A DNA stretch of 33,272 nt from a virus, in IMG/VR virus record IMGVR_UViG_3300046000_006648, positions 1 through 33,272 of that record; one strand, given 5' to 3'. The notes below the pieces were generated by a model, which saw only the letters and a list, made by a program, of their open reading frames with translations, was not told where the DNA came from and did no database searches. Each line of letters begins with the position of its first letter. The first letter of the stretch is position 1. A program made the position numbers and the translations under genes. Below, piece after piece: positions 1 to 33,272 of this stretch.

Positions 1-1
1 A

Positions 2-439
2 GATTGGGATATAACAAAAGAACTTTCATCACAACAAGAAAAGTATGTTGAAATTTATGAACAAAAAATAGAAAGGTTAAATTCTAGATTAGAAACCGAA
101 GAATTAACAGACGAAGAAACTGAAGAAATTGAAGACGAAATATCAAATATTGAAGATATTGTTGAAGAAATAAAAGAAAACCCTGAAGGTGAATATAGTG
201 AGGACGAAATTGAAGATAGAATACAATCACTTGTCGATGATTATTCTAATGATTTCCCAAGTTATTTAAGAGATCACGGATATGATGCTAAATATCTTTT
301 AGAATTTGTTGATATTGATGGTGTTTGTGAAGACATCATAAGTAATGATGGTTATGGTAATATTTTAAACGGGTACGATGGAAATGACGATGAATATAAG
401 GTAAATGATAAGTGGTATCACGTAATGAGACATAATTAA
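2..439 (+). CDS. Acidic coiled-coil protein, 5' end outside window
   Basis: An open frame runs from the window edge to TAA at 437-439 and encodes about 145 residues; its start is not visible. The first half is very rich in Glu, Ile and Lys with heptad-like spacing (for example EELTDEETEEIEDEI), so a helical or coiled-coil segment is likely. The second half is acidic and aromatic (DYSNDFPSYLRDHGYD). I recognise no family. The next gene starts one base after the stop, so the two are probably co-transcribed. The strong acidity resembles the tails of the genes at 17434 and 18666, which carry a shared N-terminal tag; whether this protein carried one cannot be seen. Confidence 0.85.
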   Translation, partial: DWDITKELSSQQEKYVEIYEQKIERLNSRLETEELTDEETEEIEDEISNIEDIVEEIKENPEGEYSEDEIEDRIQSLVDDYSNDFPSYLRDHGYDAKYLLEFVDIDGVCEDIISNDGYGNILNGYDGNDDEYKVNDKWYHVMRHN

Positions 440-440
440 T

Positions 441-845
441 ATGAAACATATAATCAAAAAAATATTAAAAGAAGAAAGTCTTAAACAAACTTTAAAACAA
501 CAAGTTAAAGAATTTGGTTGGAAAGGTACCGCGGAATTGGTTAATGGATCCGAAAACTTATTGGAATTGATACACATAAATAACCCAATGGATTTTCTTA
601 ATCTTTATAACGATCTTGACGTTTTTGATAGTGAAAAATTTATTTTATTTGGACGTAGAGAAAATGAAGAACTGATAACTTACTATAAAACACATAAAGA
701 TGTTTACATTGATTATAATCAAATATGGTCAGTTTTAGAAGAAGGTTTTGGGCTTAGCTATGATGAAACTCAGTCACTTATAGAAACGTGGTTGGGTGAC
801 ATATACAATTTAAGGGGAATCAAAGTCTATGAAAATGCAGAATAG
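441..845 (+). CDS. Hypothetical protein with short basic N-terminal tag
   Basis: 134 aa, starting one base after the preceding stop. The N-terminus (MKHIIKKILKEESLKQ) is a short basic amphipathic stretch ending in L-K-E at residues 9-11, like the tags on several later genes. The rest is a soluble, acidic domain with no family I recognise (FILFGRRENEEL, YDETQSLIETWLGDIY). The last coding bases (789-813) are nearly repeated just after the gene (855-879), suggesting a small duplication at its 3' end. Function unknown; the tag suggests a virion-associated protein, by inference only. Confidence 0.8.
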   Translation: MKHIIKKILKEESLKQTLKQQVKEFGWKGTAELVNGSENLLELIHINNPMDFLNLYNDLDVFDSEKFILFGRRENEELITYYKTHKDVYIDYNQIWSVLEEGFGLSYDETQSLIETWLGDIYNLRGIKVYENAE

Positions 846-879
846 AAGTTCAAATGGTTGGGTGACGTATACAATTTAA
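789..879 (+). repeat. 25-bp direct repeat at a gene end
   Basis: The 25 bases at 789-813 recur at 855-879 with a single A/G difference and a 66-bp offset. The first copy encodes the WLGDIYNL part of the preceding protein; the second lies in the intergenic spacer. This looks like a short tandem duplication or a leftover of an alternative gene end. Confidence 0.75.
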
Positions 880-906
880 AAAGAAATATAATTTACACTA
901 TGTTAT

Positions 907-922
907 AATTTATTATTATTTA
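907..922 (+). promoter_or_regulatory. 16-bp upstream motif, copy 1
   Basis: AATTTATTATTATTTA lies just upstream of the gene starting at 926. The identical 16 bases occur at 1674-1689 before the gene starting at 1699. Exact recurrence immediately upstream of two starts suggests a promoter or initiation element. It resembles the TATTTATT/TATTTATA motif seen before other genes here. Confidence 0.4.
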
Positions 923-925
923 GTG

Positions 926-1675
926 ATGAAAACAGATTGGTTATTTCAAGAACCCATAGATTTAGAGCACAAACAGTACGTACTTTTGGATTATCTACAA
1001 AAATTAGATAAAAATCTAAATAATTTAAAATTATACCCCCAATTCCAAGAGATATCCTTACATCTTGCAAGTATCAATTTATTAATTGAAAAAGGACAAT
1101 ATCTTACTTTAGGGAGACAATTAAAGGATCCTGATGATGAAATACTTATTTCAGATTTAATTCCCGTTAATTGTCCATTACTTACAGAACAGGAAATATT
1201 AGAAGTATATAACGTCTGTAAATATTCAACCGAAAACTTAAAAGATTACTTTAATCACGCAAAAGCCATTTGGGACATTGTAAATGATACTGTATCTATT
1301 GAAGTAGTACAAAACCCAAAAAACATTGAACCAAAACAAGGCCTTTTCTTTTTAGACTATAAAGAAAAAACATATCTATATGAGTTTATTATAAAACCAA
1401 TTAAAAAAGATAGTCCTGAAACCAAATGTCACATTAAAAAAATATGTGAATGTCCAAAAGGAGATTTTAACGAAAAATTAAAGGAGGTAAAAAAATCATT
1501 AATCAAAGATATACAGGATGAAAAAATACACGGTAATTTAATCGTGTTTACTGTTAATCATAACAATAACTATCCACTTAGAGAAACATTACTACCAATA
1601 GTCAAAAGAAAGATTATGAATTATATGATACAGTCAAAAATTATTAGACATAAGAATTTGACAGGTAAGATTTAA
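926..1675 (+). CDS. Hypothetical protein, 249 aa
   Basis: The frame opens with GTG at 923 and ATG at 926; I prefer the ATG (MKTDWLFQEPIDLEHKQYVL). The first half is helical, with many Leu residues. The second half contains a beta-rich segment (GLFFLDYKEKTYLYEF) and several Cys residues (KKICECPKGDF). No known family is recognised. The gene stands alone between two copies of a 16-bp upstream motif; the second copy overlaps its stop codon. It has no recognisable tag, signal peptide or membrane segment. Confidence 0.8.
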   Translation: MKTDWLFQEPIDLEHKQYVLLDYLQKLDKNLNNLKLYPQFQEISLHLASINLLIEKGQYLTLGRQLKDPDDEILISDLIPVNCPLLTEQEILEVYNVCKYSTENLKDYFNHAKAIWDIVNDTVSIEVVQNPKNIEPKQGLFFLDYKEKTYLYEFIIKPIKKDSPETKCHIKKICECPKGDFNEKLKEVKKSLIKDIQDEKIHGNLIVFTVNHNNNYPLRETLLPIVKRKIMNYMIQSKIIRHKNLTGKI

Positions 1676-1689
1676 TTTATTATTATTTA
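1674..1689 (+). promoter_or_regulatory. 16-bp upstream motif, copy 2
   Basis: Exact copy of the motif at 907-922. It overlaps the TAA of the preceding gene and lies 9 nt before the ATG at 1699. Confidence 0.4.
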
Positions 1690-1698
1690 AATAAAATT

Positions 1699-1845
1699 AT
1701 GGAAACAATTGAATTGTCAGTTATTAAAAAAATGGTAAAAGAAAATCCTAATGATATGGAGTTAGGTAAAAAAATTAGACAAATGATTTTAGAAATTAAA
1801 AATCAAAAATATGGGATTCAACAAGAGGATACTCAAAAAGGATAA
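1699..1845 (+). CDS. Small helical protein, 48 aa
   Basis: ATG at 1699 (METIELSVIKKMVKENPNDM) to TAA at 1843-1845. Lysine/glutamate-rich and predicted helical, without a recognised domain. It overlaps the next gene's start by 35 bases in another frame. It is supported by its position 9 nt after the conserved 16-bp motif and by AT-rich codon use like its neighbours. Confidence 0.6.
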   Translation: METIELSVIKKMVKENPNDMELGKKIRQMILEIKNQKYGIQQEDTQKG

Positions 1846-1993
1846 TATTATTAATAATATTGATAGGTTACCGATTTACCTATCGGCAGATGCAATCATT
1901 ACAAGCGATGACTTCTCAAGGGAAGTTTATAAAATGTATTGTGATGGAAAAACAGAGGATGAAATCATAAAATATATAAACAAAAATAAATGA
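1811..1993 (+). CDS. Small protein before glutamine synthetase, 60 aa
   Basis: ATG at 1811 to TGA at 1991-1993. The C-terminal half (YKMYCDGKTEDEIIKYINKN) looks like a short two-helix SHOCT-like module, a common tail of small phage and bacterial proteins. This is only a resemblance. The stop overlaps the start of the glutamine synthetase gene (ATGA), indicating translational coupling. Its own start overlaps the preceding gene, so a later start is possible, although no other Met lies early enough to be convincing. Confidence 0.6.
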   Translation: MGFNKRILKKDNIINNIDRLPIYLSADAIITSDDFSREVYKMYCDGKTEDEIIKYINKNK

Positions 1994-3279
1994 AAATCAA
2001 ATTAGAATACGTTTGGTTGGATGGATATACGCCAGAACCAAACTTAAGAAGTAAAGTAAAAATTGTAGAATACAATGATATTAAAAATGCGTTTTTGGAT
2101 GGTAAATTTCCTGAATGGAACTTTGACGGGTCATCAACAAAACAAGCAGAAACAGGTAGTTCAGATTGTATTTTAAAACCTGTTAAACACTACATAACGG
2201 ATGGGTTACTAAATACGATTTATATCCTTTGTGAAGTTATGAACCCAGATGGTACACCACACAAATCAAATTACCGTTCACAATTAGGTGATGAACAAGA
2301 AGATTTGTGGTTTGGATTTGAACAAGAATACTTTATTCAAAAAGGGATCGGTGAAGGAGTTTTAGGTCACGACAGAAAGTATTTGGACCCACAAGGTAAG
2401 TATTACTGTGGTGTAGGACAAAACGTTGTTGGAAGGGACTTTGTTGAAAGACATACTAATATGTGTTTAAATTATGGGATTGATATTACTGGAACAAATG
2501 CTGAGGTTGCGCTTGGACAATGGGAGTATCAGGTTTTTTCAAAAGGTAAACTAAATGCTGGAGATGACCTATGGATGTCACGATACTTCCTATACAAACT
2601 TTCTGAAGAATATGGTTACGCAATTACAATCCACCCAAAACCACTACAATATGGAGAATGGAACGGTTCAGGACTTCATACAAACTTCTCAAATGATTAT
2701 ATGAGAAATGTTGGTGGAGAAGAGTATTTTAAATCATTATTTGCAAGTTTTAACGCAAGACATACTGAACATATTAAACATTATGGTTCACATAATGAAT
2801 TAAGATTGACAGGTAATTTTGAAACACAATCAATTGATAAATTTAGTTGGGGGGTTTCAGATAGAGGAGCATCAATTAGAGTACCACAACAAACAGCAAA
2901 AGATTGGAAAGGTTATGTTGAAGATAGAAGACCTGGTTCAAACGCGGACCCATATAAAATTATCTACCAAATTGAAAAGTCAATTAATAATGCTGAAACA
3001 ATTGGTGATATTAAACATATGATGAATTTTAAAATTGATATTGATAAATTGGATGGTAAGTATGAAGGGATTTTAAGTAATGATGAATTACTTAAAGAAT
3101 ATAAAAACGATGAGGACTATGAACTTGATGTTGAAACAATGGAAGGGTCTAATATACCAACAGAAGACATTAACTTCAATCCACAACTACAATCAGAATT
3201 AATATCAGAATTAAGAAATAAATTGCAAAATAGCAAAATACCTAAAGCTCTTAAAAACGCAATGTTATATGGAAAATAA
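1990..3279 (+). CDS. Glutamine synthetase, GSII (eukaryote-like) type, with C-terminal extension
   Basis: 429 aa. Glutamine synthetase joins glutamate and ammonia using ATP. GSII landmarks appear in order: WNFDGSST (43-50), the metal-binding FGFEQEYF (108-115), NAEVALGQWEYQ with the Glu pair at 172/179, NGSGLHTNFS (225-234), HIKHYGSHNELRLTG (261-275), RGASIRVP (292-299) and the DRRPGSNADPY signature (312-322). The catalytic core is thus intact and ends near residue 335. About 95 further residues, helical and acidic (KLDGKYEGILSNDELLKEY), extend past the usual GSII length of roughly 340-370. The start ATG overlaps the previous stop, and the next gene begins inside this gene's 3' end. In a phage this would be an auxiliary metabolic gene for nitrogen or nucleotide precursor supply. 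Enzyme assignment is strong; the role in infection is inferred. Confidence 0.95.
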   Translation: MKIKLEYVWLDGYTPEPNLRSKVKIVEYNDIKNAFLDGKFPEWNFDGSSTKQAETGSSDCILKPVKHYITDGLLNTIYILCEVMNPDGTPHKSNYRSQLGDEQEDLWFGFEQEYFIQKGIGEGVLGHDRKYLDPQGKYYCGVGQNVVGRDFVERHTNMCLNYGIDITGTNAEVALGQWEYQVFSKGKLNAGDDLWMSRYFLYKLSEEYGYAITIHPKPLQYGEWNGSGLHTNFSNDYMRNVGGEEYFKSLFASFNARHTEHIKHYGSHNELRLTGNFETQSIDKFSWGVSDRGASIRVPQQTAKDWKGYVEDRRPGSNADPYKIIYQIEKSINNAETIGDIKHMMNFKIDIDKLDGKYEGILSNDELLKEYKNDEDYELDVETMEGSNIPTEDINFNPQLQSELISELRNKLQNSKIPKALKNAMLYGK

Positions 3280-3655
3280 TAACAATATAAAAATGATAGA
3301 ATTTCAACAATTTGAACCACTTAAATCAAATAGATGGTTAATAAGAACGGAAGGATTAGAAATCAACCCTTTTTTATTTAGAAAATATAAAATATTTAAT
3401 GATGGAAAAGAAATCATATTTACCACAGAATTTATTGAAACGGTAAATAACACATATAACCCAAAAGATTTATTAAATATTGTTGGTATTACCATTGAGT
3501 ATTTGGATCCAACAGGGGTTGCGGTTCAGAAACTTAAATTTGATGTTAAGGGGTTGAACTTTAAAATTAAACAATCATATAGTAAAGATACTTTACAAAC
3601 TACAAAACTTAGATTTGTTGTTAATTCAGATACATTAACTTTAATGAATAAATAA
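3269..3655 (+). CDS. Hypothetical beta-rich protein, possibly virion
   Basis: 128 aa from ATG 3269, which overlaps the end of the glutamine synthetase gene; an alternative start at 3293 (MIEFQQFEPLKSNRWLI) avoids the overlap. The composition is strongly beta (KYKIFNDGKEIIFTTEFIE, LKFDVKGLNFKIKQSY), with regular alternation typical of small beta-barrel tail or baseplate proteins. I cannot name a family, so a virion role is only a guess. No tag, no signal peptide. Confidence 0.75.
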   Translation: MENNNNIKMIEFQQFEPLKSNRWLIRTEGLEINPFLFRKYKIFNDGKEIIFTTEFIETVNNTYNPKDLLNIVGITIEYLDPTGVAVQKLKFDVKGLNFKIKQSYSKDTLQTTKLRFVVNSDTLTLMNK

Positions 3656-3656
3656 T

Positions 3657-3692
3657 ATGGAAAAAGAACAAGTAAACCACCCCCAACATTAA
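3657..3692 (+). pseudogene. Remnant of a DUF3310-type gene start
   Basis: ATG at 3657 encodes only MEKEQVNHPQH before TAA. The intact DUF3310 gene after the HNH endonuclease begins MSEEKEMVNHPDHYQF. The match (EKE.VNHP.H) ends where Tyr is replaced by a stop codon (TAC to TAA). This looks like a broken 5' copy left behind when the HNH gene entered or the locus duplicated. Confidence 0.5.
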
Positions 3693-3731
3693 AAAGTTTT
3701 GTTGTATGTGGTAAAAATCGTAGTATGGGGA

Positions 3732-3739
3732 TATTTATA
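3732..3739 (+). promoter_or_regulatory. TATTTATA-type candidate phage promoter
   Basis: TATTTATA lies 14 nt upstream of the HNH gene start. The same 8-mer, or TATTTATT, precedes genes at 5569, 10592, 12904, 17434, 19241, 23670 and 23919. Confidence 0.4.
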
Positions 3740-3753
3740 TATAAACCCATACT

Positions 3754-4449
3754 ATGAAAAAACTTGAATTAAAAATTGGTGATAAATATCATTATTGGAC
3801 TATATTAGAATTATCTGACTTTGAAAGTAAAAAAGGTGAAAGATATTATAAATGTAAGTGTGATTGTGGAACAATAAAGGATGTTAGAGCTCATCACTTG
3901 AAAAATGAAAAATCAAAATCTTGTGGTTGTTTTGTTAAAGAAACAATGTCAAAAATAAAAAGAATTGATATTGAAGGTCAAAAATTTGGTAAATTAACCC
4001 CTATAAAAAGAGTTCACCATAATAATAGTAAACATTTAAATAATTGGTTATGTAAGTGTGATTGTGGTAACGAAGTAATTGCGTCTACGGGTGCGTTAAG
4101 AAGAAATAAACATTTATCTTGTGGGTGTATAAGGAAAGGTGAGGAAAGCCACAATTGGAAAGGGGGGAAAATTACAACACCATCAGGGTATGTTAAAAAA
4201 TATGCACCTGAACACCCAAAAAATATAATTGGTTATGTTTTGGAACATAGATTAATTATGGAAGAGATGGTTGGAAGATATTTAGAACCAAATGAGGAAG
4301 TTCACCATAAAAATGGTATTAGAAATGATAATTCTAAAGAAAACCTTGAATTATGGGTTAAATCCCAACCACCAGGACAAAGAGTTGACGATATGGTTGA
4401 TTTTTGTTATAATTTCTTAAAGAAATATAAACCTGAAATATTAAAATAG
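3754..4449 (+). CDS. HNH homing-type endonuclease with two zinc-ribbon repeats
   Basis: 231 aa. The N-terminal half carries two similar Cys modules: YKCKCDCGT with SCGC (Cys 34/36/38/57/59) and LCKCDCGN with SCGC (Cys 100/102/104/123/125). These are likely zinc-binding DNA-recognition repeats. The C-terminal half has an HNH nuclease motif, EVHHKNGIRNDNSKENLEL (from about 182; His 184/185, Asn 191/193/197). HNH enzymes of this build cut DNA at specific sites and spread as free-standing homing endonucleases in phages. It sits between a broken 5' fragment and the full copy of a DUF3310 gene, which fits insertion next to or into that gene. A TATTTATA motif precedes it. Confidence 0.9.
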   Translation: MKKLELKIGDKYHYWTILELSDFESKKGERYYKCKCDCGTIKDVRAHHLKNEKSKSCGCFVKETMSKIKRIDIEGQKFGKLTPIKRVHHNNSKHLNNWLCKCDCGNEVIASTGALRRNKHLSCGCIRKGEESHNWKGGKITTPSGYVKKYAPEHPKNIIGYVLEHRLIMEEMVGRYLEPNEEVHHKNGIRNDNSKENLELWVKSQPPGQRVDDMVDFCYNFLKKYKPEILK

Positions 4450-4453
4450 TAAA

Positions 4454-4684
4454 ATGTCAGAAGAAAAAGAAATGGTTAATCATCCCGACCATTACCAATT
4501 TGGTGAAAATAATGAATATGAGGCAATCAAAGTAATTGATGCTTGGGAATTGGGATTCTCACTTGGTAATACTGTTAAGTACATCTCAAGAGCTGGAAAA
4601 AAAGAAAAAGATAAAGAATTACAGGACCTTAAAAAGGCGTTATGGTATTTACAACACCATATTGAAACATTAGAGAAAAAATGA
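4454..4684 (+). CDS. DUF3310-family protein
   Basis: 76 aa. It matches the pattern of DUF3310, a small phage family of unknown biochemical function: VNHPDHYQ (8-15), then EAIKVIDAWELGFSLGNTVKYISRAGKK, then a DLKKALWYLQHHIE helix. Its length is normal for the family. Its stop overlaps the start of the DNA methyltransferase gene (ATGA), so the two are coupled. A short broken copy of its 5' end lies upstream of the HNH gene at 3657. Confidence 0.85.
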   Translation: MSEEKEMVNHPDHYQFGENNEYEAIKVIDAWELGFSLGNTVKYISRAGKKEKDKELQDLKKALWYLQHHIETLEKK

Positions 4685-5526
4685 TAGAAACAGGAAAAAT
4701 AATAAATGGTGATTGTATTGAGGTAATGAAAAGTTTACCTGAAGGGGAAATAGATCTTCTTGTTTCATCACCCCCATACAATGTGGGTATTAATTATGAC
4801 GCACATATAGATACATTAGACATGGATGTTTATTGGGAATGGACTAAAGAGTGGTTATCCGAAGCTTACAGAATTTTGAAGGACGATGGTAGAGTTGCTA
4901 TAAACATCCCTTACGAAACCAATGTACGTGAACGAGGTGGTAGAGTGTTTTTTGTATCTGAATTTTATCAAATTATGAAACAAGTTGGGTTTAAATTTTT
5001 TGGTATTGTGGATTTGGAGGAACAATCACCTCATCGTAGTAAGACAACTGCGTGGGGATCTTGGATGAGTCCGTCAAGTCCATATATTTATAACCCAAAA
5101 GAGTGTGTAATACTTGCATACAAAAAATACCACATTAAAAAGGTTAAAGGGGAACCTCAGTGGAAAGGAACACCAACTGAAATTATTCAGGAGGATGGAA
5201 CCATAAAAAAGAAAGTAGTATATGAGGAAGAAGATAAGAAAGAGTTTATGGAACTTGTTTTTGGTCAGTGGAATTACTTTGCAGATACTAAATCACTCAC
5301 CAAGGCAACGTTCTCAATGGACATCCCAACTAAAGCGATCAAGATATTGTCCTACAAAAACGATGTAATTCTTGACCCGTTTGCGGGTAGCGGAACAACA
5401 TTAGTTGCTGCTGAGATACTTGGAAGAAGATGGTTAGGTATTGAACTATCACCAAATTATACGGAGGTGGCTAAAACAAGGGTTGAATATTTTAAAAACC
5501 TACAAACAGTATCAGAGGAAATCTAA
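4681..5526 (+). CDS. Beta-class DNA methyltransferase (N6-adenine or N4-cytosine)
   Basis: 281 aa. The catalytic motif IV SSPPYNV (29-35) comes before the SAM-binding motif I DPFAGSGTT (232-240), followed by RRWLGIELSPNY; this order defines the beta class. Such enzymes methylate the exocyclic amine of adenine (N6) or cytosine (N4). SPPY is common in N4-cytosine enzymes but does not settle the base. The central 35-230 segment is the presumed target-recognition region. No restriction enzyme is adjacent, so this is an orphan methyltransferase, most likely protecting phage DNA from host restriction. It is translationally coupled to the DUF3310 gene. Confidence 0.92.
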   Translation: MIETGKIINGDCIEVMKSLPEGEIDLLVSSPPYNVGINYDAHIDTLDMDVYWEWTKEWLSEAYRILKDDGRVAINIPYETNVRERGGRVFFVSEFYQIMKQVGFKFFGIVDLEEQSPHRSKTTAWGSWMSPSSPYIYNPKECVILAYKKYHIKKVKGEPQWKGTPTEIIQEDGTIKKKVVYEEEDKKEFMELVFGQWNYFADTKSLTKATFSMDIPTKAIKILSYKNDVILDPFAGSGTTLVAAEILGRRWLGIELSPNYTEVAKTRVEYFKNLQTVSEEI

Positions 5527-5556
5527 GAGTAATCTTGGATTTTTTGTTTTTAATGG

Positions 5557-5564
5557 TATTTATA
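5557..5564 (+). promoter_or_regulatory. TATTTATA-type candidate phage promoter
   Basis: TATTTATA only 4 nt before the ATG at 5569. The close spacing would give a very short or no leader. Confidence 0.4.
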
Positions 5565-5568
5565 TATT

Positions 5569-6177
5569 ATGAAAAAAAATGTTATTAAAAATGTCAACTT
5601 AATACTTGAAGAAAGATATTTAAAACAAAAATCAATTATTATTGAAAGTTTAGAACCACCTAAAAGTGAAGACGAATATATATCAATAATTAAAAATAAT
5701 GGATTCACACAAGTAAGTTCAAAGGACCCGAACACTGTTTGGAAATATGAAAATAGTAAAACACAAGTTTTTACATATAAAACAAAAGACGGTAAATTAT
5801 ATGTAAGTCAAAGAGGGTTTTATAACCCAAAAACTGATTTACATATTCCCACAACTACTACATCTTTTAAAATACCTGTAACTACTGAATATCAAAAATA
5901 TTGGGATAGGGCCGTTAATGACTACATACAAAGTAAAAACATTTATGACCCGTCTTGGTCATTAGAAAATATTAATGACCAAATAAAAAAAATTGAAGAT
6001 AATCTTAAAATAACTAACGATAAGGATATTGTTACAGTTGGTGGGGTTTTTATCAGAAATATTAAATCAGTTGAAGAAAATATTAATAAATGGTTGATTG
6101 ATCCTGATAAACAGATGGCAAAAAATAACCTAAACCAGTTAAAGGGATTGGCAAAAGAAAAAGGATTATCCGTATGA
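5569..6177 (+). CDS. Tagged hypothetical protein, possible internal virion protein
   Basis: 202 aa. The N-terminus (MKKNVIKNVNLILEERYLKQ) is a basic amphipathic helix with I-L-E at residues 12-14. Its NLxLExRYL pattern recurs in the protein at 23919 (NLRLEKRYLSEQ). The body is mostly beta with many Thr/Lys (KTQVFTYKTKDGKLYVSQRG) followed by a helical C-terminus. No known family. By analogy with T4 internal proteins, the tag may target it to the prohead and be cut after (I/L)xE; that is inference. The stop overlaps the next start (ATGA). Confidence 0.8.
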   Translation: MKKNVIKNVNLILEERYLKQKSIIIESLEPPKSEDEYISIIKNNGFTQVSSKDPNTVWKYENSKTQVFTYKTKDGKLYVSQRGFYNPKTDLHIPTTTTSFKIPVTTEYQKYWDRAVNDYIQSKNIYDPSWSLENINDQIKKIEDNLKITNDKDIVTVGGVFIRNIKSVEENINKWLIDPDKQMAKNNLNQLKGLAKEKGLSV

Positions 6178-8408
6178 AATATATAATTAAAGAATCAGGA
6201 ATTAGAGATATAAATCAAATAAAAAAAAGATATCCTAAAGCTAAAATTTACTTTCACCAAGATTTAGATGGAGTAACAACAGCCCTTGGTATGAAACATT
6301 ATTTAGAGCAAAACGGGATTAAAGTTGTTGATGCTGAGACTATACAATACGGAGATAAAGAATTTGCAATTAAAAAAACGGATGCTGGTGGTGATATTAT
6401 GCCTGTACTTGTGGATTTTGCTCACGGGAAACCAATGTTTGTAATACATACAGACCATCACGATAGTCAGGCTGGGGTTGAACCTGGCACCGCAACTAAT
6501 TTTAGACCGTCAAGATCTAACGTTGAAACAATATCACAAGTAGTTTCACCAAAAGAAATTTTTCCTTTTGATGATATTACTTTAATATCAACTGTGGACT
6601 CAGCCAATTTCTTGGCCCATAATATTACACAGGAAATGGTAATGAACTATTTGTTTAAATTTGATAAGGATAATAGTTTAAAATCTAACAAAATGTTAAT
6701 GGGACTTGTCACTAATAAGTTATTGTTGGCACTTAAAAATAAACCAAGATTTTTAGAAAATATTGTATTAGAAGCAAAACCATCTCTTTTAAGTATTTTA
6801 AATAATATAAGAGATCAGGTAAAAAAATATGGTTATGCTAGCGAAGTTGAAATGGTTAAAAACCAAGAAGAGTATGTTGAACGAATGAAAACAAGTGAGA
6901 ATGTTAAATTTGTTGGACCAATAATAGTACAATATGGTGGGGGTAATATGAGAAACCCTGGATCTTATGATAGATACACTCCTTTTAGAAATAATCCAGA
7001 TAAAGACTTCATAGTACTTGCTTGGGGAATGGGGTTAGTGCAGGCATCTTGTAATCCATTTAAAGGGGATAGGGCATTAAAGGGGGTTGATTTAGGTGAA
7101 ATGAAAAATGAAGTACTTAGTAAGTTTGAACCACTATTAAAAGGAATGACTATTACGTTTGGTACTTTAAAAAGAGTTTCAGAAATAAAGGCAGAACAAG
7201 ATTCTGTTGGTTTTACATATAAAGATTTAATTGCAATATATGGGAATCGCCCATCATTTAAAGTACAAGGCGGGGAAAAAACTGTAGACATTATAAAAAA
7301 CATATCAGAAACCCTTTATAAAAGACTATCAACTAAACAAAAAGAGATGTTGGATAGGATAAGTGTAAATGGTTGGGACGTTGTAATGGCAAACTCAGGA
7401 GGACATAAATGTATTACAAACATATCAGGACTTAGTTACTTATTCAGGGATTCTAAAAAAGACGAAACATCAACGTACGACAACCCAAAACTACAAGCAA
7501 TATCTGATTATACGGGTAATAATACATTTGTGAACGATATAAAAGGTAAATTAAAGAAATATAACTTTTTAACTGATCCTCAAATTAATGCGGCTATTAG
7601 ACAAATTGAAAAAGAAGGTGGTATACAACCAAAAGAGGATGAAAATAAAATATCCAGCTATGTTGATTTAACTAAAGCAATACAAGACGAGTTTGTTAGT
7701 GTTTTAAACCAAAAAATACAAGGACAAACAAATTTGACCGAATCTAAATCAAACAATAAAAAATATTTTGTTGATGAAAGCAAAATTAAAGGTGCAGGTA
7801 AAGGGGTTTTTGCGAAAACAGATATTAAAAAAGGAGAAACGATAGGATTACTTCACACAATAAAAAAGTTAGGATCGGAATACGATTTCACAGAACTTGG
7901 AAAAATGCATAACCATAACGATAAACCAACGTGTCATAATAAAAAAGTTGGAAATAAAAGATATTTGGTGGCATCAAAAAATCTTAAAAAGGGCGATGAA
8001 TTAACAACAGATTATACATTACAGCCAGATCTTGAACAACCACAAAAAAATTGGGGGACAATTAAAGAAAATAAAGAAATGAGACCTGAAATTGATGGGT
8101 ATAGAACATATTCACCATTTAAAAATTTAGAATATATAATTGTTAACGGTGATGGTATTGATTGTAATAATATAGTATACGATTTAGTCTTAATTGGTAA
8201 CAATGGTAAAGTAAAATTCTGTAAAAAGAATTCTGGAACTTATTTTTTAAAGGGTGCAACAAAAATTGTTGAAATACCATTTAAAAATAACGAAAAATAT
8301 TCTGACGTTTTTAAATCAAGCGAAACGTTTAATGAATGGTTAAAAGAAAAAATTAAAGAAATTGATGTTAAAAAAGAGATATTGAATGGCTTTTTAATAA
8401 AACATTGA
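6174..8408 (+). CDS. DHH phosphoesterase-like protein fused to a SET-like domain
   Basis: 744 aa. The N-terminal region looks like a DHH-family phosphoesterase: HQDLDGVTTAL (28-38), a Val-Asp at 80-81 and the name-giving HTDHHDSQ (92-99), then a GGH motif around 409-411 resembling DHHA1. These Asp/His residues would bind two metal ions and hydrolyse phosphodiesters of nucleotides or short DNA/RNA. Residues about 525-620 resemble a SET lysine-methyltransferase domain: KGAGKGVFAKTDIKKGE (539-555), NHNDKPTC (580-587) and GDELTTDY (607-614). A further C-terminal domain of about 125 residues is unrecognised. The N-terminus has a short tag-like MKYIIKES with I-K-E. It is coupled to the preceding tagged gene. 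I know of no described fusion of these two domains; the individual calls are good but not certain. Confidence 0.8.
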   Translation: MKYIIKESGIRDINQIKKRYPKAKIYFHQDLDGVTTALGMKHYLEQNGIKVVDAETIQYGDKEFAIKKTDAGGDIMPVLVDFAHGKPMFVIHTDHHDSQAGVEPGTATNFRPSRSNVETISQVVSPKEIFPFDDITLISTVDSANFLAHNITQEMVMNYLFKFDKDNSLKSNKMLMGLVTNKLLLALKNKPRFLENIVLEAKPSLLSILNNIRDQVKKYGYASEVEMVKNQEEYVERMKTSENVKFVGPIIVQYGGGNMRNPGSYDRYTPFRNNPDKDFIVLAWGMGLVQASCNPFKGDRALKGVDLGEMKNEVLSKFEPLLKGMTITFGTLKRVSEIKAEQDSVGFTYKDLIAIYGNRPSFKVQGGEKTVDIIKNISETLYKRLSTKQKEMLDRISVNGWDVVMANSGGHKCITNISGLSYLFRDSKKDETSTYDNPKLQAISDYTGNNTFVNDIKGKLKKYNFLTDPQINAAIRQIEKEGGIQPKEDENKISSYVDLTKAIQDEFVSVLNQKIQGQTNLTESKSNNKKYFVDESKIKGAGKGVFAKTDIKKGETIGLLHTIKKLGSEYDFTELGKMHNHNDKPTCHNKKVGNKRYLVASKNLKKGDELTTDYTLQPDLEQPQKNWGTIKENKEMRPEIDGYRTYSPFKNLEYIIVNGDGIDCNNIVYDLVLIGNNGKVKFCKKNSGTYFLKGATKIVEIPFKNNEKYSDVFKSSETFNEWLKEKIKEIDVKKEILNGFLIKH

Positions 8409-8459
8409 TATTTATTTCTACAAATCATTTGACAAATCAAAATAACTTACTTAAATTTG
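8409..8459 (+). promoter_or_regulatory. Bacteroidota-type promoter, with TATTTATT just upstream
   Basis: TTTG at 8428-8431, 20 nt, then TAAATTTG at 8452-8459, matching the Bacteroidota -33/-7 consensus. TATTTATT at 8409-8416 may be a second, phage-type element. Just downstream, a hairpin (TTAGG, loop GAAAGA, CCTAA) resembles the first hairpin of the large RNA at 8729. Confidence 0.7.
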
Positions 8460-8520
8460 TAAAACAATTAGGGAAAGACCTAATGTTAAGTTGAAATATT
8501 AACCTTTAAACTGTGGTGAG

Positions 8521-8676
8521 ATGTCAGAAGACAATAACACTGTAGAATCTAAAGAACTTGTAATTTACGGTTACAAAAATTCTGAGGGAAAGATGTTTTG
8601 GACATCTAACCTTGAATTTGCGAACATCCGAGCAAATTACTTCGGTACTTTTGATGTCTACGAAGAAAAAAATTAA
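8521..8676 (+). CDS. Small hypothetical protein, 51 aa
   Basis: ATG 8521 to TAA 8674-8676, MSEDNNTVESKELVIYGYKN and so on. It is soluble and compact with several aromatic residues (MFWTSNLEF, NYFGTFDVY). It lies about 60 nt after the -7 element, giving a leader with at least one hairpin. Unknown function. Codon use is like the neighbouring real genes. Confidence 0.6.
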   Translation: MSEDNNTVESKELVIYGYKNSEGKMFWTSNLEFANIRANYFGTFDVYEEKN

Positions 8677-8693
8677 AAAAGTTCACAAAGTAC

Positions 8694-8724
8694 TTGACAA
8701 AACAAAATAAACGTCGTAACTTTG
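8694..8724 (+). promoter_or_regulatory. Bacteroidota-type promoter of the large RNA
   Basis: TTGAC at 8694-8698 and TAACTTTG at 8717-8724 with 20 nt between TTG and TA. Transcription should start near 8729. The same layout with a matching first hairpin lies 265 bp upstream. Confidence 0.8.
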
Positions 8725-8728
8725 TAAA

Positions 8729-9657
8729 ACAAATCAGGAAAAGACCTGAAACGTTCTTTGAAAAATTAGATTATCCGTTCGGATAAAGTTTCATCAGATT
8801 AATTGATGAGTAATTGGAATAGGAATTCCACCTTTAAACGATAAAGATATTGGGCCGTGTATAGTCCATAAAATAAACTACGAAAGTAGGATAAAGTGAA
8901 TCGGAAGTGTAACCGATTTGCGGTTTGGGTAACCGAACTTGAGTACACAAGCGGGATACCGTATAACCTTTAGTACCGAGGTCAACGATGTAGGGAAAGT
9001 GGTTAAACGATTGGGCGATGTGGGTCGTCTGATTGAGGTGGGAACACCAATAGGAATAACCCGTAGGGATATTGCAAAAAATAAGATTATCCGATTTTAT
9101 TATTGCGTGTTCCAATACGATAGGATACTTAAAACCGAAAGGTATGATAACAAACGGGTGGTGCCGAAATTATCCTTGATAAACTTCTACCAAGGAGTTA
9201 ATCACGAAGTAATCTTGAAATATGGAGATGGGGACATTTCAAGGAGTAGTTTGGTATTTCGTTGTTCAAAAGATAACGAAGCTGAAAGACGGACCACTAC
9301 TTCTATCAATCCACGACACAAAAACTTTACAGAAATTAAGTAAAACTAAGAACTATAAAGCAAAAGTGTTCGTCAGGTAATAGTGAAAGGTGACTACATA
9401 GTAATGAGCTGTTCATTGCATAGGAAGACCGCAAGTTGACCTATATTCTTACCAAAAACCTCTAACCTCGCAAGGGTCAACTGGGAAGGCATTCTCGGAG
9501 AGAGTTGAGTAATGAGAGAGTAACTAGTACCTCAAGGAGTGATTCACCTAAATAATCGTCACTGAGAAGTACCATTCAAAAGATGGTGGATACGAAGGGA
9601 AACAATAATCCTTCAAAAGATTCTCACAGAAACGTATAATCTCAGCGTTCTTTTTTA
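8729..9657 (+). ncRNA. Large ornate structured RNA, about 0.93 kb (family not assigned)
   Basis: This stretch has a strong promoter, an intrinsic terminator-like end (stem 9627-9650 followed by T6) and no convincing gene. The only long frame (8939-9343) has composition and codon use unlike neighbouring genes. Compact hairpins are dense: TCAGG/CCTGA, TTATCC-GTTC-GGATAA, TCATCA/TGATGA, TGGAAT/ATTCCA, CTAC-GAAA-GTAG, AATCGG/CCGATT, CGGTT/AACCG, GGTG-GGAA-CACC, ACC-GAAA-GGT and ACCAT/ATGGT. GNRA tetraloops occur several times. A boxA-like GTTCTTTGA lies near its start (8753). Size, phage setting and closeness to a tRNA array recall the GOLLD and ROOL giant RNAs, which are known from phages and often sit near tRNAs. 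I cannot confirm membership without a covariance search. Its function would be structural or regulatory; unknown. Confidence 0.8.
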
Positions 9658-9684
9658 GGTTTAAAATCTTATAAGAAAAAAATT

Positions 9685-9718
9685 GATGGATGCAGATAAT
9701 ATTTGTATCCATTTTTTT
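9685..9718 (+). terminator. Intrinsic terminator
   Basis: ATGGATGC (9686-9693), 11-nt loop, GTATCCAT (9705-9712), followed by T7. It backs up the weaker hairpin-T6 at 9627-9656 and closes the large-RNA transcription unit. Confidence 0.8.
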
Positions 9719-9746
9719 GTGCATTAATTTTTTTTACATATCTTTG
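9716..9746 (+). promoter_or_regulatory. Bacteroidota-type promoter, probable leaderless mRNA
   Basis: TTTG at 9716-9719, 19 nt, TATCTTTG at 9739-9746. The ATG of the next gene (9751) follows after exactly 4 nt, so the transcript probably begins at or next to the start codon. It overlaps the terminator's T-run. Confidence 0.75.
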
Positions 9747-9750
9747 ATGT

Positions 9751-10170
9751 ATGGTAAACGATGACAAAATAGGAAAAGCAATTTCAGACAAACATATTAA
9801 GGCGGTTAAAAAACTAACTAAAAATATGTTAATTACTCCATCACAAAATGATGGGTATTATTTGGACAGTGATCTAAATAACTCAGTTATTAAAATTAAA
9901 TCAGTTAGAAAGTATTCGCACAGACGTACACAATGGTTAGAAAACAAAGAAAAATATGTATACGAAATTGATGTTATTGTTGATATGAGATCTAAAGGAG
10001 AGTATTACTATTACGGAACTAACCATTATTGCCAACGAAACGCTAAAAGATATAACAAATACTATAGAAGTGCCATTTTAGGTGCGGTAACACAAGAACT
10101 AAAATATTTTGGAATTGATAACCGTGAAATGAATATTGTTATTTCAAAAATTGAGTACAAAGAAATTTGA
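9751..10170 (+). CDS. Hypothetical protein, 139 aa, probably leaderless
   Basis: MVNDDKIGKAISDKHIKAV start. It is basic with a Tyr-rich centre (GEYYYYGTNHYCQRNAKRYN), suggesting nucleic-acid contact, but there is no known family. The start sits 4 nt after a TATCTTTG -7 element, the same spacing as three other genes here (12443, 13626, 15090). A second promoter follows its stop. Confidence 0.8.
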   Translation: MVNDDKIGKAISDKHIKAVKKLTKNMLITPSQNDGYYLDSDLNNSVIKIKSVRKYSHRRTQWLENKEKYVYEIDVIVDMRSKGEYYYYGTNHYCQRNAKRYNKYYRSAILGAVTQELKYFGIDNREMNIVISKIEYKEI

Positions 10171-10197
10171 TAGATTAAAAAAAAATCATTACATTTA
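10166..10197 (+). promoter_or_regulatory. Bacteroidota-type promoter
   Basis: TTTG at 10166-10169, 20 nt, TACATTTA at 10190-10197 (one mismatch to TAnnTTTG). It would give a leader of about 10 nt for the gene at 10212. Confidence 0.55.
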
Positions 10198-10211
10198 CAT
10201 AAATAAAAGAT

Positions 10212-10478
10212 ATGGCAACACTAAAACACGTAACGATAGTACACCCGAAGTACGGTGAAGTTTTGAATGAGACATTCATTGATGAAGTACAGTTTAAGAT
10301 ATTCTTAAATATGGTACACTCCTCAATTGAATTGAGTCAGGACTTGACAACTTTCAACGGGAAAGATTTTTTAATCCACGTACCCGTTACAATATTAAAG
10401 GAGTGTTTGATTCTTGGTCTAGCAAAGGAGGTATCCATGGCTGAAATGGTAGTTGCGAAATCCAAGTTAGAGGGGTAG
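10212..10478 (+). CDS. Hypothetical protein, 88 aa
   Basis: MATLKHVTIVHPKYGEVLNE start. Alpha/beta, with a hydrophobic core and no motif I recognise. It has its own promoter and is followed by a strong terminator at 10541, so it may be a single-gene transcript. The 60 nt between stop and terminator fold partially and might be a small 3' RNA element. Confidence 0.75.
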   Translation: MATLKHVTIVHPKYGEVLNETFIDEVQFKIFLNMVHSSIELSQDLTTFNGKDFLIHVPVTILKECLILGLAKEVSMAEMVVAKSKLEG

Positions 10479-10540
10479 TTTCTTTGTTAATCTTTAAAAC
10501 AAAGTGGTGGCAGATCGGTTCACAGTCCGTGGACGACCCA

Positions 10541-10570
10541 AAAAAGGTGAGAGAAATCTCACCTTTTTTT
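10541..10570 (+). terminator. Intrinsic terminator
   Basis: AGGTGAGA, GAAA tetraloop, TCTCACCT followed by a T-run (10564-10570). The flanking A-run extends the stem, so it may act in both directions. Confidence 0.9.
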
Positions 10571-10580
10571 ATTGATGTGA

Positions 10581-10588
10581 TATTTATT
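10581..10588 (+). promoter_or_regulatory. TATTTATT-type candidate phage promoter
   Basis: TATTTATT 3 nt before ATG 10592, right after a terminator, so transcription of the next gene must restart here. Confidence 0.45.
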
Positions 10589-10591
10589 AAT

Positions 10592-10960
10592 ATGAATATT
10601 AATGAAATCATAAAAAAGGTATTAAGAGAGGAATTTTTAAATGATTCTGTTATCTATGAGGATGTATTCGGATCAGTTGAAGAAGTTAATTTTTTAAATG
10701 AAGCGGAATACCAAGGAAGAAAGGTCCAACTTGGAAAAATTATGCAAGGTGACATTAAAAAATTTAAGGTTTATGTTAAAAACGACAAAGGAAAAGTCGT
10801 TAAGGTAAATTTTGGTTTTGGTGGAAAATCTGCAAAAGGAAAAAGAATGGTTATTAAAAAGAATAACCCTGAAAGAAGAAGATCATTTAGAGCAAGAATG
10901 AATTGTGATAACCCAGGTCCGAGATGGAAACCAAGATATTGGGCTTGTAGAACTTGGTAA
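10592..10960 (+). CDS. Tagged protein with conserved Cys/Trp-rich C-terminal phage domain
   Basis: 122 aa from ATG 10592. The longer open frame from 10484 runs through the terminator and is not credible. The N-terminal tag is MNINEIIKKVLREEF with L-R-E at 11-13. The body has a beta domain (KKFKVYVKNDKGKVVKVNFG) and a distinctive tail: NPERRRSFRARMNCDNPGP, then RWKPRYWACRTW. I recall the pattern NPE(R/K)RxSFRAR..CDNPGP..ARYWSC from proteins of other tailed phages, where the function is not established. The restart after a terminator with a TATTTATT motif fits a late virion gene. Its two Cys residues might bind metal or be disulfide-linked. Confidence 0.85.
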   Translation: MNINEIIKKVLREEFLNDSVIYEDVFGSVEEVNFLNEAEYQGRKVQLGKIMQGDIKKFKVYVKNDKGKVVKVNFGFGGKSAKGKRMVIKKNNPERRRSFRARMNCDNPGPRWKPRYWACRTW

Positions 10961-10983
10961 ATAAAATTAAAAATTAAAAAAAA

Positions 10984-11433
10984 ATGAAAAGTTATAGTAA
11001 AATTAGACACATTAAAGAGGCAAACCAAAAAATTGAAGATAATTTTTTAAGTGAGCAAAAAATACTTAATACAGTAAGAGCTGGTCTTGCGGGTGCAGGA
11101 ACAAACATAAAAACCGCAGCAACAAATGTTTTTGACTCGTCTCAGGATATTGATAAAAGTAGACAACTTGAGGGGTTATTTAAAAAAGTAAAAGTTAGAT
11201 CTGAATACTTAGATAAACAATTGGATTATTTAACACAAGAATTAACACAACTTCAACAAAAAATGAATGAATTGGGTGCTGCTAAACCTAATTATGCCGA
11301 TGAAGTTAAAACAGTAACACCTATGATTACAAACTATGTAAACAACATTGCGAATTTGAAAAAAGTAGGTGAAAATTTAAGAAACACTAATATAGAATAT
11401 GCTGCCGGTGGTGGCCAAGTGGCGAACAAATAA
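10984..11433 (+). CDS. Tagged coiled-coil protein
   Basis: 149 aa. The N-terminus (MKSYSKIRHIKEANQKIEDN, then FLSEQ) has (I/L)xE sites at I-K-E 10-12 and L-S-E 22-24. The tail of the tag matches the xYLSEQ/xYLAEQ endings at 23919 and 11767. A small Ala/Gly segment follows (VRAGLAGAGTNIKTAATNV), then a clear heptad-repeat helix (DKQLDYLTQELTQLQQKM). No known family. It lies in a run of tagged genes behind the 10581 motif. An internal virion or scaffold-core role is plausible by analogy with T4. Confidence 0.85.
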   Translation: MKSYSKIRHIKEANQKIEDNFLSEQKILNTVRAGLAGAGTNIKTAATNVFDSSQDIDKSRQLEGLFKKVKVRSEYLDKQLDYLTQELTQLQQKMNELGAAKPNYADEVKTVTPMITNYVNNIANLKKVGENLRNTNIEYAAGGGQVANK

Positions 11434-11441
11434 TATAAAGT

Positions 11442-11741
11442 ATGGGAAAAATAATGATAACAGAAAAACAATTGGAAGAAATTGTTAGGTCATTGAAAGA
11501 GAATCAAGAAGAAGGTTCTTATATGGCAAAACAACAACTATTCACAATTGCAACATTAGCACAAAAAATGTGGGAGATGATGGAAGACGGTGACCAACTT
11601 GAAGATTGGATGGAAACCAAAATTGCACAATCAGAACAATCAATCACATCTGTTGTTAAATCATTTATGTATGATAGTGCTGAGGAAAGAATGAAAGGTG
11701 GTAATAATTTAAATTTTGATGATTTAATCATCGGGATGTAA
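11442..11741 (+). CDS. Tagged small acidic helical protein
   Basis: 99 aa. The tag MGKIMITEKQLEEIVRSLKE contains I-T-E (6-8) and L-K-E (18-20). The body is Met-rich and helical (LAQKMWEMMEDGDQLEDWME). The start follows the previous stop by 8 nt. Similar T/S-E-x-x-L-x-x-I-V-x-x-(L/I)-K-E tags occur at 17434, 18348 and 18666. Confidence 0.8.
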   Translation: MGKIMITEKQLEEIVRSLKENQEEGSYMAKQQLFTIATLAQKMWEMMEDGDQLEDWMETKIAQSEQSITSVVKSFMYDSAEERMKGGNNLNFDDLIIGM

Positions 11742-11766
11742 ATAAAAAAAATAAAAAATAAATAAA

Positions 11767-12372
11767 ATGAAAAGTTACTTAATTACGGAAGAAGAAAAAA
11801 ATCGCATTTTAAATATGCATAAAAGAAGATCGGCAAATCATTATTTGGCTGAACAACTTACTAGTGGGGACCCAACACCCGACGAATATAAAGATTTGAT
11901 TGGAAAAACTGTTATATTTAAATATAAAAATACAATTGAAATAACCTCAAAAACTTCTCCAAGTGATGTGTGGTACGACGATACAATTAGAGAGTTAGGA
12001 CCTGAAGATAGAAAGGTATACGATAACGTAATTAACAGCCCAATCAGAGGTAAAATTACTGCGGTTATTGGGGCGACATCTGATAACTTTGCTATTGTTA
12101 AGTTAACTGTTAAAAATATTAGTCCTGAATTAGGTTTTTCATTATTTCGTGAAGAAGATAATATCATATATAGATGTGGAACAAATACTTTTGAAGCTGA
12201 TATTGAAATTAGTCAGGCTGCGAGTGTAAATGGGCCATTTTTTGAAGATAAAATTGTAAATGTTGGATATACTTGTCCTTCCTTATCACAGTATTTAGAG
12301 TCAAAATTACCTTGTGGTAACTTTGATTTTTCTATGAAGGATAATGAAAGATTACCTAATACATTATCTTAA
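11767..12372 (+). CDS. Tagged beta-rich protein
   Basis: 201 aa. The tag MKSYLITEEEKNRILNMHKR is followed by RSANHYLAEQ, giving L-A-E at 27-29. The body is beta-rich with an OB- or SH3-like feel (LIGKTVIFKYKNTIEITSK, GKITAVIGATSDNFAIVKLT) and has three Cys residues in the last 60 residues. No family recognised. It is the last gene before a strong terminator, so 10592-12372 appears to be one unit of four tagged proteins. Confidence 0.85.
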   Translation: MKSYLITEEEKNRILNMHKRRSANHYLAEQLTSGDPTPDEYKDLIGKTVIFKYKNTIEITSKTSPSDVWYDDTIRELGPEDRKVYDNVINSPIRGKITAVIGATSDNFAIVKLTVKNISPELGFSLFREEDNIIYRCGTNTFEADIEISQAASVNGPFFEDKIVNVGYTCPSLSQYLESKLPCGNFDFSMKDNERLPNTLS

Positions 12373-12391
12373 AATAAAATATATTGAAATG

Positions 12392-12424
12392 AATCCCCCT
12401 TTCTTTATTGACTGGGGGATTTTT
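12392..12424 (+). terminator. Intrinsic terminator after the tagged-gene unit
   Basis: AATCCCCC (12392-12399), 14-nt loop, GGGGGATT (12414-12421), then T-run. It ends the 10592-12372 unit. Confidence 0.9.
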
Positions 12425-12438
12425 ATTTACTATATTTG
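12408..12438 (+). promoter_or_regulatory. Bacteroidota-type promoter, probable leaderless mRNA
   Basis: TTG at 12408-12410 inside the terminator loop, 20 nt, TATATTTG at 12431-12438, then 4 nt to ATG 12443. Confidence 0.7.
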
Positions 12439-12442
12439 TCAT

Positions 12443-12628
12443 ATGTATGTAATAGTTAAACACGTTTTAAAACCAAATTCTGTACCTGTAAAGTATCTAC
12501 CGGTAATTTTGTTGAATAGTGATACTGAGGTTTGGGAATTTGATACCGAAGAAGAGGCTGAAAAAATGAGAGACATATTTCAAGCCAATTCAGATTCTGA
12601 TCACAAATATCAGGTTAAGAAAATATAA
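12443..12628 (+). CDS. Small hypothetical protein, 61 aa, probably leaderless
   Basis: Start at ATG 12443 (MYVIVKHVLKPNSVPVKYLP). The open frame extends upstream to 12344, but that part would cross the terminator and promoter. A compact alpha/beta fold with EVWEFDTEEEAEKMRDIFQ, which resembles many small phage proteins of unknown role. It has the TAnnTTTG-N4-ATG arrangement. The first tRNA follows 6 nt after the stop, so this gene may be co-transcribed with tRNA-Arg. Confidence 0.75.
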   Translation: MYVIVKHVLKPNSVPVKYLPVILLNSDTEVWEFDTEEEAEKMRDIFQANSDSDHKYQVKKI

Positions 12629-12634
12629 TAATAT

Positions 12635-12711
12635 GGTCCGCTAGCTCAGATGGATAGAGCAACTGCCTTCTAAGCAGTAGGTCTCAGGTTCGACTCCTGA
12701 GCGGATCACCA
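12635..12711 (+). tRNA. tRNA-Arg (anticodon TCT), CCA encoded
   Basis: Acceptor GGTCCGC/GCGGATC, anticodon stem ACTGC/GCAGT with loop CTTCTAA, T arm with TTCGACT. The CCA end is encoded. It reads AGA, the dominant Arg codon in AT-rich genomes. Confidence 0.95.
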
Positions 12712-12722
12712 AAACAAAAACA

Positions 12723-12839
12723 ATGGAAGAAATTTTAGAATTAATCCACAATGAGTTCATAAACTCCGAAGAATATGATATTTTCTTAAAAAGATTGGAG
12801 GAAGAACAAGAAATTTATTTAAAAACACTTGTCAAATAG
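12723..12839 (+). CDS. Small acidic helical protein, 38 aa
   Basis: ATG 12723 to TAG 12837-12839: MEEILELIHNEFINSEEYDI onward. Almost entirely helical, Glu/Leu-rich. It starts 11 nt after tRNA-Arg. A promoter overlaps its 3' end. No family. Confidence 0.55.
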   Translation: MEEILELIHNEFINSEEYDIFLKRLEEEQEIYLKTLVK

Positions 12840-12858
12840 AAAATTTTGACTAAATTTG
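12828..12858 (+). promoter_or_regulatory. Bacteroidota-type promoter
   Basis: CTTG at 12828-12831, 19 nt, TAAATTTG at 12851-12858. A TATTTATA motif follows at 12891-12898, so both promoter types may act here. Confidence 0.65.
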
Positions 12859-12903
12859 TAAAAGAATTAAAACTTTTAGTAATAACGATATATTTATAAC
12901 AAA

Positions 12904-13014
12904 ATGAAAACAACTAATAAACATATGAACATTTGTAACCCGAGCATTCAGTGGTTGTGTAACGTGTATCGTACGCTTAAATCGCATATTAGGGCATTTT
13001 CGTTTATTAGTTGA
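12904..13014 (+). CDS. Possible 36-aa peptide or a small RNA
   Basis: ATG 12904 (MKTTNKHMNICNPSIQWLCN) to TGA 13012-13014. It follows TATTTATA at 12891 by 5 nt and is followed by a strong terminator. Codon use is richer in CG-containing codons than in neighbouring genes, so the transcript 12860-13078 could instead act as a small RNA. The arrangement (motif, short frame, terminator, then boxA and tRNAs) recurs at 19210-19387. Confidence 0.35.
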   Translation: MKTTNKHMNICNPSIQWLCNVYRTLKSHIRAFSFIS

Positions 13015-13048
13015 TAAAGATTAACTAAAAATATAAAAGAAATATAAG

Positions 13049-13078
13049 ACCCGAACTCAAAACAGTTCGGGTTTTTTT
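13049..13078 (+). terminator. Intrinsic terminator
   Basis: ACCCGAACT (13049-13057), loop CAAAAC, AGTTCGGGT (13064-13072), T-run. Very strong. Confidence 0.95.
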
Positions 13079-13092
13079 ATACCCAAAAATTT

Positions 13093-13164
13093 GGTCCCTT
13101 AGTTTAACTGGAAAAATACGACTCTTGTAAAGTTGAGTTGTCGGGTCAGTTCCGACAGGGACCT
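13093..13164 (+). tRNA. tRNA-Thr (anticodon TGT)
   Basis: Acceptor GGTCCCT/AGGGACC, anticodon stem CGACT/AGTTG with loop CTTGTAA, T loop CAGTTCC-like region with stem TCGG/CCGA. Not followed by CCA. The D loop is Asn/Ala-rich in A's and slightly unusual. Confidence 0.85.
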
Positions 13165-13180
13165 CAAACAAAAAGAAAAA

Positions 13181-13197
13181 GTTCTTTGACATATTGG
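13181..13197 (+). promoter_or_regulatory. boxA-like antitermination element
   Basis: GTTCTTTGACATATTGG. The same 17 bases occur at 19371-19387, and GTTCTTTGA also occurs at 22603 and 8753. The core resembles rrn boxA (E. coli CTCTTTAA), to which NusB/NusE bind. It lies at the head of a dense run of tRNAs. Confidence 0.55.
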
Positions 13198-13207
13198 CTT
13201 CATTAAT

Positions 13208-13278
13208 TGTCTCGTAGCCTAAAGGCAGGGCATCGGATTTTGGCTCCGAGTGTGTTGGTTCGAGTCCAGCCGAGACAA
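13208..13278 (+). tRNA. tRNA-Gln (anticodon TTG)
   Basis: Acceptor TGTCTCG/CGAGACA, anticodon stem TCGGA/TCCGA with loop TTTTGGC, T loop TTCGAGT. The U1-A72 pair is typical of Gln tRNAs. Confidence 0.95.
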
Positions 13279-13284
13279 CAATAA

Positions 13285-13371
13285 GGAAGATGAATCGCAG
13301 CGGCCTGTGACCCCGTCTTGAAAACGGGCGGTACCGAAAGGTATTGGGATCGACACCTACATCTTCCTCCA
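13285..13371 (+). tRNA. tRNA-Ser (anticodon TGA), CCA encoded
   Basis: Acceptor GGAAGAT/ATCTTCC, anticodon stem CCCGT/ACGGG with loop CTTGAAA, long variable arm (GGTACC-GAAA-GGTA) as expected for Ser. CCA encoded at 13369-13371. Confidence 0.95.
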
Positions 13372-13379
13372 ACATATAA

Positions 13380-13450
13380 CGAGTGTGTGGTGTAATGGTT
13401 GCACAGGATGTTTGGGACATTCGGGAGACGTTCGATTCGTACACATTCGA
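13380..13450 (+). tRNA. tRNA-Pro (anticodon TGG), weak T stem
   Basis: Acceptor CGAGTGT/ACATTCG with discriminator A, anticodon stem GGATG/CATTC and loop TTTGGGA, T loop TTCGATT. Two of five T-stem pairs are mismatched (A-C, G-A). C1-G72 is usual in Pro tRNAs. Probably functional, possibly decaying. Confidence 0.8.
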
Positions 13451-13509
13451 CTAATAAATAAACAAATAAAAACAAGTGTTATGGAAAGTGACAAGTATGA
13501 CAAACAGAA

Positions 13510-13582
13510 CCCCTCGTAGCTTAATCGGGAAAGCACCATACTTTTAATATGGGGAGAGTCGGATCGTAACCGGCCGGGGGGA
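13510..13582 (+). tRNA. tRNA-Lys (anticodon TTT), copy 1
   Basis: Acceptor CCCCTCG/CGGGGGG, anticodon stem CCATA/TATGG, loop CTTTTAA, T stem GTCGG/CCGGC with loop ATCGTAA. Confidence 0.92.
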
Positions 13583-13590
13583 CAAAAAAA

Positions 13591-13621
13591 TTTGGTAGAT
13601 TAAAAAAAAGTATTAACTTTG
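13591..13621 (+). promoter_or_regulatory. Bacteroidota-type promoter, probable leaderless mRNA
   Basis: TTTG at 13591-13594, 19 nt, TAACTTTG at 13614-13621, then 4 nt to ATG 13626. Nearly the same spacer sequence (GTAGATTAAAAAAAA) recurs in the promoter at 21002. Confidence 0.8.
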
Positions 13622-13625
13622 TACT

Positions 13626-13841
13626 ATGAAAAAAGTAGAGAAGATTAAAAAAGGACTTCCAAGTGGAATGGTTAAGGTTGGTGAAGAATGTGAAAAAGCA
13701 ATCGTAAGATTGGTTAAACAAGGTAAAACCGAAAACGAGGCAACAGAAATTGTTTTGAAACTATTAAAAGATAGTAAACCTTACATTGAACAAGGAATGT
13801 ACTCTACCACAATTGAAAGTATTAAAATGATAACATCATAA
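13626..13841 (+). CDS. Small basic helical protein, 71 aa, probably leaderless
   Basis: MKKVEKIKKGLPSGMVKVGE start, then ECEKAIVRLVKQGKTENEAT and a helical C-terminus. Two Lys-rich helices; no known family. The -7 element is 4 nt before the ATG. It is embedded in the tRNA cluster, with tRNA-Val 2 nt after the stop, so it is probably co-transcribed with the tRNAs behind it. Confidence 0.8.
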   Translation: MKKVEKIKKGLPSGMVKVGEECEKAIVRLVKQGKTENEATEIVLKLLKDSKPYIEQGMYSTTIESIKMITS

Positions 13842-13843
13842 AC

Positions 13844-13917
13844 GCACCTTTAGCTCAGATGGTAGTAGCGGTAGTATTACAAACTACAGGTCACAGGTTC
13901 GATCCCTGTAGGGTGTA
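13844..13917 (+). tRNA. tRNA-Val (anticodon TAC)
   Basis: Acceptor GCACCTT/AGGGTGT (G-U at 1-72), anticodon stem GTAGT/ACTAC, loop ATTACAA, T stem ACAGG/CCTGT with TTCGATC. Confidence 0.92.
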
Positions 13918-14048
13918 CAAGGGTTGATTGGGGAATGATATAACGTTAACGTGTCAGTAGTTCGTAGTTATGTCGGAGTTTTAACTGTCATAGTAATGCT
14001 AATCATAAAAGGGGATGTCCACTGAACCATCTTCCCCTTTCCTGAATT
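13918..14048 (+). other. Structured spacer before tRNA-Tyr
   Basis: 131 nt without a credible gene. It contains the hairpin AAAGGGG/CCCCTTT (3' arm ending 14040), 8 nt upstream of tRNA-Tyr, and further complementary stretches around GTTAAC. This is one of a series of stems ending just before mature tRNA 5' ends. Confidence 0.5.
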
Positions 14049-14129
14049 GGGAACTGAAAGTCGTTCGGATACGGCAGCGAAACTGTAAATTTCGTCCTCA
14101 CGGGAGTGGTTCGAGTCCACCAGGTCCCA
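14049..14129 (+). tRNA. tRNA-Tyr (anticodon GTA)
   Basis: Acceptor GGGAACT/AGGTCCC (one A-G mismatch), anticodon stem CGAAA/TTTCG, loop CTGTAAA, extended variable arm typical of bacterial Tyr tRNA, T loop TTCGAGT. Confidence 0.92.
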
Positions 14130-14137
14130 CAATAAAT

Positions 14138-14210
14138 GGACAAGTAGCTCAATTGGGAGAGCATCGTACTGTTAATACGAGGGTTGTAGGATCGTACCCT
14201 ACCTTGTCCG
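14138..14210 (+). tRNA. tRNA-Asn (anticodon GTT)
   Basis: Acceptor GGACAAG/CTTGTCC, anticodon stem TCGTA/TACGA, loop CTGTTAA, T stem GTAGG/CCTAC. Confidence 0.95.
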
Positions 14211-14216
14211 CAACAA

Positions 14217-14289
14217 GTTCACGTAGCTCAATTGGTAGAGCGCCGATCTGATACGTCGGAGGTAATAGGATCGTAACCTATCGTGAACA
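14217..14289 (+). tRNA. tRNA-Ile (anticodon GAT)
   Basis: Acceptor GTTCACG/CGTGAAC, anticodon stem CCGAT/GTCGG, loop CTGATAC, T stem ATAGG/CCTAT. Confidence 0.94.
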
Positions 14290-14307
14290 CAAAAAGGGGA
14301 ATAACTT

Positions 14308-14342
14308 GTGTGGGTGCCCTAACTACTGCAGGAGTACCACAC
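14308..14342 (+). other. Hairpin 5 nt before tRNA-Ser(GCT)
   Basis: GTGTGG (14308-14313) pairs with CCACAC (14337-14342). It belongs to the series of pre-tRNA stems. A second stem, ACACAA/TTGTGT (from 14287), competes with it. Confidence 0.5.
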
Positions 14343-14347
14343 TCTAT

Positions 14348-14433
14348 GGAAGATAAACCTTGATGGAGATAGGGTCCGCCTGCTAAGCGAGATGTACTCG
14401 TAAGGGTATTTGGTTCGATTCCAATGTCTTCCG
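14348..14433 (+). tRNA. tRNA-Ser (anticodon GCT)
   Basis: Acceptor GGAAGAT/GTCTTCC, loop CTGCTAA, long variable arm, T loop TTCGATT, discriminator G. The anticodon stem TCCGC/GCGAG has a C-A mismatch. Confidence 0.9.
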
Positions 14434-14439
14434 CAACAT

Positions 14440-14509
14440 ACCGATAGGAGAGGTTTCCGATCCGGGTTCATATCCTGGATGTCATTGGGTTCGATACCCT
14501 TTATCGGTA
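14440..14509 (+). tRNA. tRNA with anticodon CAT (Met or Ile2), unusual D arm
   Basis: Acceptor ACCGATA/TATCGGT, anticodon stem CCGGG/CCTGG with loop TTCATAT, T stem GGG/CCC with TTCGATA. The D arm is short (GGA-TCC) and two T-stem pairs are mismatched. Amino-acid identity (elongator Met versus lysidine-modified Ile) cannot be told from the sequence. Confidence 0.8.
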
Positions 14510-14560
14510 CGCATCTCCCTAACGGAGAAAGCACTGGCGTGGTCAGGCCGTATTGACCCT

Positions 14561-14585
14561 CCCCACTTACCGAGTGGGGTTTTTT
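14561..14585 (+). terminator. Intrinsic terminator inside the tRNA cluster
   Basis: CCCCACT, loop TACCG, AGTGGGG, then T6. A tRNA operon interrupted by a terminator implies either antitermination (boxA at 13181) or a separate unit starting with tRNA-His. Confidence 0.92.
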
Positions 14586-14589
14586 AAAT

Positions 14590-14663
14590 GGTGGATATAG
14601 CTCAGTAGGTAGAGCGTAGGATTGTGATTCCTTGTGCCGTGGGTTCGACCCCCACTATTCACC
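14590..14663 (+). tRNA. tRNA-His (anticodon GTG)
   Basis: Acceptor GTGGATA/TATTCAC with the extra G(-1) at 14590 opposite C73, the hallmark of His tRNA. Anticodon stem TAGGA/TCCTT, loop TTGTGAT, T loop TTCGACC. Confidence 0.93.
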
Positions 14664-14859
14664 CAAATACCCTATAAGTGTCCAAATGTGGTAAATAATA
14701 TGTAGTTTTGGACAACTATAGAAATAAAAGAATTTACAACGGACAAGGCTTAGGCAAGTGAGTTGAGAATGAGTCGTAGGAGATATAATCGTTTGGACTA
14801 CAAAAAGTTTGATACAAGAGATTGGTGGGATGCGAGTGGTTGACCAAAATTCTTTAATC
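14664..14859 (+). other. Structured spacer between tRNA-His and tRNA-Arg
   Basis: About 195 nt without a credible gene. A hairpin GTCCAAA/TTTGGAC lies near 14679-14715. A long-range stem AAAGAATTT (from 14729) with AAATTCTTT (ending about 14856) closes the region 3-4 nt before tRNA-Arg(ACG). It could be a small RNA or a processing structure. Confidence 0.5.
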
Positions 14860-14932
14860 GCCCACATAGTTCAACAGAAGAGAACACCCGACTACGGATC
14901 GGGAGATAGGAGTTTGAATCTCTTTGAGGGTA
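14860..14932 (+). tRNA. tRNA-Arg (anticodon ACG)
   Basis: Anticodon stem CCCGA/TCGGG with loop CTACGGA; T stem AGGAG/CTCTT with TTTGAAT; acceptor GCCCACA/TGAGGGT with one A-A mismatch. A34 would be edited to inosine by TadA to read CGN codons. Confidence 0.85.
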
Positions 14933-14948
14933 CGGATCCGATGTCGGT

Positions 14949-14964
14949 CCCGAGCTAGGTCGGG
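14949..14964 (+). other. Hairpin 7 nt before tRNA-Trp
   Basis: CCCGA, loop GCTAGG, TCGGG. One of the stems ending shortly before a mature tRNA 5' end. Confidence 0.5.
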
Positions 14965-14971
14965 CAAATTT

Positions 14972-15042
14972 GCGTGGTACAGACAAGGTGTCGGTCAGGT
15001 CTCCAAAACCTCGACGGGTTAGTTCGATTCTAACACCACGCG
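14972..15042 (+). tRNA. tRNA-Trp (anticodon CCA)
   Basis: Acceptor GCGTGGT/ACCACGC with discriminator G (usual for bacterial Trp), loop CTCCAAA closed by AGGT/ACCT, T stem GTTAG/CTAAC with TTCGATT. Confidence 0.93.
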
Positions 15043-15054
15043 CTAAAATTTAAT

Positions 15055-15085
15055 TTTGCCAATTAAAAAAGTTTTCTTATCTTTA
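15055..15085 (+). promoter_or_regulatory. Bacteroidota-type promoter, probable leaderless mRNA
   Basis: TTTG at 15055-15058, 19 nt, TATCTTTA at 15078-15085, then 4 nt to ATG 15090. Confidence 0.7.
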
Positions 15086-15089
15086 CAAT

Positions 15090-15584
15090 ATGAAAGAAGG
15101 ATTACCATATTGTACGACGAAAGAAGCGATTAAAGGTTATGCTGAATCACCTATCGCTAAAGGAGAAAGAAACGATTGTGTTGTTAGAGCATTTGCATCT
15201 TCATTTGGAGTTTCATATGACTACGCTCACAAATACGTTAAAGAAAACTTTGGACGTAAAAACCGTGAGGGGACTTACGGAACAGTTCTTAAAATGAAAC
15301 AAATCGCCGAAGATAGAAGACAGATTAACTACAAGAGAGTTAAATGTGTGGGCACTAAAAGTACTATGGGGATGTACAGTTTAAAGTACGAAGTTAAAAC
15401 TAAAGGTGTTGTGACTAAACGAGAAATGACTGTTGGTACTTTTGCAAAACAAAACCCTGTTGGTACATTTTTCATACTTGTTTCAAGACATGCGTTTACA
15501 ATTAAAGATGGTGTTGTGATAGGTAATTGGGAGGATTCACAAAAAAAGAAACGTGTGATTAAATTTGCGTTTGAAGTAAAATAA
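15090..15584 (+). CDS. Possible papain-like cysteine peptidase fold protein, 164 aa
   Basis: MKEGLPYCTTKEAIKGYAES start. The conserved-looking block GERNDCVVRAFASSFGVSYD puts a Cys (C30) at the N-terminus of a helix, and the end has VSRHAFTIKDGVVIGNWEDS with His134 and Asn146/Asp149. A Cys at a helix start followed by a late His and Asn/Asp is the layout of papain-like (CA clan) peptidases and related transglutaminase-like folds. I offer this as a fold hint, not an assignment. Its promoter has the 4-nt-to-ATG spacing that predicts a leaderless mRNA. tRNA-Phe follows 5 nt after the stop. Confidence 0.8.
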   Translation: MKEGLPYCTTKEAIKGYAESPIAKGERNDCVVRAFASSFGVSYDYAHKYVKENFGRKNREGTYGTVLKMKQIAEDRRQINYKRVKCVGTKSTMGMYSLKYEVKTKGVVTKREMTVGTFAKQNPVGTFFILVSRHAFTIKDGVVIGNWEDSQKKKRVIKFAFEVK

Positions 15585-15589
15585 AAAGG

Positions 15590-15664
15590 GGAACCCTGGT
15601 GTAAGCAGGTGTGTCACGTCTGACTGAAGATCAGAAGGTAACCGTTCGACTCGGTTGGGTTCCA
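15590..15664 (+). tRNA. tRNA-Phe (anticodon GAA)
   Basis: Acceptor GGAACCC/GGGTTCC, anticodon stem TCTGA/TCAGA, loop CTGAAGA, T stem AACCG/CGGTT with TTCGACT. Confidence 0.95.
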
Positions 15665-15680
15665 CAAATAATTAGAAACA

Positions 15681-16136
15681 ATGAACAGAGTATTTAGAAC
15701 AGTAAATGGTGAAGCAATCCCTGATGTGGTAAATCACACCTTGAATGTTTTGAAGGAATGTCCATGGGTTGAAATACACATCGGTACGGATTCACAAAAC
15801 CATAGAAGAAGTACCGTATACGTTACGGTAATTGCTTATAGGTATGGTAACAGAGGTGTTCACTACATCCTTCATAAACAAAAGGTGAAGAAGATTAAAG
15901 ATAAGTGGACACGTCTTTGGAATGAAGCCGATTATTCAATTGAGGTTGCTGAATGGTTAACTCAAAAGGTGAAGGTACAAGTTGAAATTGATTTGGACTA
16001 CAATAGTGAAGAAAAATACTTTAGTTCAAAATTGGTTCAACCCGTTGTTGGGTGGGCAACGTCGTTAGGTTATAAGTCAAATATTAAACCTGACAATCAA
16101 ATTGCAACAAGAGCGGCAGATCACCACTGCCGCTAA
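15681..16136 (+). CDS. YkuK/DUF458-like RNase H-fold protein
   Basis: 151 aa. EIHIGTDSQNHRRSTVYVTV (from 31) is the characteristic early strand and acidic motif of the DUF458 family (B. subtilis YkuK), predicted to have an RNase H-like fold. Asp37 would be the first metal ligand. Further acidic residues in EVAEWL and VEIDLDYNSEEKYFSSKL fit the pattern, and the tail includes GWATSLGYKSNIKPD. The molecular role of this family is not established. It sits between tRNA-Phe and tRNA-Cys and is probably co-transcribed with them, so a role in RNA metabolism is possible but inferred. Confidence 0.82.
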   Translation: MNRVFRTVNGEAIPDVVNHTLNVLKECPWVEIHIGTDSQNHRRSTVYVTVIAYRYGNRGVHYILHKQKVKKIKDKWTRLWNEADYSIEVAEWLTQKVKVQVEIDLDYNSEEKYFSSKLVQPVVGWATSLGYKSNIKPDNQIATRAADHHCR

Positions 16137-16139
16137 TAT

Positions 16140-16224
16140 GTAAGTGTGGGTGAGTGGTTGAAACCATCGGTCTGCAAAACCGACAGACGAAAGTCTCCCG
16201 TCAGTTCAAATCTGACCACTTACT
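16140..16224 (+). tRNA. tRNA-Cys (anticodon GCA) with an extended variable arm
   Basis: Acceptor GTAAGTG/CACTTAC with discriminator T73, the Cys identity base. Anticodon stem TCGGT/ACCGA, loop CTGCAAA, T stem GTCAG/CTGAC. The variable region (16184-16199, 16 nt) contains a stem AGAC-GAAA-GTCT. Ordinary bacterial Cys tRNAs have a short variable loop, so this class II shape is unusual. Confidence 0.92.
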
Positions 16225-16233
16225 CAATAAAAT

Positions 16234-16314
16234 GCCCCTGTGGTGGAATGGTAGACACGTTCGGTTTAGGACCGAATGCCAAGCGGTGTGAGAGTTCGAG
16301 TCTCTCCGGGGGTA
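16234..16314 (+). tRNA. tRNA-Leu (anticodon TAG)
   Basis: Acceptor GCCCCTG/CGGGGGT, anticodon stem TTCGG/CCGAA with loop TTTAGGA, Leu-type D arm (GGTGGAATGGTAGACAC), class II variable arm, T stem GAGAG/CTCTC. Confidence 0.94.
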
Positions 16315-16332
16315 CAAACAAAAAAAGTGAAG

Positions 16333-16575
16333 ATGGAAAAGTTGATGACAAACAAAGAAGGGGAGTACCTATACATTTTTAATATGTTCCAAAATGGAAA
16401 GGTTATAGGGTCAAACATTGTGTGGAGTAAAAATCTCATCCATGCAAAATCAAGTGCAAAGAAAAGATTTGGGAATGTGGATGAGGAATCTTTTAAAAGA
16501 TTAACCAAACAGGAATATGAAAATATGCTTGAAGAACAAAAAACAAAAAAACTTGAAAAGAAAAGGAAGTGGTGA
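16333..16575 (+). CDS. Hypothetical basic protein, 80 aa
   Basis: Start at ATG 16333 (MEKLMTNKEGEYLYIFNMFQ). The frame continues upstream into tRNA-Leu, which is not coding. It has a small beta-sheet followed by WSKNLIHAKSSAKKRFGN and a Lys-rich helical tail (EEQKTKKLEKKRKW). No family. Probably co-transcribed with the preceding tRNAs. Confidence 0.75.
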   Translation: MEKLMTNKEGEYLYIFNMFQNGKVIGSNIVWSKNLIHAKSSAKKRFGNVDEESFKRLTKQEYENMLEEQKTKKLEKKRKW

Positions 16576-16589
16576 TTTAAAATTATTTA

Positions 16590-16597
16590 TATATTTG
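16590..16597 (+). promoter_or_regulatory. -7-like element
   Basis: TATATTTG fits TAnnTTTG, 15 nt before ATG 16613; no clear -33 element. Confidence 0.4.
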
Positions 16598-16612
16598 TAA
16601 AAAACAAATGAG

Positions 16613-16765
16613 ATGAAAACGTATGACCAACATAAGATGAAAAGAACTCAGGTAAGAAAAGACCAGATTGAAGCCGGTTTCTTTGATGGGAGATTTGTGT
16701 CTCGCGTTGAGAAACCAAAAAACCTTTATACAAGAAAAACAAAACACAAAAAAACGTTCGCGTAA
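16613..16765 (+). CDS. Small basic protein, 50 aa
   Basis: ATG 16613 (MKTYDQHKMKRTQVRKDQIE) to TAA 16763-16765, which overlaps the next start (TAATG). Strongly basic tail (LYTRKTKHKKTFA), likely nucleic-acid-binding. No family. Confidence 0.65.
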   Translation: MKTYDQHKMKRTQVRKDQIEAGFFDGRFVSRVEKPKNLYTRKTKHKKTFA

Positions 16766-17070
16766 TGAAATCATTTAAGGATATTGTATTTAAACCACAC
16801 TCATCATTTGAGGGGTCACACGGATTATTATTTTTTCCTAATGGGTATGGTATTTCTGTTGTTAGGTTTAAAGTTCCAAGCCCAACATCTAAAGATGGAT
16901 TTAGGTATGGTTCATATACATCAGACGAAAATGAGTGGGAAGTTGCAGTGTTGTTTGGAAATGAAAATGATTGGGATATAACATATAACACACCAATTGC
17001 TGAAGATGTTATCGGAAATCAAACTGAAGGTGAGGTTGATTGGATTATGATTCAAATCCAAGAACTATGA
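16765..17070 (+). CDS. Conserved-looking hypothetical protein, 101 aa
   Basis: MKSFKDIVFKPHSSFEGSHG start, then the block FPNGYGISVVRFKVPSPTSK, YGSYTSDENEWEVAVLFGNE and ITYNTPIAEDVIG. This build (NGYGxSVVR, YGSYT, EVAVL, TPIxxDVIG) is familiar to me from many phage proteins of unknown function. Soluble, about normal length. It overlaps both neighbours by 1-4 bases, so 16613-17384 is a coupled operon. Confidence 0.85.
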   Translation: MKSFKDIVFKPHSSFEGSHGLLFFPNGYGISVVRFKVPSPTSKDGFRYGSYTSDENEWEVAVLFGNENDWDITYNTPIAEDVIGNQTEGEVDWIMIQIQEL

Positions 17071-17384
17071 GTTTAGAGAAATCTTTTTCAGAATATATTG
17101 ATACGTTTTATCCACAATTAAATGATTTAATATTATATCATAAAAAAGACGGGGACAGTATAATTTTTTATTTACAGGATAAAAAAAGAATTACTTATTT
17201 TGCATTCTTTCATTTTAATAATATTGGGTACGGTAGAGATTTGAATTGCCCAATGGAACTATCTTATGATCTTGAAAAATACTTTGATTTACAAGTAGAA
17301 TCATTACTTCTTGATTGGTTTATAACCAAGTATGAAATAGAGTTAAAAAGAGTAGTACCAACAGATTTAATAAAACGTATATGA
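17067..17384 (+). CDS. Hypothetical protein, 105 aa
   Basis: Start at ATG 17067, overlapping the previous TGA (ATGA); an in-frame ATG at 17040 lies inside the previous gene. MSLEKSFSEYIDTFYPQLND, then HKKDGDSIIFYLQDKKRITY and a helical end. Alpha/beta, Tyr-rich; no family. Confidence 0.75.
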   Translation: MSLEKSFSEYIDTFYPQLNDLILYHKKDGDSIIFYLQDKKRITYFAFFHFNNIGYGRDLNCPMELSYDLEKYFDLQVESLLLDWFITKYEIELKRVVPTDLIKRI

Positions 17385-17411
17385 AAGTATACGTTTTTTT
17401 GTTTATAGGTA

Positions 17412-17419
17412 TATTTATA
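17412..17419 (+). promoter_or_regulatory. TATTTATA-type candidate phage promoter
   Basis: TATTTATA, 14 nt before ATG 17434, the first of three tagged genes. Confidence 0.45.
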
Positions 17420-17433
17420 TATAAAAATATAAA

Positions 17434-18327
17434 ATGAAAAAAATTATAAGACTTACAGAATCTGATCTTGCACGTTTAATTAAACGTATGATTAAAGAAA
17501 ACGAACAAGATTGGATTGACCAATCACAAGATATGGATGCTGAATCTGACTTTTCTAAAATGGAATTAGAAAATATTGAAGAATTCCAAGAATTGGTTTC
17601 ATTCTTTGAAGAAAACCCTGATATTGCCCAAGAGATTAAAAACGCAATGGAGAGAAATGTTTCTGAAGCATATAAATATTATGACTACAGTGACGAAAGA
17701 GGTAAAAAAGAAATCACAAGAAACCAATATCTAAAAAGAAAATTAATTAATTACGGCATTTGGGGTACTTTAGGCGCTATCGTTGGTGCAATGATGGGTA
17801 CAATGGGCGGTGAAGGCGTTTTACAGGCAGCACTTCTTACTGCAGGTTTAGGTGGAACTGTAGGTGCTGAGTTATCTGCATCATCAGGTAGAGAAAGAAT
17901 CAAAGAACAAGATGAGGAATGGGGACAAACGGATAAAGGTGAAGAAGAACTTCAAGATTTAATTGAAGAGGCAAGGGACATTTTGGAAAATGAATGTGGA
18001 TATGATATAGAAGAGATTAATTCAATGGATGAACGAGATATTGTTGAATTTTTATCTGATGAAGGTTATGAAGATTTAGCTTCAGAAATTGAGCATCTAT
18101 TAGACCAAGAAGGATTTAATGAAGAGGAGGTTGATGAAAATTGGGATACCGAATTTGAAAAAAGACGCTTTGACAAATACAGCAGAAAAGATTATAGAGA
18201 TGTACCAAAAAATCCTTTTAAACACACATCACTTTTAGATTTTGAAGGAACAAGATTATCAAAAGACGATGATGATGATGATTTTGATGAGTGGAGTCAC
18301 GGAGATGACGATGAAGAATTCGTATAA
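17434..18327 (+). CDS. Tagged protein with glycine-rich membrane-like segment and acidic tail
   Basis: 297 aa. The tag MKKIIRLTESDLARLIKRMI ends with I-K-E at residues 20-22 and is nearly identical to that of the gene at 18666. After an acidic helical part (residues 25-100) comes a Gly/Ala-rich hydrophobic segment (about 108-152: IWGTLGAIVGAMMGTMGGEG, then VLQAALLTAGLGGTVGAELS). This resembles membrane-inserting or pore-forming glycine-zipper segments. The rest is acidic, ending in a poly-Asp stretch and WSHGDDDEEF. No family. If the tag directs it into the capsid, the glycine zipper would suit a protein that acts on a membrane at genome delivery. That is speculative. Confidence 0.85.
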   Translation: MKKIIRLTESDLARLIKRMIKENEQDWIDQSQDMDAESDFSKMELENIEEFQELVSFFEENPDIAQEIKNAMERNVSEAYKYYDYSDERGKKEITRNQYLKRKLINYGIWGTLGAIVGAMMGTMGGEGVLQAALLTAGLGGTVGAELSASSGRERIKEQDEEWGQTDKGEEELQDLIEEARDILENECGYDIEEINSMDERDIVEFLSDEGYEDLASEIEHLLDQEGFNEEEVDENWDTEFEKRRFDKYSRKDYRDVPKNPFKHTSLLDFEGTRLSKDDDDDDFDEWSHGDDDEEFV

Positions 18328-18347
18328 AATAAATAAAAAATAAAAAA

Positions 18348-18659
18348 ATGAGAAATAGACTAACAGAAAAAGATTTATCACGTATCGTTAAACGTGTTGT
18401 AAATGAAAATAAAGACGAAAGAAGACAGATTGGACGTATTGTAGATGACATCATCTCAAGTTTTGAGTTTTCAGAAAAAGGTAATGATGAGTTAATTACA
18501 TTGGCAAATTATTTATTGACTCCTGATGGTGCAGATAACGTGGCAAACCAAATCTTAGGTAAACTTAAAAAAGGTTTTGGTGATGACGGTTTTGGTGTGT
18601 ATACTAGCGACAGAGAATCTTTAAGAAACCTTGAAGATAGATTTAAATCAAGAAGATAA
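18348..18659 (+). CDS. Tagged small protein, 103 aa
   Basis: The tag MRNRLTEKDLSRIVKRVVNE follows the LTExDLxRIVKR pattern, with V-N-E at 18-20 in place of (I/L)xE. The body is helical (DERRQIGRIVDDIISSFEFS, then LITLANYLLTPDGADNVANQ) with a basic end. Second gene in a row of three tagged genes. No family. Confidence 0.8.
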   Translation: MRNRLTEKDLSRIVKRVVNENKDERRQIGRIVDDIISSFEFSEKGNDELITLANYLLTPDGADNVANQILGKLKKGFGDDGFGVYTSDRESLRNLEDRFKSRR

Positions 18660-18665
18660 TTAACT

Positions 18666-19178
18666 ATGAAAAAAATAATAAGACTTACAGAATCGGATTT
18701 AGCAAGGATTGTTAAACGTACGATTAAAGAACAAGGAGAAGGTATGGGTTATGATTGGAGTATTTATGATGATATTGAATCTGAACTTGATGAAATGGAG
18801 AACGATGAAGCGATTGATTACCTTAAGGGAATTATTAGTCATTGTGAAAAACTAATAGAAAAATTAGGTGGCAATAATGGAGACGAAGAAACTATCACAA
18901 TACCAAGTAAATATGATGGCATTATAATGGAACTTGGTGAAGAGGTTAACCCAGAAGATATCATTGAAATGTATAATGAACTTGTTGCTTCTGAAGGTGA
19001 ATCTGTTCTTTTAATGAAATATGAAGATGGTTATTTTTGGAACGAATTTATGGATGACGTAACGGTTGATGCGATTCTTGATGAACTTAACTACGCAATA
19101 GTTGGTGAAGAAGATGATGATGAAGATTATGATGAAGATTATGATGAAGATTATGATGACGAAGATGAAGATTTTTAA
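18666..19178 (+). CDS. Tagged acidic protein with Asp/Tyr repeat tail
   Basis: 170 aa. The tag MKKIIRLTESDLARIVKRTI has I-K-E at 20-22. The helical acidic body (YDDIESELDEMENDEAIDYL) is followed by a beta part and a C-terminal tail built from the repeat DEDY, encoded by 12-bp repeats. Net charge is extremely negative, as for T4 internal or scaffold-core proteins; this is an analogy only. It closes the three-gene tagged unit begun at 17434. Confidence 0.85.
   Translation: MKKIIRLTESDLARIVKRTIKEQGEGMGYDWSIYDDIESELDEMENDEAIDYLKGIISHCEKLIEKLGGNNGDEETITIPSKYDGIIMELGEEVNPEDIIEMYNELVASEGESVLLMKYEDGYFWNEFMDDVTVDAILDELNYAIVGEEDDDEDYDEDYDEDYDDEDEDF
19119..19154 (+). repeat. Three tandem 12-bp repeats
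   Basis: GATGAAGATTAT three times (19119-19130, 19131-19142, 19143-19154), encoding DEDY units of the preceding protein's tail. Perfect identity suggests recent slippage. Confidence 0.9.
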
Positions 19179-19209
19179 ATAAAACTTGACACTTTTGAAA
19201 AGTAGCATA

Positions 19210-19217
19210 TATTTATA
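19210..19217 (+). promoter_or_regulatory. TATTTATA-type candidate phage promoter
   Basis: TATTTATA 23 nt before ATG 19241; a TTGACA at 19186 lies upstream. Confidence 0.4.
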
Positions 19218-19240
19218 ACACAAAACAAATAAAAACGCAA

Positions 19241-19315
19241 ATGAAAAATTTACATATCATATTATTAGGTGGATTGGCGATAGCTGAGGATCGTTCCTAT
19301 ATGGAGATGGTATGA
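19241..19315 (+). CDS. Possible 24-aa peptide or small RNA
   Basis: MKNLHIILLGGLAIAEDRSY and four more residues, then TGA. The hydrophobic start and short length would suit a tiny membrane peptide. Alternatively the whole 19220-19370 transcript is a small RNA ending at the strong terminator. The layout matches 12891-13078. Confidence 0.3.
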   Translation: MKNLHIILLGGLAIAEDRSYMEMV

Positions 19316-19342
19316 TAATTTAATACATAATAAATTTGAAAA

Positions 19343-19370
19343 CCCATCTCAATTACGAGGTGGGTTTTTT
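19343..19370 (+). terminator. Intrinsic terminator
   Basis: CCCATCTC, loop AATTAC, GAGGTGGG, T6. A boxA-like element starts at the next base. Confidence 0.92.
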
Positions 19371-19387
19371 GTTCTTTGACATATTGG
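19371..19387 (+). promoter_or_regulatory. boxA-like element, identical to 13181
   Basis: GTTCTTTGACATATTGG, directly after a terminator's T-run, so a read-through transcript would acquire boxA. Confidence 0.55.
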
Positions 19388-19406
19388 TAAAAAAAGTAAA
19401 AAAAGA

Positions 19407-19438
19407 TTTGGCAGTTCAGAAGTGATTACATATCTTTG
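19407..19438 (+). promoter_or_regulatory. Bacteroidota-type promoter
   Basis: TTTG at 19407-19410, 20 nt, TATCTTTG at 19431-19438. It fixes the start of the next gene at ATG 19455. Confidence 0.8.
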
Positions 19439-19454
19439 TAGAAATAAAAAACAT

Positions 19455-19802
19455 ATGGGAGTTTATATCTACACTTACAAGAAAAAATTTGATAAAAATG
19501 CAACACTCAACGGAGAGAAAGTTGTGGTTGGAAAGGCGACGTTTCTTTGCAAAAGTGATTTTGGTGGGAGATATACTCCTTCTGAAAATCGTGAAATGAC
19601 AAGAACCCTAAATCTTGAAAAGGATTTACAACCTGATTACATCACGTTTGATGGTGAAAACGTTTACAAAAACAATAAACGTGGTTTGTGGCATGATGGT
19701 TCAGGTTTTTATTGTGGTATTCATCACGAAGATGATTTTGTTGGGGTACTAAAAAAAGAAGGAAGAAAATTCGTAGTTGAAGAGTACTTTATAAAAAAAT
19801 AA
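19455..19802 (+). CDS. Hypothetical protein, 115 aa
   Basis: I choose ATG 19455 (MGVYIYTYKKKFDKNATLNG). The frame opens at 19422, but that ATG lies within the promoter. The protein is beta-rich with two short aromatic blocks (FLCKSDFGGRYTPSENREM; LWHDGSGFYCGIHHEDDFVG). His and Cys residues in the second block could bind a metal. No family. It precedes a nearly identical promoter at 19811, which drives the second tRNA cluster. Confidence 0.8.
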   Translation: MGVYIYTYKKKFDKNATLNGEKVVVGKATFLCKSDFGGRYTPSENREMTRTLNLEKDLQPDYITFDGENVYKNNKRGLWHDGSGFYCGIHHEDDFVGVLKKEGRKFVVEEYFIKK

Positions 19803-19810
19803 AAAAAAGA

Positions 19811-19842
19811 TTTGGCAAATCAAAATAGATTACATATCTTTG
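19811..19842 (+). promoter_or_regulatory. Bacteroidota-type promoter of the second tRNA cluster
   Basis: TTTG at 19811-19814, 20 nt, TATCTTTG at 19835-19842. The TTTGGCA and TTACATATCTTTGTAGAA parts match the promoter at 19407. Confidence 0.82.
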
Positions 19843-19849
19843 TAGAACA

Positions 19850-20026
19850 AACAACGGGGGTAGGAAGTTAGAGGTTGGTGTCCTACTCCCGTGAAGAAAG
19901 AAGAAGTTCATTGAAATAAAAATATTGTGGTTGTAAGAAACGGGAAACTCGTAAAGTGTATCAACCTGTTAACATAAGATAGTGAAACGAGAGTGTGTGT
20001 TAACTACTAAATCACAAAATTAAAAT
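19850..20026 (+). ncRNA. Structured leader of the second tRNA cluster
   Basis: No credible gene. An 11-bp hairpin CGGGGGTAGGA/TCCTACTCCCG (19855-19891) begins near the predicted transcript start. A degenerate boxA (GTTCATTGAAA) follows at 19906, then a stem GTTAACA/TGTTAAC (about 19968-20003). It resembles an rRNA-operon leader in logic: promoter, hairpin, boxA. Confidence 0.55.
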
Positions 20027-20081
20027 AGTCAGGTGGAGGGTTATAGGTGCTCCCACACAGGTTCGAGTCCTGTCTTGACTA
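20027..20081 (+). ncRNA. tRNA-like RNA A, acceptor and T arm without anticodon arm
   Basis: 55 nt. Acceptor AGTCAGG/CTTGACT (all seven pair, one G-U), a T arm ACAGG-TTCGAGT-CCTGT, A73 and CA following. Between them is only one hairpin (GGAG/CTCC, 20035-20053), so there is no anticodon arm. The same acceptor 5' strand and T arm recur in B (21498) and C (23028). It is too regular in the retained arms to be simple decay. It could be a minihelix substrate for CCA-adding enzyme, EF-Tu or RNase P. Confidence 0.6.
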
Positions 20082-20086
20082 CACAT

Positions 20087-20157
20087 TGCGGTTTGGTGTA
20101 ATTGGTAGCACAAGGGGCTCATAACCCCATGGCCAGGTTCGAGTCCTGAATCCGCTT
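20087..20157 (+). tRNA. tRNA with anticodon CAT, initiator-like (fMet candidate)
   Basis: The anticodon stem has GGG at 29-31 opposite CCC with loop CTCATAA, the initiator signature, and positions 1-72 are mismatched (T-T), also typical of initiators. Acceptor core GCGG/CCGC, T loop TTCGAGT; one more T-T mismatch at 6-67. No CCA encoded. Confidence 0.85.
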
Positions 20158-20239
20158 CTAAATAGCCAACCAAGCTTTACTACGATACGGGTAATACCTG
20201 TGGGTTAGGGGTGACGGTCAGGAAAGACTGACAATTTTT
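20158..20239 (+). other. Spacer with hairpin before tRNA-Ile(TAT)
   Basis: 80 nt without gene. GTCAG-GAAAGA-CTGAC (20217-20232) followed by AATTTTT ends 7 nt before the tRNA; it could be a weak terminator or a processing stem. Confidence 0.45.
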
Positions 20240-20313
20240 GCCGAGGTAGCTCAATTGGTGAGAGCAGGACGCTTATATCGTCAAGGTTATGGGTTCAAGC
20301 CCCTTCTTCGGTA
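20240..20313 (+). tRNA. tRNA-Ile (anticodon TAT)
   Basis: Acceptor GCCGAGG/CTTCGGT, anticodon stem GACG/CGTC with a 7-nt loop CTTATAT, T stem TGGG/CCCT with TTCAAGC. TAT would read AUA directly. Bacteria usually read AUA with a lysidine-modified CAT anticodon, so this is uncommon. Confidence 0.88.
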
Positions 20314-20528
20314 CGGGAGTGTAAGCAGTATATTCTACTTGAGAAAGGATGGTAACACGCACTTAAAAGGGGGGTTACAAAGAGTCAAGTCGTTTTTTTA
20401 GTTTTGGCGATAAAAACTAACGTTTTGTGGAGATAGTTTAATGTGAAAAACTTACACCCGTGATGTTGGAGGGTTTGATCACCCCATTCACGTTAAAGTG
20501 ACGAATGACCCAAGTTCGTCACACTTTT
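20314..20528 (+). ncRNA. Structured spacer before tRNA-Gly
   Basis: 215 nt, no credible gene. It includes a T-run near 20393, a D-arm-like AGTTT/AAACT hairpin and a stem CGTGA/TCACG (about 20458-20492). An 8-bp hairpin GTGACGAA/TTCGTCAC (20498-20522) ends 6 nt before tRNA-Gly. It may include a decayed tRNA around 20425-20490. Confidence 0.45.
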
Positions 20529-20600
20529 GCGGGTATCGTATAATGGTTATTACTCCACACTTCCAATGTGGAGATGAGTGTTCGATTCATTCTACCCGCA
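20529..20600 (+). tRNA. tRNA-Gly (anticodon TCC)
   Basis: Acceptor GCGGGTA/TACCCGC, anticodon stem CCACA/TGTGG, loop CTTCCAA, T loop TTCGATT. Confidence 0.95.
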
Positions 20601-20601
20601 C

Positions 20602-20784
20602 AAAATGAAATAACAGAAGTCCGACTTGCACGGATGAAAGGAACTTTGACTTCATGGGATTAGCTACCCAACCGAAGAGATATAAATGACTCAAAGTACT
20701 CTGTTCAGATACCTGCTCTGATGTGCACGTCAACAGGTTATGGGGAACAAACCATAAGTAAAAATCGGAGAAACGTTTCATTTT
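20602..20784 (+). ncRNA. Structured RNA closed by a 9-bp long-range stem
   Basis: AAAATGAAA (20602-20610) is perfectly complementary to TTTCATTTT (20776-20784). Inside are hairpins GAAGTC/GACTTC, TCAGA/TCTGA and TTATGG-GGAACAAA-CCATAA. The 3' arm ends 4 nt before tRNA-Ala and runs into T6. It could be a small RNA released by tRNA processing or a processing stem. Confidence 0.55.
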
Positions 20785-20788
20785 TTAT

Positions 20789-20867
20789 GGGCTGGCATGT
20801 TCCAAGGCTTTGGCGAGAAACACTTGCAATGTTTCTGTGGTGAGTTCGATTCTCATCCGGTCCACCA
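20789..20867 (+). tRNA. tRNA-Ala (anticodon TGC), CCA encoded
   Basis: Acceptor GGGCTGG/CCGGTCC with G3-U70, the Ala identity pair. Anticodon stem AAACA/TGTTT, loop CTTGCAA, T stem GTGAG/CTCAT. CCA encoded at 20865-20867. Confidence 0.95.
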
Positions 20868-20890
20868 AATAAACAATTAAAAACGAATGA

Positions 20891-21034
20891 ATGATGAGAG
20901 AAGTTTTATCAGGAACTTGCGAATCAGGAAGAGTTAAATTTGTTAAAACTAACACAAAAACTGATTTGTTTAAGGTCTTAAGAAAAAAAATTAAAAAAAG
21001 GTTTGGTAGATTAAAAAAAACACTACCTTTGTAA
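20891..21034 (+). CDS. Possible small basic protein, 47 aa
   Basis: ATG 20891 (MMREVLSGTCESGRVKFVKT) to TAA 21032-21034. The first 30 codons look coding. The Lys-rich end overlaps the promoter at 21002, which is unusual but occurs elsewhere here. No family. Confidence 0.4.
   Translation: MMREVLSGTCESGRVKFVKTNTKTDLFKVLRKKIKKRFGRLKKTLPL
21002..21031 (+). promoter_or_regulatory. Bacteroidota-type promoter
   Basis: TTTG at 21002-21005, 18 nt, TACCTTTG at 21024-21031; spacer nearly the same as at 13591. It drives tRNA-Glu, tRNA-Asp and what follows. Confidence 0.78.
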
Positions 21035-21042
21035 AAGAAACG

Positions 21043-21120
21043 AGATGAGTTTTCCCACACCTAGGGTTAGTGAGAAACTTAAAGGGGAACAAAAGTGGTA
21101 CACAAGTCCACGACTCATCT
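21043..21120 (+). other. Leader stem before tRNA-Glu
   Basis: AGATGAGT (21043-21050) pairs with ACTCATCT (21113-21120), enclosing about 62 nt. It begins near the predicted transcript start and ends 6 nt before tRNA-Glu. Confidence 0.55.
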
Positions 21121-21126
21121 TAACTT

Positions 21127-21198
21127 GGTCCTATCGACTATCGGTTAGGTCGCCAGGTTTTCATCCTGGAAAGCGGGGTTCGATTCCCCGTAGGACTA
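21127..21198 (+). tRNA. tRNA-Glu (anticodon TTC)
   Basis: Acceptor GGTCCTA/TAGGACT, anticodon stem CCAGG/CCTGG, loop TTTTCAT, T stem CGGGG/CCCCG. Confidence 0.95.
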
Positions 21199-21214
21199 CA
21201 GTGAAATGAACAAC

Positions 21215-21255
21215 AAAGCACACAAGTTGTACCTCTACGGTTTTAAAGTGTGTTT
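21215..21255 (+). other. Hairpin 3 nt before tRNA-Asp
   Basis: AAA(G)CACAC (21215-21223) pairs with GTGTGTTT (21248-21255) with one bulge. Confidence 0.5.
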
Positions 21256-21258
21256 ATT

Positions 21259-21330
21259 GGTCCATTAGTGTAGTGGCTAACATACCACCCTGTCACGGTG
21301 GGGCCGCGAGTTCGATTCTCGCATGGACCG
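21259..21330 (+). tRNA. tRNA-Asp (anticodon GTC)
   Basis: Acceptor GGTCCAT/ATGGACC, anticodon stem CCACC/GGTGG, loop CTGTCAC, T stem GCGAG/CTCGC, discriminator G as usual for Asp. Confidence 0.96.
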
Positions 21331-21338
21331 CAAAAAGT

Positions 21339-21496
21339 GTTTTTTGAAAATATTGATAGTGGTTTTCCCCATTCAACGGATGTCGACAATCCAGAGTGGA
21401 ATCGGAATTCAGCACCCTCTGCCGGGGCCTCGTAAAACTACGATTAAGCAGTTAAGATTGGGACGAGACGGGTATCCCAACACTATCAACAATATT
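21339..21496 (+). ncRNA. Structured RNA abutting tRNA-like RNA B
   Basis: A boxA-like GTTTTTTGAAAATATTG (21339-21355) opens it. AATATTGATAGTG (21349-21361) pairs with CACTATCAACAATATT (21481-21496) apart from a 3-nt bulge, closing about 120 nt. Inside is a CGTA-AAAC-TACG hairpin and CTCGT/ACGAG. It ends one base before the tRNA-like RNA at 21498. No credible gene. Confidence 0.55.
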
Positions 21497-21497
21497 T

Positions 21498-21649
21498 AGT
21501 CAGGTGGCGGAATGGTAGACGCTAAGCAAAGATAGAACTAATTGAGATATTAGTTATTTATCCGAATAAGAGTTCCCGTAAAAACAGCAAAGTAGCTATA
21601 AGCTTGGGAGTGGGTAACTATCATACAGGTTCGAGTCCTGTCCTGACTA
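21498..21649 (+). ncRNA. tRNA-like RNA B, 152 nt, expanded middle
   Basis: Acceptor AGTCAGG/CCTGACT (perfect), T arm ACAGG-TTCGAGT-CCTGT, A73 and CA. The 5' part looks like a Leu D arm (GGCGGAATGGTAGACGC). However, ATGGTAG (21512-21518) can pair with CTATCAT (21618-21624) directly next to the T stem, forming a long helix in place of D and anticodon arms. This helix encloses further hairpins such as AACTAAT/ATTAGTT. About 70 nt longer than a Leu tRNA. Either a tRNA-like RNA of a new kind or a tRNA-Leu with an insertion. Confidence 0.6.
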
Positions 21650-21665
21650 CAAAAAATTAAAAACT

Positions 21666-21863
21666 ATGGAATTAATATTGTACGGAATTATTGGAAGCTT
21701 GGTGGGTAGTTTAATTGTATTATTTACAATAAACTTATTTAAGTCAAAACCCTCAATTGATTATCAGGAGTTAATTAAACAATCTGAAGAACGATTAGAG
21801 AAGTCAAAGAAGTATGGTGAAGAGTTAGATAAAATGTTAGAAGAAATGAAAAAAAATGATTAA
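21666..21863 (+). CDS. Single-pass membrane protein with coiled coil, 65 aa
   Basis: MELILYGIIGSLVGSLIVLF start: residues 3-24 form a transmembrane helix, followed by KSKPSIDYQELIKQ and a charged coiled coil (SEERLEKSKKYGEELDKMLE). The build (N-terminal TM, cytoplasmic helix) resembles small phage spanin, inhibitor or membrane-anchor proteins, but no family is assigned. It follows tRNA-like RNA B by 16 nt. Confidence 0.8.
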   Translation: MELILYGIIGSLVGSLIVLFTINLFKSKPSIDYQELIKQSEERLEKSKKYGEELDKMLEEMKKND

Positions 21864-21884
21864 GTTTGTAGAAACAAAAAAGAT

Positions 21885-22049
21885 ATGGAAAGATTTTCAA
21901 TGAAGGAACTTATCGCCAACAAGTATGGTGAAAATGAGAAAAGTGTTAAAACAACAAGGTCAACAAAGAGGGCGGAAAAGAAAACCAAAGACCAAGGTAA
22001 GTATATGGTCAAGATCGTTGATGGTGTTAAATATATGGTTTTAAAATAA
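21885..22049 (+). CDS. Small basic protein, 54 aa
   Basis: ATG 21885 (MERFSMKELIANKYGENEKS) to TAA 22047-22049. Lys/Thr-rich middle (KTTRSTKRAEKKTKDQGKY) and a short beta end (MVKIVDGVKYMVLK). A TAAGTTTG -7-like element lies at 21861-21868, at the end of the preceding gene. Possibly nucleic-acid binding; no family. Confidence 0.7.
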   Translation: MERFSMKELIANKYGENEKSVKTTRSTKRAEKKTKDQGKYMVKIVDGVKYMVLK

Positions 22050-22050
22050 A

Positions 22051-22533
22051 ATGGATGATTATAAAAAAATAGAAATTGAAACCGCAATTAAATATGGCGC
22101 GGTAGCCAAAGGAACCAAAAAATCAATTGGCGATTTTTTATTGGACGATGATATTACTAAACCTGTTAATGTTAAAAGTAATAACCTTGACAAAAACAAT
22201 TATTCACCAAACATTATTTCAGCCAAAAGATTAATAAATTGGTTAAATAATAATAATGAATTATATCTCATTTTTGTTGATTACAAAAAAACAGAGTCAG
22301 GAATTGAGATTATTGGTGATTCAGGGTTAGTACCGATACATAAAATAAGTTGGGATTGTTTATCAATTGAAGCACAAGGTTGGGGGGTTATACAGTTATC
22401 AAAAAAATTAAAAATTAATGAAGAACAAGATTTAAAAACCTTTTTTAGTGATATGAAAAAAAATTATGAAAAATATATCACTAAGCAAGAAGAAAAATTC
22501 TTAAAAATTAAAAACATGATTAAAAATTTTTAA
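22051..22533 (+). CDS. Hypothetical protein, possible nuclease fold, 160 aa
   Basis: MDDYKKIEIETAIKYGAVAK start. A block FLLDDDITKPVNVKSNNLD followed by NELYLIFVDYKKTESGIEII recalls the acidic/VxVK arrangement of restriction-endonuclease-like (PD-(D/E)xK) proteins, but I cannot make this firm. The C-terminus is helical and Lys-rich. It starts 1 nt after the previous stop. Confidence 0.75.
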   Translation: MDDYKKIEIETAIKYGAVAKGTKKSIGDFLLDDDITKPVNVKSNNLDKNNYSPNIISAKRLINWLNNNNELYLIFVDYKKTESGIEIIGDSGLVPIHKISWDCLSIEAQGWGVIQLSKKLKINEEQDLKTFFSDMKKNYEKYITKQEEKFLKIKNMIKNF

Positions 22534-22539
22534 AAAATT

Positions 22540-22602
22540 ATGACACCAATATTGTTTGTATTATTTGTTTTGTTTATCCTTATGATAAGAAAGAGAAGAT
22601 AA
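22540..22602 (+). CDS. 20-aa transmembrane micro-protein
   Basis: ATG 22540 encodes MTPILFVLFVLFILMIRKRR: a single hydrophobic helix with a basic end (inside-positive). A similar 28-aa TM peptide lies at 23511. Its stop touches the boxA-like element at 22603. Confidence 0.5.
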   Translation: MTPILFVLFVLFILMIRKRR

Positions 22603-22613
22603 GTTCTTTGAAA
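22603..22613 (+). promoter_or_regulatory. boxA-like element before tRNA-Leu
   Basis: GTTCTTTGAAA, 1 nt before tRNA-Leu(TAA); same core as 13181 and 19371. Confidence 0.5.
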
Positions 22614-22614
22614 T

Positions 22615-22698
22615 GCTCGGGTGGTGAAATTGGTAGACACGACAGATTTAAGCTCTGTTGACCAGTGGGTTGTGTGGGTTCGAGTCCCACTCCGAGTA
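22615..22698 (+). tRNA. tRNA-Leu (anticodon TAA)
   Basis: Acceptor GCTCGGG/TCCGAGT, anticodon stem ACAGA/TCTGT, loop TTTAAGC, class II variable arm, T stem GTGGG/CCCAC with TTCGAGT. Reads UUA, a major Leu codon here. Confidence 0.94.
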
Positions 22699-22707
22699 CT
22701 TAAAGTT

Positions 22708-22823
22708 TGTCAGGAGTGTAATGAGGCATGGTGCCGAGTCCCCAAGACCAATAGTCCCAGACACTTGTGGGTTCTATGGAGTCGTAAGGTTGCTCATTGT
22801 GGGTTCAAATCCCACCCTGACAT
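22708..22823 (+). ncRNA. tRNA-like RNA D, 116 nt
   Basis: Acceptor TGTCAGG/CCTGACA (perfect), T arm GTGGG-TTCAAAT-CCCAC, discriminator T then CA. AATGAG (22720-22725) pairs with CTCATT (22793-22798) directly next to the T stem, replacing D and anticodon arms. Inside are GGCA/TGCC and CCC.CAAG/CTTG.GGG helices. Same architecture as A-C but different primary sequence. Confidence 0.55.
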
Positions 22824-22825
22824 CA

Positions 22826-23027
22826 CGTTGCGGGTTCATCACCCCATAGTGTGCCCCACACGACGAGAAACGGAGTGATGTCCGTAGGGGAACGTACATT
22901 GTCGTATAGGGAGAACGACTGGGTAAGTCAGCCCGACCTGGTGAGGACGAAATGATTATTCCTAACCCACCTTTGTGGTGGGGACAACCATAACACCTGT
23001 GAGTTGGATAAAGTAGGGTGTTAATTT
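22826..23027 (+). ncRNA. Structured spacer before tRNA-like RNA C
   Basis: About 200 nt with higher GC than the neighbouring genes and no credible gene. Hairpins: GTCGT/ACGAC (near 22902-22920), ACCCACC/GGTGGGG (near 22963-22983) and AACACC/GGTGTT (22992-23022), the last ending 5 nt before RNA C. Confidence 0.5.
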
Positions 23028-23141
23028 AGTCAGGTGGCGGAATGGTTAGACGCAAAGATGTTGTGAGTTGGTAGGTAATAACTACTTGGATAGTATCCAC
23101 ACTAGAACTCTCAAATACAGGTTCAAGTCCTGTCCTGACTA
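23028..23141 (+). ncRNA. tRNA-like RNA C, 114 nt, expanded middle
   Basis: Acceptor AGTCAGG/CCTGACT (perfect), T arm ACAGG-TTCAAGT-CCTGT, A73 and CA. The 5' side (GGCGGAATGGTTAGACGC) matches a Leu-type D arm and B. TTGTGAGTT (23061-23069) pairs with AACTCTCAA (23106-23114; one mismatch), 2 nt from the T stem, and encloses GTAG/CTAC and GGAT/ATCC hairpins. No normal anticodon arm. Confidence 0.6.
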
Positions 23142-23304
23142 CAGCCAGTTATCTGACTCCGATAGTACGGTAACACTCATTGGGAAATCGGAAGTCCACG
23201 AATGGGGGTGTAAGGTAAGTGATACTTACAAAGGTGGAGTACCAAAAACAATAGATACGATACGTACGGGTGATCGTACGTTGGGTACAAATCTCCACCA
23301 CTTA
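23142..23304 (+). ncRNA. Structured spacer before tRNA(CAT)
   Basis: 163 nt, no credible gene. GGTGGAG (23233-23239) pairs with CTCCACC (23293-23299), 5 nt before the tRNA. Inside is a perfect CGTACG/CGTACG hairpin (about 23262-23280). GTAAG/CTTAC lies upstream. Confidence 0.5.
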
Positions 23305-23378
23305 GGTCCTTTAGCTCATTCGGTTAGAGCAACAGACTCATAATCTGTGGGTGGTTGGTTCGATCCCAACAAGGACCA
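23305..23378 (+). tRNA. tRNA with anticodon CAT (Met or Ile2)
   Basis: Acceptor GGTCCTT/AAGGACC, anticodon stem ACAGA/TCTGT, loop CTCATAA, T stem GTTGG/CCAAC. Well-formed. Elongator Met is the simplest reading; Ile2 cannot be excluded. Confidence 0.92.
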
Positions 23379-23416
23379 CACTTTACAATGTAAAACTAAT
23401 GTTTTATTATTAGGTA

Positions 23417-23489
23417 TGTCAGTTAGCTCAGTTGGTTAGAGCAATCCCTTTTTAGGGACGTGTCATTGGTTCGATCCCTTTACTGACAA
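23417..23489 (+). tRNA. tRNA-Lys (anticodon TTT), copy 2
   Basis: Acceptor TGTCAGT/ACTGACA, anticodon stem TCCC/GGGA with loop TTTTTAG, T loop TTCGATC; two T-T mismatches in the T stem. Not similar to Lys copy 1, so it is not a recent duplicate. Confidence 0.85.
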
Positions 23490-23510
23490 CAAACAAGTAA
23501 AAAAATAAAT

Positions 23511-23597
23511 ATGAAAACTCTTTGGATTTTTATTTTTACCATTTTTGTCACATCAGCCTTAATTTTATTAATTGCTAAGTACTTTAAACGAGACTAA
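23511..23597 (+). CDS. 28-aa transmembrane peptide
   Basis: ATG 23511: MKTLWIFIFTIFVTSALILL then IAKYFKRD. One TM helix with a basic C-terminus. It ends in a strong terminator. Possibly a small lysis or membrane-acting peptide, given the holin-like gene next door; inferred. Confidence 0.6.
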   Translation: MKTLWIFIFTIFVTSALILLIAKYFKRD

Positions 23598-23623
23598 CCC
23601 CCAATAACCACGGGGGTTTTTTA
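23597..23623 (+). terminator. Intrinsic terminator after the second tRNA cluster
   Basis: ACCCCC, 9-nt loop, GGGGGT, T-run. It closes the tRNA/TM-peptide unit. Confidence 0.93.
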
Positions 23624-23632
23624 TTTTTGATA

Positions 23633-23640
23633 TATTTATT
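23633..23640 (+). promoter_or_regulatory. TATTTATT-type candidate phage promoter
   Basis: Lies between a terminator and the holin-like gene (ATG 23670), so a promoter is required here; no TAnnTTTG is visible. Confidence 0.5.
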
Positions 23641-23669
23641 ATTGAACAATAAACTTTAAAAAACTTATT

Positions 23670-23837
23670 ATGAAGTTAACTAAAGAACAAATTATGGGTA
23701 TCATTCGTCACGCATTGACATTTGTCGGTGGTATTCTTGTAATGAAAGGTTTGGTTGATGAACCTATCGTATCAGAAATCGTCGGAGGTGTTATGACATT
23801 AACGGGAGCGATCTGGTCAATTGTAGATAAAAAGTAA
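23670..23837 (+). CDS. Small holin-like protein (Pam3-gp28-like)
   Basis: 55 aa: MKLTKEQIMGIIRHALTFVG, then GILVMKGLVDEPIVSEIVGG and a tail VMTLTGAIWSIVDKK. Two hydrophobic segments separated by an acidic turn, an RHxLTxxGG motif and a WSxxxKK end match a widespread small phage family exemplified by cyanophage Pam3 gp28, annotated as holin-like. A holin would permeabilise the inner membrane for lysis. It forms its own unit between two terminators with a TATTTATT motif, fitting late expression. No endolysin gene is seen here. Confidence 0.75.
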   Translation: MKLTKEQIMGIIRHALTFVGGILVMKGLVDEPIVSEIVGGVMTLTGAIWSIVDKK

Positions 23838-23857
23838 TCTTACAATTTTTTTTAGAG

Positions 23858-23886
23858 AAACCTACTATTTAAAGGTAGGTTTTTTC
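23858..23886 (+). terminator. Intrinsic terminator
   Basis: AAACCTAC, 9-nt loop, GTAGGTTT, continuing into a T-run. Confidence 0.92.
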
Positions 23887-23897
23887 TTTTATCATTA

Positions 23898-23905
23898 TAT
23901 TTATT
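23898..23905 (+). promoter_or_regulatory. TATTTATT-type candidate phage promoter
   Basis: 13 nt before ATG 23919 and directly after a terminator; it would drive 23919-25650. Confidence 0.5.
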
Positions 23906-23918
23906 AAATAAAATCATT

Positions 23919-24398
23919 ATGACCACATTTAGAAAAAAACAACATATAATAGAGTCAAACCTGAGACTTGAAAAAAGATATCTTAGTGAACAGAGAGAAC
24001 CAACAGTATCCGATACCGCAACATCTCCTGGTGAAAAAGAAATTGAACAAATAGAAAAAAAACAATTAGAAAATTTTAGTAAGTTAATTGAAATAATTAA
24101 AAAAGACCACCCCGAAAGAGCTCGTGCTTGTAGACAACTTTATGATGCGGTCCAATACGGAGAGGTAAATAAAGTTAAAAGTTTTGCAGATAAATGCTTA
24201 GAGTCATTACCAAATAAAGACAGAACTGACTATACTTCAGAAATGTTATTATATAGCAAACAAAAATCAGATTTATTAAAATCACCAACACAAAAAACCG
24301 CAGGAGATAAAATAAGAACTGGAACTGAAATTGCAACAGGTGTTTTATTGTTATGGAACACAATTAAACAAGCATTTCAGAATAAAGAACAAAGTTAA
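23919..24398 (+). CDS. Tagged hypothetical protein, 159 aa
   Basis: The tag MTTFRKKQHIIESNLRLEKR is followed by YLSEQ, giving L-S-E at 22-24 and I-I-E at 10-12. The NLxLExRYLxEQ part matches the protein at 5569. The body is helical, Lys/Glu-rich (KKQLENFSKLIEIIKKDHPE) with two Cys residues. A C-terminal hydrophobic stretch (TGTEIATGVLLLWNTIKQAF) may touch a membrane. First gene of a late-looking unit with the TM-GAF and metallopeptidase-like genes. Confidence 0.85.
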   Translation: MTTFRKKQHIIESNLRLEKRYLSEQREPTVSDTATSPGEKEIEQIEKKQLENFSKLIEIIKKDHPERARACRQLYDAVQYGEVNKVKSFADKCLESLPNKDRTDYTSEMLLYSKQKSDLLKSPTQKTAGDKIRTGTEIATGVLLLWNTIKQAFQNKEQS

Positions 24399-24403
24399 TT
24401 ATT

Positions 24404-25012
24404 ATGACAGAATATATTGGAATTATAGTTGCATTTATTACAGGTGTCATCGGACCAATTGCCGTTCTTTATATCAAAAGCAAATTAGAGAAAAAAGAAA
24501 AACCTGATATGGTTAAAGAAACTTTAAGAGTTGCAGAATTGGTCACCAACAAAATAGAACACATAAAAGAAGAATTTAATGCTGATAGAGTTTGGGTTAC
24601 ACAGTTTCATAACGGAGGTAACTTCTATCCAACAGGGAAATCAATGGCAAAGTTTTCAGTTATGTATGAAACTGTAAACCCTGGGGTTAGTTCAATACAA
24701 TCAAACTTTCATAACATCCCCGTTAATTTATTTTCAAAATCAATCAACCAATTATTAAACAATGATGTAATTGAAATTCCCGACTTTAAAGACGAGGAGA
24801 TATCAACATTCGGATTAAAATACATCGCAGAAGACACCAACTGTAAATCAGGTTATTTATTTGCAATTAAATCAATTGACGATAAGTTTATTGGAACTTT
24901 GGGTCTTGATTATACAAAAAGAAAAACAAAATTAAATATTGAATCCATTAATCATTTACAAGTTCATGCTACATCACTTGGTGGAGTTTTAATGACACAT
25001 TTAGAACAATGA
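24404..25012 (+). CDS. Membrane-anchored GAF-like domain protein
   Basis: 202 aa. Residues 4-26 (YIGIIVAFITGVIGPIAVLY) form an N-terminal transmembrane helix, followed by a charged linker. The rest (about 40-200) resembles a GAF sensor domain: DRVWVTQFHNGGNFYPTGKS, then a beta strand/helix region and a final GYLFAIKSIDDKFIGTLGLD. GAF domains bind small ligands or mediate dimerisation. Similar TM-GAF proteins are known to me from other phages without a known role. It lies between two tagged genes; its stop overlaps the next start (ATGA). Confidence 0.75.
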   Translation: MTEYIGIIVAFITGVIGPIAVLYIKSKLEKKEKPDMVKETLRVAELVTNKIEHIKEEFNADRVWVTQFHNGGNFYPTGKSMAKFSVMYETVNPGVSSIQSNFHNIPVNLFSKSINQLLNNDVIEIPDFKDEEISTFGLKYIAEDTNCKSGYLFAIKSIDDKFIGTLGLDYTKRKTKLNIESINHLQVHATSLGGVLMTHLEQ

Positions 25013-25650
25013 GAAACCACATAATTGAAAGTATTGTAAAAAGAATTAGCCAACGACTAATCAATGAAAGAAAGTCAGATAAGATTTCTTTATTGATGTC
25101 TCGTCTTGTTATTAACCAATTTAAAAAAATGGAAGACTTTGAACTTGAAAACATTTATTTTGAAAGGGGTGGGGACTATGCGTCATTTGATTTAAGTTGT
25201 GTGTTTATTGAGGATGAAGTCTTTAATCATCCGTTCTCTGTTAGTGCTTTTGCCGATATAGACACAATGGAGATTGAGGTAACGTTTAGACCTCAGGATT
25301 TCCCAAAACATATGAATGATTTGGTTGCTGAAATAAAAGAAACCATTGAACACGAATTGGAACACGTTGAACAAAAAAACTTTGAAGATATGAGAGTTCC
25401 TGATGAAGATGTTGAACCTGGTAACTTTCATTATTTAATGTCAAAAGAAGAAATCCCTGCACACGTTAGAGGATTAATAAAGAGGGCAAAGACCAAACGT
25501 GTTTCTTTATCTGATGCAATGGAAGAATGGTTTGATGAAAACAAAGGTAAGTTTGAAAAACCAAGAAAAGAATGGCCAAAGGTCAAACATGCGTGGATGG
25601 AATACGCCAATAGAATGAAAGAAAAACAATCTGTAAAAAAGTTTAAATAA
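25009..25650 (+). CDS. Tagged HExxH metallopeptidase-like protein
   Basis: 213 aa. The tag MRNHIIESIVKRISQRLINE has I-N-E at 18-20 followed by a basic stretch. The body holds KETIEHELEHVEQKNF with HELEH at 115-119, the zincin HExxH motif, preceded by a beta strand (VTFRPQDFPKHMNDLVAEI). Acidic residues further on (DEDVEPGN) could supply the third zinc ligand. Zinc metallopeptidases cut proteins. If the tag is a capsid-targeting signal, this enzyme might be packaged and delivered at infection, or act during head maturation; both are inferred. The C-terminus is basic. Confidence 0.78.
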   Translation: MRNHIIESIVKRISQRLINERKSDKISLLMSRLVINQFKKMEDFELENIYFERGGDYASFDLSCVFIEDEVFNHPFSVSAFADIDTMEIEVTFRPQDFPKHMNDLVAEIKETIEHELEHVEQKNFEDMRVPDEDVEPGNFHYLMSKEEIPAHVRGLIKRAKTKRVSLSDAMEEWFDENKGKFEKPRKEWPKVKHAWMEYANRMKEKQSVKKFK

Positions 25651-25652
25651 GA

Positions 25653-25684
25653 TTTGTCTTATCGGTAAAAAATTCTTAAATTTG
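25653..25684 (+). promoter_or_regulatory. Bacteroidota-type promoter
   Basis: TTTG at 25653-25656, 20 nt, TAAATTTG at 25677-25684; leader of about 13 nt to ATG 25702. Confidence 0.7.
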
Positions 25685-25701
25685 ATTTAAATCTTGAATT
25701 T

Positions 25702-26142
25702 ATGAATTTGGTACAACGTATAAAACGAAAATTTAAAAAAGTAAAACTAAGAATTTATTTGTGGGAGAAGGGGGTTAGTATGTTTAAAACCCCTGAAGAT
25801 ATATTGGGTTATGAAAAAACCTGTATTTCTATTTGTAGACGACTAATCGCTCACGAAGATTCAAAATATAGTATCGCACCTGTATCTGATAAGAGATACA
25901 TCATTAACAAAAAATTGGACATTTTTATTATCATTGTTGATAACCGAGTTGAAATAACAAACCACGTATGTCCTTATGTTGTAAGACTCAATGAAAGGGA
26001 TATCTCTAAATTAAAAAGACAATTTGATGATAGAGTTGAAAGAATCCGTTTGGATTTTGAAAAAGAAATGCATTCAGGAATTAATAACACCTTACACACA
26101 ATTTTAGAAAAAGTATTAAAAGATGGGGAATCCGAAAATTGA
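25702..26142 (+). CDS. Hypothetical protein, 146 aa
   Basis: Very basic start (MNLVQRIKRKFKKVKLRIYL) like a membrane-surface or nucleic-acid-binding helix, then a small alpha/beta domain (LIAHEDSKYSIAPVSDKRYI, KLDIFIIIVDNRVEITNHV) and a helical end. No family. It has its own promoter and overlaps the next gene by 20 nt. Confidence 0.8.
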   Translation: MNLVQRIKRKFKKVKLRIYLWEKGVSMFKTPEDILGYEKTCISICRRLIAHEDSKYSIAPVSDKRYIINKKLDIFIIIVDNRVEITNHVCPYVVRLNERDISKLKRQFDDRVERIRLDFEKEMHSGINNTLHTILEKVLKDGESEN

Positions 26143-26314
26143 AACACCAAAAGGTCTTGGTGAAATTGAAAAACTTTATGTATCAGAATTGGGGTTTTTA
26201 ATGTTGAAAGTCTATTATAAAAATGGTACATTTATAACCTACAATTTGGGTAAACATAATGAGAATGATAACATTTTTACAAATCAAATAATGGAATATG
26301 AAAATAATATTTAG
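26123..26314 (+). CDS. Hypothetical protein, 63 aa
   Basis: ATG 26123 (MGNPKIETPKGLGEIEKLYV). Small beta-rich protein, LGFLMLKVYYKNGTFITYNL. It overlaps both neighbours (20 and 17 nt). No family. Confidence 0.65.
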   Translation: MGNPKIETPKGLGEIEKLYVSELGFLMLKVYYKNGTFITYNLGKHNENDNIFTNQIMEYENNI

Positions 26315-26546
26315 TATCTTTTTAATGTTGGTTGTTTATGGTTGCGGACAATGGAAAGACGTTCAAATACCATATGAAGGTGAAAGGTATTGTGAAAAAC
26401 TTCACGTACATTTTTATGACCACAATACCTGTGAATGGTCTTGTTTGGATATGGATGAGGGAATGTATTGTGTGGATGATACGTTAAACTTGAGAGTTAA
26501 AAAAAATAATTTAGGTGAAGTAAAAAAAGTAAAAATCGTAAAATAA
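26298..26546 (+). CDS. Putative small lipoprotein, 82 aa
   Basis: The N-terminus MKIIFSIFLMLVVYGCGQWK is a lipoprotein signal with lipobox VYGC, predicted lipidated at Cys16 after signal peptidase II. The mature part is short with four more Cys residues (RYCEKLHVHFYDHNTCEWSC, YC), suggesting disulfides and export. Phage lipoproteins often act in lysis (o-spanins) or superinfection exclusion; neither is shown here. Confidence 0.75.
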   Translation: MKIIFSIFLMLVVYGCGQWKDVQIPYEGERYCEKLHVHFYDHNTCEWSCLDMDEGMYCVDDTLNLRVKKNNLGEVKKVKIVK

Positions 26547-26552
26547 AGTAGT

Positions 26553-26807
26553 ATGACAGAAAGAGAAGTAATCCTATTAGGATTTAAAAGTGAAACAATT
26601 GAGGATTATGTTGGTGAAGAAAATCCTGATTATTATTATGCCCTTGACATTGTTAATGGTCTAACATTAATCACACCATCAAAAAATGAATTGAAAGGTG
26701 AAGATTGGTATGTTGAAATTTTTAATACCGATCCTTCAGTGAGATTTTACGATTTCACAAAGACCCAAGGGCTTATCAATCAATTAATGAGGGCGGTCGT
26801 AAAGTAA
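26553..26807 (+). CDS. Hypothetical protein, 84 aa
   Basis: MTEREVILLGFKSETIEDYV, then PDYYYALDIVNGLTLITPSK and a helical end. The build (initial helix, YYYxLDIxxGLTLI) looks like many small Bacteroidota phage proteins. Function unknown. Followed by a terminator. Confidence 0.75.
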   Translation: MTEREVILLGFKSETIEDYVGEENPDYYYALDIVNGLTLITPSKNELKGEDWYVEIFNTDPSVRFYDFTKTQGLINQLMRAVVK

Positions 26808-26828
26808 TCAAAAAAAATTAATAAAATC

Positions 26829-26862
26829 AAATCCCACACTTTAACAGGTTGTGGGATTTTTG
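26829..26862 (+). terminator. Intrinsic terminator
   Basis: AATCCCACA (26830-26838), 11-nt loop, TGTGGGATT (26850-26858), T-run. Confidence 0.92.
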
Positions 26863-26871
26863 TTTGCGGTA

Positions 26872-26879
26872 TATCTTTG
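26872..26879 (+). promoter_or_regulatory. Bacteroidota-type -7 element
   Basis: TATCTTTG, followed by TAGAAACAAATAAAG as at 19431. The -33 element would fall in the terminator stem (GATTTTTG). It drives the operon starting at 26904. Confidence 0.65.
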
Positions 26880-26903
26880 TAGAAACAAATAAAGATAAAA
26901 GAT

Positions 26904-27200
26904 ATGGAAGGAATGACAATACAAACAATGAGTAATATACTCGCAGAAGCTAATAAGAAAAATCTTCAGAGCTATAATGCAGATAGTAGAGTGTTCGGGG
27001 CAATTGAAGGAATCCTTCTTTGTTATGGAAAACTAACACCAGGGAAACCTTGGAAATTCAAAGAGTATGAGGTTGAAGTTACTGGATGGTTTGGTAAAAA
27101 GAAAATTGAAACTTGGACACAAACCTACAGACAACTAATGGTTGAGTTGTTAACAGAATTGATTGACGAGGAAGTTGAAAAATTAAAAAATAAAGAATAA
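26904..27200 (+). CDS. Hypothetical protein, 98 aa
   Basis: MEGMTIQTMSNILAEANKKN start. Helical start, then IEGILLCYGKLTPGKPWKFK and a Trp-rich beta piece (VTGWFGKKKIETWTQTY). No family. Its stop overlaps the next start (TAATG). First gene of a long operon. Confidence 0.75.
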   Translation: MEGMTIQTMSNILAEANKKNLQSYNADSRVFGAIEGILLCYGKLTPGKPWKFKEYEVEVTGWFGKKKIETWTQTYRQLMVELLTELIDEEVEKLKNKE

Positions 27201-27385
27201 TGGAAAAGAATATACAAATAGTAAAGATAGATAAATCAATCCTTGAATATTTTAGAATGGTTATGAACTTTGATAACGAAAGTAAGGAATACAGAGAAGT
27301 TACCGAAAAGGAATTTATCAATCAATTAACCAAGTCATTAAATTGTTCTGTGAATAGTGGTAAAAAAAAGATCAAGTGGGTATAA
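27200..27385 (+). CDS. Hypothetical protein, 61 aa
   Basis: MEKNIQIVKIDKSILEYFRM; small, basic C-terminus (SGKKKIKWV). Coupled to the preceding gene. A 67-nt AT-rich spacer without clear signals follows. Confidence 0.65.
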   Translation: MEKNIQIVKIDKSILEYFRMVMNFDNESKEYREVTEKEFINQLTKSLNCSVNSGKKKIKWV

Positions 27386-27452
27386 CTAAATTCCTTCAGT
27401 TTATTTGATAGGTGGGGTTGTTTTTTTAATTTAAATATTTTATTTTTAAGGT

Positions 27453-27692
27453 ATGGAAAAAAGAAGTACACACTACGGAGACGTGGCAAAATGGATAGAG
27501 AAGGTAATTGATTCTTGTGAGACACACCAACAGACATTTACCGCTTTAAAATTGATTAGTAATTTTGCAAAACAATTAAGGAATAGTACCCCTGACAAGT
27601 ATTGGCGTGATTACCAATATACGGTTATTTGGCCACTTGAGGATTTGGTAAGAATTAAACGACAATCATTCATAAATAATATTGAGAAATAA
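27453..27692 (+). CDS. Hypothetical helical protein, 79 aa
   Basis: MEKRSTHYGDVAKWIEKVID, then CETHQQTFTALKLISNFAKQ and TPDKYWRDYQYTVIWPLEDL. All-helical; no family. TAATG overlap with the next gene. Confidence 0.75.
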   Translation: MEKRSTHYGDVAKWIEKVIDSCETHQQTFTALKLISNFAKQLRNSTPDKYWRDYQYTVIWPLEDLVRIKRQSFINNIEK

Positions 27693-28084
27693 TGAAAGGA
27701 ACGTTAAAATATTATGAACCTGATAGTGAAATGAACTATCCAGGTGGATGGGTGGTACAAGACCAAGGAGACATTATTAATAGAAAATCGTACCAATTGA
27801 GTAAAAAATCATTGAATTGGGTAAAATATAATGATGTACCAAAAGTTATGGAGGTGGAGTTTGAAGTGATTCCCGATTGTTATTTTTCAGAAGATGAGAA
27901 CAAAGGATATCATAGATTTGTTGCTGAAATAAACTTCAATAACGATGAATCAGATTATCTTGATGGGTTTATTAATCAGTTTGGTGATGGACCACTTGGT
28001 GAATTGGATCCCGAAGAGTGGGGAGCATTGGAGTTCCTTAAATGGTTAAAAGTGAATAACTATAAAATTACCAAAGAAAAATGA
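27692..28084 (+). CDS. Hypothetical acidic protein, 130 aa
   Basis: MKGTLKYYEPDSEMNYPGGW start. Beta-rich N-terminal half (VMEVEFEVIPDCYFSEDENK) and an acidic end (PLGELDPEEWGALEFLKWLK). No family. Overlaps the next gene (ATGA). Confidence 0.75.
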   Translation: MKGTLKYYEPDSEMNYPGGWVVQDQGDIINRKSYQLSKKSLNWVKYNDVPKVMEVEFEVIPDCYFSEDENKGYHRFVAEINFNNDESDYLDGFINQFGDGPLGELDPEEWGALEFLKWLKVNNYKITKEK

Positions 28085-28263
28085 TTTCAAATAAAGATGC
28101 TGAAATTGCAGCACTGAAAGGTAAACTTGAAGGGTTAACCGAGTATTATTCAAAGGTTCTTAAAATCAGTATGAAACCTGATTATCGTGGAGATCTGACA
28201 GATGAATTAAAAAGATTGAGAGAAGAAATATCAGAAGTAAAAAATAAATTAAATGATAAATAA
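28081..28263 (+). CDS. Small coiled-coil protein, 60 aa
   Basis: MISNKDAEIAALKGKLEGLT, then a second helix DELKRLREEISEVKNKLND with heptads. A short helical hairpin; no family. Coupled upstream and downstream. Confidence 0.7.
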   Translation: MISNKDAEIAALKGKLEGLTEYYSKVLKISMKPDYRGDLTDELKRLREEISEVKNKLNDK

Positions 28264-28861
28264 TTTAGAACATATTAAACCTTTATTGAACTTCTCACAC
28301 TATGGTGACTTTTATATGTTATATATTTTTAAACGTAAAAAGGACCAACCTGAAGGGGAAAGGGACAATCATCAATCGGTAAGGACGATTAAAACTTACT
28401 GTATTGATTCTATTCCATACCTTGAAAAAAGATATGATGAGATTAAACAACTGTGCGAGATGTTTAAGGCGAGAGCATATATTCACGTACAAAAACAAAA
28501 CCATAAAGACGTATCGTTAAATATGTTGGCAACACTTGCTGAACGTATTAGAGACGGGGTGTCAAACCAAAAGGGATTATTTGATTCAGTTGTTGGACAA
28601 ATAAAAACAATAGAGAAAAGATGGGTTGTGGATATTGATGTAACCGATTTTCATGCTGTCACTGAACTATCACAATTTATTAATCACCTTAAACCTGAAG
28701 GTAAAAAAATTGAAGCGGTAATACAAACTAAAAACGGATACCATTTAATCACAGGTAAGTTTGATGTTAAGACTTTTAATGAAAAGTTTCCCGACATTGA
28801 CATCCAAAAAAAGAATCCAACTTTACTTTATTTACCAAATAGTTTAGATGATGAAAAATAA
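28253..28861 (+). CDS. Possible archaeo-eukaryotic primase/polymerase-like protein
   Basis: 202 aa. The central part RWVVDIDVTDFHAVTELSQF has a strand with D-x-D as in the first metal motif of AEP/PrimPol folds. It is followed by AVIQTKNGYHLITGKFDV, like the second (xxH) motif, and a hydrophobic TLLYLPNS strand. The N-terminal part (YLEKRYDEIKQLCEMFKARA, YIHVQKQNHKDVS) is a familiar companion in phage proteins of unknown function. The third acidic motif is not clear, and the protein is short for an active primase. It may be a regulator or an inactive relative. Moderate confidence in the fold only. Confidence 0.75.
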   Translation: MINNLEHIKPLLNFSHYGDFYMLYIFKRKKDQPEGERDNHQSVRTIKTYCIDSIPYLEKRYDEIKQLCEMFKARAYIHVQKQNHKDVSLNMLATLAERIRDGVSNQKGLFDSVVGQIKTIEKRWVVDIDVTDFHAVTELSQFINHLKPEGKKIEAVIQTKNGYHLITGKFDVKTFNEKFPDIDIQKKNPTLLYLPNSLDDEK

Positions 28862-29024
28862 AGAATTAACTGACCAAGAAAAATTAAACTTTATTGTTGA
28901 AACTGAAAGTAGAGTTTTGGCGGCAATTATGAAAGGACATAAGGCAAATGATTCAGATGAATTTCACGAGGATAGAAAATTAATGAACCAATATAGAATA
29001 GAATTAAAACTAATAAAAAAATGA
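28848..29024 (+). CDS. Small helical protein, 58 aa
   Basis: ATG 28848 (or 28851) MMKNKELTDQEKLNFIVETE, then SRVLAAIMKGHKANDSDEF and a helical end. It overlaps both neighbours by a few bases. No family. Confidence 0.65.
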   Translation: MMKNKELTDQEKLNFIVETESRVLAAIMKGHKANDSDEFHEDRKLMNQYRIELKLIKK

Positions 29025-29176
29025 AAAAAATTGAAGTGAATTTAGGAATTGGGATGAATATGTTTTTTCCTGAACCAGTAACGATTGTTATTGAAGATGA
29101 GGTTAATGAGGAACCTGTAAAAAAACGAGGACGTAAACCAAAGGTTAAAAAAGAAATTGAAATTGAAAAACAATAA
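29021..29176 (+). CDS. Small protein with AT-hook-like motif, 51 aa
   Basis: ATG 29021 (MKKIEVNLGIGMNMFFPEPV) to TAA 29174-29176. After a beta stretch and acidic linker it carries PVKKRGRKPKVKK, which fits the AT-hook core RGRxP that binds the minor groove of AT-rich DNA. That would suit this AT-rich genome. Coupled to the preceding gene (ATGA). The rest is unrecognised. Confidence 0.65.
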   Translation: MKKIEVNLGIGMNMFFPEPVTIVIEDEVNEEPVKKRGRKPKVKKEIEIEKQ

Positions 29177-29179
29177 ATT

Positions 29180-29389
29180 ATGCAAAGACTTATTTACAAC
29201 AAATATCAAAATACAGTCTCTTTAACAGATGACTCAGGATTAATTATAACAATTGAAGGGGTTCACAGTGTTGACTACACGGATAAACTTTATAGTGTTA
29301 TGGTCTTACCACAAGGTACCTCAAGGCTTATTTCAGTTCTAAGGGTTCCTGTTGGTAGGACAAATTATATTTTGGAAAACTTTAATTAA
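29180..29389 (+). CDS. Hypothetical beta-rich protein, 69 aa
   Basis: MQRLIYNKYQNTVSLTDDSG, then TIEGVHSVDYTDKLYSVMVL. Small beta-barrel-like, 3 nt after the previous stop. No family. Confidence 0.7.
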   Translation: MQRLIYNKYQNTVSLTDDSGLIITIEGVHSVDYTDKLYSVMVLPQGTSRLISVLRVPVGRTNYILENFN

Positions 29390-29398
29390 ATAACTAAT

Positions 29399-29677
29399 AT
29401 GTACAGAATTAAAATAGAAGAACGTAACAACGGACAAAAACTTTATATACCACAGGTTTGTAAATTAGAAATCAAAAAAAGATTGTTCAAACAAACACAA
29501 GAACTTGTATGGTATAATATCCATAAGATTGGGGTATCCTTTGGTATATCAACTACAATTACTGCTAAATATGGTAATGAAGAAGATGTTTTAAAAGTTA
29601 TTGAGAGTTATAAAAATAAACATCAGGTGGAGAAAGATAACGAAGTTAAGTCCACAACTTATAAAATGATTGACTGA
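29399..29677 (+). CDS. Hypothetical protein, 92 aa
   Basis: MYRIKIEERNNGQKLYIPQV, then VWYNIHKIGVSFGISTTITA and KYGNEEDVLKVIESYKNKHQ. A beta sheet followed by an alpha helix, familiar from small Bacteroidota phage proteins but of unknown function. ATGA-type coupling to the next frame. Confidence 0.7.
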   Translation: MYRIKIEERNNGQKLYIPQVCKLEIKKRLFKQTQELVWYNIHKIGVSFGISTTITAKYGNEEDVLKVIESYKNKHQVEKDNEVKSTTYKMID

Positions 29678-29763
29678 TGAAAAAAATTTATATATTCTTT
29701 TGGTGGTTATGGAATTATCCTGAAATAGTTTGGATGAAAATTAAATCAAAATTTAAAAGATGA
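29677..29763 (+). CDS. 28-aa Trp-rich micro-protein
   Basis: MKKIYIFFWWLWNYPEIVWM then KIKSKFKR. Six aromatic residues in a row region and a basic end suggest membrane-interface binding. It overlaps both neighbours (ATGA), which supports translation. Confidence 0.5.
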   Translation: MKKIYIFFWWLWNYPEIVWMKIKSKFKR

Positions 29764-29897
29764 CGGACGAAGAAAAGGATATTAGAATAAAAGAACTTGA
29801 GGAATTTCTTGAAGATGTTATTGAGCACCCTTATATGTGTGGATCGTCAATATGGGAAGAAGGTCGTAAATTACTAAACAAAACTGAAGATGAATAA
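29760..29897 (+). CDS. Small acidic protein, 45 aa
   Basis: ATG 29760 (MTDEEKDIRIKELEEFLEDV) to TAA 29895-29897. Helical, with a short CGSSIWEEGRKLLN end. Overlaps both neighbours. No family. Confidence 0.6.
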   Translation: MTDEEKDIRIKELEEFLEDVIEHPYMCGSSIWEEGRKLLNKTEDE

Positions 29898-30210
29898 AGA
29901 ACAAGCAAAAGACGAGTTAATTGAAGTGTTAACAAATCAAATGGTAGATTTGTCAATGATGTCCAAGATTGAATTGGGTGATGATGTAATTGAGGAAATT
30001 AAACGACTCAAAGGTATCATTAATCAAACGGAAACAAAATTTAAGGTTGGTGATAAAGCGCATAAACCAAAAGGATATAAATTTTCTTGCACAATCGTAG
30101 GTGTATTTGAAACAATCGGTGGTGAAACTCGTGTTGTGGGAGAGATGGATGAATACGGATTGTTACACATCTTCAACGAAGAACAGTTGGAACATTATGA
30201 AGAAAAATAA
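29890..30210 (+). CDS. Hypothetical protein, 106 aa
   Basis: MNKEQAKDELIEVLTNQMVD start: helical first half, then a small beta domain (KFKVGDKAHKPKGYKFSCTI, VGVFETIGGETRVVGEM, GLLHIFNEEQLE). It resembles short SH3/KOW-like barrels (VGDxxxxPKGY). Function unknown. Overlaps the next start. Confidence 0.75.
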   Translation: MNKEQAKDELIEVLTNQMVDLSMMSKIELGDDVIEEIKRLKGIINQTETKFKVGDKAHKPKGYKFSCTIVGVFETIGGETRVVGEMDEYGLLHIFNEEQLEHYEEK

Positions 30211-30622
30211 GATAATATCGGATTGGTTGGATAAATACAATGATCTTGAAATAGATGAAAAAGTGAAAATGAAACTTGAAGAAATCACAAAAGAAAGATC
30301 CAATCAAATCATTGATGAGGTGTATAATAAATACACAAACAAGTATGTGGGTTATGACGATGTACCATCAAAAGAATTGTTTATATTTGAGATTAAAAAT
30401 AATCCTGAGTTTTCTGAAAGGTGGGGACTAACCATTGAAGAACGAGAGTTGAGTTTTGAGGAAAGAACTCAACTTTATAATAAAACTTTAGGTGATGGGT
30501 TTGAAAATAAAAAATGGGTGCCTAACCAAGATTTTATTGAGTCAAGACTAAAAACTGATAACATCCCAACCAAACTAATCACAATATCATACAACGATAC
30601 GACAATAGAAAGTTATGAATAA
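30197..30622 (+). CDS. Hypothetical acidic protein, 141 aa
   Basis: Start at ATG 30197 (MKKNKIISDWLDKYNDLEID); the frame opens earlier inside the previous gene, which is not credible. Helical, charged; contains YDDVPSKELFIFEIKNNPEF and SERWGLTIEERELSFEERTQ. No family. Overlaps the next gene by 8 nt. Confidence 0.75.
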   Translation: MKKNKIISDWLDKYNDLEIDEKVKMKLEEITKERSNQIIDEVYNKYTNKYVGYDDVPSKELFIFEIKNNPEFSERWGLTIEERELSFEERTQLYNKTLGDGFENKKWVPNQDFIESRLKTDNIPTKLITISYNDTTIESYE

Positions 30623-30827
30623 TATAGATAACAAATACATTATTGATGGTATATCTATTGATAAAACAAAAGACGGGTATAGAGTATTCACGATACCAAC
30701 CCAACACTTTAACATAGTTAATTTGGATGAATTAACAAATGAAAGATTTGAAGACGCGATAAAATTCCAAAATGAAAGACAGGATTTAGAAGACCAACTT
30801 ATAAAATTAATGTATGAAAATGAATAA
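30615..30827 (+). CDS. Hypothetical protein, 70 aa
   Basis: MNNIDNKYIIDGISIDKTKD, then GYRVFTIPTQHFNIVNLDEL and a coiled-coil end. It overlaps the thymidylate synthase start by 14 nt, so the two are probably coupled. No family. Confidence 0.7.
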   Translation: MNNIDNKYIIDGISIDKTKDGYRVFTIPTQHFNIVNLDELTNERFEDAIKFQNERQDLEDQLIKLMYENE

Positions 30828-32115
30828 ATTAGACAAACAATACACAGATTTACTACAAGACATTCTTGACAATGGTACCCGTAAAATGGATCGTACTGGG
30901 ACGGGCACTATTTCGGTATTCGGTAGACAGATCCGTCATAAAATGAGTGAGGGGTTTCCATTACTTACAACAAAGAAAATGGCGTGGAAAACTATGGTGA
31001 CAGAACTATTGTGGTTCCTTCGTGGTGATACAAACATCAAGTTCCTTGTTGATAATGATTGCCATATATGGGATGGTGATGCTTATAAGAACTATTGTAA
31101 AAAAGTGATTCGTGATAAGGATATTGTACATTACTTAAAATCATATTCGCGAGACACAAATGGTGTTCCTACTATTGAACTCTACTCAAAAGATGAGTTT
31201 ATTGATCGAATAAAAAATGATGATGTGTTTGCTGAGAAGTGGGGTGAATTAGGTCCTGTATATGGTAAGCAATGGAGAAGATGGACTAAAAAGAAAATGT
31301 ATTTTTCAACTGACGGTTCATATGAAAACATTTATGAAGAAGCTGACCAAACAGTTATTGACCAAATCTCGTGTTTAATCAACGAACTTAAAACAAATCC
31401 AGACTCAAGACGATTGATGGTTAATGCTTATAATGTTGGAGAATTGGATTCAATGGTACTTCCACCTTGCCATTACGGATTTCAAGTTTATACAAGAGAG
31501 TTGAGTGGAGAAGAAAGATTTGAAAAATGGTGGGTTGAGTATTTTAACACCCCGGTTGATTATATTCATTCAACTTATGCTATGGATATATGGGAAAAAG
31601 AACATTCTAAATCATATCCAACAAGAGCAATCTCTTTAATGTGGAATCAACGTTCTGTAGACACACCACTTGGTTTACCATTTAACATTGCATCTTACGG
31701 ATTGTTATTAGAAATCATTGCAAAAACCGTTAATATGGTTCCTGATGAATTGATTGGTAACTTGGGTGATTGTCACATTTACCTTAATCAAATAGATGGT
31801 GTTAAGGAACAAATCGGTAGAGAATTAACTCATAGAGAAAGAATAGAAAAATTGTTAGAAACAAACAAAGACGCAAAATCATTATTATCACAAGAAGAAC
31901 CTGAGGTTATTAGTTCATTACTTTTGGATGAATTAAAAGTCCCAAAACGAACAAGAGAACCATACCCACTACCAACATTGAAACATATGAAGACAGACGA
32001 ATTTTATAAAGCACTATCTGAAGATTTGACTTTATTAACACATTTGGATAACATTGATTTTGTCGTTGAAAACTACCAATCACACCCAAGTATAAAAATG
32101 CCATTAAGTAATTAA
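30814..32115 (+). CDS. thyA: Thymidylate synthase (ThyA type) with insertions
   Basis: 433 aa; converts dUMP to dTMP with methylene-tetrahydrofolate. Family landmarks: DRTGTGTISVFGRQIRH (27-43, phosphate-binding loop Arg), WFLRGDTNIKFL, GPVYGKQWRRW, SRRLMVNAYNV, the catalytic LPPCHYGFQVY with Cys219, WNQRSVDTPLGLPFNIASYG and GDCHIYLNQIDGVKEQI. Typical ThyA has about 264-290 residues with the Cys near 146. Here there are insertions before GPVYG (about 90-145) and after the catalytic strand (ELSGEERFEKWWVEYF to WEKEHSKSYPT), plus a helical insertion before the C-terminus. All catalytic residues I can check are present. The start may be 30814 or ATG 30820. Phage copies supply dTTP for genome replication. 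Confidence 0.96.
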   Translation: MKMNKLDKQYTDLLQDILDNGTRKMDRTGTGTISVFGRQIRHKMSEGFPLLTTKKMAWKTMVTELLWFLRGDTNIKFLVDNDCHIWDGDAYKNYCKKVIRDKDIVHYLKSYSRDTNGVPTIELYSKDEFIDRIKNDDVFAEKWGELGPVYGKQWRRWTKKKMYFSTDGSYENIYEEADQTVIDQISCLINELKTNPDSRRLMVNAYNVGELDSMVLPPCHYGFQVYTRELSGEERFEKWWVEYFNTPVDYIHSTYAMDIWEKEHSKSYPTRAISLMWNQRSVDTPLGLPFNIASYGLLLEIIAKTVNMVPDELIGNLGDCHIYLNQIDGVKEQIGRELTHRERIEKLLETNKDAKSLLSQEEPEVISSLLLDELKVPKRTREPYPLPTLKHMKTDEFYKALSEDLTLLTHLDNIDFVVENYQSHPSIKMPLSN

Positions 32116-32117
32116 AT

Positions 32118-32942
32118 ATGAATAAACTCGTTGAGATATTTAAAGATCATAGAATTGAGTTAACATGGATTTATTTATTTATGTTATTAACTGAATTATC
32201 AAACTTGGCAACACCATTTCTACTTGGTAAAAGTATTGATGGTTTAATTTGTGGTAGTTGGTTTTGGATATCTTTATTGGGTTTATCATATTTTCTATCA
32301 AATTTCTTTAATTATAAACGAATGGTATATGACACTAAAGTTTATACTAAAATTTATAATAATGTTGTATTTAAGTTTTTAAAAAATTCAGACATAGATA
32401 CATCAACAAAGATTGCAAGGACAGATATGGCACACGATGTTGTTGGTGTTTTAGAAGGATATGTACATTACTATATAGCAACAATAGTTACGATAATCGG
32501 ATCTTTAATATTCATTTTTTCTGAAAATTGGAAAGTTGGTTTATTGGTTAGTTTTGCATTTATTTTTATTGTTGGATCGGTTTGTATTCTTTATAATAAA
32601 ATAAAACAATCCATAAATGTAAAAAATGATCACTACGAAAAGAAAGTTACCTCAATTGAAAAAGGACACCAACATTCGGTTTCTTTTTTTAATAGAAGAA
32701 GAAAGTTAGAGATTTATGAATCAACATTACAAGGTAAAAATTGGTTCTTGGTACAATCAATTAAAAACATATTTCTAATTGCTGCGATAATAGTGTTAGT
32801 ACTTACAACACAAAATGTTACAATCGGTAGTGTTATCACGGTATATTCATATGTTAATAATTTTTTAATATCATTATTATCAATACCTGTTGCGGTGGAA
32901 ATGTATTCAAGACTAAGTAACATATTAAAAAGAATTAATTAA
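32118..32942 (+). CDS. ABC-exporter-like transmembrane domain without ATPase
   Basis: 274 aa with about six hydrophobic helices: LTWIYLFMLLTELSNLATPF, SWFWISLLGLSYFLSNFF, VHYYIATIVTIIGSLIFIF, VGLLVSFAFIFIVGSVCILY, NIFLIAAIIVLVLTTQ and VYSYVNNFLISLLSIPVAV. The helix spacing, an early Pro-x-x-x-G-K-x-I-D after TM1 and the Tyr/Val-rich TM4-5 loops resemble the type-1 ABC exporter membrane domain. No Walker A, LSGGQ or Walker B follows; the gene ends after TM6. So it could not transport by itself unless paired with a host ATPase. Alternatives are a decayed transporter or a dominant-negative or channel role. It starts 3 nt after thyA. Confidence 0.8.
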   Translation: MNKLVEIFKDHRIELTWIYLFMLLTELSNLATPFLLGKSIDGLICGSWFWISLLGLSYFLSNFFNYKRMVYDTKVYTKIYNNVVFKFLKNSDIDTSTKIARTDMAHDVVGVLEGYVHYYIATIVTIIGSLIFIFSENWKVGLLVSFAFIFIVGSVCILYNKIKQSINVKNDHYEKKVTSIEKGHQHSVSFFNRRRKLEIYESTLQGKNWFLVQSIKNIFLIAAIIVLVLTTQNVTIGSVITVYSYVNNFLISLLSIPVAVEMYSRLSNILKRIN

Positions 32943-32954
32943 AATTAAAAAACT

Positions 32955-33200
32955 ATGGAAAGAGACACATCGTGGGATGATCCACAATTATCAGATGGTG
33001 ATATGCCAATCAGACAACAGAACGCACTTAAAAACACATTTCCTGATTTGGAAATACAAAAGGAAGTTGAACCACAAACACAACTTGAGGAATTAAACGA
33101 TTACTTAAGAATGTTGGTAGATATGGATAAGATTGGTATTAGAAGAAAGATTGTATTACTTGAAGGGTATATAAATAAAATTAAAAGTAATATTAAATGA
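32955..33200 (+). CDS. Hypothetical protein, 81 aa
   Basis: MERDTSWDDPQLSDGDMPIR start, then a coiled-coil-like C-terminus (TQLEELNDYLRMLVDMDKIG). Acidic first half. No family. It overlaps the next start (ATGA). Confidence 0.7.
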   Translation: MERDTSWDDPQLSDGDMPIRQQNALKNTFPDLEIQKEVEPQTQLEELNDYLRMLVDMDKIGIRRKIVLLEGYINKIKSNIK

Positions 33201-33272
33201 AAACAAAAGGAAAAGAAATAACACAAGAAGAAATCCAAGAAATTGAAAGATTAACGGGAGGAAAAATTGGGA
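33197..33272 (+). CDS. Partial gene running off the 3' edge
   Basis: ATG 33197 overlaps the preceding TGA. Only the start is visible (MKTKGKEITQEEIQEIERLT), helical and charged. Function cannot be judged. Confidence 0.6.
   Translation, partial: MKTKGKEITQEEIQEIERLTGGKIG

Follow-up and report, generated by a model that had tools for sequence, protein, structure and literature searches.

The four tRNA-like elements described here, found in a stretch of viral DNA of 33,272 nucleotides (the window), are members of a large, apparently undescribed small-RNA family of giant freshwater phages; no description of the family was found in the open-licence papers searched. These RNAs are probably best understood as 'tRNA-jacketed' noncoding RNAs, in which a constant shell derived from tRNA-Leu carries one exchangeable RNA domain. 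The shell would consist of the acceptor, the D arm, the T arm and the tertiary core, with the anticodon and variable arms, in our favoured reading, swapped for the exchangeable domain. The sequences show a constant shell and an open-ended set of domains, with compensatory changes in both. The units are discrete, delimited by tRNA ends and placed between unrelated flanks; they follow the strand of the surrounding tRNA genes, and some of the domains also exist outside the shell.

Architecture of the elements

All four elements lie on the + strand at the coordinates given in an initial annotation, whose account of a paired 7-bp acceptor, a complete T arm and N73 followed by CA is borne out in each. 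The acceptors of elements 1-4 (AGTCAGG/CTTGACT, AGTCAGG/CCTGACT, TGTCAGG/CCTGACA and AGTCAGG/CCTGACT) are paired at 7/7 positions, the T stem has 5 bp with a TTCRANT loop, and N73 is A, A, T and A, respectively. The anticodon arm (5 bp, 7-nt loop, U33) is absent from all four, as had been claimed, and they are not canonical tRNAs despite the presence of the 7-bp acceptor and 5-bp T arm. ARAGORN called 0/4 elements and the Rfam tRNA model reported only element 4 among them, at 40.1 bits.

Element 1 (55 nt, 20027-20081) has its acceptor at 20027-20033/20074-20080, a middle at 20034-20056, the T arm at 20057-20073 and A73 at 20081. The helix first proposed for it, GGAG/CTCC, stands as one possible pairing but not as the only one, as it competes with a register using GUGG/CCAC. 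Five further loci carry the identical middle with compensated acceptors. In element 2 (152 nt, 21498-21649), the acceptor (21498-21504/21642-21648) is followed by a Leu-type D arm (21505-21522), a replaced domain (21523-21624), the T arm (21625-21641) and A73 (21649). Here the proposed helix, ATGGTAG/CTATCAT, takes bases from the D loop; the minimum-energy fold instead leaves the D arm intact and closes the domain with GATAG/CTATC. The collected loci contain no relative that shares this middle.

Element 3 (116 nt, 22708-22823) comprises an acceptor at 22708-22714/22816-22822, a middle at 22715-22798, the T arm at 22799-22815 and T73 at 22823. Its middle contains a GGCA/TGCC hairpin and an optional inserted domain. 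The helix AATGAG/CTCATT suggested earlier is not backed by covariation; relatives back the hairpin and GAGU/GCUC, which joins columns 31-34 with 87-90 and changes from G-C to A-U in four sequences. Compensatory change is seen in 14/21 pairs of this subfamily, which is 99.6% paired. Element 4 (114 nt, 23028-23141) has its acceptor at 23028-23034/23134-23140, a Leu-type D arm at 23035-23053, a three-way-junction domain at 23054-23116, the T arm at 23117-23133 and A73 at 23141. The helix TTGTGAGTT/AACTCTCAA of the initial annotation is recovered in the predicted fold, where it closes the three-way junction, and this middle recurs at four other loci.

The view that only the acceptor and T arm remain fails for elements 2 and 4, which retain a complete tRNA-Leu-type D arm (TGGCGGAATGG(T)TAGACGC) with U48 after the domain; in elements 1 and 3 the Leu D arm is absent or altered. 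At first reading, neither this D arm nor the extent of the family nor the independent existence of some middles had been recognised.

Genomic setting and distribution

Ordinary tRNA genes are interspersed among the elements on the + strand (20087-23490), for Met, Ile, Gly, Glu, Asp, Leu(UAA) and Met, with one lacking an assignment. The window encodes both Leu(UAG) and Leu(UAA) tRNAs and also contains GOLLD. A promoter-like site of the Bacteroidota type, TTTG-N20-TATCTTTG, lies on the + strand upstream of elements 1-4 (19811-19842) and a second (21002-21031, +) upstream of tRNA-Glu, tRNA-Asp and element 2; both are consensus matches only, the consensus having 10 matches in the window versus 2.7 expected. 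The same arrangement is seen elsewhere: one 209-kb phage contig carries 16 elements, all on one strand with ordinary tRNAs between them, and all 228 elements that have an ordinary tRNA no more than 1.5 kb away share its strand.

A generic scan of the collected DNA yielded 496 elements and none in the same DNA reversed. Public viral contigs gave at least 425 distinct elements (reversed control, 0), whose middles fall into at least 273 unrelated clusters, including 198 singletons (Chao1 about 690); these viral totals are lower bounds. As loci L001-L120 were picked by an exact 3' half, conservation of that half in them is not evidence; the unbiased sets are a 5'-shell scan and the protein-anchored loci. 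Among the matches listed for an exact 26-nt 5' shell, the family 3' end follows 23-119 nt further on in 73/99 distinct contexts, with T directly before the T stem in 71 of these 73; most of the remaining contexts have a near variant of that 3' end. The shortest middles are 22-23 nt, and middles exceed shuffled sequence in stability only slightly (mean z -0.38). GG is found in the D-loop region of 252/268 elements and an ordinary D arm in about half of elements. The encoded C74 (262/268) and the U at -1 (227/268) are consistent with tRNA-type processing.

The family 3' half is nearly absent from prokaryotes. When 84,980 species were scanned, 8 matches came up, each of them in a metagenome-assembled bin; seven have the shell with a replaced middle and the eighth lacks the family acceptor upstream. 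Several border on dense tRNA arrays and are therefore probably phage DNA; the idea that the shell arose in bacteria was rejected. In the annotated phage collection, no record held both shell halves.

Selection on shell and domain

Acceptor pairing in relatives, on which the initial annotation had staked its reading, is kept by compensatory changes whilst the element 1 middle stays unchanged: the acceptors around this middle are AGTCAGG/CTTGACT, AGTTAGG/CCTAACT, AGTCGAT/GTCGATT and TGTCAAG/CTTGACA. Across 28 middle clusters, 35 compensatory pairs were counted versus 12.5 with shuffled columns. A helix abutting the T stem, first noted in these four elements, is general across the family, with a closing-helix score of 11.48 versus 9.40 +/- 0.31 for swapped partners (109 cluster representatives). 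Homologous elements have unrelated flanks on both sides in 179/194 pairs, in which the middle is 77% identical and the shell 83-92%. Decay is excluded because the acceptor, T stem and middles compensate and complete elements turn up again amid unrelated flanks; in a tRNA pseudogene or fragment, pairing would be lost uncompensated. The earlier judgement that this is a real family, with its top half selectively kept and neither randomly decaying nor made up of ordinary tRNAs, is thus upheld.

At least three middles are also known as free-standing RNAs, termed RNA A, RNA B and RNA C. RNA A is free-standing at six loci and jacketed at six others, with covariation in 6/6 pairs of its closing helix across the two forms; RNA B and RNA C are free-standing at one locus each. 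Because of this dual occurrence, the shell behaves like a natural counterpart of an engineered 'tRNA scaffold'. Such a shell would allow host RNase P, tRNA 3' processing and CCA addition to excise the RNA cleanly from the array transcript and, with both ends protected, the domain would accumulate as a stable RNA during infection. Among the roles proposed initially, 'end protection of attached RNAs' is the nearest to this explanation. The exchangeable domains would be effectors, probably RNA ligands or regulators serving host takeover or counter-defence, and the tracking of changing host targets would account for how quickly they turn over. The carrier model might fail for some members, since the collected DNA contains free-standing copies for only three of at least 273 clusters of middles. 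Moreover, the shell sequence is conserved strongly, beyond pairing, which could reflect specific recognition or recent copying and not general processing.

Possible leucine identity and alternative explanations

The shell contains all leucine determinants of E. coli, namely A73, A15-U48, G18G19, A20a and the D/T-loop contacts, and charging by LeuRS is therefore possible as far as sequence can tell. Elements with the full D motif have U48 in 188/196, A20a in 196/196 and A73 in 182/196 cases and, among the ordinary tRNAs of these phages, the motif occurs almost exclusively in tRNA-Leu (17/80, versus 2 in all others). As reviewed in PMC9976931 (Larkin et al. 2002), E. coli tRNA-Leu remains a substrate for leucylation when its anticodon and variable arms are removed. 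The elements might thus be tRNA mimics charged with leucine by host LeuRS, delivered by EF-Tu or another tRNA-binding factor to the ribosome or another user of Leu-tRNA and steered by the domain in a tmRNA-like manner, which we regard as possible but rather doubtful. N73 is relaxed, mostly to G, a LeuRS antideterminant: it is not A in 12/73 elements versus 1/68 ordinary phage tRNA-Leu (p = 0.002). Furthermore, element 3 has U73, elements 1 and 3 lack the Leu D arm, and retention of U48 and G18G19 may serve folding alone. A combined scheme is offered equally tentatively, a natural and open-ended platform for RNA delivery in which hundreds of unrelated effector domains made of RNA would be matured, stabilised and possibly charged by means of one aminoacylatable tRNA-Leu shell, making the family a leucine counterpart of tmRNA with interchangeable cargo.

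It is less likely that the shell itself is the active part, a decoy titrating host enzymes that attack or modify tRNAs (nucleases, CCA- or acceptor-cleaving toxins), with the middle as filler or a second hook. The conserved shell, the many copies per phage and their siting among tRNA genes would suit such a role, as would the precedent of phage tRNAs, which are known to counter tRNA-cleaving defences (PMC11455837). However, compensatory changes, a closing helix and homologues that stand free of the shell are not expected of filler. Decoys for anticodon nucleases, suggested initially, find no backing in the loops: 7-nt loops number 45 versus 36 expected, much like 6-, 8- and 9-nt loops, and show no U33 bias, and anticodon mimicry was rejected on the same counts. 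An antisense or guide role was likewise rejected, with few long antisense matches in the elements' own contigs (17-mers, 3 versus 0 in shuffles, at two loci).

The reshuffled order of elements between unrelated flanks could be taken to indicate selfish or recombination cassettes, whose shell is a handle spreading unrelated sequence among phages with no role at the RNA level. This is quite improbable, as compensatory changes maintain the pairing of acceptor, T stem, P2 and domain helices, which requires selection on the RNA. Least credible, despite the tRNA-Leu type of the shell, are intron-bearing or decaying tRNA-Leu genes: the unspliced insertions once envisaged would require an anticodon arm, which is found in no register above shuffles (3/215 versus 2), no group I or II intron matches, Leu(UAG) and Leu(UAA) are already encoded in the window, and conservation and covariation exclude decay.

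Comparison with known systems

Treated as tRNA-jacketed RNAs, 'undetermined tRNA' calls become a searchable RNA class, and new phage effector RNAs could be found by looking inside the shell. The natural recognition of RNAs without an anticodon arm by LeuRS, EF-Tu or RNase P also becomes testable. GOLLD and ROOL are likewise phage RNAs of unknown function within tRNA islands, but each is one large RNA class that has a fold of its own (PMC12286853). Soil allo-tRNAs and irregular tRNA polycistrons (PMC7609411) are also odd, clustered tRNA-like genes from metagenomes and metatranscriptomes; they have an 8/4 acceptor/T arrangement and an anticodon, in contrast to the 7/5 arrangement without anticodon seen here. 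The tRNA-like domain of tmRNA (RF00023) shares an acceptor and T arm, the lack of an anticodon arm and an extra domain on the T stem. Membership of tmRNA, to which the layout had been likened, is nevertheless rejected: the family has no G3-U70 (U3-A70 instead), no tag frame or tmRNA pseudoknots and no Rfam match, its middles go down to 22-23 nt, about half of its members have an ordinary D arm, and it is not limited to one per genome.

With tRNA-Leu the family shares the D arm, A15-U48, G18G19, A20a and A73, but it lacks the anticodon and variable arms, and its acceptor is AGTCAGG/CCTGACT, in contrast to the GCCxxxx types that these phages usually have. The minimal E. coli tRNA-Leu (Larkin et al. 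2002, as reviewed in PMC9976931) retains the same parts as the shell, although it is a laboratory construct with no added domain. The engineered E. coli tRNA scaffold keeps the acceptor, D and T arms and holds an RNA in the anticodon region; an arbitrary insert is processed and protected, a design that works in bacteria (PMC3753655). That scaffold is artificial and based on other tRNAs, whereas the present family is natural, phage-encoded and derived from tRNA-Leu, and places hundreds of different RNA domains in one constant RNA shell, a modular format otherwise known from engineering.

Conservation of the shell

The tRNA-like RNAs of the window (elements 1–4, at 20027–20081, 21498–21649, 22708–22823 and 23028–23141) all lie in the + strand tRNA array of the phage contig. 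Each possesses the acceptor and T arms described in the initial annotation, with seven acceptor pairs, five T-stem pairs and a standard T loop, as well as N73 and an encoded C74. None of the four was called by ARAGORN in the window, and element 4 alone matched the Rfam tRNA model (40.1 bits). The annotation's view that only the top half of the tRNA is kept does not hold for elements 2 and 4, which have a full tRNA-Leu-type D arm; their predicted folds comprise the acceptor, the D arm, a single replaced domain whose closing helix adjoins the T stem, and the T arm. For element 3, the window's own form favours GAGU/GCUC over the helix AATGAG/CTCATT originally proposed.

These elements belong to a genuine family that the literature and libraries searched do not appear to describe. 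In it, a tRNA-Leu-type shell (acceptor and T arm, with or without the D arm) encloses a middle that replaces the anticodon region. In a pattern scan, at least 120 viral contigs matched the 25-nt 3′ half exactly. It is preceded by AGTCARG and mostly then the D arm TGGCGGAATTGGTAGACGC, which lay outside the search pattern; the intervening middles differ in nearly every copy. In the reverse test, scanning with the exact 5′ half gave at least 99 distinct downstream contexts. Among the matches listed, the family 3′ end follows after 23–119 nt in 73 of 99, with T preceding the T stem in 71 of these 73, and most remaining contexts carry a near variant of that 3′ end. A general scan of all collected loci retrieved 496 elements (425 distinct), and none from their reversed DNA as a control; the middles form 273 clusters, 198 of them singletons. 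Within 12 kb of one 209-kb contig, 16 elements share a strand and are interspersed with canonical tRNAs, and elements also occur in window relatives collected through a neighbouring protein (L124–L203; contigs up to 304 kb).

No record in an annotated phage collection contained both shell halves. Across 84,980 bacterial and archaeal species, the 3′ half occurs in eight copies, all in metagenome-assembled bins, seven with a middle-replaced shell and the eighth without the family acceptor upstream. The presence of Chitinophagaceae among these bins, coupled with Bacteroidota-type promoter-like sites in the window, suggests that the hosts are Bacteroidota.

Selection on structure

For the element 3 subfamily, a structural model comprising the acceptor, P2, a D-like hairpin and the T stem shows pairing in 99.6% of cells, and 14 of the 21 pairs vary on both sides, compared with at most 46% and at most four such pairs in slid controls. 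The single middle of element 1 occurs with several differing acceptors, each fully paired, and known middles are also found in shells with divergent acceptors, e.g. GGTTGGG/CCCAACC and ACCAAAG/CTTTGGT. Within the middles, RNAalifold analysis of 28 clusters identified 35 compensatory pairs, versus 12.5 with columns shuffled, and the closing helix is significant over 109 cluster representatives (z = 6.6).

Discrete units and free RNAs

Conservation of homologous elements runs from acceptor end to acceptor end; in 179 of 194 homologous pairs, the sequences on either side are unrelated. Some middles also occur without the shell, which therefore appears, on sequence grounds, to be a carrier of RNA domains able to stand alone. 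RNA A (TGACACGCAC...GTGCGTAGGTAA..TCAA) is found at six free loci and six jacketed (within-shell) loci; it has an invariant pseudoknot-like pairing, and its closing helix covaries at all six pairs when both forms are taken together. The free form (TGACACGCACGG...CTCACNGTGCGTAGGTAA; L022, L049, L064, L090, L001 and L331) often lies immediately 3′ of a shell element and was absent from the Rfam results of L022, L049, L064 and L090. RNA B is free in L010, where a 9-bp closing helix of its own is present, whereas the jacketed copies in L084, L094, L175, L298 and L323 lack this helix; RNA C has a free copy in L011 and a jacketed one in L183.

Other arrangements were also observed. Nested in the D loop of shell elements at L143 8669–8856, L175 17387–17583 and L077 4212–4391 is a miniature set of tRNA-like hairpins (CCCCGT..ACGGGG) that includes a T-arm-like loop of its own. 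A long hairpin with a GAAA tetraloop recurs immediately downstream of the shell RNA in L238, L241, L244 and L245, several of whose shells have a bulged C in the acceptor stem.

Other RNAs and genes around the arrays

The contig of elements 1–4 also encodes, upstream of the first tRNA array, a GOLLD RNA (9242–9648; RF02032, 321 bits) and, within the array of the elements, a freshwater-1-like RNA (20702–20763; RF02979, 67.5 bits, slightly below the cut-off); further copies lie at L188 8832–9239 and L342 2385–2447, respectively. ARAGORN did not call a probable tRNA-Ala(UGC) at 20789–20867, which has G3-U70, an encoded CCA and an unusual D arm, nor likely Ser and Trp tRNAs and a further CAU tRNA around 13290, 14348, 14440 and 14971; counting these, the phage therefore seems to have a tRNA for every one of the 20 amino acids. 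Immediately 5′ of element 2 lies a probable further noncoding RNA, a 155-nt block (21341–21496) bounded by the inverted ends TTGATAGTG..CACTATCAA and up to 96% conserved at other positions in the relatives L125, L127, L131, L147 and L165. Conserved blocks of a similar kind lie at 19919–20018, 20164–20236, 20312–20528, 22830–23020 and 23145–23300. A 433-aa thymidylate synthase reading frame (30814–32112) has ~100 additional residues within the conserved domain, intein-like or an insertion. Elsewhere, a phage-contig tmRNA (49 bits) adjoins a group I intron (98 bits) at L010 7609–8193 (− strand).

Proposed role

Charging of the shell with leucine is possible: all E. coli leucine determinants are kept, and a minimal tRNA-Leu of the same shape is charged in vitro (PMC9976931). 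Obligatory charging, however, is opposed by U73 in element 3 and by N73 being other than A in 12 of 73 unbiased shells, against 1 of 68 phage tRNA-Leu (p = 0.002). Readings of the family as tmRNA, intron-bearing tRNAs, pseudogenes or anticodon mimics were rejected.

The favoured reading is that of a scaffold. RNase P, 3′ processing, CCA addition and EF-Tu recognise the tRNA parts that the shell keeps. Most likely, the shell would provide clean processing and stability, with the exchangeable domain as the acting part; counter-defence or host takeover by these domains would be compatible with their fast turnover. By analogy, the family would work like a tRNA scaffold, and the parts retained in the laboratory version (PMC3753655) are identical to those of the phage shell.
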